From the NCBI GenBank assembly GCA_029881495.1, contig JAOUMJ010000023.1, positions 1 to 44,481 on the forward strand: DNA of 44,481 nt, read 5' to 3'. Source of the DNA: Nitrospinota bacterium (GTDB taxonomy: Bacteria; Nitrospinota_A; UBA7883; JACRGQ01). Below the pieces are notes generated by a model. That model was given only the letters and a program-made list of their open reading frames with translations, was not told where the DNA came from and ran no database searches. The position numbers were made by a program, and so were the translations under genes. This document shows positions 1 through 44,481 of the stretch, piece after piece (the first letter of the stretch is position 1; each line of letters starts with the position of its first letter).

Positions 1-655
1 CTTTTTCGGCGACAACCACCGAGACTTTGCTCAACTGGTTCATCCTTTCCGCAAAGGGGGGTATAAATGCCGTCGGCATGTGCTGAACTATCAAACCCCC
101 TACCGGGAAATTACTATCAAACTCCGGCAGCAGTTTTTGGAGTGCGGCTGGACCTCCGGTAGACGTACCGATAGCGACCAACTCCGCTTCCCTGAAAACC
201 GGCTTAACTTCCTCCCGCTTTTGCTCTCTTGCCGGCTCATGGGCCTTTTGGGCAATCAGGTCCTTTATTCTGGAGGCGACCTTCTTTCTGAACTTTATGT
301 TGGATGTTGAAGTATCTCCAAACGACTTCGTAATGAAATCTTCGGCTCCTATCGATAACGCTTCGAAAGTAGCATGCGCCCCCTCTTCCGAAAGGGAGCT
401 TATCATAAGAATTTTGGCGGAGCTCTTCTTCTTCAGGATCTTTAACGCTTCAAGACCGCTCATCTCAGGCATGATGATGTCCAGCGTAATAACATCCGGC
501 TTAAGCTCTTCAGCCATTTCGACGCCTTCGCGTCCATTGCTGGCCATACCCGCGACCTCCATATCGCCATCCTCCTGGACGGCCATGGAAAGCATCTTCC
601 GAACAAGGGCGGAATCATCGACAATCAGGACTCGAATCGGCTTTTTTCTGTCCAT
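1..655 (-). CDS. cheB: CheB, chemotaxis protein-glutamate methylesterase (partial, C-terminus outside window)
   Basis: Demethylates and deamidates chemoreceptors when its receiver domain is phosphorylated by CheA, giving sensory adaptation in the cytoplasm. Reading the minus strand from the ATG at 655 gives MDRKKPIRVLIVDDSALVRK, a receiver start with an acidic DD pair. Next comes DVITLDIIMPEMSG, whose LD carries the phospho-acceptor Asp, and ITKSF with the conserved Lys. A linker of about 40 residues follows, then the methylesterase start AIGTSTGGPAAL with the catalytic Ser and QHMP with the catalytic His. About 218 codons are visible and the rest lies beyond position 1. It starts 11 bases after the cheA stop and so is the third gene of the cheX-cheA-cheB operon. 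I see no frameshift. Identification is firm. Confidence 0.93.
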   Translation of the reverse strand, partial: MDRKKPIRVLIVDDSALVRKMLSMAVQEDGDMEVAGMASNGREGVEMAEELKPDVITLDIIMPEMSGLEALKILKKKSSAKILMISSLSEEGAHATFEALSIGAEDFITKSFGDTSTSNIKFRKKVASRIKDLIAQKAHEPAREQKREEVKPVFREAELVAIGTSTGGPAALQKLLPEFDSNFPVGGLIVQHMPTAFIPPFAERMNQLSKVSVVVAEK

Positions 656-666
656 TTTCTGAAACG

Positions 667-2943
667 TCAACTGATGTATTTTCGAACCGTTTTAACCACA
701 CCTGCCAAGTCTGTCTTGGTGTGGAAATCATCCATCCCGGCCTTATAGCATTCCTCCCTCTTCACGTTTTCCGTCACGAAAGAAAGCGCCACGACAGGAA
801 TTGTTTTCAGCTTCTCGTCTGCACGGATCTTCATGGTCATTTCAATACCGTCCATTTTGGGCATCATAATGTCGGTGACTACCAAGCCTATTTCTCTATT
901 CTCCGAAAGCACTCTCAAACCCTCTATCCCATTACTCGCTTCAACCACGGAAAAGCCCTTATCCTCAAGGAACTTTTTTTGCATCATTCTGGCTGAATTC
1001 GAATCGTCGACAAGCAGCACTTTTTTTACAGCCTTCCCCTTGGAGCCGCTTTTGCTGCTGTTTGATTTTCTCGGCGTACCACCGACCGCCAGGACATTTC
1101 CACCTTCTTCAATAATCTCCATCAGCCCGCCAAGATCCACTATCAGGGTCACTTTCCCATTGCCAAGAACGGTGGCCCCAGCAATCCCCTTGGGTTGTAT
1201 GAATTTCCCGATAGACTTGATTACAACCTCTTCCTGACCGAGGAGTTCCTCAACGACAATTCCAACCTTTTTTTCCGCGATAGCGATCACTACCACATAC
1301 ATCCAGTCTTCGTCCCTGCCGGAATCTTCATCCGTGGTGATCTCGAAAACATCTTTCAGGCGAAACAGAGGCAACACCTCATCGCGAAGATGTATAACCT
1401 CCCTTTGATCGACATACTGAAGCGAGTCTACCGATGTCCTCACGGTTTCGACTACCGAAACCAGCGGAAGGGCGAAATATTCGATCCCCACTTTCACCAT
1501 CAACGCCTGAATGATCGCAACCGTAAGCGGAAGCTTTATGGAGAATGTCGTCCCTTTTCCGATTTCCGTTGTAATCGATATCGTGCCGTTCAATTTAAGG
1601 ACGTTGTTTCGGACAACATCCATCCCGACGCCACGGCCCGAAATATCGGTTGTCTTTTCCGCGGTGGAGAATCCGGGAGCCATCACGAGGTTCAACTTAT
1701 CTCTTTCGCTCATACGATCTACTTCCGATTCCAGCACAATCCCCTTCTCTATCGCTTTTTTGACCAGCTTTTCAGGATCCATCCCCTTGCCGTCATCTCT
1801 CACCTCGATTATTATGCTGTTCCCCTCGTGAAATGCGGCCAGAGTGATCTTCGCCTCATCCGCTTTACCGGCCTGCCTCCGCTGTTCCGGCATCTCAATT
1901 CCATGGTCGACCGCATTTCGTACCAGGTGGACAAGCGGATCGCCTATCTCTTCCATAACAGACTTGTCGAGCTCTGTGTCTTCTCCTTCAAGCGACAGCT
2001 CTATATTTTTCCCCAAAGCCTTCGCCAAATCGCGAACCATCCTCGGAAAACGGCTGAACACCTTCCTCACAGGCTGCATTCTGGTCTTCATTACCCCTTG
2101 CTGGAGGTCCGCGGTAACCATATTTATCTGTCCAACCGTATCAGACAAAGACTGAACAAGCGGATCGTTTTCATGAGCCTGCTCCAGTTCTGAAGCTATC
2201 TGCAGTATCCTGTTCCTTCCAAGCACCAATTCGCCTACAAGGTTCATAACTTCATCAAGCCTGGTCACATCGACCCTGATAGTCTGTTCCGCCTTATCAG
2301 TTTCACGCCTTCCGAAATTTTGACCTTCTTCAGGCGACCGCCTCCTCTCAAGGTTTGACGGAACCTTCTCCGGCAATTTCGAGCCGCTGGCGGGAACCTC
2401 CTCCGAATCCCTTCGTCCCCTTCTCTCGATCCCGAGCTCAGCAAGGAGATCCGTCTCCGAGACAGCTTCCTCCTCGACAATCAGCCTCCCTGTTCCGGTC
2501 ATTTCCGCAGAAGGCTTCTTTGCGACAGCCGCCGCCGGAGCGGCGTCTGTAGTAATCATGCATTTTCTTAAATCTTCGAGGAGGGGATTAATATCCATCG
2601 AAAGTTCCCGGTTTTCGTGGATATTTCCAAGAAGCGTCTTTATGGCATCAGAAGCCTTGAATACAGCGTCATTGATCGTAGGGGTCATCTTCAATTCCCC
2701 CTGTCTGCATTTGTTCAGAACGTTTTCGGCATTGTGTACGATGTCGACAATTTTTGTAAAACCAAGAAATCCGGCGGCTCCCTTGATAGTATGGACGCAT
2801 CGGAAAACCTTGTTGATGAGATCCATGCTGTCAGGAGAATTTTCCAGCTCAATGAGGTCGTTATCGAGACCCTCGATGATTTCCCGTGTTTCGGTGACGA
2901 AATCGGCAACGATCTCACGCATTTCATCCTTTTCGTCAACCAT
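667..2943 (-). CDS. cheA: CheA histidine kinase with C-terminal receiver domain (CheA-REC hybrid)
   Basis: Central chemotaxis kinase that passes phosphate from ATP to CheB and CheY-type receivers. The 758 residues show an N-terminal HPt domain with phospho-acceptor His51 in CVHTIKGAAGF and a low-complexity linker (about 130-220). A dimerisation helix follows (VDVTRLDEVMNLVGELV), then an ATPase domain with HLVRNAVDHGIE (N box) and DISGRGVGMDVV (G2), and a CheW-like domain. A C-terminal receiver begins near residue 638 (KKVLLVDDS) with phospho-Asp near 691 (VTDIMMPKMDG). The extra receiver makes it longer than the classical protein of about 650 residues and is typical of hybrid CheAs. The receiver end reads FHTKTD, keeping the Lys but not the usual KP. 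The ATG at 2943 follows a GGGGGGAAAG ribosome-binding site. It lies 35 bases after cheX and 11 before cheB; no cheW, cheR or receptor gene is visible. Confidence 0.96.
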   Translation of the reverse strand: MVDEKDEMREIVADFVTETREIIEGLDNDLIELENSPDSMDLINKVFRCVHTIKGAAGFLGFTKIVDIVHNAENVLNKCRQGELKMTPTINDAVFKASDAIKTLLGNIHENRELSMDINPLLEDLRKCMITTDAAPAAAVAKKPSAEMTGTGRLIVEEEAVSETDLLAELGIERRGRRDSEEVPASGSKLPEKVPSNLERRRSPEEGQNFGRRETDKAEQTIRVDVTRLDEVMNLVGELVLGRNRILQIASELEQAHENDPLVQSLSDTVGQINMVTADLQQGVMKTRMQPVRKVFSRFPRMVRDLAKALGKNIELSLEGEDTELDKSVMEEIGDPLVHLVRNAVDHGIEMPEQRRQAGKADEAKITLAAFHEGNSIIIEVRDDGKGMDPEKLVKKAIEKGIVLESEVDRMSERDKLNLVMAPGFSTAEKTTDISGRGVGMDVVRNNVLKLNGTISITTEIGKGTTFSIKLPLTVAIIQALMVKVGIEYFALPLVSVVETVRTSVDSLQYVDQREVIHLRDEVLPLFRLKDVFEITTDEDSGRDEDWMYVVVIAIAEKKVGIVVEELLGQEEVVIKSIGKFIQPKGIAGATVLGNGKVTLIVDLGGLMEIIEEGGNVLAVGGTPRKSNSSKSGSKGKAVKKVLLVDDSNSARMMQKKFLEDKGFSVVEASNGIEGLRVLSENREIGLVVTDIMMPKMDGIEMTMKIRADEKLKTIPVVALSFVTENVKREECYKAGMDDFHTKTDLAGVVKTVRKYIS

Positions 2944-2978
2944 CTTTCCCCCCTATCATCGGAAAACAGCAAAAAGGA

Positions 2979-3440
2979 TTATTTTTCGAAACTCGTCTCC
3001 ACCACAAATTGAGCGCCATCCACCGTGAAAGGTATTGCAACTGTCGGGCCGCTGGTTATAGATTCGATTTCGTGATTTTTCCCCGTTATAACGCTTGGCA
3101 GTCCAGCTTCAAAGTTGTGCCCCTTTTCCGATAGAGCTCTTCTTGCGTCTCCCGAAATCATGTTTGTGATCTCGCCCACGGCATCCTTTATATCGTCGTT
3201 CAGTTCAGTGAGAGTTTCGCCAAGCATGCCTCCGACGATTTTCAACGCCGCCTCCTTTGAAAGGCTGATGATCACCACTCCCTTGGTGGCTCCAGTAAGG
3301 CCTATCACTCCCGAAATATCACCGGATGCGACTTTATCCTTTTTCAAATACGGTTTGCCCGCAACAGGCTTTACGAACGCCATCATCTCAAGGACATTCA
3401 GCGTAGCTTTAAGAAAAGGATTTACAAAATCAGCGTTCAT
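2979..3440 (-). CDS. cheX: CheX-family chemotaxis phosphatase
   Basis: The CheX/CheC/FliY family dephosphorylates CheY-P type receivers and resets the signal. The protein has about 153 residues. The N-terminus NADFVNPFLKATLNVLEMMA matches the family opening, and the active-site helix reads DAVGEITNMISGDARR, with the paired Glu and Asn (E-x2-N) that insert into the receiver active site. I chose the ATG at 3440 rather than the in-frame ATG at 3452 because GGAG sits 6 bases upstream of 3440 and the family normally begins M-N-x-x-F-I/V-N-P-F. It is first in the che operon, with a plausible sigma70 promoter about 100 bases upstream. A phosphatase encoded next to a CheA with its own receiver suggests that the attached receiver, CheB or a remote CheY is its target; which one is unknown. 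Confidence 0.9.
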   Translation of the reverse strand: MNADFVNPFLKATLNVLEMMAFVKPVAGKPYLKKDKVASGDISGVIGLTGATKGVVIISLSKEAALKIVGGMLGETLTELNDDIKDAVGEITNMISGDARRALSEKGHNFEAGLPSVITGKNHEIESITSGPTVAIPFTVDGAQFVVETSFEK

Positions 3441-3537
3441 TAAAATCTCCAACTTCCATGCAGAAAAGTTTTCTTCTTTTGGAAAATGCCCCCTTCGCTA
3501 TCGAAGCAATATTCCCAGCATTGATAGGCCAATTAAG

Positions 3538-3566
3538 ATTTTACGAAATCCCGAACATTTTCGCAA
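3538..3566 (-). promoter_or_regulatory. Candidate sigma70 promoter of the cheX-cheA-cheB operon
   Basis: On the minus strand TTGCGA (3566-3561) is followed after exactly 17 bases by TAAAAT (3543-3538). Each hexamer fits the consensus at 4 or 5 of 6 positions, and the pair lies about 100 bases upstream of the chosen cheX start. This is prediction by eye only. Confidence 0.4.
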
Positions 3567-3649
3567 CTTCTTGTTACAAAACCCGACAGCGGCTTTTATC
3601 AGAAAATAAACTGCAGGAACGGAAACATACGCGGACATAAGAACGTATT

Positions 3650-4375
3650 TCACTTAACGGTGCCGATAATCCTTATTCGGAAAAGTGGCGTAATTGGGTC
3701 ATTTGACCTGATTACCAGAAAATCGTGAATAGCCCCTTTAACGTCGGCAAAAAAATATCCCGTAAGTTCAACACGCTTCCCCTTTCCTATCCCCTTTTTA
3801 CTTAATGGCAAGCCGGACGACTCGTTTAAAACGTCAAAATTCCGTATAAAAAGATCTCCGTCACCGCTATTACCGACGATAACCTTGTAATAAACCGTTT
3901 TGCCAAACTCTACATTCCCAAGATCAACAACACCAGGCGTAACGGATATCTCTGGGGCCGGCACCTTCACCTTGTGAACAAATTTTTCCGCAAAGGATAG
4001 ATCGGCCTTGATAACCAGGGTATAGGGATCTTTCACGCCTTTCACATATACGCTGATATCGGATTTATACTGACCGCTCTGTCCGACGGGGTTGAATGAA
4101 ACCCTTATCTCCCCTCTCTCCCCCTTCCCGATCTTACTCTGCCCGGCTATCGCAGCTGTACATCCGCAGGAGGTTATTACGTCAACTATCTCTATTTCGG
4201 AATCTCCCGTATTAGTGAATTTAAATGTGTGTGTCTGCCTGTTATATGATTCAAGTTTTCCGAAATTCCAGATCTTCTCCTGAAACTCAAGCCTCCCATC
4301 GGCATGGGAAAGAACGGGAGAAATAAGCAGAAATGCCAATACGAAAAAAAGTCGGCGGAAACAAAGAATGCCCAA
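3650..4375 (-). CDS. Secreted DUF1573 protein (two Ig-like/ASH-type domains) at the end of the pilus operon
   Basis: Function unknown. The 241 residues begin with a signal peptide (FRRLFFVLAFLLISPVLSHADG). Residues of about 27-130 form a DUF1573 domain with the hallmark SCGCTAA and the pattern WNFGKLESYN...FKFTNTGD. A second similar domain starts near 140 (EISVTPGVVDLGNVEFGKT). Such domains are beta-sandwiches in exported proteins of many Gram-negative bacteria. The likely start is TTG at 4375, 2 bases after the stop of the small secreted protein, so the two are probably translationally coupled. An AGG 7 bases upstream could serve as the ribosome-binding site. Its position behind pilVWX-pilY1 suggests a periplasmic or surface role linked to type IV pili, which is inference from context alone. 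Confidence 0.75.
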   Translation of the reverse strand: MGILCFRRLFFVLAFLLISPVLSHADGRLEFQEKIWNFGKLESYNRQTHTFKFTNTGDSEIEIVDVITSCGCTAAIAGQSKIGKGERGEIRVSFNPVGQSGQYKSDISVYVKGVKDPYTLVIKADLSFAEKFVHKVKVPAPEISVTPGVVDLGNVEFGKTVYYKVIVGNSGDGDLFIRNFDVLNESSGLPLSKKGIGKGKRVELTGYFFADVKGAIHDFLVIRSNDPITPLFRIRIIGTVK

Positions 4376-4377
4376 AG

Positions 4378-4686
4378 CTAATACCTGGAAAGAACCTTTA
4401 TTGATTTTGCGACCGGCGCATACTCATCGTTAAAATAATATATAAGCTCCACCCTCATGCCAGCCATCAGGCTGGAGAATGGAACAGCCGTGCCGCGAGT
4501 CCCGATAATCACTGTATCGGGAATGACAAGTATCTTCCTTTCGTTAATCTCGACAAAATCCACACCGACCCTATCGAGACCGACGTTGGCAACTTTTGAT
4601 TCGATTCTGGTGATATCCCCATTTGCAGACAATGAAACGTCCGCAATTACACCTAATAACAACAGAGAAGCCAGCAAAATCCTCAC
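4378..4686 (-). CDS. Small exported protein coupled to pilY1, function unknown
   Basis: About 102 residues. An N-terminal hydrophobic segment (RILLASLLLLGVIADVSLSA) looks like a signal peptide. The mature part of about 80 residues is predicted beta-rich (DITRIESKVANVGL, KILVIPDTVIIG, PFSSLMAGMRVELIYYF) and ends in AKSIKVLSRY, reminiscent of small OB/DUF5666-like folds; I do not assign a family. I chose GTG at 4686 because it forms a GTGA overlap with the pilY1 stop and is preceded by GGGAGG 4 bases upstream. The in-frame ATG at 4701 lies inside pilY1 and has no such site. It is followed 2 bases later by the DUF1573 gene. The arrangement implies co-expression with pilY1 and perhaps a role in PilY1 or pilus export. 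Confidence 0.65.
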   Translation of the reverse strand: MRILLASLLLLGVIADVSLSANGDITRIESKVANVGLDRVGVDFVEINERKILVIPDTVIIGTRGTAVPFSSLMAGMRVELIYYFNDEYAPVAKSIKVLSRY

Positions 4687-7600
4687 CAGACCTCCCTCCA
4701 TGCAACGATGCCGCTTTTAATATTTATTACAGTGTCAAATTTGACCTCTGTAACCTCACCCGTGCTTTTCTGTATGTACGCAACGGCCCCTTCCTCTCTC
4801 CCCGCGTGTATCGCAACGGACGAGGCCAGCCCAGTGCCTGCCGTTTCCGATCTTTTGAGGACAATATCAGGATTGGAAGAGCTATAGCCTATCGTAGACT
4901 CCTTGTAGGCTGTACCGGTTTTATAATAAAGCGAATAGAGGTAGTTCAACCCGCCGAAGCCACAAACATCCGTATTCGGAATAAAACTTGTAGCCAGCAC
5001 TACGCCACCCACGATGGACGGTTTATTCAGAGCCCTCTCCTTGGAAGTGGTAAGACGCATGTACCACCCCTGATAATTGGCGAGTATTTCATCTGCCAAT
5101 CCCTGCAGGGTGGTTATCCCGCCGGGTCCGCCTGTTATGGCCCCCCCCTTGGAGACAACAACTGCCGTTGTATCGAGAAGATTCGTTACCGTTGGGGAGC
5201 CGTAGCTCGCCGATGAATTCAAGGATGCCGCTCCCAAACATGCGTTATCCCATGCTCCGGTAACCCTGTCCCAGCAAACATCTCTGACCCCGTATACACC
5301 CTGAACCGCAGTGTCCGCCTTGTCGGTGGTGCTTTTGAACTTCCCGGTCCCCCAGTAGATCCAGAGCGGCCCCTCTGTATCGTTTGATACTGATGGAGCC
5401 GCGGAAATTGTCTGCCCTACGGCGGAGTTATGCAGCAGGGACATCTGCCAGTTGGCAGGGTTAGGGTCGTTGTTTATAACTATTCGCCACATTCGGCTGT
5501 TCCACGAACCACCCCCCGTGGCTTTGTAATAGGTTTCACCTATGTATACGGCGTCCGAATTGTAAATGGGGGGGGAAACGGTATTATCTGAAACAAAATC
5601 AATGTCCACCGATACCGGATCCGCAAAGTATGAGGTCGCGTCCGAAACCGCGAATTTCGCGGCAAGCGTTCCAGTTTCCAGATCGACTACGAATACCTTC
5701 CCCGTCTGGTTTGAGTTCCCCTGATAATCTGGAACATAGGCGGCCTTTGTACCTGAGCCGAAAACGGCGAACCATTTTGTCCCAACCTTTACGATAGCCG
5801 GGTATGATGCCGCGAATCCCAGTTCATTGTCATCCGCAACCAGTCCCGACCGGGTGAGGTTGTGCCCGAATTCCCAAAGGAGGTTCGGCGAGTTCGGATC
5901 CGTTACATCAAGGGCGAAATATGCCGACCTCCATTTCCTCAAATTCGCGGCTGTGTCACCGTCGCCGTCAACGTCAAATCCCGCGTCGGCTATCTCCCCT
6001 CCGCCACTACCCATTCCTCCAATGAGGATGGTCCCCCAGCATTTGCCAGCGGAGTTTGAGCCTACATGAATGGCGTCGCATGGGAATATCTGCACGTCAG
6101 AGATCTTTGGCCTCATATCAACATACTCCACGCGCGAGTAAGTAAGGCTCCCCATCCAGTTCAGATGCGGGAGGAGGTTGTATGGAATATACGCCCAACT
6201 CTCTGCGCCATCCTGCACGGTCGCAGAGGCATTGCTCGCCCTGATTGCGTGCAACATCCCGTCATTGGCCCCTACATAGGCATAAACGTCTCTGGGACTG
6301 GATCCTGTCACGCTGTATTTGTCGGAAAACATGTTATAGGAGGGATCTCTGTAAAGAAGTCCGTATGCCTCAGCCGGAGAAGAGACCACTCCGGGGGTCG
6401 AATTTACAATGTCCCCAAGTTTCCATTCGTTCCCGCTTATGTTGCGGTCACGATAGCCGACTACATCGGCCCCCCTTACGAAGTTGATCAGGTTGGCCGG
6501 ATCCGCGCTCTTCATATACTTTGCAAGAGCCGCCGAGTTTCCGGTATTAAACGAGATGAACTCCCCCGTAGCGGGGCCGCTGCATCCATTGCAGACACCG
6601 TCTTCGTTTGAATCCAGGAATGTGTATATGTTCCTTGCTCCGGGCGCAACCGCACTCAGCAGCTTCTCCCCGGCATCCCAGTTGTACCCGCTGTATGAAA
6701 CGAGCGGCACGGAACTGACCGGTGTAGTGGTGCAGACGCCGTTCACTTCAGAGAGGTTTTTCACCACCGTCTGGTTCTGAACGATATCAAATTCAAAACC
6801 TATGCAGTTCCCGAATTTGTCCCTCATCGCCCCCAGCGGGTCTACGTTGAAAGAGAGGAGATGCCCAAGCCAGTCGATGTCCCTGGTGCCGCTTGCCTCT
6901 ACGACGGTTTTCTTCGGCAGGAAGTAAGCCTGGAAAATATTCCCGGCGCCGGAAGAGGATGTCGCAAGAACCGATATGGCTGTTCCCGATGTCGCGCGGT
7001 TCAGAATATCCGTTATCGCCTCAAGGAGTTTCGACTCCAGCTGTGCGCCATCCGATGCCTTGAAGTAGGTGTCCGGTATATTATCGCCGTTTACGTCCCA
7101 CTCGCTTTGAAGATCAGGTATTTTGTTGGCGTTGGAATCAATGAACGCACCGTTTTTAGAAGTCTCTTGCAGGATCGTCTCCGCGGCCACAGAATCACCA
7201 AACGCAAATATTGTGTAAATGGTCAGATTCTGATCTCCCGCGATATCGCTTCGAAGATCCCCCACATGGGCGTAGAGGGCGACATCGTCCAGAAAATCCG
7301 AGTTGGCAACGGCATCGTTGCCGTCATTGTCATAATCTGTCAGAGGTCTGTTTAAAGGGTCTAGCACGGTAGGAACGATATTTTCATCGTAAGTTGGTTC
7401 ACCGTCAGTAATTATGATCACGAAATTTTTACCGCAAGATACATAGCCGGCATATTCCGAATAGTACAAGGGGTCGTTGCCTATTACATTCGAAGGGAGG
7501 TTCCCGTTCACCCCATAATCCATGTTCCCCAAAGTAGGGTGGCGATAGAACGCAAAATACCCAGCGGCTATCCAGAGCGATTCCGCCAGCGGGGTAAATC

Positions 7601-8426
7601 CGTCTGCCGGCTCGGTCTGAAAGTTCGTTATGAAGTTGGTTCCATACCCGGTACCCGTGATGGCTTGGGAGATGTATCCTCCATCCCTTCCGTTAGCCGG
7701 CCCCCCTTCCGCCAGGGTTCTGCCGCTATTAAAGAATTCGAGGCCCCACCTCGCCTGGTTTTCAACTCTCTGCATGATGCCCGCGAGGTTTCCCGAAACG
7801 AAATCATTCGGCTCCAGGGCCTGGTCCTTTTGAATCGAAAGGGTAAAGGTAGCCAACACCAACTGGACTCCCGTGGCTATCGTAGTTCGGATCACACTCA
7901 TATTTCCGCCAGCGAGCTTATACGAATAGGTGTATGTCGCATCATTCTGATAAGGGGTTATGCCGGCAGTGACGCCAAGCGGGCCGGCAAACATCCTATC
8001 CCACATTGCGGAAGAGGCCTCCCCCTTGTTCTGCTGGTTTCCTCCGCCCGTCCTCGATGTGGCAAGCCCACCCATGACGACTTTTCTGGAAACGTCCACC
8101 CTCCTCATTGTCGCCCAGTTGAGAAAATTCCCGCTCCAGGGACCGGCGGCGTTTATCGTAAAGACGTTGCTTGCATAGCTATACTTGTAGGCAGAAGTGA
8201 AGTAGCCGTAATAGGTCGTCGCAGGGTCGTATACGCCGAGGTAGGCCCGCTCATTCATGCTCCCCGAATTATCCATCAGAAAAAGGATGTTCGGCTTTAC
8301 AGTGTTGCTCATGGAAATAGGGGTATGCGAGTAGTCGGCGTTTGTCTCGCCCCGCGCACTGCTTGCGGTAAAGCCGCACAAGAGGAGAGCAACGGCAATT
8401 ATTCTATGCCTATTGATCACAGACAT
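4683..8426 (-). CDS. pilY1: PilY1/PilC-type type IV pilus tip adhesin
   Basis: A large surface protein that, with the minor pilins, primes pilus assembly and mediates adhesion and surface sensing. The 1247 residues start with a signal peptide (IIAVALLLCGFTASSARG). An N-terminal von Willebrand A-like region carries the MIDAS motif DNSGSM at residues 52-57. The C-terminal half holds the beta-propeller typical of PilY1, with AYVGANDGMLHAI and YAYVGAND-like blades. Several calcium-loop-like stretches are visible: DYDNDGND, DVNGDNIPD, DSNEDGV and DVDGDGD. Length is normal for the family (about 1100-1300). The ATG at 8426 overlaps the pilX end by 10 bases and is preceded by AAGGGGG. The stop overlaps the GTG of the next small gene. 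Confidence 0.95.
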   Translation of the reverse strand: MSVINRHRIIAVALLLCGFTASSARGETNADYSHTPISMSNTVKPNILFLMDNSGSMNERAYLGVYDPATTYYGYFTSAYKYSYASNVFTINAAGPWSGNFLNWATMRRVDVSRKVVMGGLATSRTGGGNQQNKGEASSAMWDRMFAGPLGVTAGITPYQNDATYTYSYKLAGGNMSVIRTTIATGVQLVLATFTLSIQKDQALEPNDFVSGNLAGIMQRVENQARWGLEFFNSGRTLAEGGPANGRDGGYISQAITGTGYGTNFITNFQTEPADGFTPLAESLWIAAGYFAFYRHPTLGNMDYGVNGNLPSNVIGNDPLYYSEYAGYVSCGKNFVIIITDGEPTYDENIVPTVLDPLNRPLTDYDNDGNDAVANSDFLDDVALYAHVGDLRSDIAGDQNLTIYTIFAFGDSVAAETILQETSKNGAFIDSNANKIPDLQSEWDVNGDNIPDTYFKASDGAQLESKLLEAITDILNRATSGTAISVLATSSSGAGNIFQAYFLPKKTVVEASGTRDIDWLGHLLSFNVDPLGAMRDKFGNCIGFEFDIVQNQTVVKNLSEVNGVCTTTPVSSVPLVSYSGYNWDAGEKLLSAVAPGARNIYTFLDSNEDGVCNGCSGPATGEFISFNTGNSAALAKYMKSADPANLINFVRGADVVGYRDRNISGNEWKLGDIVNSTPGVVSSPAEAYGLLYRDPSYNMFSDKYSVTGSSPRDVYAYVGANDGMLHAIRASNASATVQDGAESWAYIPYNLLPHLNWMGSLTYSRVEYVDMRPKISDVQIFPCDAIHVGSNSAGKCWGTILIGGMGSGGGEIADAGFDVDGDGDTAANLRKWRSAYFALDVTDPNSPNLLWEFGHNLTRSGLVADDNELGFAASYPAIVKVGTKWFAVFGSGTKAAYVPDYQGNSNQTGKVFVVDLETGTLAAKFAVSDATSYFADPVSVDIDFVSDNTVSPPIYNSDAVYIGETYYKATGGGSWNSRMWRIVINNDPNPANWQMSLLHNSAVGQTISAAPSVSNDTEGPLWIYWGTGKFKSTTDKADTAVQGVYGVRDVCWDRVTGAWDNACLGAASLNSSASYGSPTVTNLLDTTAVVVSKGGAITGGPGGITTLQGLADEILANYQGWYMRLTTSKERALNKPSIVGGVVLATSFIPNTDVCGFGGLNYLYSLYYKTGTAYKESTIGYSSSNPDIVLKRSETAGTGLASSVAIHAGREEGAVAYIQKSTGEVTEVKFDTVINIKSGIVAWREVW

Positions 8427-9025
8427 CTGGCACCCCCTTCAACGCATTTGAATTTTGCCCTTACCGTGGCCGACTTTCCAGCATTGGAAGTGTTATTTGA
8501 ATCTATCCTGTAATAGAGGGCAACGCTCCCCGCGCTCCCGCTACCTATCCCTTCATAGCGCGAGCCGAACTCGGAGGATGTCCCGGCCAGCTTTCTGCTG
8601 GTCACATAATCGATATCGACGTTCACCTTTTCACCCGCCAAATCGACCTGAGCGTCCGGAATGGCGTCGTTATAGCTATCAGGGTCGTTAACGGAGTCCC
8701 CTTTCAGCTCATCTTCAAGGTCGGTAACGCCGTCAGAATTCGTATCGGTGTTATTGATCGTTATTTTCGCACTGCCCGTATCGATAGCCGCTACCTTTAA
8801 ACCGTTACCGACAGCCCGCATCACCAGTCCGCCGCCGTAATCGGCGCCGCCATCTGCAAGGTACATCAGCTTTGTCTTATTTCTGTATTCCCCGCTGAAC
8901 CGAAGGCTGAAACCTGTGCTGTTCACGGCAACAAGGGAGAATATGGCGAGAACCATCGTTATCAGGAGGGCGAATGCAAGAGCAACACCCTTTTCATTTT
9001 TTAAAACAGCCATCCAGCCTTTCAT
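8417..9025 (-). CDS. pilX: PilX-like type IV minor pilin
   Basis: Minor pilin of the priming complex. The 202 residues begin with a short positively charged leader and LKNEKGVALAFALLITMVLAIF, a class III-like prepilin segment. The long hydrophobic helix that follows is expected at the inner-membrane assembly platform. As in other PilX proteins, the Glu at position 5 of the mature pilin is not seen. The central part contains DTNSDGVTDLEDE and a following Asp/Asn-rich stretch that look like a thrombospondin-type-3 or EF-like calcium loop. The ATG at 9025 overlaps the pilW stop (ATGA) and the gene overlaps pilY1 by 10 bases, so the pilins and PilY1 are translationally linked. Function rests on order and the N-terminal pattern, because pilin C-termini are too variable to compare by eye. 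Confidence 0.82.
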   Translation of the reverse strand: MKGWMAVLKNEKGVALAFALLITMVLAIFSLVAVNSTGFSLRFSGEYRNKTKLMYLADGGADYGGGLVMRAVGNGLKVAAIDTGSAKITINNTDTNSDGVTDLEDELKGDSVNDPDSYNDAIPDAQVDLAGEKVNVDIDYVTSRKLAGTSSEFGSRYEGIGSGSAGSVALYYRIDSNNTSNAGKSATVRAKFKCVEGGARCL

Positions 9026-9711
9026 ATATTGTTCCTCAATGAAACCCTCGTGGTAATTGATTCCAGATTGTACATCTTAGTAAGGTTATGCACCGTTTCC
9101 GTGCGAAAGGATGCGTTGATATCTATGGCAACAACCTTGTCGAAATTCCTCTCCAGAACCGCGTTGGTCGGGAGGCCGACATCCGTGCTTATCGTCCCGT
9201 TCTCATATTTATAGACAAATGCCAGCGCCGTCAGATTTTCCACAACGACCCTCCATGAGCCGATGGTACCGGCCAGATCCGTAATATTGGCTTGTTCAAG
9301 ATTGGATCCATTCAGCCTGAACGCCAGGAATTCCCTCGTCGAGCTCCGCGTGCCCGAAACCGGCGGATTAACCGCTTCGCCATCCTCATCGAGGTCGGCC
9401 GTAAAATATATCTCTGTAGTTGAAACTATCACGGATGAAGTGCCTGCGGAAAAAGTTGAATCGGTAAGCCCGAATCTGTCGGGCCCCGCCTCTCCAGGGT
9501 CATATCCGATAAGCCGGAGGTTCTTCGACAATGTATCCATTGCGTTCCGTTCGCTGCCATGCATGTATACAACCTTCTGCTCGCCGGCAAAAAGCTTGTT
9601 TTGCGAATCAAACATCCTGTATATGGCAAGCATGACTATTGAAGCTACGGCAATGGATACCATAAGCTCCACCAGAGTTATACCTTTCTGATCCAGATTC
9701 ATATTTGCCAT
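9022..9711 (-). CDS. pilW: PilW-like type IV minor pilin
   Basis: Minor pilin expected in the pilus tip/priming complex. The protein has 229 residues. The prepilin signature is DQKGITLVELMVSIAVASIV: prepilin peptidase cleavage falls after the Gly, mature residue 1 is Ile instead of the common Phe, and Glu5 is present. A hydrophobic helix follows, then a globular domain containing NLRLIGYDPGEAG, typical of PilW proteins. The ATG at 9711 is 4 bases after the pilV stop, with GGAG upstream; the stop overlaps the pilX ATG. The globular domain has several Thr/Ser-rich segments but no Cys pair. Confidence 0.88.
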   Translation of the reverse strand: MANMNLDQKGITLVELMVSIAVASIVMLAIYRMFDSQNKLFAGEQKVVYMHGSERNAMDTLSKNLRLIGYDPGEAGPDRFGLTDSTFSAGTSSVIVSTTEIYFTADLDEDGEAVNPPVSGTRSSTREFLAFRLNGSNLEQANITDLAGTIGSWRVVVENLTALAFVYKYENGTISTDVGLPTNAVLERNFDKVVAIDINASFRTETVHNLTKMYNLESITTRVSLRNNI

Positions 9712-9715
9712 ATTC

Positions 9716-10303
9716 CTATTCTCCGACTATCGCCGTAGCTATCGAAACATACCTTGGGCTACCCTTTTCGGACCATCCCACCACAACGTAGACCGTCTTC
9801 ATGCCGGCCACCGGATCATCATCCCTTATGGACCATGTCCTCCTCATTTCACTTGCGACAGCAAGACCCGACGGACACTGCAGAATGGCAAGGGGAAAAA
9901 CTTCAAATCCGTTTGCGTCGACCGTATAGCTGTAATCAGGATCCGCAAATAGCGTAGCCGGATCTGTTTCAGCATCGTTTGCTATGGAACAGTTGCCAAG
10001 CCCGGCGCCTATCGTATCGTCGCCGCCGCCAATCGCCATATCCGCGCCCAGATTAAAATCTATACTTCTTAGATCTTCTATTGTCTTTTGCACAAGAAGA
10101 CTTGCTTCAATATATCTGGAACTGGAGACATTCCCCCCTACTACAGAAAGAGAGATCGACGAAAGCGCCAACAGCGCGATTGAAAAGATGGTGATAGCTA
10201 CCAGGCTTTCCAGGAGTGAAAAGCCTTCACACCCCGATACAGGAGTGCAATAAATCTCCCTGCGCCGGAAACTTGCCATATCGCGGTTGAATTCGCTTCT
10301 CAT
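9716..10303 (-). CDS. pilV: PilV-like type IV minor pilin
   Basis: First gene of the minor pilin operon. The 195 residues include a fairly long leader (about 26 residues) before CEGFSLLESLVAITIFSIAL. This is a class III prepilin cleavage site G/F with Glu5, followed by the assembly helix. The later text (RRTWSIRDDDP...TVYVVVGWSEKG) fits the PilV family, which often ends in such a strand-rich domain. ATG 10303 has AAAGG 6 bases upstream. No FimT/FimU or PilE gene precedes it, so the set here is pilV-W-X-Y1 only; the other minor pilins must lie elsewhere or be absent. Confidence 0.87.
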   Translation of the reverse strand: MRSEFNRDMASFRRREIYCTPVSGCEGFSLLESLVAITIFSIALLALSSISLSVVGGNVSSSRYIEASLLVQKTIEDLRSIDFNLGADMAIGGGDDTIGAGLGNCSIANDAETDPATLFADPDYSYTVDANGFEVFPLAILQCPSGLAVASEMRRTWSIRDDDPVAGMKTVYVVVGWSEKGSPRYVSIATAIVGE

Positions 10304-10381
10304 CTATTACCTTTTTTCCATTAAAAACAGCTACTTCTTTTGCACATATTATAGCCTTTTAGCGGCTAATATTATGATTTA

Positions 10382-10398
10382 TGCATAATCCATACCAA
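10382..10398 (-). promoter_or_regulatory. Candidate sigma54 (-24/-12) promoter of the pilV operon
   Basis: On the minus strand the stretch TTGGTATGGATTATGCA has the invariant GG and GC separated by exactly 10 bases. It agrees with TGGCACGRNNNTTGCW at 13 of 16 positions. It lies about 80 bases upstream of pilV. Sigma54 control of pilus genes is known in several Gram-negative bacteria. A TATAAT also occurs closer to the gene, without a good -35 partner. Prediction by eye. Confidence 0.3.
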
Positions 10399-10415
10399 TA
10401 TAAAAGAGAAAAGAA

Positions 10416-10427
10416 TGCAAATTTGCA
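10416..10427. repeat. Perfect 12-bp palindrome TGCAAATTTGCA in the pilV upstream region
   Basis: TGCAAATTTGCA reads the same on both strands. It lies in the AT-rich divergent intergenic region (10304-10557) between pilV and the unknown plus-strand gene. Near copies occur at 17926-17937 (TGCAAATCTGCA) and 40362-40375 (TGCAAAATCCTGCA), both also in long intergenic regions. It could be an operator for a dimeric regulator; no binding protein is identified. Confidence 0.45.
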
Positions 10428-10557
10428 ACATTTTAGCCATATATATAGACCGCTCAACATGCCAAGTATATATTATCATACACTTTTACCAATATCGGTC
10501 TCCCCACTCTTCTGCAACAATATTAACAAATTCATCCAATAAACCGAAAAGCATCAT

Positions 10558-10929
10558 ATGAAGTATTTCGCAATTCCCGCATTACTGCTAACTATACTTT
10601 TTTCCGGCGAAGCGTCCGCATGGTATGTGACCATTCACGACGAGCCGGAGGACTCTGAAAGAAAAAATGGAATAATTTTCCCTTTGACAAATAATACGAG
10701 CAGGGACATTGAGCTTGTATATGGGTGGGTATACAGATACGAAGCAGAAAATCCAAAGGATCTCTACCTCGTTTCAAATCCGCACGTACCGGGCATAAAG
10801 GTAACACCCGGACCACACAAACCTGGCGAAAAAGCGCTTTACTGGTTCGAGGTTCCTCCGTATCACATAAAACCTGATAAATACGGGATATTAATTTACG
10901 ATGCTTCCATTCGGTTTTCCCGATTTTGA
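10558..10929 (+). CDS. Exported protein of unknown function
   Basis: The 123 residues begin with a clear signal peptide (KYFAIPALLLTILFSGEASA, cleavage likely before WYVT). The mature domain of about 100 residues looks like a beta-sandwich: ERKNGIIFPLTNNTSRDIELVYGW, then PGPHKPGEKALYWFEVPPYHIKPDKYGI. That pattern resembles small Ig-like periplasmic or surface domains, but I do not recognise a named family. The ribosome-binding site is weak (GAAAAG about 9 bases before the ATG). It is divergent from the pilus operon and 43 bases upstream of a second exported protein, so the two may form a small operon. A role in the cell envelope is all that can be said. Confidence 0.65.
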   Translation: MKYFAIPALLLTILFSGEASAWYVTIHDEPEDSERKNGIIFPLTNNTSRDIELVYGWVYRYEAENPKDLYLVSNPHVPGIKVTPGPHKPGEKALYWFEVPPYHIKPDKYGILIYDASIRFSRF

Positions 10930-10972
10930 CCCTCTCAATCCATTTTTCAGGAAATTCCGCTAGAATAGAGCG

Positions 10973-11674
10973 ATGATTGAAAATCGGCTCTGCAGAATTA
11001 AAACGATTATCATCTTTATGACAATTGCCGGATTCGCGATACCGGCGAACCCGGAGGAGGAGAAGAGTGCGGAAATTCACTTCAACCGGGTTATATACGG
11101 CGATGTAATGACCGGGATGCGGCTGCAGCATTTCAGCTCAATTTTTCCCGGATTTACCGAAACCGCCAGCGGAAACTTTGTGGACCTTGAGAAGCGGTCC
11201 AAAACTGATTTCACGATACTTGTTGAAAAACCGCTCAACATTGACCTGTTCGGCATTTTCCTCAAAAGAATTCCAATATCAATATTCAGCACATCGGATG
11301 AATTGGCATGCAATACACCCCAGGGGGCGAGGTTTCTCTCACATCCCCCAACCAGGGAGGGCGCTATAAAGATCATCCTGTACTCCTACGACTATCTTGT
11401 CTGCGCGGGGGAAGGAGTAGTAAGCGGTGAAAGACTTCTTGAAAAATACATTGAGAAATACGGGAATTACGACAAGAAGGATTATGACCGCAACCAGCAT
11501 ATCTATTTCAACGTTGAAAAGAGATACGAGGTACGCGTAAAACCTGTAAAAAGCAAAACCGGCGAAGGCGCACTGATAATAACCGTTTCCGATAATGAAA
11601 TTTTCAAGGAAGCCTACGACAGCTGGCGCGCTTACATCAGAAGGATCGAAGAATCGGCGCTGGAAAAATTCTAG
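10973..11674 (+). CDS. Exported protein of unknown function
   Basis: The 233 residues start with a hydrophobic segment (TIIIFMTIAGFAIPANPEEE) that looks like a signal peptide or a single anchor. The rest is a soluble, mixed alpha/beta sequence with LFGIFLKRIPISIFSTSDELAC and a charged stretch, KYIEKYGNYDKKDYDRNQH. Two Cys (in ELACN and YLVCAGE) might pair in the periplasm. No motif of a known enzyme was found. It follows the 123-aa exported protein by 43 bases on the same strand. A hairpin at 11743-11768 lies beyond its stop. Coding status is supported by its length, its signal peptide and the absence of any better frame. Confidence 0.65.
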   Translation: MIENRLCRIKTIIIFMTIAGFAIPANPEEEKSAEIHFNRVIYGDVMTGMRLQHFSSIFPGFTETASGNFVDLEKRSKTDFTILVEKPLNIDLFGIFLKRIPISIFSTSDELACNTPQGARFLSHPPTREGAIKIILYSYDYLVCAGEGVVSGERLLEKYIEKYGNYDKKDYDRNQHIYFNVEKRYEVRVKPVKSKTGEGALIITVSDNEIFKEAYDSWRAYIRRIEESALEKF

Positions 11675-11742
11675 CCGTCACCGCTAAAACAACGGTGCTA
11701 CGCTAAAACAATACTAAAAATAACTGGATTTTCCCGCATGGC

Positions 11743-11768
11743 CCGCTTCACGGAGAGCCGTGAAGCGG
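11743..11768. terminator. Perfect 11-bp hairpin between convergent genes, possible terminator
   Basis: CCGCTTCACGG (11743-11753) and its exact complement CCGTGAAGCGG (11758-11768) enclose a 4-base loop, AGAG. The hairpin lies between a plus-strand gene ending at 11674 and a minus-strand gene ending at 11779. Neither side has a good T run, so it may act as a transcript-end stabiliser rather than a strict intrinsic terminator. Confidence 0.5.
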
Positions 11769-11778
11769 AAATCGAAAT

Positions 11779-12222
11779 TTAATTTGACGAAGAAGAGTGG
11801 AAGCGGCTGTTTTCGTCGACAACCAGAGCCGCCGCCTGCGAGACAAGCATCTTTAATTCGGGGTCGTCGACAACCTTGAGCAATGAAACAAGGTCGTTTT
11901 TCCTCTCCTTGAGGGAATCAACCATCGGTTTTATCCGCCCTATCGGAACATCCTGGTTCTCAAGCGAGTTTTTATAGATAGTCAGATCATCGAGAAGCGA
12001 TTCCAGCTGGCCAACTGCAAGCAGGTTTATCGAATTGCTAGCTTTCGGAGTAGCTGTGACGCTCTGAACAGGGGGCGTCGCAAGCGGTGCATCAGCTTTA
12101 ACAGCTTTTTCCGCCATAGCTTCTTTCAACACTGAATCAAACGGCGTAGAGCCGGTTTTTTCCGTTTTCTTTTGTGGAAGCTCCCCGCTCCCGCCAACTT
12201 TGCTTGTTACGTCTATTTTCAT
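11779..12222 (-). CDS. Cytoplasmic protein of unknown function, helical C-terminus
   Basis: 147 residues with no signal peptide or membrane segment. Residues 1-65 are polar and probably disordered (KIDVTSKVGGSGELPQKK, then Ala/Pro/Thr-rich) and include the short motif TPFDSVLKEAMAEKA. Residues of about 68-140 form an amphipathic helical domain (LESLLDDLTIYKNSLE, MVDSLKERKNDLVSLLKVV, LKMLVSQAAALVVDE). The disordered N-terminus plus helical bundle is the style of small flagellar or secretion chaperones and regulators, but I cannot name a family. ATG 12222 is preceded by AGGAGG, a strong site. It lies 94 bases downstream of lspA on the same strand. Confidence 0.65.
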   Translation of the reverse strand: MKIDVTSKVGGSGELPQKKTEKTGSTPFDSVLKEAMAEKAVKADAPLATPPVQSVTATPKASNSINLLAVGQLESLLDDLTIYKNSLENQDVPIGRIKPMVDSLKERKNDLVSLLKVVDDPELKMLVSQAAALVVDENSRFHSSSSN

Positions 12223-12316
12223 AAATTTCCTCCTGTTTCTTCCATATCGGAAAAAACCAAGTTTCCCTTTAGTAGATTATCCCTTTATGAGGAGTAAGGC
12301 AAACCGGGCGGCGATG

Positions 12317-12835
12317 CTACTTCTTTGGCGTATCCGAGACATTTCCGGAGGATAAATCCAATACCGTTTTCACTATTACCAGCGTCACACCTACCGAAAT
12401 GCACGAATCCGCCACGTTGAACGCCGGCCAATGGTATGTCCCGAAATAGACGTCCAGAAAGTCGGTTACTTTACCGTAGAGGAACCTGTCCCACAGGTTC
12501 CCCAGGGCGCCGCCGAATATGAGAATGAGGGCCGACTTCATAACCTTGTCATCCTCTTCCACATCTCTGTAAATGAATACAATTACGATGAGCGCCACCA
12601 CCGATGCGGCCTTGAAAAATATCGCGCGCCAAATGGAGTCTATCCCGGCAAGGAAGCTGAATGCCCCCCCACGGTTCCAGACAAACACGATATTGAAAAA
12701 GCCGTCGATAACAGAAACCGATTCCCCCTCGGCAAGGCTCCTTCTTATGATCTCCTTGGTTACCTGGTCAGCTACGAGGATGACAATGGACCAGATAATG
12801 AGCGGCAGATACTTCTGAAAAGCCGGGCCGTTCAT
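12317..12835 (-). CDS. lspA: Lipoprotein signal peptidase (signal peptidase II)
   Basis: Inner-membrane aspartyl protease that removes the signal peptide from diacylglyceryl-prolipoproteins. The 172 residues have four hydrophobic segments (about 10-25, 65-90, 100-115 and 140-160). Visible motifs are NRGGAFSFL, GNLWDRFLYGKVTDF and FNVADSCISVG; the catalytic pair is expected at Asp125 and Asp143. I chose the ATG at 12835, which starts 4 bases after the ileS stop (TGA at 12842-12840) and gives the usual family length. An in-frame upstream start at 12952 would lie inside ileS. The ileS-lspA order is common in bacteria and suggests one operon. Confidence 0.94.
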   Translation of the reverse strand: MNGPAFQKYLPLIIWSIVILVADQVTKEIIRRSLAEGESVSVIDGFFNIVFVWNRGGAFSFLAGIDSIWRAIFFKAASVVALIVIVFIYRDVEEDDKVMKSALILIFGGALGNLWDRFLYGKVTDFLDVYFGTYHWPAFNVADSCISVGVTLVIVKTVLDLSSGNVSDTPKK

Positions 12836-12839
12836 GGTA

Positions 12840-15656
12840 TCAAACCCCGCTTTCAGCAAGATGTTTCGCGCATCGTTCACATACGGCCGGGTGTTCGCTG
12901 TTTCTCCCCAGATCCGTAGAGTAATTCCAGCATCTTTCGCATTTCTCCCCATCGGCCTTCAATACCGATATCTCCATCTCCCCCTCTGATTTGGGTTTCA
13001 CCACGGCCTGTGAAACGATGAATATAAATGGAAGCTCGGCCTCATACTCCTTCATAACAGTCTGATGCTTGCCGGATGCCGATATTTCAAGTTTCGCATC
13101 AAGCGAATGACCTATTACTTTGTCACGCCGCTTTTCTTCAAGCACTTTTAATACCCGGTTACGAATTTCAAGGATGGTATCCCATTTTTTTCGAAATTCG
13201 AATTCCTTCCCGCTGAACAGCGCCATAAGGCGTTTACCGGAAGTTTCCTCTGAATTTGCAAACCGGAACCACCCTTCATGAAGGAATTCCTCGGAATGCA
13301 CAGTCGAGCCTTTTGGGCACAATGAATCTTCGGGTATCGCCTTCCATATCTCTTCTGCTGTAAAGCTGAGAACAGGAGCAACCAGCCGAACCATTAGTTG
13401 CGTGAGTGCGTATATGGTCGTTTGAGCGGCGCGGCGTCCATCTGACTCTGCAGGATATGTATAAAGCCTGTCCTTGACGATATCAAGATAGAAAGAGCTT
13501 AGATCCACTACGCAGAAATTATTAATCTGGTGGTAGAGGACATGATATTCATGGCGGTCAAATGCCTCCAGCACCTTTTTTTGCATCTGATAGGCGCGAT
13601 CCAATATGTATCTGTCGAGTTCAGGCAATCTGTGACTGTCCACGAAATTCTTGTCTGGATTAAAATCATACAGGTTGCTAAGCAAGAAACGGAAGGTGTT
13701 CCTGATTTTGCGGTACGACTCGGAAAGGCGCTTTAAAATTTCATCGGATATCCTCACCTCTTCCATATAGTTCTCGGAAGATATCCATAACCTCAAAACC
13801 TCCGCGCCGTATTTCTTTACCACCTGCTCGGGGGTTATCGTGTTGCCTACCGATTTCGACATCTTCTTCCCCTGCTTGTCCACGACGTATCCGTGGGTAA
13901 GTACCGTTTTATACGGTGCGGGATTGCCGGTACCTACCGATTCCAGGAGCGAGCTTTGAAACCACCCTCTATGCTGGTCGCTCCCCTCAAGATAGAGGTC
14001 GGCCGGCCATGAAAGCTCCTTCCAGTCTTTAAGCACCAGCGCGTGGCTCACTCCGGAATCGAACCAGACATCAAGGATATCCTCTTCCTTCCTGAACCTG
14101 TCGCTTCCGCATTTGCACTTCGCGCCGGAGGCGAACTCCCCTGCGTCAAGCTCGAACCAGACGTCCGCCCCTTTATTCTCTATCATGTCGGCGGCTCTTC
14201 TTGCCACGTCGGCGCTCATCAGCGGTTCATCGCATTTTTCACAGAAAAGAATGGTTATCGGCACGCCCCACGACCTTTGCCGCGAAACGCACCAGTCGGG
14301 GCGCCCCTCGACCATTCCGTGAATTCGTTCCTTCCCCCATGCGGGAACCCATTTGGTTTTGCCGATGTTCTCAAGAGCCCTCGCCCGCAGATCATTCTTC
14401 TCCATGCTGATAAACCACTGCGCGGTTGCGCGGAAGATTATCGGTTTCTTGCATCGCCAGCAGTGGGGGTATGAGTGCCCCAGCTTCTCCTCATGGAGGA
14501 GCCTCCCTGTGGATGACAGCTTTTCAATCACGTCGCCGTTCGCTGCCGGAACCTTGAGCCCTCCGAAGAACTCCAGATCGTCTACATATCTGCCGTCACC
14601 CCTCACCGGGTTATAGACCTCAAGGCCATACTTCAATCCGACTATATAGTCATCCTGCCCATGCCCCGGGGCTGTATGAACCGCGCCGGTACCCTGTTCG
14701 AGGGTTACATGCATACCTGTGATAATCGGGGATCTTTTTTCATACAGGGCATGCCTCGTGTCGACATTTTCCAGCTCCGACCCCTTAAAGGTCTTAACGC
14801 TCTTTACGTCGTCTACTCCAAGTTTGCTTAAAACCTTTCCGGCAAGCTCCGTGGCGAGAATGAGGATACCGTCCTTATACTCCACTGCGGAGTAGTCGAA
14901 CCCGGGGTGCACCGCAACCGCGCGGTTGGCGGGGATTGTCCAGGGGGTGGTGGTCCAGATCAGAATGGAAACCTCCCTGTCGGAAGGGAGGCCTAGTTTT
15001 TCTGCTTCCCCTTCCCAAAGGGGAAACTTGACGAACACGGATGGGGATACATGGTCTTCGTACTCCACCTCGGCTTCCGCAAGAGCCGTGCAGCAGGAAA
15101 CACACCAGTGCACCGGTTTTAATCCCTGGTATAGAGAGCCGTTCTCAATGAACTTTGCAAGCTCCCTTACCGTATCGGCTTCATATTTATAATTCATTGT
15201 GAGGTAGGGATTCTCCCAATCCCCGAAGATGCCGAGCCTTTTAAACGACTCCCTCTGTTTGTCAACGAACTCGGAGGCGTAGTCACGACAGAGCTTCCTT
15301 TTCTCCGAGCGGGAAATCTCCCCCTTCTTTTTGCCAAGCTTCTTGTCTACCTGGAGTTCGATAGGGAGTCCGTGGCAATCCCACCCCGGAACGTAAGGGG
15401 CGTCGAATCCCTGCATGGTTTTGATCTTTACTATCATGTCCTTGAGGATCTTGTTAAGAGCATGCCCCGTATGGATGTCGCCGTTTGCGTACGGCGGGCC
15501 ATCGTGAAGGATATATTTGGGCGCGCCGGTCCTTGCCTTGCGGATCTTTTGATACATGTCCGCCCACTCCTCCAGCAGGCGCGGTTCAAGCGTTGCCAGC
15601 CCCGCCTTCATGGGGAAGTCGGTTTGAGGAAGGTTCAGGGTATCTTTGTAATCCAT
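12840..15656 (-). CDS. ileS: Isoleucyl-tRNA synthetase
   Basis: Charges tRNA-Ile with isoleucine and edits valine. 938 residues, the usual bacterial type I length. The class I HIGH motif appears as HTGH at residues 62-65 ([14 protein letters not shown]) and the second signature as KKMSKSVGN. The tryptophan-rich WFISMEK and [13 protein letters not shown] stretches of the family are present. The C-terminal zinc site reads CERCW...CERC. The ATG at 15656 gives the family start [10 protein letters not shown]. It lies 82 bases downstream of the histidine kinase on the same strand and is followed at once by lspA. All key residues appear intact. Confidence 0.97.
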
Positions 15657-15738
15657 AGTCGGATAAGTTTACTTTCACATCACCAACTAATCAACACTCC
15701 ATTCAAAAAGAAACGGAATAATCGACGCCATGGGGCTG

Positions 15739-17598
15739 TCAGACTATGAGTTTGCGGATGCGCGGCAGGAGATCCTCGGGGACAAAAGGCTTGGTGATAA
15801 AATCGTTCGCCCCGGCGCGGAACATTTCATCCTTTTTGACAATCTCTCCGGATGGCATAAGTGCGATAAATGGAAGAGATGCGGTCAGGTGGTTTGAGCG
15901 TATCTTTTGCAAAAGTTCCAGTCCGCATGCGTTCTCCGTTCCGGTCGAGGCCAGGATCAGATGTGGCTGGCTTTCGTTTATCATCTCTTCCGCCTCAGGA
16001 CAGCTGTTGGCAATCCTGATCTCAACATTGAGTGTGCCGATCAGTTTGGATAGAAGCTTCCGAAGGAACTTGTCATCATCCACTATTAGAACCTCGGGTT
16101 TTACCTCCGGCACTGAAAAATAGAATGTGCTCCCCGCGCCTACTGCTGATTCAGCAACCAAATTACCGCCAAGCGCAGTTGCGATCTCCTTGCAGAGAGG
16201 CAATCCCATACCGGTTCCCAGTTCCCCCCCTGTTCCAACTGATGAAGTCTTTATCTGGTAATCAAACAGCGACTCGATAATGTCGGGGCTTATACCAACC
16301 CCTGAATCGCTCACGGCAAGGGAAGTCTTTTCACCGTAAGGCAGGTAGAGGCGCACCTTCCCCCCTCTGTTGCTGAATTTTATCGCGTTGGAGAGGAGAT
16401 TTCTCACAACCTCATGATAGAGCGCGGAATCCACATAAATGCGCGTACGCCTCGGAACATCGTTTACAACCTCTATCCCCTTGCTCGCGGCAAGATGGAA
16501 AAAATAATCAAAATTCCTGGCAATGAGATAATGCATATCTTCAAAGCCAAAGACCGGTTTTAGCGCGCCGGTCTTCAGCCTTCCAATGTCTAGCAGACTT
16601 TCGATCAGTTTCATCAATGATTCACCCGTAGATATCGATGAATTGACCAGCTTCAACGCTTCATCCCCCATCCCGTATTTCGGAGTGGAAATCAGCACCC
16701 TCATTGTGCTGATAATAGTAGCGAGCGGACCTTTCAAGTCGTGTGAGACAAGCGAGAGCATTTTATCTTTCAGGACTGTAGCTTTCTCAGCGTTCTCCTT
16801 GGCGGATATAAGGTCTTCCTCCCGTTTCTTCCTGTCCGTTATATCTATGGACAGTCCGCAAACGGCATATGGCCTCCCCTCCTTGTCCAGGATAGGAAAA
16901 CAGCTGGTCAGAAATACCTTTGGCCTTCCGTCGACAATCTCCGTATCTTCCCTGTCAAAAGGCTTGACCTCCCGGAAAAGTTTCTGTTCGCTCTTCCAAA
17001 GTTTTTGCGCGAACGACACCGGAAATACTTCTGCGCCTGTTTTGCCGACTACGGCATCCTCTTCCAGATTATGCAACTCAAGGAAACGCTTGTTCACCAT
17101 GACAAACTTTCCGTCTTCCCCCTTTACATATACCGCGGCTCGAGAACCGTTCAACAGCTCCCGAACACTTTCGATAGCGCTCCCTTTAGCAACAACTTCT
17201 CCGATCGTCGCTTCTTCTCTGGAAATCCCCATGATGCCGATAATATTCCCACCGAGATCCTTTATCTGCGAAGCGGAAACAAACGACCGGAAGATCTCGC
17301 CATTCCTGCGCTTGTTCAGGATCCAGCCATGAAATTCCCCACGTGCCTGCATTGTCTGAGCCGGCTTTTCGGACTCGGACGCATTGGCGTACAACATGAC
17401 TACGTTCTTGCCGATAACCTCGGATTCTGCATAACCGAATGTCTTTTCGGCGGTCTTGTTGAATTTGACAATCCTTCTGGCCTTGTCGACAACGATTATC
17501 ATCTCGTTGGAATTGTCCAGAAAACTGGATGAGACATCGCGATTTTTGATCATATTGCCAAAAATTTCTCCGCTCTTGTCCGGTGCCTTGCTATCCAT
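15739..17598 (-). CDS. PAS-PAS hybrid histidine kinase with degenerate receiver
   Basis: Cytoplasmic two-component sensor kinase of 619 residues without membrane segments. PAS 1 covers about 25-130 (NEMIIVVDKARRIVKFNKTA) and PAS 2 about 145-255, ending in SIDITDRKKREEDL. The HisKA domain holds phospho-His286 (LSLVSHDLKGPL). The ATPase domain shows the N box RNLLSNAIKFSN, the G1 box SDSGVGIS and the G2 box GTGMGLPLC. The C-terminal receiver keeps the acidic cluster (LIVDDDKF) and Lys603 (FITKPF). The phospho-acceptor position, however, is Ser551 (LILASTGTENACG) instead of Asp, and Met581 replaces the usual Thr/Ser, so the receiver probably cannot be phosphorylated. The kinase may signal to a partner encoded elsewhere. 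No strong ribosome-binding site is visible before ATG 17598. Confidence 0.9.
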   Translation of the reverse strand: MDSKAPDKSGEIFGNMIKNRDVSSSFLDNSNEMIIVVDKARRIVKFNKTAEKTFGYAESEVIGKNVVMLYANASESEKPAQTMQARGEFHGWILNKRRNGEIFRSFVSASQIKDLGGNIIGIMGISREEATIGEVVAKGSAIESVRELLNGSRAAVYVKGEDGKFVMVNKRFLELHNLEEDAVVGKTGAEVFPVSFAQKLWKSEQKLFREVKPFDREDTEIVDGRPKVFLTSCFPILDKEGRPYAVCGLSIDITDRKKREEDLISAKENAEKATVLKDKMLSLVSHDLKGPLATIISTMRVLISTPKYGMGDEALKLVNSSISTGESLMKLIESLLDIGRLKTGALKPVFGFEDMHYLIARNFDYFFHLAASKGIEVVNDVPRRTRIYVDSALYHEVVRNLLSNAIKFSNRGGKVRLYLPYGEKTSLAVSDSGVGISPDIIESLFDYQIKTSSVGTGGELGTGMGLPLCKEIATALGGNLVAESAVGAGSTFYFSVPEVKPEVLIVDDDKFLRKLLSKLIGTLNVEIRIANSCPEAEEMINESQPHLILASTGTENACGLELLQKIRSNHLTASLPFIALMPSGEIVKKDEMFRAGANDFITKPFVPEDLLPRIRKLIV

Positions 17599-18120
17599 AG
17601 GGTGCCCCGTTTATAAGAATTTGTCCGAATACGCCGGATTAACCGCCCAACTTATATTTAGTGGACATGAGCACAATTTCGGAACCATTAAAGGTGAAAA
17701 ATGCGGAAATGCAGATCCAGCCCACGCAGGGAGTTGGAACGCAGAACCAAACATCCTGAAACATGCAAACGGCAAGACGAAGGGGCTTGTTAGCGTCCTG
17801 GACATATGTAGAATTTCACTAGCGAATTGCGTTACTCCACTAAAACGCCTATCCCTCATAAGTGATTTCCTTTAAAAAACATGTTAAATTATAATGCAAT
17901 ATCAAATGCAAAACAATCTTCATGATGCAAATCTGCACTCTGTAGATAGATTGTTACATGGTTCGTCGTCCACAACATAGCCTTTTTGCTACGCATTGAT
18001 CATGGGTCAACAAATAAGGTCAAATATTTGATTTTAGCGGATGCTATTCAAAAAAAGAATCCCATGGATTATACTTACCGCAACTTATTACATTGGAATT
18101 TTTACATTGGCGGTGGATGA
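17599..18120. other. Gene-free divergent intergenic region with palindromes
   Basis: 522 bases between the divergent histidine kinase and yicC. No convincing coding frame. The yicC-proximal half is AT-rich and holds a TATAAT (17890-17895), a nested inverted repeat (17912-17955), a perfect palindrome TCAAATATTTGA (18020-18031) and two GGTCAA direct repeats (18005-18010, 18018-18023). The kinase-proximal 250 bases are less AT-rich, with no recognised riboswitch; they would be a long 5' leader of the kinase or hold a small RNA. Confidence 0.6.
17912..17955. repeat. Nested inverted repeat around a TGCAAATCTGCA near-palindrome
   Basis: AACAATCT (17912-17919) and its exact complement AGATTGTT (17948-17955) flank TGCAAATCTGCA (17926-17937), a one-mismatch palindrome. 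The two are nearly concentric (centres 17933.5 and 17931.5). This may be an operator with two dimer sites or a transcript stem-loop. Confidence 0.45.
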
Positions 18121-18999
18121 ATGATACTGAGCATGACCGGTTTTGCCCGGACTGAATCGGAAAATGAAAAACTGAAATGCGTCGTTGAGATACGATCCGT
18201 AAACCACCGGTTTCTGGATATCTCCGTTCGCCTCCCTTCGAAAAGTTTTGAGCATATAAAGGCTATCAAGGATCTCGTTTCGGCAAAGATATCCCGCGGT
18301 TCGGTGGAGATCACAGTTTCGCTGGGGGAGAGTGAAAACAACCAGAAAAGGCTGGTCATTGATGAGAACCTGGTAACGCAATACATGGCTGGAGCCAAAT
18401 CGATAGTTTCGAAATTCCAGGTTTACGGCGAAATCGATCTGCCGACACTTTTTTCCATGAAAGACATATTCAAATACGAAGAGACGGAAGATGACGCCGA
18501 AGGACGATGGCAGCTTATCCAGAAAACCGTCAACGGCGCTCTTGAAAAACTGGTCGAGATGAGGCGGGTCGAAGGTGATGCCTTGGAAAAGGATATACTT
18601 TCACAACTCGACATAATCGAAAAATGCGCCGAATCGATAATCAAAACAAAAGACATCCAAAAAAAGGAGGTCACTGAAAAGCTGAGGGCGCGCCTCGAAG
18701 AACTTTTCGCCGACTTCAAGGCCGACGAACAGAGGGTCATTACCGAAGCCGCCATACTTGCCGACCGCTCCGACATCAGTGAAGAGATCATACGGCTGAG
18801 ATCACACATCGACCAGACAAGAGAACTTGTGAAAAACCACGGGCCAAACGGCAGGAAACTTGAGTTCATCCTTCAGGAGATGAACAGGGAGACCAATACG
18901 GTCGGTTCGAAAAGCACGCTTTTCAATATAAGCACGGATGTGATCGAGATCAAAAGCTGTCTTGAAAAGATCAGGGAGCAGGCCGCAAACATTGAATAA
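18121..18999 (+). CDS. yicC: YicC family endoribonuclease-like protein
   Basis: The YicC/YloC family includes endoribonucleases acting on some small RNAs and mRNAs in other bacteria. The 292 residues carry the N-terminal signature SMTGFAR and VEIRSVNHRFLDISVRLPS, central ISRGSVEITVSL, and the C-terminal DUF1732 block ending GPNGRKLEFILQEMNRETNT and STDVIEIKSCLEKIREQAANIE. These segments match the family in order and spacing. The ATG at 18121 is preceded by GGCGGTGG. Gmk follows 21 bases later, the usual yicC-gmk pairing, so the two are likely co-transcribed. Identification is firm; the substrate in this organism is unknown. Confidence 0.94.
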   Translation: MILSMTGFARTESENEKLKCVVEIRSVNHRFLDISVRLPSKSFEHIKAIKDLVSAKISRGSVEITVSLGESENNQKRLVIDENLVTQYMAGAKSIVSKFQVYGEIDLPTLFSMKDIFKYEETEDDAEGRWQLIQKTVNGALEKLVEMRRVEGDALEKDILSQLDIIEKCAESIIKTKDIQKKEVTEKLRARLEELFADFKADEQRVITEAAILADRSDISEEIIRLRSHIDQTRELVKNHGPNGRKLEFILQEMNRETNTVGSKSTLFNISTDVIEIKSCLEKIREQAANIE

Positions 19000-19020
19000 T
19001 CTAAAAGCGGAAATCACAGT

Positions 19021-19674
19021 ATGACTACAAACTGGAATCCCGGATGCGGAATCCTGTTTGTGCTATCAGCCCCGTCCGGCGCTGGCAAGACCACTCTTGC
19101 CCAATACCTTGTAAAGCATATCCCGGACATGAAACAGTCGATTTCGTACACAACCCGCCCCATGCGGGATGGTGAAGTGCAGGATATTGATTATCATTTT
19201 ATTGATCAATCGTTGTTCGAGCAGATGATAACCGACAACTCATTCGCTGAATACGCGAAGGTGCACGATTTTTATTATGGTACCTCCTACAAATCAATTT
19301 CCGACGCTAAAAAAAGGAAAAAGGATCTTCTTCTTGTCATTGATGTTCAGGGTGCGGAAAAGATCCACAACAGCGGCCTCAGCAATGTCGTTTCCATTTT
19401 CCTCCTCCCTCCATCAATCGAGGTTTTGAGGCAGAGACTGGAAAGCAGGGGGACCGATACGGCGGAACGGATAAACAAACGGATCGAAACGGCAAAAAAA
19501 GAGATAGAAGAGTGCAGAAAATATGATTACATTATCGTGAACGATGATCTTGAAACGACAGAAAAGGAAATATCGGGGATCGTGAGGGCGGAGAGATCCA
19601 AGCCGGAAAGGAAAAATCCAAAATTTCCTGATTTTTCGATACCGCCGCCAACAAAAGGAAGGAATCAGCAATGA
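19021..19674 (+). CDS. gmk: Guanylate kinase
   Basis: Phosphorylates GMP to GDP in purine nucleotide synthesis. 217 residues, about 10 longer than typical. The P-loop is SAPSGAGKTTL (residues of about 17-27) and the GMP-binding region reads SISYTTRPMRDGEVQDIDYHF. VIDVQGAEKI and IFLLPPSIEVLRQRL complete the family pattern. The C-terminal tail (ERSKPERKNPKFPDFSIPP) is extra and basic/proline-rich. The ATG at 19021 begins 21 bases after yicC; the stop overlaps the folD ATG (ATGA). rpoZ, often next in this locus, is absent here. Confidence 0.95.
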   Translation: MTTNWNPGCGILFVLSAPSGAGKTTLAQYLVKHIPDMKQSISYTTRPMRDGEVQDIDYHFIDQSLFEQMITDNSFAEYAKVHDFYYGTSYKSISDAKKRKKDLLLVIDVQGAEKIHNSGLSNVVSIFLLPPSIEVLRQRLESRGTDTAERINKRIETAKKEIEECRKYDYIIVNDDLETTEKEISGIVRAERSKPERKNPKFPDFSIPPPTKGRNQQ

Positions 19675-20519
19675 GCGCAAAAATAATCGACGGAAAAGAG
19701 ATCGCCCAACAGATAAGAAGTGAGGTAAAGAACGAGGTGAGCAAACTCATCGAGGGGGGCGGACGCGCGCCTGCGCTCGCAGTGGTGCTGGTTGGTAACG
19801 ACCCAGCTTCGGAGATATACGTAAAAAACAAAAAAAAGGCGTGCCACAGCACCGGAATCACGTCGATCGAACACAAACTTAGCGAAGATATCCCTGAAAA
19901 AGACCTGGTTGCACTGATCGACCGGCTGAACAAGGATCCTGAAATAGACGGCATACTGGTTCAGTTGCCGTTGCCGGGGAAACTTCATGAGAACATGATA
20001 ATAGAACGGATCGACCCGAAAAAAGATGTCGACGGATTCCACCCCGTGAGCGTTGGACGACTGGTGGCCAACACGAAAGGGCTTAGGCCATGCACACCCG
20101 CAGGCATAATCGAACTGCTGAAACGGATAAATGTCGACCTCGTGGGGAAAAAGGCTGTCGTCCTCGGACGCTCAAATATCGTCGGCAAGCCTACGGCAAC
20201 CCTTCTCCTCCACGAAAGCTGTACAACAACAGTCGCCCACTCCAAAACAAAGCACCTAAAAGAGCTGTGCCAGAGGGCCGATATAATCATCGCCGCGATA
20301 GGTAAGCCGAAATTCGTGACAGCTGACATGGTTAAAGAGGGGGCGATAGTTATTGATGTCGGCGTAAACCGGACAGAAGAGGGGATCTTTGGCGATACCG
20401 ATTTCGCAAACGTGAAACAGGTCGCCGGCTATATTACTCCGGTGCCCGGGGGGGTTGGCCCAATGACGATCGCAATGCTCATGGTAAATACCCTGGAAGC
20501 CTATAAGCTGAACAGATAA
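19671..20519 (+). CDS. folD: FolD bifunctional methylenetetrahydrofolate dehydrogenase/cyclohydrolase
   Basis: Interconverts 5,10-methylene-THF and 10-formyl-THF through methenyl-THF, supplying one-carbon units for purines and fMet. 282 residues, normal length. Visible motifs are YVKNKKKACHSTGI with the catalytic Lys, DGILVQLPLP, DPKKDVDGFHP, the dinucleotide-binding VVLGRSNIVGKP, and the C-terminal TPVPGGVGPMTIAML. It overlaps gmk by 4 bases (ATGA), so translation is probably coupled; purine metabolism is the shared theme. No terminator hairpin was found after it. Confidence 0.96.
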   Translation: MSAKIIDGKEIAQQIRSEVKNEVSKLIEGGGRAPALAVVLVGNDPASEIYVKNKKKACHSTGITSIEHKLSEDIPEKDLVALIDRLNKDPEIDGILVQLPLPGKLHENMIIERIDPKKDVDGFHPVSVGRLVANTKGLRPCTPAGIIELLKRINVDLVGKKAVVLGRSNIVGKPTATLLLHESCTTTVAHSKTKHLKELCQRADIIIAAIGKPKFVTADMVKEGAIVIDVGVNRTEEGIFGDTDFANVKQVAGYITPVPGGVGPMTIAMLMVNTLEAYKLNR

Positions 20520-20677
20520 GCGTAGTAGATATTTTTGCCCTTTTCCCGCTAATACTGGGGAAATACCCTGTCTAATATGTTTACACAATCTTTACTTTTT
20601 ATTTCTTGGCCGAAAGGTGTAAAATGTATTGTATAGATACATTATTAACATTAGGAAAATTGGAGAATAGTAATGCC

Positions 20678-20833
20678 ATGAAAGACTTTGATGTGTTTTT
20701 AGAGGGAATGGATAAAACTTCTTCCTCAACTCTGGAATGGGTTTTACTTGTCGGATTTTTCCTGGTCCTTTTTATTGCATTAAAACTGGTCCAGCGGTCG
20801 AACAAGAAAGCTGAAGAAAACTCCAACGATTAA
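20678..20833 (+). CDS. Small single-pass membrane protein, function unknown
   Basis: About 51 residues if the ATG at 20678 is used. A soluble, acidic N-terminus (KDFDVFLEGMDKTSSS) leads into one strong hydrophobic segment (WVLLVGFFLVLFIALKLV) and a charged tail (QRSNKKAEENSND). The frame is open further upstream to a TTG at 20606, but that start has no ribosome-binding site. GGAG lies 12 bases before 20678, which is long. AATGTAT and ATACATT (20623-20629, 20637-20643) form an inverted repeat just upstream. It stands alone, 158 bases after folD and convergent with the lipid-kinase gene. Coding status is plausible, not certain. Confidence 0.5.
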   Translation: MKDFDVFLEGMDKTSSSTLEWVLLVGFFLVLFIALKLVQRSNKKAEENSND

Positions 20834-20911
20834 ACTGATACCTTAAATTTCCCGCCCCACACGCGAGAATTACTTGATCTTACTGCATAATTTCTTGACA
20901 TACCGCCATGT

Positions 20912-21829
20912 CTACTTCATCGGGAAGCATACGTTTAGCGCTTTCGGCAGAAGGTCTATCATCATATCGGTCGAGCCGTAGAGCTCTCCATCGATCTCGG
21001 AACCCAATGGTTTTGGAGCGCGCAACTCCAGCCTCTTTGCTGAATATTTACTAATCCCCCTCACGGAGAGGTAGTTTCCCGTGAAAAGTTTCCCCAGGCT
21101 GTAAAGCATGTAAAACGGGTTGCTCTTCTCAATAACCGTTATCTCGAACCTTCCATCGTCCAGCGCAACGTTCAGGCCGAAATTCATCCCGTTCCCGGCA
21201 TAACTCCCCTTCGAGACCGTTACTGCCAGAACTTCCCGCCTTACGGTCTCTTTGTCCATGACTATCTCGACCTCCTTTGGATGAGCCTCGAAGAGACCGA
21301 TCATTGTCGGAAGGATATATCTCAGATTGATGTGGATGAGGTCGCTTGCTTTCTCCTTTTTTTCAACTATCTCGGCGGTAAGTCCTATACTTGCCATATT
21401 CACAAAATACTGCCCGGCCATAGCGTGGTCGCCATAACTTGCATACCCGACGTCAACCGCCCGCACCTCCGAATCGGCGACAAGCTCCATCCAGTTCCTG
21501 GTATTTTTATATTTTGTAATTGAAGAGTAGTAATCCCAACCGCTCCCTTCCCTCGTAACCACAAGGCTGGCCCCGCTGTTTATCGGTTTCCCGTTTTCGA
21601 AAAATCCGTTTACCACCGCATTGACGGTTCCGTCTCCGCCAACCGCGATGATCCGATTAAAACCTTCCTTTAGAGATTCCCTTGTGAGCCTTATTGCATC
21701 ATCGCGTCCTTCCGGCAGAACATATTCAAAGGAGCCGATAGCGGATTGGAAATATTTCTCCATATCCAGTATTCGGCGATTCCCGATTTTCCTCCCCGAA
21801 TGCCTGTTGATGATAAACCTGTATCTCAC
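20912..21829 (-). CDS. Diacylglycerol/lipid kinase family protein (YegS/BmrU type)
   Basis: The family transfers phosphate from ATP to lipids such as diacylglycerol or phosphatidylglycerol. 305 residues. The start RYRFIINRHSG matches the family opening (I-x-N-P/R-x-S-G). The nucleotide loop is IIAVGGDGTVNAVVNGF. The later parts show VDVGYASYG, YFVNMASIGLTAEI, LDDGRFEI and EIDGELYG, all in order. One oddity is that the block usually written GTGNDFAR appears as REGSGWDYYSS, with Trp in the Asn place. GTG at 21829 has a good site, GGAGGGAAG. It is a single-gene unit convergent with the small membrane protein. Substrate is unknown. Confidence 0.85.
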   Translation of the reverse strand: MRYRFIINRHSGRKIGNRRILDMEKYFQSAIGSFEYVLPEGRDDAIRLTRESLKEGFNRIIAVGGDGTVNAVVNGFFENGKPINSGASLVVTREGSGWDYYSSITKYKNTRNWMELVADSEVRAVDVGYASYGDHAMAGQYFVNMASIGLTAEIVEKKEKASDLIHINLRYILPTMIGLFEAHPKEVEIVMDKETVRREVLAVTVSKGSYAGNGMNFGLNVALDDGRFEITVIEKSNPFYMLYSLGKLFTGNYLSVRGISKYSAKRLELRAPKPLGSEIDGELYGSTDMMIDLLPKALNVCFPMK

Positions 21830-22015
21830 CTTCCCTCCAGAATTAAGAAGAATCTACCATTTGCATGCAGGCTTTTCAGGAAATTTTTGCCGCGCCGGAT
21901 TCGCCACCCCGGATTTTTGCGATCATAAAAAAACACTAATGCCAATTCCCAATTTTCCGATAAATAGGGAGAGAGTAATTTGCACCAGAAATGCAATTCT
22001 TTAGTAGGAGTAATG

Positions 22016-22204
22016 ATGATAAAAACTGCCGAAAGAAATGGAAACAGAGTATCAGGATATTCATCGGTATTCAGCGTGAAGCATCTCACGATAGAACCTG
22101 ACAGAGACGAAAAAGGAGAGGAAAGTCTTGGCGAGTTCGCCTCCTATGCGCTTACCTCTATCCTTACATTTGTATTGTTGATCGCCTATATGGAGTGGTT
22201 ATAG
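22016..22204 (+). CDS. Small C-terminally anchored membrane protein, function unknown
   Basis: 62 residues from the ATG at 22016, chosen because AGGAG lies 5 bases upstream. The ATG just before it, at 22013, would be too close to that site. The N-terminal 38 residues are polar (KTAERNGNRVSGYSS, then EPDRDEKGEESLGE). A single hydrophobic segment, YALTSILTFVLLIAYMEWL, ends the protein, so it looks like a tail-anchored protein. A perfect 13-bp intrinsic terminator follows 33 bases after the stop, which supports a real one-gene transcription unit. No family recognised. It is convergent with gatB. Confidence 0.6.
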   Translation: MIKTAERNGNRVSGYSSVFSVKHLTIEPDRDEKGEESLGEFASYALTSILTFVLLIAYMEWL

Positions 22205-22236
22205 AGGATACCCCCTCCCCTCTTTAACGCTCTCTC

Positions 22237-22274
22237 CAGAAAAAGCCGCTGCCTCCCCTCGGCGGCTTTTTCTG
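22237..22274 (+). terminator. Intrinsic terminator after the small membrane protein gene
   Basis: CAGAAAAAGCCGC (22237-22249) pairs perfectly with GCGGCTTTTTCTG (22262-22274) across a 12-base loop. On the plus strand a GC-rich stem top runs into TTTTTCTG. The A run on the other side means it could also work for minus-strand transcription. Confidence 0.8.
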
Positions 22275-22616
22275 CATGAACACTGCCTGACGAAGCCCTA
22301 TCCCTGAACAAAAAGAACCTCCATTGTCCACGTGCGGAGGTATTAAACGAGCTGACGTTCATTGTTGCGGGAATGCATGGGGCAAACCTCTCAAAAAGCG
22401 GAACGGCGCCCCTGTGCGCCTTTTTGCCCCGGGGAACAGGGATTCGAGGCAAACGTCGTTCCAAGCGTTCCAAATCCCCGCTGGTCGCAGGAGACTGAGC
22501 GATTAATAGATGCCGGAGATCGCGTTCCTGCACTTCCATACAACGGGTACGCAAAACAAGTTGGATACCTGTACATCTGAGATTGCGGACATTAGAGAAG
22601 CCCGGTGGGGAGATAT
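22275..22616. other. Gene-free stretch with hairpins; possible small RNA
   Basis: 342 bases between two convergent genes. No convincing protein frame. A short hairpin ACCTCC...GGAGGT lies at 22318-22341. A second terminator-like hairpin lies at 22392-22426. The interval between the first terminator (ending 22274) and the second (22405-22425) could hold a short transcript of about 100-150 bases. I compared it by eye with 6S RNA, SRP RNA, RNase P RNA and tmRNA and saw no match. Confidence 0.45.
22392..22426 (+). terminator. Second hairpin terminator in the gatB/small-gene interval
   Basis: GGCGC (22405-22409) and GCGCC (22416-22420) enclose CCCTGT and are followed by TTTTTG, an intrinsic terminator pattern on the plus strand. 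An upstream CAAAAAG (22392-22398) can pair with CTTTTTG (22420-22426), so the hairpin could work in both directions, for example for gatB read-through on the minus strand. Confidence 0.6.
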
Positions 22617-24056
22617 CTAGCCGGAGAGCTTTTTCTTCAGCAGGTCGTTTACTATTCCGGGGTTTGCCTTCCCTTTGCTCTCCTTCATGACCTGGCCGAC
22701 AAAGAAGCCGAGCAGTTGCTCCTTCCCTCCGCGGTACTGTTCCAGCTGTTTTGGATTCGCCGCTATTACGCTATCGACTATTTTCTCGATCGCCCCCGAG
22801 TCTGAAACCTGCACCAGACCCTTCTCCTCGATGATCGCCTTCGGATTCTTCCCGCTCAATTCCATCTCGGCAAAAACAGTCTTTGCTATCTTGCCCGAAA
22901 TCGTACCGTCCTTTATCAGCGCCAGCATCTCGGCAAGCATTCCGGCCTTAACCGGGCATTCGGCAAGCGGGATATTCTTCTCTTTCAATATCCTCAGCAC
23001 GTCGGTCATTATCCAGTTTGAGGCCGCTTTAGCGTCGGCGCCCCCTTTGACAACCTCTTCGAAGTAATCGGCTGTCTCCCGCTCGGCTGTGAGCACCTCC
23101 GCATCGTAGGGGGGTATACCGTAATCCTTTACGAACCTCTCCCGCTTGGCATCCGGCAGTTCAGGCAGGCCTTTTCTTACCTCCCCTATCCAATCCTGGC
23201 TTATCCGCAGTGGAACCAGGTCGGGATCCGGGAAATAGCGGTAGTCGTTTGCCTCTTCCTTGCTTCTCATCGAGATGGTTATTCCCTTGTCGGAATCGAA
23301 AAGCCGGGTCTCCTGAACTATCCGCCCGCCATCCTCGAGTATCTCTTTCTGTCTTTCGATCTCGTATTCCGCGGCGCGCTGAAGAAAGCGGAAAGAGTTC
23401 ATATTCTTCACCTCCACCTTGGTGCCAAACTCCTTTTGCCCCTTGGGGCGGATGGAGAGGTTCAGGTCGGCGCGAAGGGAGCCCTCTTCCATATTGCAGT
23501 CGCTGACATTGATGTACTGCAGGATGGTTTTCAATTTCGTAAGGTACTGCTTCGCCTCTTCCGAGGAGTTCATGTCCGCCTCGCTCACTATCTCTATCAA
23601 CGGCACCCCTGTCCTGTTCAGGTCGACATAGCTGTGGGCCGGGTCATTGAAATTCTCGCCGTGGATCGATTTGCCGGCATCCTCTTCCATATGAATACGG
23701 TTGATGCGTATCGTTTTAGGCTGGCCATCGATGAATACCTCTATTTTCCCGTTTTGCGCGATCGGTAGCTCGAACTGGGATATCTGATACCCTTTTGGAA
23801 GATCGGGGTAGAAGTAGTTTTTCCTGGCCCAGATAGACATCTCGGCGATACTGCACTCGGTTGCTAGAGCCGCCTGCATCGCCTTGCGTACCACTTCCTT
23901 GTTCAGTACCGGCAATACGCCCGGCATTCCAGCGCATATGGGGCATGTATGGCTGTTCGGCTCGCCGCCGTACTCGGCCGAGCAACCGCAGAAGATCTTA
24001 GACCTTGTATTTAGCTGGGCGTGAACCTCAAGGCCGATAACGACTTCGTATTCCAT
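22617..24056 (-). CDS. gatB: Aspartyl/glutamyl-tRNA(Asn/Gln) amidotransferase subunit B
   Basis: Kinase/tRNA-binding subunit of GatCAB, which converts Glu-tRNA-Gln or Asp-tRNA-Asn to the correctly charged form. 479 residues, normal length. The start [13 protein letters not shown] is diagnostic. The zinc site is formed by CGC and CPICAGMPG. Further blocks are [38 protein letters not shown] and [12 protein letters not shown]. The C-terminal YqeY-like tail ends [16 protein letters not shown]. It lies 23 bases downstream of jag on the same strand; gatA and gatC are not in the window. Ends in a convergent region with terminator-like hairpins. Confidence 0.97.
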
Positions 24057-24079
24057 GACGTCGTATTATAACGTGTCTT

Positions 24080-24988
24080 TCAATTGCCGCCATTCCGTAC
24101 AGGGAAAATCACGATACGGCGGTTGTCATCTCTCCCTTCGGAACGGGTCTCTACTGCCGGATTGTCCTGAAGCGTGAAGTGGATGATCTTGCGTTCGTCG
24201 GTTTTCATCGGGCTTAGCTTCACTTTTTTCCCGGTTTCAAGAGCCTTCTGCGCCGAGCTTATGGCAAGCTCCTTGAGCTTTACTTCACGCCTGTTCCGAT
24301 AGTCTTCGGTGTCTACTATTACGCTCATGAAGGAACCTTTTGTCCTCGTCGCGTAGATTTCCATTATCTTCGTGATCGCGTCGAGGGTCTCCCCTTTTCG
24401 TCCGATAATAAGTCCGCCGGAATCCGACTTGATGTCTATCATTATGTCGCCGTTGTTCTCCTCCGCGTCGACACTCCCTGCAATCTCCATAGCGGCAAGT
24501 ATCCTTTCGAGGAAATCCTTGCACGCTTTCGATGTCTCTGTCTCCGTACCCTGCCCGAATACCTTTGAGGCAGGAGGGTTCTCCATATTCCGTTTAAGGC
24601 TCTTTTTGCGGGGCATCTCGGGAGCTCTATCTCCACCGCCCCCCTTTTTCCTCTTCCGCGGCGGTCTTTCCCTTACCTGCTGAGCGTTCCCTGCAGGCGC
24701 CTGCTCTTTCACCTGGGGCGGCTGTTGCTGTTGCTGACCGCCGCTTCCGATCTTTGCTATCTCCGAGCTCAGGGAAGAGGTTAACGAAGCGATCGATACG
24801 CCTGCGCCTCCAAGGGCTTCATCCTTTATCCTTCCTCGGACCCGGATAACGGTCTTTCCCAGCCCAAAAAGTTTTTTCTTTTCCCCTACCTCTTCGATCT
24901 CTACCTCGGAACGGTGAGCTCCAAGAGACAAGAGCAGTATTTCTACCGCTTCCTCGTAAGTATCGCCGTCAGCTTCTGTCCAATCCAT
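24080..24988 (-). CDS. jag: Jag/KhpB RNA-binding protein (Jag-N, KH and R3H domains)
   Basis: Cytoplasmic RNA-binding protein usually encoded next to yidC. The 302 residues show a Jag-N domain (about 1-55, YEEAVEILLLSLGAHRSEVE and KKKLFGLGKT) and a Gln/Pro/Lys-rich disordered linker (about 85-145) with QQQQQPPQ and PPRKRKKGGGG. A KH domain follows (GGLIIGRKGETLDAITKI) and then an R3H domain near 255-300 (PMKTDERKIIHFTLQDNP). The GRKG loop is intact. It starts 6 bases after the yidC stop, continuing the rpmH-rnpA-yidD-yidC block. In many genomes mnmE/trmE follows; here gatB does. Confidence 0.94.
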   Translation of the reverse strand: MDWTEADGDTYEEAVEILLLSLGAHRSEVEIEEVGEKKKLFGLGKTVIRVRGRIKDEALGGAGVSIASLTSSLSSEIAKIGSGGQQQQQPPQVKEQAPAGNAQQVRERPPRKRKKGGGGDRAPEMPRKKSLKRNMENPPASKVFGQGTETETSKACKDFLERILAAMEIAGSVDAEENNGDIMIDIKSDSGGLIIGRKGETLDAITKIMEIYATRTKGSFMSVIVDTEDYRNRREVKLKELAISSAQKALETGKKVKLSPMKTDERKIIHFTLQDNPAVETRSEGRDDNRRIVIFPVRNGGN

Positions 24989-24994
24989 AATTTC

Positions 24995-26683
24995 TCAGGC
25001 CTCCTCAGCGCTTCTGTTTACATACCATTGCTGTGCAATGGAAAGTATGTTGTTCACCAGCCAATAAATAACAAGCCCCGAAGGGAAGTTAATAAACATC
25101 ACGGTAAAGACTACCGGCATTAACAGCATCATGTTCCTCTGTACGGGATCGTTCGCCTGCGGAGAGAGCTTTTGCTGGAGGAACATCGACAATCCCATCA
25201 ATAGAGGGGTGACATAGTAGGGATCTTTCAGCGAAAGGTCGTGTATCCACCATATGAAATCCGCCCCTTTAAGTTCGATCGATTCGAGCAGAACCTTGTA
25301 AAGCGCGATAAATACAGGTATCTGAAGGAATATGGGGAGACAGCCGGCCAGCGGATTCACCTTGTGCTTCCGGTAAAGGAGCATCAGCTCTTCGTTCATC
25401 TTCGTCTTGTCGTTCTTGTACCTCTCCTGAAGTATCTTCATCTGGGGCTGGAGTTTTCGCATTTTGCTCATCGACTGGAAACTTTTCTGCGTGAGCGGGA
25501 AAAAGAGTATCTTTATGACGACCGTGATAACGATTATCGCCCACCCGAAATTGTAAAAAACCGAATCGTGCAGCCAGACCATTACCCTGTAGATCGGCTT
25601 GGCGATAATATCAAACCAGCCGTAGTTGATCACCTTCTGGAAACCGCGGTTCTGCTTCTTCAACTCGGAGACCATCTTCGGCCCCGCGTACATGTAAAAG
25701 CTTATCGGCTTCCCGCTTCCGGGGGATACAAGCTGGAGGGTATTGGAATAGATATCATCCTCTACCTCCCTCTGGGTCATCTTCGCTTCCCTGTCCTCGG
25801 GGAAAAAGGCGACGCAGTAATACCTGTTCGTCAGTCCGGCCCATTCGATCTTCCCTTCGTATACATTCTCTTTATCCATATCCGGTGTTTTTGTCAGACG
25901 TTTTCCGTCAATGTAGATTACCGGGCCGTCATATGAATACATCTTGTCCTTGATATCCCCAAGCCCATACCAGCCTATTCCAAACGCGGAACCTTTCACG
26001 GAAGAGCCGGAATGGCTGAGTGAGACCTCCATATCCGCCCGGTGCGAATTGTAATGGAAAACTATCTTCTTCTTTATTTCAAAGCCGGTGGCGAGACTGT
26101 GTACGAAAAGCACCTCCGCATCCCGGTTCTTTTCGGATAACATTATCTTCGCCGGAGCATTTACTTCAAACACGGTCTTGTTGATCTTCTTCGTCGCATC
26201 AGCTGATGAGAATTCAAGTGAAAGCGGCTTCATTTCCAGACCCTGCTTTACCAGTTCAATCGGATTGCCATCGTCGTCCCCAAAGCCTGAGAGCTTCCAT
26301 GAAGTAACCACTCCTCCGATATTTGAAAGGGTGACTACAGCGTATCCGGTATCGATGAAAATTTTCTTTTCGGACCCCCTCTGGTTACCGGTCGAACTTT
26401 CACCGGCATCCTGCTGTAGAGAGGCAGTAGGGTCCAAAGGAGTAACGTCTGGCTGAGCGCTACCGAGCACGATTTCCGCATCCTCATGGCTGAAAACATC
26501 GGGATCCACCGTCTCAATTTGCGCCGGGGCTGTTTCCTTCTCCTGTACCTGCTCTTTCTGTTGTTCAATTTTCTTTAACTTGTTCGCCTCGATTACGTCG
26601 CCGTACCTGTGGAAGTACCACATATTCCAAAATATCATTACGACGATCGAAAGGAAGATGGCTGTAAGTGTCTTTTTATCCAT
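24995..26683 (-). CDS. yidC: Membrane protein insertase YidC
   Basis: Inserts and folds inner-membrane proteins with or without SecYEG. 562 residues, the long Gram-negative form. The N-terminal anchor is LTAIFLSIVVMIFWNMWYF and the periplasmic beta-sandwich domain spans about 90-340 (AVVTLSNIGGVVTSWKLSG). The conserved insertase core has NFGWAIIVITVVIKILFFP, then the coiled cytoplasmic loop QPQMKILQERYKNDKTKMNE, GCLPIFLQIPVFIALYKVL and the final segments. The Arg inside the membrane groove is not located exactly by eye. It lies 3 bases after yidD and 6 before jag, so the block is a compact operon. Confidence 0.97.
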   Translation of the reverse strand: MDKKTLTAIFLSIVVMIFWNMWYFHRYGDVIEANKLKKIEQQKEQVQEKETAPAQIETVDPDVFSHEDAEIVLGSAQPDVTPLDPTASLQQDAGESSTGNQRGSEKKIFIDTGYAVVTLSNIGGVVTSWKLSGFGDDDGNPIELVKQGLEMKPLSLEFSSADATKKINKTVFEVNAPAKIMLSEKNRDAEVLFVHSLATGFEIKKKIVFHYNSHRADMEVSLSHSGSSVKGSAFGIGWYGLGDIKDKMYSYDGPVIYIDGKRLTKTPDMDKENVYEGKIEWAGLTNRYYCVAFFPEDREAKMTQREVEDDIYSNTLQLVSPGSGKPISFYMYAGPKMVSELKKQNRGFQKVINYGWFDIIAKPIYRVMVWLHDSVFYNFGWAIIVITVVIKILFFPLTQKSFQSMSKMRKLQPQMKILQERYKNDKTKMNEELMLLYRKHKVNPLAGCLPIFLQIPVFIALYKVLLESIELKGADFIWWIHDLSLKDPYYVTPLLMGLSMFLQQKLSPQANDPVQRNMMLLMPVVFTVMFINFPSGLVIYWLVNNILSIAQQWYVNRSAEEA

Positions 26684-26686
26684 TTG

Positions 26687-26896
26687 TCATTTTACCGGGT
26701 CGAAACCGCCAGGGTGGAAAGGGTGGCATTTTGATATTCTTTTTACTGAGAGCCAGACGCCTGTAAAAACACCATGTTTTTCAATGGCATCACTGCTGTA
26801 TTGAGAACAGCTGGGGAAGAACCTGCAAGATGGGGGTAGAAATGGGCTAATTGCCGCCTGGTAGCCGCGTATCATAAATAACAAAAACCGTTTCAT
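26687..26896 (-). CDS. yidD: Membrane protein insertion efficiency factor YidD
   Basis: Small membrane-associated protein that assists YidC-dependent insertion. 69 residues. The sequence [20 protein letters not shown] followed by [15 protein letters not shown], and [15 protein letters not shown] at the end, contains the three conserved Cys and the HP-GG-DP ending that define the family. ATG 26896 lies 37 bases after the rnpA stop; yidC follows 3 bases later. No anomalies. Confidence 0.96.
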
Positions 26897-26933
26897 TCAG
26901 CAGGTCCCAACGCAAAACATGCGCGGGAAAGGA

Positions 26934-27269
26934 TCAGCCGCCAATCGAGCGTACAAAGCTTTCAAAGCATTTCTTCAACGCCTGGTAACTCTCCAGCCGC
27001 TCACCCTTTCTCGCAATTACTACAACGTCCAGGCCTTTCAATCTATCCAGGTTCTCCCTGAACAGGGCGCGCGCTCTCCGTTTAAAACGATTGCGGCTTA
27101 CCGCCTTGGCCAATATCCTTTTCCCGGCAATAATTCCAAGCCGGCTACATTCCAAACCGCTATCGGCGAAATAAAAGACAAGGTTGCCAGTGACGAATTT
27201 CCTTCCCGCAAATGCGGAATCGAATTCGCGACCCCCTGATAACCGTGTCTCCTTAAACCGGATACGCAA
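26934..27269 (-). CDS. rnpA: Ribonuclease P protein component
   Basis: Protein cofactor of RNase P, which removes 5' leaders from pre-tRNAs. 111 residues. The start is TTG at 27269, just 1 base after the rpmH stop (27271), so translation is probably coupled. The family motif KAVSRNRFKRRARALFREN carries the RNR signature and basic helix. Other matches are FKETRLSGGREFDSAF at the N-terminus and RLGIIAGKRILAKAV. The C-terminus ends soon after CFESFVRSIGG. The RNA partner (rnpB) was not found in this window. Confidence 0.93.
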   Translation of the reverse strand: MRIRFKETRLSGGREFDSAFAGRKFVTGNLVFYFADSGLECSRLGIIAGKRILAKAVSRNRFKRRARALFRENLDRLKGLDVVVIARKGERLESYQALKKCFESFVRSIGG

Positions 27270-27270
27270 A

Positions 27271-27405
27271 TTAAACAGTAAGGCGCGCTCGGCCTTTCTG
27301 CCTTCGCCTTTTGAGAACTGCCTGACCGTTTGCCGTAGACATTCTCTTCCTGAAACCGTGAGTCCTTTTTCGCCTAATGTTACTAGGTTGGTATGGCCTT
27401 TTCAT
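27271..27405 (-). CDS. rpmH: 50S ribosomal protein L34
   Basis: Ribosomal large-subunit protein, 44 residues: it begins [20 protein letters not shown], continues with [20 protein letters not shown] and ends in RLTV. Residues such as T-x-Q-P-S, R-x-R-x-H-G-F-x-x-R-M and G-x-x-V-L-x-R-R-R-x-K-G-R-x-x-L match the family throughout. ATG is at 27405 and no strong ribosome-binding site is visible before it. It is first of the rpmH-rnpA-yidD-yidC-jag block, a cluster that lies beside dnaA and oriC in many bacteria. A candidate origin region lies directly upstream. Confidence 0.96.
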
Positions 27406-27837
27406 AATCCGGTTAATCTACATGAAAGCGGGGGGGCTGGTCAAACTTTTTCGACATTTATTTCGAATTAAACAATTATTTATTCAATTGTTAACCTTTT
27501 GGCCCCCCACACGGCATTACACCAAGCCCCCCAGTGAGGGAAATAAATCGGTTTTGGAGTCGCAAAAGAAAAGATTATTCTTTTTCGGCAAGGTCACCGT
27601 TAAAAGTTGAAACACTTTAAAAAATCATTCCCCTTGCAACATACTGATAATAAAAGAAATCTCTAGAGTTTTTGGTATTTTATCCACAGTCGCCCCGCTC
27701 AGCGGGGTTGAAAGTTGCTCTTCTATTGGCTACCATCCAATCGGAGGAGCTGTGGGGAAGAAACTTTACCGAAAATTGTGTGCATCGGTTTTCCCCGAAA
27801 TAAATCTTTTTAAATGTGGAATTTGGCAGGAAGTAAT
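27406..27837. other. AT-rich intergenic region upstream of rpmH, oriC candidate
   Basis: 432 gene-free bases between the divergent rpmH and kamA-like genes. Contents: an AT-rich stretch at 27441-27500 with inverted repeat AACAATT/AATTGTT (27471-27477, 27486-27492), a perfect DnaA box (27680-27688), a GC hairpin CCCCGC-TCA-GCGGGG (27693-27707), and weaker DnaA-like sites such as TTCCCCACA (reverse strand, near 27750). Only one perfect box is seen, so origin status is unproven. Confidence 0.4.
27680..27688 (+). promoter_or_regulatory. Consensus DnaA box TTATCCACA
   Basis: The nine bases match the strong DnaA box consensus exactly. It lies in the intergenic region next to rpmH, a location that is common for oriC or for DnaA-controlled promoters. 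Confidence 0.5.
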
Positions 27838-29007
27838 ATGGAATTCGGAAAAATCTTTGGTAAAAAGCCTGCTACATGGGTAAAGAGGCCCAAGTATACA
27901 ACCTCTGTCGAGCAAATAAATGAAATAGGCGAAGCGGAACGGCAATCCCTTCGAGTGGTTGAAGATACGTTCCAGTTCAGAACAAACGACTACTATACTT
28001 CCTTGATCGACTGGGAAGATCCTGACGACCCCATCCGGCAAATATCAATTCCGAGCATACGCGAGCTGGAGATGAATATGGACTGGAGCCTTGATGCGTC
28101 GTGCGAGGAGGATTATACGAGGGGTGGAGGGATTCAACACAAATACTCAAACACCGTACTCCTGCTGGTTAATAACGTCTGCGGAACATACTGTCGATTC
28201 TGTTTCCGTAAAAGATTATTCATGAATGACAACGACGAGGTTGCCAGGAATATCTCTGAAGGGCTTGCGTACATTGCGGAAAACAGCAAAATTACAAATG
28301 TCCTTTTAACGGGTGGGGATCCGCTCATCCTCTCCACACCTAAGCTGGAAGAGATAATCCGCAGGCTAAGGGAGATCAAGCATGTCAAGATAATCAGAAT
28401 TGGCAGCAAAATGCCTGCTTTTAATCCATTCAGGATATTGAACGATCCATCTTTGCCGGAGATGCTCTCAAAATACAGCTTGGCCACGAAAAAGATATAC
28501 CTGATGGCACACTTCAATCACCCGAAGGAATTGACCGAACACTCCATCGAGGCAATGACTGTTCTGCAAAGACATGGCGTAATAACCACCAACCAGACGC
28601 CCATCCTGCGGGGGATAAATGACAGCCCCAACACCCTCTACGAGCTTTTTGAAAAACTTTCATACATGGGAGTCCCCCCATATTATGTATTTCAGTGCCG
28701 CCCGACACAGGGGAATGAAATGTTCTCCCTCCCTCTTGAGGAAGCCTATGGGATATTCGAAAAAGCCCAAAGCATGGCCTCGGGGCTCGGCAAAAGGGCA
28801 CGATTTGTCATGTCCCACCAAACCGGTAAAATTGAAGTTATCGGCCTTACCGAGGAGCAGATATTCATGCGGTACCACCGATCACCCGACAATGCGAACC
28901 GGGACGGAATAATGGTTTTCAACAGGAATTCCCAGGCATACTGGCTTGACGACTACGAAGAGGCCGAAAAGATCATCTCAAGCAGATACATGATGAACCC
29001 GGCATAA
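27838..29007 (+). CDS. KamA-family radical SAM protein (lysine 2,3-aminomutase-like)
   Basis: The KamA family (COG1509) includes lysine 2,3-aminomutases, glutamate 2,3-aminomutases and EF-P lysine modifiers, all using a 4Fe-4S cluster, SAM and PLP. 389 residues from ATG 27838, which has AGGAAG 4 bases upstream; the in-frame ATG at 27814 has none. The radical SAM motif CGTYCRFC is at Cys115/119/122. NVLLTGGDPLILSTPKLEEII, RIGSKMPAFNPFRI and GVITTNQTPILRGINDS follow in family order. The usual PLP-lysine loop with four Gly before Lys is replaced by MSHQTGKIEV: a Lys is kept but the glycine run is lost. So it is a divergent member whose substrate cannot be named. No EF-P gene is adjacent. Confidence 0.82.
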   Translation: MEFGKIFGKKPATWVKRPKYTTSVEQINEIGEAERQSLRVVEDTFQFRTNDYYTSLIDWEDPDDPIRQISIPSIRELEMNMDWSLDASCEEDYTRGGGIQHKYSNTVLLLVNNVCGTYCRFCFRKRLFMNDNDEVARNISEGLAYIAENSKITNVLLTGGDPLILSTPKLEEIIRRLREIKHVKIIRIGSKMPAFNPFRILNDPSLPEMLSKYSLATKKIYLMAHFNHPKELTEHSIEAMTVLQRHGVITTNQTPILRGINDSPNTLYELFEKLSYMGVPPYYVFQCRPTQGNEMFSLPLEEAYGIFEKAQSMASGLGKRARFVMSHQTGKIEVIGLTEEQIFMRYHRSPDNANRDGIMVFNRNSQAYWLDDYEEAEKIISSRYMMNPA

Positions 29008-29162
29008 TCCCCCGCGTCCACCATCAATCTCCGGCTTTCGAAGCTCCCTTTATCAGTGTGAAATATTTTTCATTGAAACACATTGGGATGATATATACTC
29101 AAATATCAAAATAATCTAGGCCGGTTTGACAAAATCGCTGAGCCAATTGAGGAGGTACTTCT

Positions 29163-29780
29163 GTGGAATACGAAAGTATTCAAAAAATTTACAAGCTGTA
29201 TTCGGGTTTCTATGATTTGTTGTTCAAACAGATTTTCTTTCCGAGGCAGGAGTACGCTATCAGCCAGATGGACATTAAACCGGGCGATAAAGTGCTTGAT
29301 GTAGGCATTGGAACCGGGCTGACCCTGGGGTGCTACCCAAAGGATTGTCATGTTACCGGGATAGACCTCTCGGCCGCCATGCTGAAAAAGGCGCATCATA
29401 AAAAAAACAAACTCGGCCTCGACAACGTAACATTGCTGGAAATGGACGCATGCGAACTTGCTTTTGACGACAACCAGTTCGACCATGTAATTTCCACATT
29501 CGTCCTGACCGTCGTCCCTGACCCCGTGAAAGCTCTGTCCGAAATGAAAAGGGTGTGCAAGAAAGGGAACTCCATTGTCTTTATCAATCACTTCGCCAGC
29601 GAAAACAAGTTCCTTGCCTGGACCGAGGATAAACTCGACCCTCTTTGCAGAAAACTTGGGTGGAGAAATACCGAGTCGTTATCCGATCTTTCGGCACGGG
29701 CAAATCTCGAAATAGCTTCATGCACCCTTTTGAAAAAATTCGACCTATGGCCAATAGTTTTTGCAACAAACAACAAATAG
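29163..29780 (+). CDS. Class I SAM-dependent methyltransferase, PmtA/UbiE-like
   Basis: Predicted to methylate a small molecule or lipid using SAM. 205 residues, soluble. Motif I is DKVLDVGIGTGLTLG, then DLSAAMLKKAH (motif II region) and NVTLLEMDACELAFDDNQFDHVISTFVLTVVPDP. The N-terminus (YKLYSGFYDLLFKQIFFPRQ) and the size resemble bacterial phosphatidylethanolamine N-methyltransferases of the PmtA type, which make phosphatidylcholine; other small-molecule substrates cannot be excluded. GTG at 29163 is preceded by GAGGAGG, a strong site. It overlaps the next gene by 34 bases. TTGAAA (29073-29078) with TATACT (29094-29099) is a possible promoter, with a short 15-base spacer. Confidence 0.8.
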   Translation: MEYESIQKIYKLYSGFYDLLFKQIFFPRQEYAISQMDIKPGDKVLDVGIGTGLTLGCYPKDCHVTGIDLSAAMLKKAHHKKNKLGLDNVTLLEMDACELAFDDNQFDHVISTFVLTVVPDPVKALSEMKRVCKKGNSIVFINHFASENKFLAWTEDKLDPLCRKLGWRNTESLSDLSARANLEIASCTLLKKFDLWPIVFATNNK

Positions 29781-30598
29781 GTCTTTGGCTTAGCGTTTTA
29801 TTTTTTTCGTTTGCGATTTCAGGTGAGGCAGCCGCCTCACCTCTCCAGGATAAAAAAGGTGAACTCCCACTACCTTTCCAGGTCGGCGAAATACTGATTT
29901 TCCAGGTTGAATGGCTTTTCCTTGATGCCGGACGCGTCACCGCGACAATCCCTGAGAAGATAAAGGAAAACGGCAGGGAACTTCTCCACTTCACCCTCCA
30001 TACTGAAACCACAAACCTTTTAGACGACATTTGGACAATGGACGACTGGTTCCATTCGTACTGGGACATAAATGAGAGAGCAACCAGGAAATTTACCGTT
30101 AAGATTCGTGAAAGCACATACAAAAAGGACAAACTGATACTGTTCGACATTGAAAACGGTATCGCTACCGTGACTAAGAACAGCGACGAACCGAAGGAAA
30201 TACCTCTTAAACGTGGAGCGCAGGACTTCTTCACGGCTGGTCATATGTCCCGCACCCTGCCGCTGAAGAAGGGGGGGGACTACAGATATCCGGTATTCGA
30301 AGACGACAAAAATTATGATGCGCAGATAGTCGTGGTCAAGAAAGAAACAATCGAGATCATGGGGGGGAAGATCGATACGATCCTTATCCACCCGAAGATC
30401 AGCTTCGAGGGGGCTTTCCATAGTAAAGGCACACTCCATGTATGGCTTTCCGACGACGAGTACCGCGCGCCTGTAAAACTAAAGCTCTACACCCTTTTCG
30501 GCGCGGTTGATATTACCCTGATCGAATATGGCGGAATAAACCTCAATATCGTCTACCCGGAAAAAAATAATGGCAAAAATAGCGCTCGCACAAATTAA
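29747..30598 (+). CDS. Exported DUF3108 protein
   Basis: About 283 residues from ATG 29747, chosen because it leads into a signal peptide (IGLWLSVLFFSFAISGEAAAS). The mature part is a beta-rich DUF3108 domain: FQVGEILIFQVEWLFLDAGR, then FTLHTETTNLLDDIWTMDD, KPIPVF-like central strands and HVWLSDDEYRAPVKLKLYTL near the end. DUF3108 proteins are periplasmic/outer-membrane-associated with no settled function. The start overlaps the methyltransferase by 34 bases and the end overlaps nadE by 29 bases, an unusually tight packing that suggests co-translation. A further in-frame upstream opening to 29645 lies inside the methyltransferase and is probably not used. Confidence 0.8.
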   Translation: MANSFCNKQQIGLWLSVLFFSFAISGEAAASPLQDKKGELPLPFQVGEILIFQVEWLFLDAGRVTATIPEKIKENGRELLHFTLHTETTNLLDDIWTMDDWFHSYWDINERATRKFTVKIRESTYKKDKLILFDIENGIATVTKNSDEPKEIPLKRGAQDFFTAGHMSRTLPLKKGGDYRYPVFEDDKNYDAQIVVVKKETIEIMGGKIDTILIHPKISFEGAFHSKGTLHVWLSDDEYRAPVKLKLYTLFGAVDITLIEYGGINLNIVYPEKNNGKNSARTN

Positions 30599-32198
30599 TC
30601 CGACTGTCGGCGATCTCGACCTAAACCGAAAGATGATCATCGATTTTGCAAGAAAGGGTGAGTCCCTGGGGGCCGACATAATTGTATTCCCCGAACTCGC
30701 CATCACCGGCTATCCGCCGGAGGATCTTCTGTTGAAAAGAAGCTTTATCGAAGCCGCATGGAAGAACCTTACCGAAATTGCCCGGAGCATCCAAAACACA
30801 TGGGTCGTGGTAGGAACCCCGCACCGAGAGGATGGAAAGCTTTATAACGGCGCGGCGGTGCTCCACAAGGGGAAGATTGAAACAATAATCCACAAGACGC
30901 ATCTCCCGAATTATGGAGTGTTCGATGAAAGACGGTACTTCACCCCGGCTGAAAATGTTGCCTCTGTCAAAATGGCCGGAATTACTACTGCAGTTACCAT
31001 CTGCGAAGACATCTGGGTAAATTCAGGTCTGCCGCACGACCTCTGCGCAAGAGAGGATATTGACCTCATAATTAATATCTCTTCATCCCCGTTCCATACC
31101 GGAAAATCCGAGGAGCGCAAGAATAAAGTCACCGGGTTCGCCTCCAGCCATCAAAAGGAGCTGGCATACTGCAATTTGGTCGGAGGCCAGGACGAACTGG
31201 TTTTTGACGGAGGATCGTTCTTCTGCGACACAAAGGGGAAAGTTACCGCGTCACTCAGGGAGTTCGAGGAAGATCTGATAGTCGTGAAAGCGGGAGAGGA
31301 GAATTCCGGCGGCGCTTCAGCATTTCACTCCTTTCCAAGATCGTATGCATATCCTGAAAATGTCTTTGAAGCTCTGAAAAAAGGATTGAAGGATTACCTG
31401 TCCAAAAACTCTTTCCATGATGTTGTCATAGCCCTGTCCGGCGGCATTGATTCGGCTCTTACCGCGTCAATCGCCGTTGCAAGCCTCGGAGCCGAGAGGG
31501 TGAGAGGGATTGCCATGCCTTCAAGGTTTTCCTCACCGGAAAGCCTGCAAGATGCGCGCGAACTTGCGGAAAACCTCGGCATGAAATTCGATGTCATCCC
31601 CATCACAGAGCTGATGGATTCCTTCGGAAAGGCGCTTTCCGGGGTGTTCGAGGGGACAAAACCCGGGATCGCGGAGGAAAACATACAGGCCAGAATTCGC
31701 GGAACCCTTATCATGGCGGTAAGCAACAAATTCGGAAGTCTTGCCCTGGCAACAGGCAACAAAAGCGAAATAAGTGTAGGCTACTGCACTCTTTACGGCG
31801 ACATGGCGGGAGGTTTCGCGCTTATTAAAGACCTTCCGAAAAACATGGTCTACGATCTTGCGAAGTGGATAAACGGAAATTCCCCCACTCCCAACATCCC
31901 GGCAAGGAGTATTGAGAAGGAACCGACCGCGGAACTGAGACCAAACCAGAAGGATTCCGACTTTCTGCCGGAATACAAAATACTGGACCCGATACTTAAA
32001 CTGTATGTCGAAGAGGAAAAAAGTATTGAAGAGATAATTTCTCTCGGATATATTGAAGGCGATGTGAGGAAGGTATCTCGTTTGGTGAATCAAAACGAAT
32101 ACAAAAGGAGGCAGGCTGCTCCAGGAGTAAAGATATCACCGAAATCTTTCGGAAAAGACAGGCGAATGCCTATTACAAACAGATTTTTTGAGACATAG
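30570..32198 (+). CDS. nadE: Glutamine-dependent NAD+ synthetase
   Basis: Final step of NAD+ synthesis: amidates nicotinate adenine dinucleotide using ammonia released from glutamine. The 542 residues have two domains. The N-terminal nitrilase-like glutaminase has Glu42 (VFPELAITGYPPEDLL), Lys109 (IHKTHLPNYGVFDERRYF) and Cys145 (VTICEDIW). The C-terminal synthetase (from about 265) has the ATP loop ALSGGIDSALTA and LALATGNKSEISVGYCTLYGD-type substrate region, ending PKSFGKDRRMPITNRF. ATG 30570 overlaps the DUF3108 gene by 29 bases. pdaD follows 8 bases later. Confidence 0.96.
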   Translation: MAKIALAQINPTVGDLDLNRKMIIDFARKGESLGADIIVFPELAITGYPPEDLLLKRSFIEAAWKNLTEIARSIQNTWVVVGTPHREDGKLYNGAAVLHKGKIETIIHKTHLPNYGVFDERRYFTPAENVASVKMAGITTAVTICEDIWVNSGLPHDLCAREDIDLIINISSSPFHTGKSEERKNKVTGFASSHQKELAYCNLVGGQDELVFDGGSFFCDTKGKVTASLREFEEDLIVVKAGEENSGGASAFHSFPRSYAYPENVFEALKKGLKDYLSKNSFHDVVIALSGGIDSALTASIAVASLGAERVRGIAMPSRFSSPESLQDARELAENLGMKFDVIPITELMDSFGKALSGVFEGTKPGIAEENIQARIRGTLIMAVSNKFGSLALATGNKSEISVGYCTLYGDMAGGFALIKDLPKNMVYDLAKWINGNSPTPNIPARSIEKEPTAELRPNQKDSDFLPEYKILDPILKLYVEEEKSIEEIISLGYIEGDVRKVSRLVNQNEYKRRQAAPGVKISPKSFGKDRRMPITNRFFET

Positions 32199-32206
32199 GG
32201 AAGAAG

Positions 32207-32755
32207 ATGACAAACTGGGTACCAAAAAAAATATTTTTCACAAGAGGCGTTGGCGTCCACAAAGACAAATTGCGTTCTTACGAGCTGGCGCTTAGAGATG
32301 CCGGAGTAGAACGCTGCAACCTGGTTGAAGTATCTTCCATACTCCCCCCCAAATGTAAAATCCTAAGTAAAAAAGAGGGACTTAAATACATATCGGGCGG
32401 GATGATAACCTTTTGCGTACAGGCGCGGCTAACCAGCAACGAACCCCACAGGCTGATAGCAACAAGCATCGGGTGCGCAATTCCCGCCAACCAGTCGCTA
32501 TACGGATATCTCAGCGAGCATCACAACTATGGTGAAACTGAAAAGGTGGCCGGCGACTATGCTGAAGACCTTGCGGCAGGAATGCTCGCGACAACACTCG
32601 GCATCGATTTTGACGAGGATAAAAGCTGGGATGAAAAAAGACAGATATACAGGATCAGCAACAAAATCGTAAGAACAAGGAATATCACTCAAACAGCGGT
32701 TGTAAAAGGGAGAAATCACCACACCGTCGTTGCGTTAGCGGTATTCATTCTGTAA
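32207..32755 (+). CDS. pdaD: Pyruvoyl-dependent arginine decarboxylase
   Basis: Decarboxylates arginine to agmatine, an entry to polyamines, with a self-generated pyruvoyl group instead of PLP. 182 residues. The family start is TRGVGVHKDKLRSYELALRD. The self-cleavage site is LVEVSSILPPKC, so cleavage is expected between Ser43 and Ser44, giving a short beta and a longer alpha chain. IATSIGCAIP, the Glu-rich SEHHNYGET region and AEDLAAGMLATTLG complete the pattern. It sits between nadE (8 bases before) and lptD (3 bases after). Genes for agmatine use (agmatinase, agmatine deiminase) are not in the window. Confidence 0.92.
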   Translation: MTNWVPKKIFFTRGVGVHKDKLRSYELALRDAGVERCNLVEVSSILPPKCKILSKKEGLKYISGGMITFCVQARLTSNEPHRLIATSIGCAIPANQSLYGYLSEHHNYGETEKVAGDYAEDLAAGMLATTLGIDFDEDKSWDEKRQIYRISNKIVRTRNITQTAVVKGRNHHTVVALAVFIL

Positions 32756-32758
32756 CAA

Positions 32759-34978
32759 GTGAGGCCAGGAAGGGAAACCTGCTTTTACTCGGCGAAAGTG
32801 AGCATAAAAGCCGGGCCTCTTTCCTTCCTGCTCCCCCTCCTTGCATTCTTGTCCGTAGTCCTGTTCCATCCCCAGGCGGTAGCGGAAGATAAAAACGTTT
32901 CCGATTTCGACAGAAGCAAAATGGAGGGGCCTCTTTCCATTACCGCCGACTATATAAGGCATTATCGCAAGGAAAATCGCGCAGAAGCCAAAGGAAACGT
33001 GGCACTGGAATATAAGGATACTCTCCTTACCGGAGATGAATGTGAAATAGACAGCAATACCGGCCTTGGAATCATGAGAGGCAATGCCAGGATACAAACA
33101 GAAGAGATTCTGCTTGGCGGTTCTAAATTCGAATTTTTCCTGAACTCCAGCCTCGGCACAATGGAGAATATGACCGGCTATACGAGGGATGGTTTTTATT
33201 TCACTTCCAAAAAAGCTGTCCGGATAAAGGAAGACCAGTATCGCCTTACGAAAGGAACCTTAACAACATGCGACCCGGAAAATCCCGATTGGGTTGCCAA
33301 AAGCGGACGGGTGGAATTAACTCTTGAAGATTTCGCAACTTTTTACAATATGTCATTTTACTTCAAGGGAATCCCTGTCTTTTATACACCTTACTGGGCG
33401 GTGCCAAGCATAACAAAAAGAACTACAGGTTTTCTGGAACCAAGCTTTGGCTGGTCATCCCGGGACGGGGATTATTTGAACCTGACCTATTTTATAGCGG
33501 TATCGGATCAGGACGATATAACCCTTTACCTCGACTACCTTTCCAACAGAGGAACCCGTGAAGGATTCGAATACAGGTATTTCTTCGCAAAGAACACATA
33601 TGGAAAATTCAATTTCGACTATGCCGACGACCGTATTGCGGATAAATCGCTCTGGAAGCTCGATTATACACACAGGCATAAATCCAAATCCGCTTTATAC
33701 AGCAGAGTAAAGCTTGACGAAGAGAGCGAAGTCAGTTATTCAAAGGTTTTTAACGATGACGATACCGCACTGAGGTCGAAAAAATATACCGACTCATTCA
33801 TAGAGTTCAGCTATCTCTTCCCGGGAAGCTCGGCATCCATGTTTGCCAGGTCTTACAAGGATATGGGTGACCTTTACCCTTTAAATAAAAACTTCTACAG
33901 CAAGAAACCTGAGATTTCCGCCAATATCTACCCAAGGCGGTTGTTTAATACCCCGCTGATCGCGGGAATCCAAAACACTATTACAAATTTGGAAACGGAA
34001 ACAGTTGGACCAAACCCGGTTGACATAAAAAACACAAGCCGGCTTGATGTACGGCCAATGCTCTCTTTGCCTCTTGTTCCGTTCAATGGCTTCAATTTCA
34101 TGCCTTGGGTGAACGGTATCGGAACCTGGTACAGCCATAATAAAATCGATGAAAGCCCCCTTTACGTTTCCTATTACACCGCAGGCGCCGCAATGGAAAT
34201 CCCGAAAGCATATAAAATATTCCGTCTAGGCGACCAGGATTTGAAACACACCCTCACCCCGATAATCAGCTACCAATATATCCCTGGATATGAAGTAGAT
34301 GATGAAAGACTGAAGGTTCCGCTTATAGACCACCTTGAACAATCGACGCCAATAAGCCTTCTGAATTTCAGCCTTGAGAACAGCGTTCTGCAAAAAAGCG
34401 CCGGAAATACACTTGGCCAGGAAATTATCCGGCTCAACATCACACAAGGTTACGACTTCAGGGAGGCAAACAGGATCACGGTTGGGGAAAAGGATAAAAA
34501 CAAACCGCTATCAAATTTGAATTTAGACCTGGATTCGAAGCCGCTCCCATGGATGGTACTCAATACCGCTCTATCCTATAACCATTATGAAAATAAACCC
34601 GACTCAACCATAACCGAGGCAGGAATCGCTCTTAAAAACGGATTTTTCATCTCTTATCAGAAAACAATAAATCGCCTGCCGGAGGCAGTTTTCTCTTCCG
34701 GGATCATGGGAGTTTCGGTGGAGAGAGGATGGTCAGCTGAGATCTCGACAATTTATGATGAAATAAACTATGAAAATCCATCAACCATGCTGGATATCAC
34801 CTACAAATCGTGCTGTTTCACGGTAGATGTTGCCGCCCAAAAATATTACCGCACAAGAGTTCTTGAGGATAATACCTACGAGAGATACCTCGATACTAAA
34901 TTCTTTCTCCTCTTCAGCTTCAAGGGCTTTGGAGATACCGGAAATAAGGTTGCCCCGATAGTCGGTCGAAAGATTTAA
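32759..34978 (+). CDS. lptD: LPS-assembly protein LptD (OstA)
   Basis: Outer-membrane beta-barrel that, with LptE, inserts lipopolysaccharide into the outer leaflet. 739 residues. A hydrophobic export segment (LSFLLPLLAFLSVVLF) is followed by the OstA/jellyroll domain (about 60-170: ITADYIRHYRKENRAEAKGN, LTGDECEIDSNTG). LTTCDPENPDW supplies the first Cys and YKSCCF near the end the conserved C-terminal Cys pair needed for disulfide bonding. The barrel spans about 200-730. The GTG at 32759 comes 3 bases after pdaD. An in-frame GTG at 32798 would give a more compact signal peptide, so the start is uncertain. Function is firm. Confidence 0.93.
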   Translation: MRPGRETCFYSAKVSIKAGPLSFLLPLLAFLSVVLFHPQAVAEDKNVSDFDRSKMEGPLSITADYIRHYRKENRAEAKGNVALEYKDTLLTGDECEIDSNTGLGIMRGNARIQTEEILLGGSKFEFFLNSSLGTMENMTGYTRDGFYFTSKKAVRIKEDQYRLTKGTLTTCDPENPDWVAKSGRVELTLEDFATFYNMSFYFKGIPVFYTPYWAVPSITKRTTGFLEPSFGWSSRDGDYLNLTYFIAVSDQDDITLYLDYLSNRGTREGFEYRYFFAKNTYGKFNFDYADDRIADKSLWKLDYTHRHKSKSALYSRVKLDEESEVSYSKVFNDDDTALRSKKYTDSFIEFSYLFPGSSASMFARSYKDMGDLYPLNKNFYSKKPEISANIYPRRLFNTPLIAGIQNTITNLETETVGPNPVDIKNTSRLDVRPMLSLPLVPFNGFNFMPWVNGIGTWYSHNKIDESPLYVSYYTAGAAMEIPKAYKIFRLGDQDLKHTLTPIISYQYIPGYEVDDERLKVPLIDHLEQSTPISLLNFSLENSVLQKSAGNTLGQEIIRLNITQGYDFREANRITVGEKDKNKPLSNLNLDLDSKPLPWMVLNTALSYNHYENKPDSTITEAGIALKNGFFISYQKTINRLPEAVFSSGIMGVSVERGWSAEISTIYDEINYENPSTMLDITYKSCCFTVDVAAQKYYRTRVLEDNTYERYLDTKFFLLFSFKGFGDTGNKVAPIVGRKI

Positions 34979-35197
34979 AACTATCCGTAGAAGACGCTGT
35001 TTTTAGATATTTAAATAAAACATATCTACTCTACATTTGCTGTATCTTCTTTATTTATAACAAGTTACAATGAAGCGGCTAAATTCGGCATTGAGGAATG
35101 GTATTTATGTTTTCAACTTTTCCGAAAATATTCCGATAATGGAACGGAAGTTGCTCATATTGGGCTACATGAACCTTTATGACAATTATTTGACAGA

Positions 35198-35214
35198 TTG
35201 GGGCGGTTACTGCA
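35198..35214 (+). promoter_or_regulatory. Candidate sigma54 (-24/-12) promoter of the fapA-motA-motB-PilZ operon
   Basis: TTGGGGCGGTTACTGCA has the invariant GG (35200-35201) and GC (35212-35213) separated by exactly 10 bases. It agrees with TGGCACGRNNNTTGCW at 13 of 16 positions. The expected start of transcription is near 35225, about 47 bases before the fapA GTG, a normal leader length. Sigma54 drives flagellar genes in many bacteria. Prediction by eye. Confidence 0.35.
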
Positions 35215-35271
35215 GGACCCATAGCGCCTATATGCAGTCAGGTTCCATGTTCTATAATAGGAGAAAGCGCA

Positions 35272-36495
35272 GTGCCTGACAGGTTGATGTTTGTATTTCC
35301 TGGCGTGGAATCTGAGACTTTTTTTGAGGGGAGAGCAAATATTACCCAATTCATCCCGCAGCCTAAAAAAATGCCCGCCAATCAGGTATTCGGATACTAC
35401 ATACCTGCGGGTGACAAAGCACCTCCCGAGATCAAATCAACTCAAATATGGCACCTACCTGACAATACTGACAAGAACAGCCTGATACTCGAAGGGCTCC
35501 GCTTCACCGATGATGTCCCTTCAAAACTGCAAACAGTCAACAGTGGTTACTTGACCTCCGTTGATGGCAAGATGAAGGTGACAAAAATTTTCGAGATTTA
35601 CGAAGATATTGACGCAAGAACCGGGGATATAAAGGCTGACTCCTCTATTCTCCTTCATGGAACTGTAACCCAGGGTATTGAAATAATCTCCGAAGGTGAT
35701 ATTGAGGCCCGCGGTTTGATCGAAGACGCGACCTTAAGGGCCAAAGGAAGCATCGTTGCCAAAGGGGGAATTTCCGGAAACAACAAAGGGAAAATAGTAG
35801 CTGGCGGCAACATGTACAGCACCTTCATCCAACAGGCGGATATTGAGGCGATGGGAAATATTCTTGTCGATGGCGCGATAATAAACAGCAATATCCTTTG
35901 CGGTAAAAAGATCATCGTAAGGGGGAAAGGGCTTCTTGTCGGCGGAAAGGTCATGGCCCGTGACGGAATTGAAGTTCTGCATCTAGGCACAGAAGCCGCA
36001 ATTGCCACAGAAGTGGAGATAGGATGCAATCCTTTTCAGAGAACCCATGTGGAAAGGATCGAAAAGGAAATAGCCGATTTGGAACAGGGGATGAAAACGA
36101 TAATCGTACAGATAAAACATCTCGAACACGAACTAATGGGATTCGTCAAATTCCAGACCAGAGATCTCGCAACCGCCCTGTTCAACACCGCGGAATTCGT
36201 GCAAAAAGAAGGGAGTGATTTTGGTGAAGAAAAACTTCACCAAATCAATAGATTCGGCTCCGGCATTATGAGACTTATGAGAATGACGGGGGAGATTGAA
36301 CAGCTGAAGGAAGAGCTCAAAAGGGTCAGCAGTTCGGAAACTTACTCAAAAAAAGCACGGATCCAAATCGGCAAAACAGCCCACCCAGGTGTAACCATCA
36401 AGGTACAAAATACATCCTTAAGACTGATGAGGGAATACGACCACGTCTCCTTTTACTACAGCCCCGAAAAGGGGGAGATCGTGGCAGGATTTTGA
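35272..36495 (+). CDS. FapA (DUF342) family protein
   Basis: FapA/DUF342 proteins are cytoplasmic, polymerising beta-helix proteins; in Vibrio vulnificus FapA regulates flagellar or glucose-linked signalling. 407 residues. Residues of about 1-105 form an N-terminal domain. Then comes a right-handed beta-helix made of repeats such as DIKADSSILLHGTVTQG, DIEARGLIEDATLRAKGSIV and KIVAGGNMYSTFIQQADIEA. A coiled-coil helix (about 260-350, RIEKEIADLEQGMKTI) and a C-terminal strand domain follow. GTG 35272 has AGGAGA 7 bases upstream. It is first in a run with motA (44 bases later), motB and a PilZ gene, so a motility role is likely by context. Confidence 0.85.
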   Translation: MPDRLMFVFPGVESETFFEGRANITQFIPQPKKMPANQVFGYYIPAGDKAPPEIKSTQIWHLPDNTDKNSLILEGLRFTDDVPSKLQTVNSGYLTSVDGKMKVTKIFEIYEDIDARTGDIKADSSILLHGTVTQGIEIISEGDIEARGLIEDATLRAKGSIVAKGGISGNNKGKIVAGGNMYSTFIQQADIEAMGNILVDGAIINSNILCGKKIIVRGKGLLVGGKVMARDGIEVLHLGTEAAIATEVEIGCNPFQRTHVERIEKEIADLEQGMKTIIVQIKHLEHELMGFVKFQTRDLATALFNTAEFVQKEGSDFGEEKLHQINRFGSGIMRLMRMTGEIEQLKEELKRVSSSETYSKKARIQIGKTAHPGVTIKVQNTSLRLMREYDHVSFYYSPEKGEIVAGF

Positions 36496-36539
36496 AAATG
36501 AAAATAGATTTACTAACCCAAGCGAAAGGTTAAGCAGAT

Positions 36540-37340
36540 ATGTCAACTTTAATTGCGATTATATTCGGTATGGGTCTCATGCTTGGCGCCATTTTGGCCG
36601 GTGGCTCACTTTCAGTATTCATCAGTCCCCCCTCAATGATGATTGTTATGGGCGGCACTATCGCCGCTCTCTTTATCAGTTTTCAGTTACCGCGGGTTAT
36701 GAAAGTAACAGGCGTGCTCATCCAAATTTTCAAGAGGGACGAACAGAATCCAAGCAATGTAATCGCCGAGATCGTAAAGCTGTCCTTTAAATCAAGGCAA
36801 CAATCGCTTCTGGCGCTGGAAGACGACATGAACAAACAAAAACACAGATTCATAAAACTTGGCCTTGGAATGGCCATTGACGGAAGCCCCGGTCAGCTTA
36901 TACGCGAAGTCATGGAAACCGAGCTCGATTTCATCCAGGTCCGGCACCGAAGAGGCGAACATATTTTCAGAACCGCCGCCCGGTATTCCCCTGCGTTTGG
37001 TTTGATAGGAACGCTTATCGGCCTTGTGCAGATGCTTCAGGCCTTTGGTGAATCGACTGGAGCAAGCGCCGCCTCGCTTGGCGTCGGTATGTCGGTCGCG
37101 CTTATAACTACCTTCTACGGCTCCATGATGGCTAACCTTTTCTTTAACCCAATCGCGGAAAAGCTCAAAGCGCGAACCGAAGACGAGGTACTTACCACCC
37201 AGATAATAATCGAAGGGATCGTCATGCTCCAGGCAGGAGCGAATCCGCGTGTTATTGAAAGAAAACTGAATTCATACCTGCCGCCTGAAGCGCGCCAGAA
37301 CCATTACGAACGGATGATGAAACGCCAAAAAGGGGCATAA
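36540..37340 (+). CDS. motA: Flagellar motor stator protein MotA
   Basis: Forms with MotB the ion-conducting stator that turns the flagellum. 266 residues with four membrane segments: about 1-25, 30-50, and a pair near 150-200 (YSPAFGLIGTLIGLVQML and GVGMSVALITTFYGSMMANLF). The cytoplasmic loop carries basic and acidic residues, including RHRRGEHIFR before segment 3. The conserved Pro in the third segment (SPAFG) is present. Length is typical. Start ATG 36540 lies 44 bases after fapA; motB follows 6 bases later. The ion (H+ or Na+) cannot be told. Confidence 0.95.
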   Translation: MSTLIAIIFGMGLMLGAILAGGSLSVFISPPSMMIVMGGTIAALFISFQLPRVMKVTGVLIQIFKRDEQNPSNVIAEIVKLSFKSRQQSLLALEDDMNKQKHRFIKLGLGMAIDGSPGQLIREVMETELDFIQVRHRRGEHIFRTAARYSPAFGLIGTLIGLVQMLQAFGESTGASAASLGVGMSVALITTFYGSMMANLFFNPIAEKLKARTEDEVLTTQIIIEGIVMLQAGANPRVIERKLNSYLPPEARQNHYERMMKRQKGA

Positions 37341-37346
37341 TATCGA

Positions 37347-38042
37347 ATGGGTAAAAAGCTATATCGACAGATAGAGGTCGAAAGACTTGTTGCCGAAGCC
37401 GAAGAAGAGGGTTTAGCTGAATCCGGCTGGCTTGCCACCATGGCAGACATGATGACCCTCCTTCTCACCTTTTTCGTTATGCTGTTGGCGCTTGCCGCGC
37501 CGGAATCGCAAAAATACATTGAAGCATTATCTGAGGTGGGAAGCGCATTCGGAGGAAAATCACTTGTAGAAACCAAGGCTGAAGAAAAAAAGATAAAAAA
37601 GAAAGACATAAAAGAAGAGCTGAAGAAAGTGATAGAAGATAACAACCTTTCCAAGGATGTCATTGTAACGGAAGACAGCCGGGGGCTTGTAATTTATTCA
37701 AGAGGTGACTTCTTTTTCAAACCCGGAACTTCCGAACTGATCCCGGAAACCCAGTTTTTTCTAAAACGGATAACGAAAATACTTAAGGATACAAAAGGCG
37801 ATATCATGATCGAAGGGCATACGGACGATCTCCCCCTAAAACCGGGAGGACGATATCCCACCAACTGGGAACTTTCTTCGGCCAGGGCCTCTTCAGTCGC
37901 GAGATATTTTATTGAAGATATGAAACTCCATCCGGGGCGTTTTATCGTGGCCGGCTATGCGGAATTCAAACCAAGGTACGCGGTTATTCCCGCAAACCGG
38001 GGGAAAAACCGCAGGGTTGAAATCATCTTAATGAAAAAATAA
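37347..38042 (+). CDS. motB: Flagellar motor stator protein MotB
   Basis: Peptidoglycan-anchored stator subunit. 231 residues. A single N-terminal membrane segment carries the ion-binding Asp34 (LATMADMMTLLLTFFVMLLAL). A linker with a charged run (TKAEEKKIKKKDIKEELKK) leads to an OmpA-like peptidoglycan-binding domain: IEGHTDDLPL, NWELSSARASSVARYF and RVEIILMKK at the end. All are in the expected order. It begins 6 bases after motA and precedes the PilZ gene by 13 bases. Confidence 0.95.
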   Translation: MGKKLYRQIEVERLVAEAEEEGLAESGWLATMADMMTLLLTFFVMLLALAAPESQKYIEALSEVGSAFGGKSLVETKAEEKKIKKKDIKEELKKVIEDNNLSKDVIVTEDSRGLVIYSRGDFFFKPGTSELIPETQFFLKRITKILKDTKGDIMIEGHTDDLPLKPGGRYPTNWELSSARASSVARYFIEDMKLHPGRFIVAGYAEFKPRYAVIPANRGKNRRVEIILMKK

Positions 38043-38055
38043 AAGGAATAAATCA

Positions 38056-38466
38056 ATGAGCGAACCTTCAGGCGGACCGCCAAAACAGATCAGAAAAGAC
38101 TTCAGGGTTAAACTGGCCGCCTCTGTCCGCTATCGCGTAGCGAAAAAGGTCGGGGAAAAATATGTTCTTTCACCCTTTTTCAAAGGGATAGGCGTAGACT
38201 TTTCAGGGGGAGGGGCAGCCTTTAAAATAGGGAACTCAATTCCCAAGGGATACCTGCTCTACCTGGAAATCTTTTTCCCCTTCGACAAATTTCCAGTATC
38301 TGTCGTTGCCGAAGTCATCAACATTAAAGAAGATACTTTGAAAGACAAAAAGGTCTTTCTCTGCATTACGAGGTATCTGCTCATGTCGCCAACCATCAAC
38401 GACAGGATGATCGGCTACTTTATCAATGACGCGGCAAGAGGGGCGGCTAGCCAGCAAAACGAATAA
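38056..38466 (+). CDS. PilZ-domain protein (likely c-di-GMP effector)
   Basis: 136 residues, cytoplasmic, one domain. The N-terminal RKDFRVKLAASVRYRV has the R-x3-R type motif and DFSGGGAAF the D/N-x-S-x-x-G motif of PilZ domains, which together bind cyclic di-GMP in family members. The central strands (YLLYLEIFFPFDKFPVSVVAEVIN) and C-terminal helix (NDRMIGYFINDAARG) fit a stand-alone PilZ fold. ATG 38056 is preceded by AAAGGAA. It is 13 bases after motB, so it probably regulates stator or flagellar function in response to c-di-GMP, as YcgR does; that is inference from context. Confidence 0.85.
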   Translation: MSEPSGGPPKQIRKDFRVKLAASVRYRVAKKVGEKYVLSPFFKGIGVDFSGGGAAFKIGNSIPKGYLLYLEIFFPFDKFPVSVVAEVINIKEDTLKDKKVFLCITRYLLMSPTINDRMIGYFINDAARGAASQQNE

Positions 38467-38576
38467 GACTTTGCCTTTATAACGGCCATCAACCCCCTTC
38501 TTCGCCACTTCCGCCTTACGTAAACTTTTTGCCTTTCCCGAACTCTATGGAATTTTCACAAACAACCAGTTTCAAA

Positions 38577-38605
38577 TTGGAATAGAAGCATTATTGCTGT
38601 AAAGT
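38577..38605 (+). promoter_or_regulatory. Candidate sigma70 promoter of the ZIP transporter, possibly leaderless
   Basis: TTGGAA (38577-38582) and TAAAGT (38600-38605) are separated by 17 bases. Transcription would start near 38612, which is the ATG itself, and no ribosome-binding site precedes that ATG. A leaderless mRNA is therefore possible. Confidence 0.35.
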
Positions 38606-38611
38606 CTATCC

Positions 38612-39322
38612 ATGAATTTCTATAACTATCTTATAGCCATCTTCTTTGTTACATTCGCGGGGGGGCTTATACCACTGCGCTTTGCGAAAACTAAAAATTT
38701 CATCGCATTTGCTGTATATTTCGCCGCGGGGATATTGATAGGAACCTCTCTCTTCTCGCTTCTTCCAGAATCGATAGAAATCCTTGGCAATATGACAGGC
38801 TATTCCATACTAGCGGGTTTCGCGATATTTTATCTTCCGCAAAAATTCATGCTCACGCACCCTTGCGAAGAGGAAGATTGCGATTTTCATTCCCTTGGTG
38901 TCATGGCCTTTATCGGAATAGCGTTTCATGCCTTTACTGATGGCATTGCAATCGGTTCTGTTTCAGAAATTGCCGATCTTCAAGTTGTCGTTGGAGCCGT
39001 TATGTCTCACAAGATACCGGCTTCGCTTGCCCTTTCCCTGATGCTCATCGCTTCAGGAATAAGCAGGGGGAAAATTGTTCTGCTGATGGCTCTTTTCGCC
39101 TTTGCAACCCCTCTAGGAGCGTCAATTACGAGACTCTTTTTAATCGACACTGGCAGCAACGAGCTGGTCGGGCACGCTCTTGGATTTTCGACCGGCAATT
39201 TCCTGGCCATCGCCGGAAGCGACGTGCTGCGAAGACTTCATCAGCAACAGAGATCAAACCTCGCTGTCAGGCTGGCGCTGTTGATCACCGGCTGTTTCCT
39301 TCCGCTTCTCGGCTCGCATTAG
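38612..39322 (+). CDS. ZIP family divalent metal transporter
   Basis: Inner-membrane importer of zinc, iron or similar metals. 236 residues with about seven to eight hydrophobic segments. An acidic/His-rich loop (HPCEEEDCDFHSLG) precedes the conserved metal path: segment 4 has FHAFTDGIAIGS (His, Asp, Gly) and segment 5 has VVGAVMSHKIPASLALSLML (His, Lys, Pro). Length is that of bacterial ZIP proteins. It stands alone, is 145 bases beyond the PilZ gene, and converges with the ion-channel gene. Metal specificity cannot be told. Confidence 0.9.
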   Translation: MNFYNYLIAIFFVTFAGGLIPLRFAKTKNFIAFAVYFAAGILIGTSLFSLLPESIEILGNMTGYSILAGFAIFYLPQKFMLTHPCEEEDCDFHSLGVMAFIGIAFHAFTDGIAIGSVSEIADLQVVVGAVMSHKIPASLALSLMLIASGISRGKIVLLMALFAFATPLGASITRLFLIDTGSNELVGHALGFSTGNFLAIAGSDVLRRLHQQQRSNLAVRLALLITGCFLPLLGSH

Positions 39323-39432
39323 CGCAATTTACTTAATGAAATTTATTATGCGCGGTTTCGGCAATCCGTCGATACCGGCATGGAGAGATGATCATCCGCG
39401 CTGAGTTATTTAATGAATCAGCAGGAAATCTC

Positions 39433-40206
39433 TCAGCTTTCGCCTTCCGTTTCGATATTCAATAGCCGACCGCAATGCTTGCAGTGTGTCGAATCAGGAT
39501 CATGACGCGTAAGCCCACAATCGGGGCACTTGAAATATACCTTTGGCGGCCTGATTATATCCCTGGCGAGCTTTACGAACAGCGTAATTCCAAAAACCAT
39601 AATTATGACTGCGAGAAGCCTGCCGTTTGTCCCCTGCAAAGTGATATCTCCAAATCCCGTTGTCGTCAGTGTAGTAAGCGTAAAATACAAAGCGTCGAGA
39701 TAGTTGTTGATTGAATCGTTGACCCCGCTCTGGCTTACGAAAACAATATCGGTCATGATAAAAACGAATACGAATAGATTTAGAAAGGAAAAGATGACAT
39801 CCTCGTTAACCCGAACCCAGCTCTTCTCATGGTTTATTCCTTCGAGAAGCCTGTAAAAGCGAAGTACTCGAAGCGCGCGTACGACTCGCAGAAATGTGAA
39901 ATTGCCGAAAAATATCGGCGCAAAACAGGAAACTACCACAACAAGGTCGACTAGGTTTATCGGCTTAAAAGCAAACCACAGTCGATTCTGCGCTATCCAG
40001 AAGCGTATGAGGTACTCGACAAGGAACACAATACCAAATACAAGCTCGACCGACCTTATAATGGCATCGCCATGAAATATCGGATCCAGGATAAAAACGA
40101 AAATAGCGATTACATTGAAAACAAGAAGGGCCCGATTAAACATCAGGCTTTCCCGGCTCTGACCATAAAATAGTTCTGTCAGACGTTCCTTAAGGTTTTC
40201 TTTCAT
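39433..40206 (-). CDS. Voltage-gated-type potassium channel with C-terminal zinc ribbon
   Basis: Six-segment cation channel of about 257 residues from ATG 40206; a TTG at 40221 is also possible. An S1-S4-like region occupies about 25-120 and includes the S4-like helix FLRVVRALRVLRFYRLLEG with five Arg at three-residue spacing. The pore is LDALYFTLTTLTTTGFGD, with selectivity filter TTGFGD (about 182-187), a potassium-type filter with Phe in place of the usual Tyr. S6 is LLAVIIMVFGITLFVKL. After S6 a zinc ribbon reads CPDCG then CKHCG (Cys227, 230, 242 and 245, CxxC-x11-CxxC). No RCK/TrkA domain is present. It converges with the ZIP gene. Confidence 0.88.
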   Translation of the reverse strand: MKENLKERLTELFYGQSRESLMFNRALLVFNVIAIFVFILDPIFHGDAIIRSVELVFGIVFLVEYLIRFWIAQNRLWFAFKPINLVDLVVVVSCFAPIFFGNFTFLRVVRALRVLRFYRLLEGINHEKSWVRVNEDVIFSFLNLFVFVFIMTDIVFVSQSGVNDSINNYLDALYFTLTTLTTTGFGDITLQGTNGRLLAVIIMVFGITLFVKLARDIIRPPKVYFKCPDCGLTRHDPDSTHCKHCGRLLNIETEGES

Positions 40207-40567
40207 ATTTTTTGCTTTCAAAAGTTGTCGATAGGAATTCAGATATATTTAACATGCCAGAACCAAGCGGTATATAGAAATAATCTGATACTTCTTATCA
40301 CGGGATATAGCATTGTTTATTTCGCTTCATGGAAAGTAAATTTACACATCTCAAGAAAGAATGCAAAATCCTGCAATTATCTTTTTGCATGATCTCTAGC
40401 TTAATACCGACAGCAATAACTAATGCATTTACAATGTTTTACAAGGCGGGCAGCTTATTGAATTCGAATAACCTAAGTGATAGAGTCTCACATTGAACAA
40501 CAAAAGTTGATCTATGCGTCGCGCAACATCTTTATTTATATGTACATTTAGGCATGGGAGAACGAGA
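40207..40567. other. Long AT-rich intergenic region, divergent promoters
   Basis: 361 bases between the channel gene (minus) and the beta-barrel gene (plus). No coding frame was found. It is AT-rich, holds TGCAAAATCCTGCA at 40362-40375, related to the palindromes near 10416 and 17926, and has TTGAAT...TAGAGT about 17 bases apart near 40455-40490 as a weak promoter candidate for the plus-strand gene. Confidence 0.5.
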
Positions 40568-41119
40568 ATGGCAGATGTGAAGAAATCAAAAGTATTTTAT
40601 ATGATTCTTTTATCGGCAGTGATCGCGTTTGCAGCACTCGGTGCAGAAAATGCCGATGCGGCAAAGGTGCGGAAGTTCATCGGCAAATCAAAGTTCGGGA
40701 ATCCATCCTTGTTCAAGAAGGGTGATACATACGTCGGTGCCGGATACGTAAGCGGCTGGGGTGGCGGTTTCGACCTTACCGGCCAGAAATTCCTGTATGA
40801 CGACATATCGGTGCAGGCTCATTTCGCCATGCTTTCATATGACTATGGATATGGCACCACTGGCGTCAACTACATCTCCGCGGCAGGCGTATACCATTAC
40901 AAGTTGGAAGATATTCACGGGTTGTATGGAGGAATTGGCCTGGCAATGGGTGAAGCCAGATGGGATGATAACAGAACCGGCACACTCTCTTCTCATTCGT
41001 ACAACCTTGGGGGGCCGTACTGGACGTTCGGCTACGAGATGCTTTGGTCCAGAAACACGATGTTTAATGTCGGGTGGGGCGTTACCGGAATCAACATCGG
41101 AGCCAACTTCAAATTCTAG
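40568..41119 (+). CDS. Small outer-membrane beta-barrel protein, function unknown
   Basis: About 183 residues from ATG 40568, chosen because GGGAG precedes it and a signal peptide follows directly (VFYMILLSAVIAFAALGAENADA). The mature part alternates aromatic, Gly and polar residues (GDTYVGAGYVSGWGGGFD, VQAHFAMLSYDYGYG, LYGGIGLAMGEARWD) and ends in Phe (INIGANFKF), the typical C-terminal signal for outer-membrane barrels. It resembles OmpA/OmpW-style eight-strand barrels but I do not assign a family. An upstream in-frame ATG at 40514 has no site. A clear terminator follows at 41136-41163, so it is a single-gene unit. Confidence 0.75.
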   Translation: MADVKKSKVFYMILLSAVIAFAALGAENADAAKVRKFIGKSKFGNPSLFKKGDTYVGAGYVSGWGGGFDLTGQKFLYDDISVQAHFAMLSYDYGYGTTGVNYISAAGVYHYKLEDIHGLYGGIGLAMGEARWDDNRTGTLSSHSYNLGGPYWTFGYEMLWSRNTMFNVGWGVTGINIGANFKF

Positions 41120-41135
41120 TTATATAAGACACTCG

Positions 41136-41163
41136 TGAGAGGGGGAAATCCCCTCTCATTTTC
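41136..41163 (+). terminator. Intrinsic terminator after the beta-barrel gene
   Basis: TGAGAGGGG (41136-41144) pairs with CCCCTCTCA (41150-41158), a 9-bp stem with a 5-base loop, followed by TTTTC. It lies 17 bases after the stop at 41119. Confidence 0.8.
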
Positions 41164-41233
41164 ATATAAATTTTAGGACTTGTGCATAGAAGTACTTCAT
41201 ATATTTTCTGTCTGATACTTGAAACTATAAAAA

Positions 41234-41884
41234 TCAGCTAAATCCCCACTCTCTTTTCAAATTCGCCACGAGTAGATCAGTCTCGACGACTTCAACTCCT
41301 ATTCCTCTCATTTCCCCTAGCCCCTTCTCATACACGCCGGAAACAGCGTCCGAAACCATTACTATCCTGAAATCGCGTTCACTCGCTTCGTAAATGGATG
41401 TTCGCGGACAGTTCGGAAAGTTGCATCCGGTAAATATTAGAGTCGACACTCCCAGGTCGGAGAGATGTTCTTCAAGCGGTGTTTTAAAAAAAGCCCCCCA
41501 CCTCGGTTTGTAGATAACGACTTCGCTTTTTGAGATTTTTTGAATCCCGCCTGACATCAGAAGACCAGCATCAAGTGGAGTGGTTTCTGCAAAAAGGTCC
41601 TGCGCCAATTCGCAGCCGGAACTACCTTCCAAAAGTAATCTCTCCCCCTTTTCTATTATGCCTCTACGGCAAATATCGGCGTTGCTCCCATCCTTTTTAT
41701 AAATCCTAACGATATGGACTATCGCTTTTGATCCGAGCCTGAAGAGATCCAGCAGTCGCCTTATTTTGGGTAAAATCGCCGAGGTGCCCGGAATCTCAAA
41801 CGGCATTCCATCGAGCGTGTCTTGTTGCGCATCTATTGTAATGAGTGCCACCGAGCCAAAATCCGGTTTTATATATTCTGCCAT
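41234..41884 (-). CDS. Isochorismatase-family cysteine hydrolase
   Basis: Family of amidases/hydrolases (nicotinamidase, ureidoacrylate and similar). 216 residues. The catalytic triad is visible as Asp18 (ALITIDAQQD), Lys126 (VVIYKPRWGAFFKTPLEEHL) and Cys159 (LIFTGCNFPNCPRTSIYEA). RDFRIVMVSDAVSG follows, as in other members. The usual VATNVCV around the nucleophile reads CNFPNCP here, so the substrate pocket is unusual. ATG 41884 begins just downstream of the rRNA terminator on the same strand. Substrate cannot be named. Confidence 0.87.
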   Translation of the reverse strand: MAEYIKPDFGSVALITIDAQQDTLDGMPFEIPGTSAILPKIRRLLDLFRLGSKAIVHIVRIYKKDGSNADICRRGIIEKGERLLLEGSSGCELAQDLFAETTPLDAGLLMSGGIQKISKSEVVIYKPRWGAFFKTPLEEHLSDLGVSTLIFTGCNFPNCPRTSIYEASERDFRIVMVSDAVSGVYEKGLGEMRGIGVEVVETDLLVANLKREWGFS

Positions 41885-41900
41885 CGTCCTTTTTTGGGCA

Positions 41901-41942
41901 AAAAAAAACCCTGGGCAGAGCCATTACGCTCCACCACAGGGT
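41901..41942 (-). terminator. Intrinsic terminator of the rRNA operon
   Basis: On the minus strand ACCCTG (41942-41937) and CAGGGT (41913-41908) close a stem that also contains GGAGC/GCTC pairing, followed by a run of T (41907-41901). It lies 12 bases after the 5S 3' end and directly before the hydrolase gene. Confidence 0.85.
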
Positions 41943-41953
41943 CAATATTTAAA

Positions 41954-42071
41954 TGCCGGCAACGACCTACTCTCCCACACAGTTACCCGTGCAGTACCAT
42001 TGGCGCTGAAGAGCTTAACTTCCGAGTTCGGAATGGGATCGGGTGGAACCTCTTCGCTACAGCCACCGGCA
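41954..42071 (-). rRNA. rrf: 5S ribosomal RNA
   Basis: About 118 bases. The minus strand starts TGCCGGTGGCTGTAGCGAAG and contains the conserved CCCATTCCGAACTCGGAAG, GCGCCAATGGTACTGC and GTGGGAGAGTAGG blocks. The 3' end CCGGCA pairs with the 5' TGCCGG. It follows 23S by about 150 bases with no tRNA between them, and precedes a terminator. Confidence 0.96.
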
Positions 42072-42220
42072 AAACATTTTCTATATCAAAACAAGAACAA
42101 AAAAAACAAGAGCTGTCTCAGGTTAGCAAAGAAATTAATGCGTCTAAGCGTAACCAGAGCGCTCCTGTACTTATATCTTATCATAAACATTGGGGCTGAT
42201 GAAAATAACTGAAAAATTAA

Positions 42221-44481
<2,261 letters not shown>

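Follow-up and report, generated by a model that had tools for sequence, protein, structure and literature searches.

A hybrid histidine kinase of a Nitrospinota bacterium carries at its C-terminus a receiver-fold domain in which Ser551 stands in place of the phospho-acceptor Asp. The gene is located in a stretch of 44,481 nucleotides (contig JAOUMJ010000023.1 of assembly GCA_029881495.1), which was analysed as a whole and is called the window. Judged from sequence and structure models, the receiver fold is kept, and the acceptor Asp, the Thr switch and the MPxM loop are lost; the kinase motifs are kept, the reading frame is open and codon use is normal. By its sequence the domain fits the definition of an aspartate-less receiver (ALR) or pseudo-receiver (PsR), i.e. 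it is recognised as a family member and is without the Asp and other catalytic residues. We assign a probability of about 0.55 to the reading, suggested by analogy with known systems, that this pseudo-receiver gates a predicted-active kinase in cis and that the phosphate goes to an unlinked response regulator. A preliminary description of the DNA had proposed that the hybrid kinase is intact apart from a pseudo-receiver. Alignment, domain scores, structure model and codon evidence agree on this, and the reading frame, its strand and coordinates, the TCG codon, Ser551 and Met581 were all found where they had been placed (Table 1).

Table 1. Coordinates of the hybrid kinase gene, its domains, selected residues and its neighbours in the window.
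Feature	Position	Strand	Basis or comparison
Hybrid histidine kinase ORF, 619 aa, PAS-PAS-HisKA-HATPase-receiver	15739..17598	-	ORF and Pfam
PAS domain 1, residues 25-125	17224..17526	-	Pfam PF00989
PAS domain 2 (PAS_4), residues 149-257	16828..17154	-	Pfam PF08448
HisKA dimerisation/phospho-His domain, residues 277-344	16567..16770	-	Pfam PF00512
His286, phospho-acceptor His, H-box SHDLKGPL	16741..16743	-	
HATPase_c catalytic domain, residues 391-498	16105..16428	-	Pfam PF02518; 39/43 conserved columns of 350-498 kept
Receiver-fold domain (putative pseudo-receiver), residues 499-619	15742..16104	-	PF00072, AlphaFold2, Foldseek
Asp507-Asp508, acidic (Mg-binding) pair, kept	16075..16080	-	
Cys533	16000..16002	-	Gly in 61/67 family members
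Ser551 (TCG), phospho-acceptor Asp position	15946..15948	-	Asp in 64/67 other family rows (A2)
Cys558, D+7	15925..15927	-	Asp in 52/67
Met581, Thr/Ser switch position	15856..15858	-	Thr in 56/67, Thr or Ser in 62/67
Pro582, T+1 (small residue expected)	15853..15855	-	Pro in 0/67 others
Lys603, pocket Lys of FITKPF, kept	15790..15792	-	
ileS, same strand, 82 bp downstream of kinase	12840..15656	-	
yicC, divergent neighbour of kinase	18121..18999	+	

Three routes agree on the Asp position at 551. The first is an alignment of 68 hybrid kinases (A2), taken from 72 long matches with L054, L056, L070 and L080 left out; it also supports the earlier assignment of Met581 to the switch position. Secondly, the best sequence match in the PDB, 3t6k, has 'CD' opposite 'as' of the query, which is the same placement. 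Thirdly, an AlphaFold2 model of the receiver (75 sequences) has a confident receiver fold from beta1 to alpha5 (pLDDT 92.4, pTM 0.88) with position 53 of the excerpt, corresponding to residue 551, as the last of beta3; in the full-length model beta3 comprises residues 547-551. Structure prediction with a receiver alignment had been proposed as a check, and when run it put no other Asp into the site. The sole acid within residues 549-558 is E555, which sits at D+4 in the loop. Stretches matching over residue 551 have Asp in 135 of 139 cases, a count that includes several stretches of a single locus and, among the four without Asp, an out-of-register match. A separate receiver alignment (A1) contained the query and 74 of 87 receiver references; those left out were additional receivers of proteins already included, along with some distant receivers. 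The Pfam Response_reg profile matched residues 503-614 with 60.4 bits (cut-off 30.2; whole-protein E 2.3e-16). Among the Foldseek matches of the receiver model were the solved receivers RpaA and RR468 (TM 0.95 to 5uht_B); the latter, among the closest solved receivers, comes from HK853-RR468 complexes. The full-length model retrieved 6qrj (ShkA), which does not match as a whole (rmsd 17.3), and a docked arrangement of the receiver was not seen. The acidic pocket and the Lys of FITKPF, reported earlier as retained, are present (D507, D508 and K603), as is F600. The damage extends past Ser551 into the beta3-alpha3 loop (M554T, P555E, M557A and Cys558) and includes T and T+1.

The kinase core had been described as intact, and the alignment bears this out. 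Family-conserved kinase columns are kept in 62 of 68 cases (23/25 in HisKA, the remainder in the catalytic domain), and H-box, N, G1 and G2 boxes are present with H286, N400, N404, D431, G433, G435 and G461-G465. Similarly, the claim that a response regulator gene is not adjacent was upheld in the window. The kinase gene sits between yicC and ileS, flanked by ileS/lspA and yicC/gmk/folD, and the closest other receivers of the window lie about 15 kb off, in a CheA-type protein and in a receiver ORF at the left end. These two occupy window positions 1-2943 on the minus strand: the CheA-type protein consists of Hpt, H-kinase_dim, HATPase, CheW and receiver domains; the receiver of the ORF after it, which runs off the window, has Leu at the Thr position. 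The kinase gene and ileS may form an operon; no minus-strand terminator-like site was seen between them, in a scan that yielded no more sites than shuffles.

A recognisable orthologue of the whole protein was not found in 60 genomes, its own included, the best foreign match having 38% identity over residues 143-619. Nor did the receiver find one in 24 genomes of the phylum, again with its own included; the best match in the other 23 was 40%. Kinase-plus-receiver (76 rows) and kinase-only (68 rows) trees gave the kinase no supported close sister. A pairing with L041, which has Glu at the Asp site, was weak (support 63) and absent from the kinase-only tree; it was discarded. Kinase matches were present in four of 19 ileS-flank stretches (L203, L206, L207 and, weakly, L210), several of the 19 stopping at a contig edge near ileS so that no neighbour is visible there. 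In the relative G001 yicC and ileS adjoin directly, without a kinase; in G006 another gene lies between them, and G005, G008 and G010 have other kinases nearby. The 588-aa kinase of G005 (L207:611-2098, minus strand) is encoded on the ileS strand, with ileS as the next gene downstream. It was rejected as an orthologue because the Asp is present in its receiver, which has a two-residue deletion in the beta3-alpha3 loop, and because in its kinase core it clusters, strongly supported, with L275 and L280, apart from the protein described here.

How common are altered receivers in this setting? Profile searches of the genome matched 87 receivers, this one included, 11 Hpt and 45 HisKA domains. Its 89 distinct receiver stretches have Asp in 78 cases and another residue in nine; in two the position is uncovered. 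Scoring was on five residues, i.e. the two acids, the Asp, the Thr/Ser and the Lys, and seven incomplete stretches were left unscored. At least one of the five is missing from 18 of the 82 complete receivers, the Asp from eight. The A2 hybrid kinases gave 13/68 and 4/68, respectively, and five of the 14 A2 rows from this genome are without at least one of the five. Pseudo-receivers are put at about 6% of bacterial receivers, and aspartate-less ones, as cited there, at about 4% overall (PMC12632262); comparison with these rates is rough because the family set was selected by similarity to this protein and scored by a scheme of our own. On the kinase-only tree the 13 altered receivers among the 68 require at least 11 changes. 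The four Asp-less rows require four, and independent loss is not established for them because a single clade is compatible with the AU test (p 0.22).

Elsewhere in the same genome, receivers at L238, L234, L250, L248, L256, L258 and L260 are without Asp and have Ser, Asn, Gly or Ala there. L229:2793-4250 (minus strand) of this genome and L279:34-1242 (plus strand) of G006 form a supported pair in the kinase-only tree (98/95), one member from each genome, and both receivers are heavily altered. In G011, two family hybrid kinases converge at L146 (397-1872, plus strand, and 1894-3021, minus strand). One has Tyr for the H-box His (TYDLKSPL) and an intact receiver pocket; the other has the His, and Thr instead of the receiver pocket Lys. 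These could be complementary halves. A family kinase of G018 (L142:1501-2640, minus strand) has Asn for the H-box His (VNDLKSPL) with an intact receiver pocket. A broader generalisation would be that PAS-HisKA-HATPase-receiver kinases of this phylum repeatedly turn an output receiver into a non-phosphorylatable module for input or gating, with the present protein as one such case responding to a ligand or thiol signal of its own through Cys533/Cys558. We regard this as doubtful.

The mechanism we favour would operate as follows. A receiver without the acceptor Asp should not take up phosphate. The pseudo-receiver, joined to the sensor kinase by a very short linker, would accordingly be unable to accept a phosphoryl group from His286. 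It may still dock on its own kinase module, because the receiver scaffold, the acidic pair, Lys603 and most of the conserved columns outside the pocket are kept, and it would there gate autophosphorylation or the access of a partner. The gate would be set by the PAS signals, perhaps also by something bound to the pseudo-receiver. A response regulator encoded at another locus would receive the phosphoryl group in trans, since no such gene is adjacent and many other receivers of the genome could serve as partners. Gating in cis is taken as most likely because of the analogy with ShkA and CikA, the pseudo-receivers of which inhibit autophosphorylation, and some pseudo-receivers bind ligands (PMC12632262). 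In the ShkA paper pseudo-receivers are proposed as input domains of kinases (PMC7010744).

Alternatively, the receiver is a relic. It would have become idle once the kinase served a separate response regulator, would drift under weak constraint and be kept only by the fusion. This is a tentative possibility. It is in line with the failure to find an orthologue that would show constraint and with the long end branch of the kinase (1.23 in the kinase-plus-receiver and 1.18 in the kinase-only tree vs medians of 0.72 and 0.59). When the 68 proteins are ranked by mean identity to the family, the receiver comes out as the fourth most divergent, the catalytic domain as the eighth and HisKA as the 12th. 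The conservation pattern bears on the question from both sides. Of the 25 receiver columns conserved to at least 80% in the family 18 are kept, the losses being L520I, G533C, D551S, M554T, P555E, M557A and T581M. Five of eight pocket columns are lost vs two of 17 elsewhere (Fisher p 0.017), so that 15/17 non-pocket columns are kept, plus K603, D508 and G559, which argues against drift. At a 60% threshold four of ten pocket columns are kept vs 21 of 32 others, a difference without statistical significance (p 0.27). Decay can go much further in the family: the paralogue L229 has lost 11/17 non-pocket conserved columns in its receiver. Against a relic are also the confident fold and the open frame, in which the codon-usage index of the receiver part (0.767) is like that of the remaining parts (0.735-0.768) and above that of its shifted frames (0.677 and 0.593).

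The preliminary description had considered that the receiver senses something other than phosphate or serves as a fixed docking domain; this is possible by analogy with CikA, ShkA and VirA. As a docking platform the pseudo-receiver would be without effect on the kinase itself and would recruit a response regulator or another protein. For an orphan gene without an adjacent response regulator, specificity must come from somewhere, and VirA/VirG of Agrobacterium tumefaciens provides a precedent: VirA is a hybrid kinase as well, and its C-terminal receiver is believed to bring in the response regulator (PMC4705274). VirG is a named partner, however, and none was found for the receiver described here. 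Further, the VirA receiver appears to keep its Asp, as the same paper names a D766N mutant (PMC4705274), so that it is no close parallel. We consider a pure docking function unlikely.

Slightly less probable still is a ligand or redox input, in which the altered pocket or Cys533/Cys558 would sense a metabolite or an oxidant and tune the kinase; this can go together with a cis-gating pseudo-receiver. Both cysteines replace residues that are common in the family (Table 1), and pseudo-receivers which bind c-di-GMP or quinones or are switched by Cys oxidation have been reviewed (PMC12632262). Yet two Cys per receiver are not unique, since four of the 67 others have two and one has three, and a binding motif or ligand site was not identified in the receiver. 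Finally, that an error of sequencing or assembly, conceivable in a draft of 72 contigs, masks a normal D-x-x-M-P-x-M-D-G loop is most improbable, because D-x-x-M-P is absent from every frame of the loop (the other two frames read SWPRPERRTHADWN and PGLDRNGERMRTG); moreover, TCG differs from either Asp codon at all three bases and M581 and P582, 30 codons away, are altered too.

We know of no name for the kinase family to which the protein belongs. Pseudo-receivers in hybrid kinases are an established subject in the literature, and this protein is one more example. A 2025 review (PMC12632262) describes it as a mystery how bacterial pseudo-receivers are turned on and off. In many paralogues of this family, related kinase cores carry receivers whose pockets are intact, partly lost or wholly lost, so that the effect of site loss on gating could be compared. 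The frequency of altered receivers in the kinase family may merit attention; as a single protein, the kinase is an ordinary example.

In CikA the pseudo-receiver stands at the C-terminus. The kinase shares with CikA of Synechococcus elongatus the hybrid histidine kinase architecture and a receiver fold without a working phosphorylation site (PMC12632262). Unlike CikA, it has two PAS domains as sensor, and its receiver is recognised by PF00072 and keeps both acids and the Lys. ShkA of Caulobacter crescentus has a pseudo-receiver (REC1) after the catalytic domain of a hybrid kinase in a similar manner (PMC7010744), but continues into REC2, a second receiver, with a DDR linker motif separating the two. 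REC2 and the linker motif are absent here because the protein ends after its pseudo-receiver, which is its first receiver. The ALRs in general have, as here, a receiver fold, and the pocket Lys and the aromatic residue at K-3 are kept; Ser accounts for 15% of their Asp replacements (Maule et al., 2015; PMC4395418). The domain differs from them in two respects: it has retained an acid at the second acidic position, as only 29% of ALRs have, and it has lost the Thr/Ser switch, which 61% of ALRs possess (PMC4395418).
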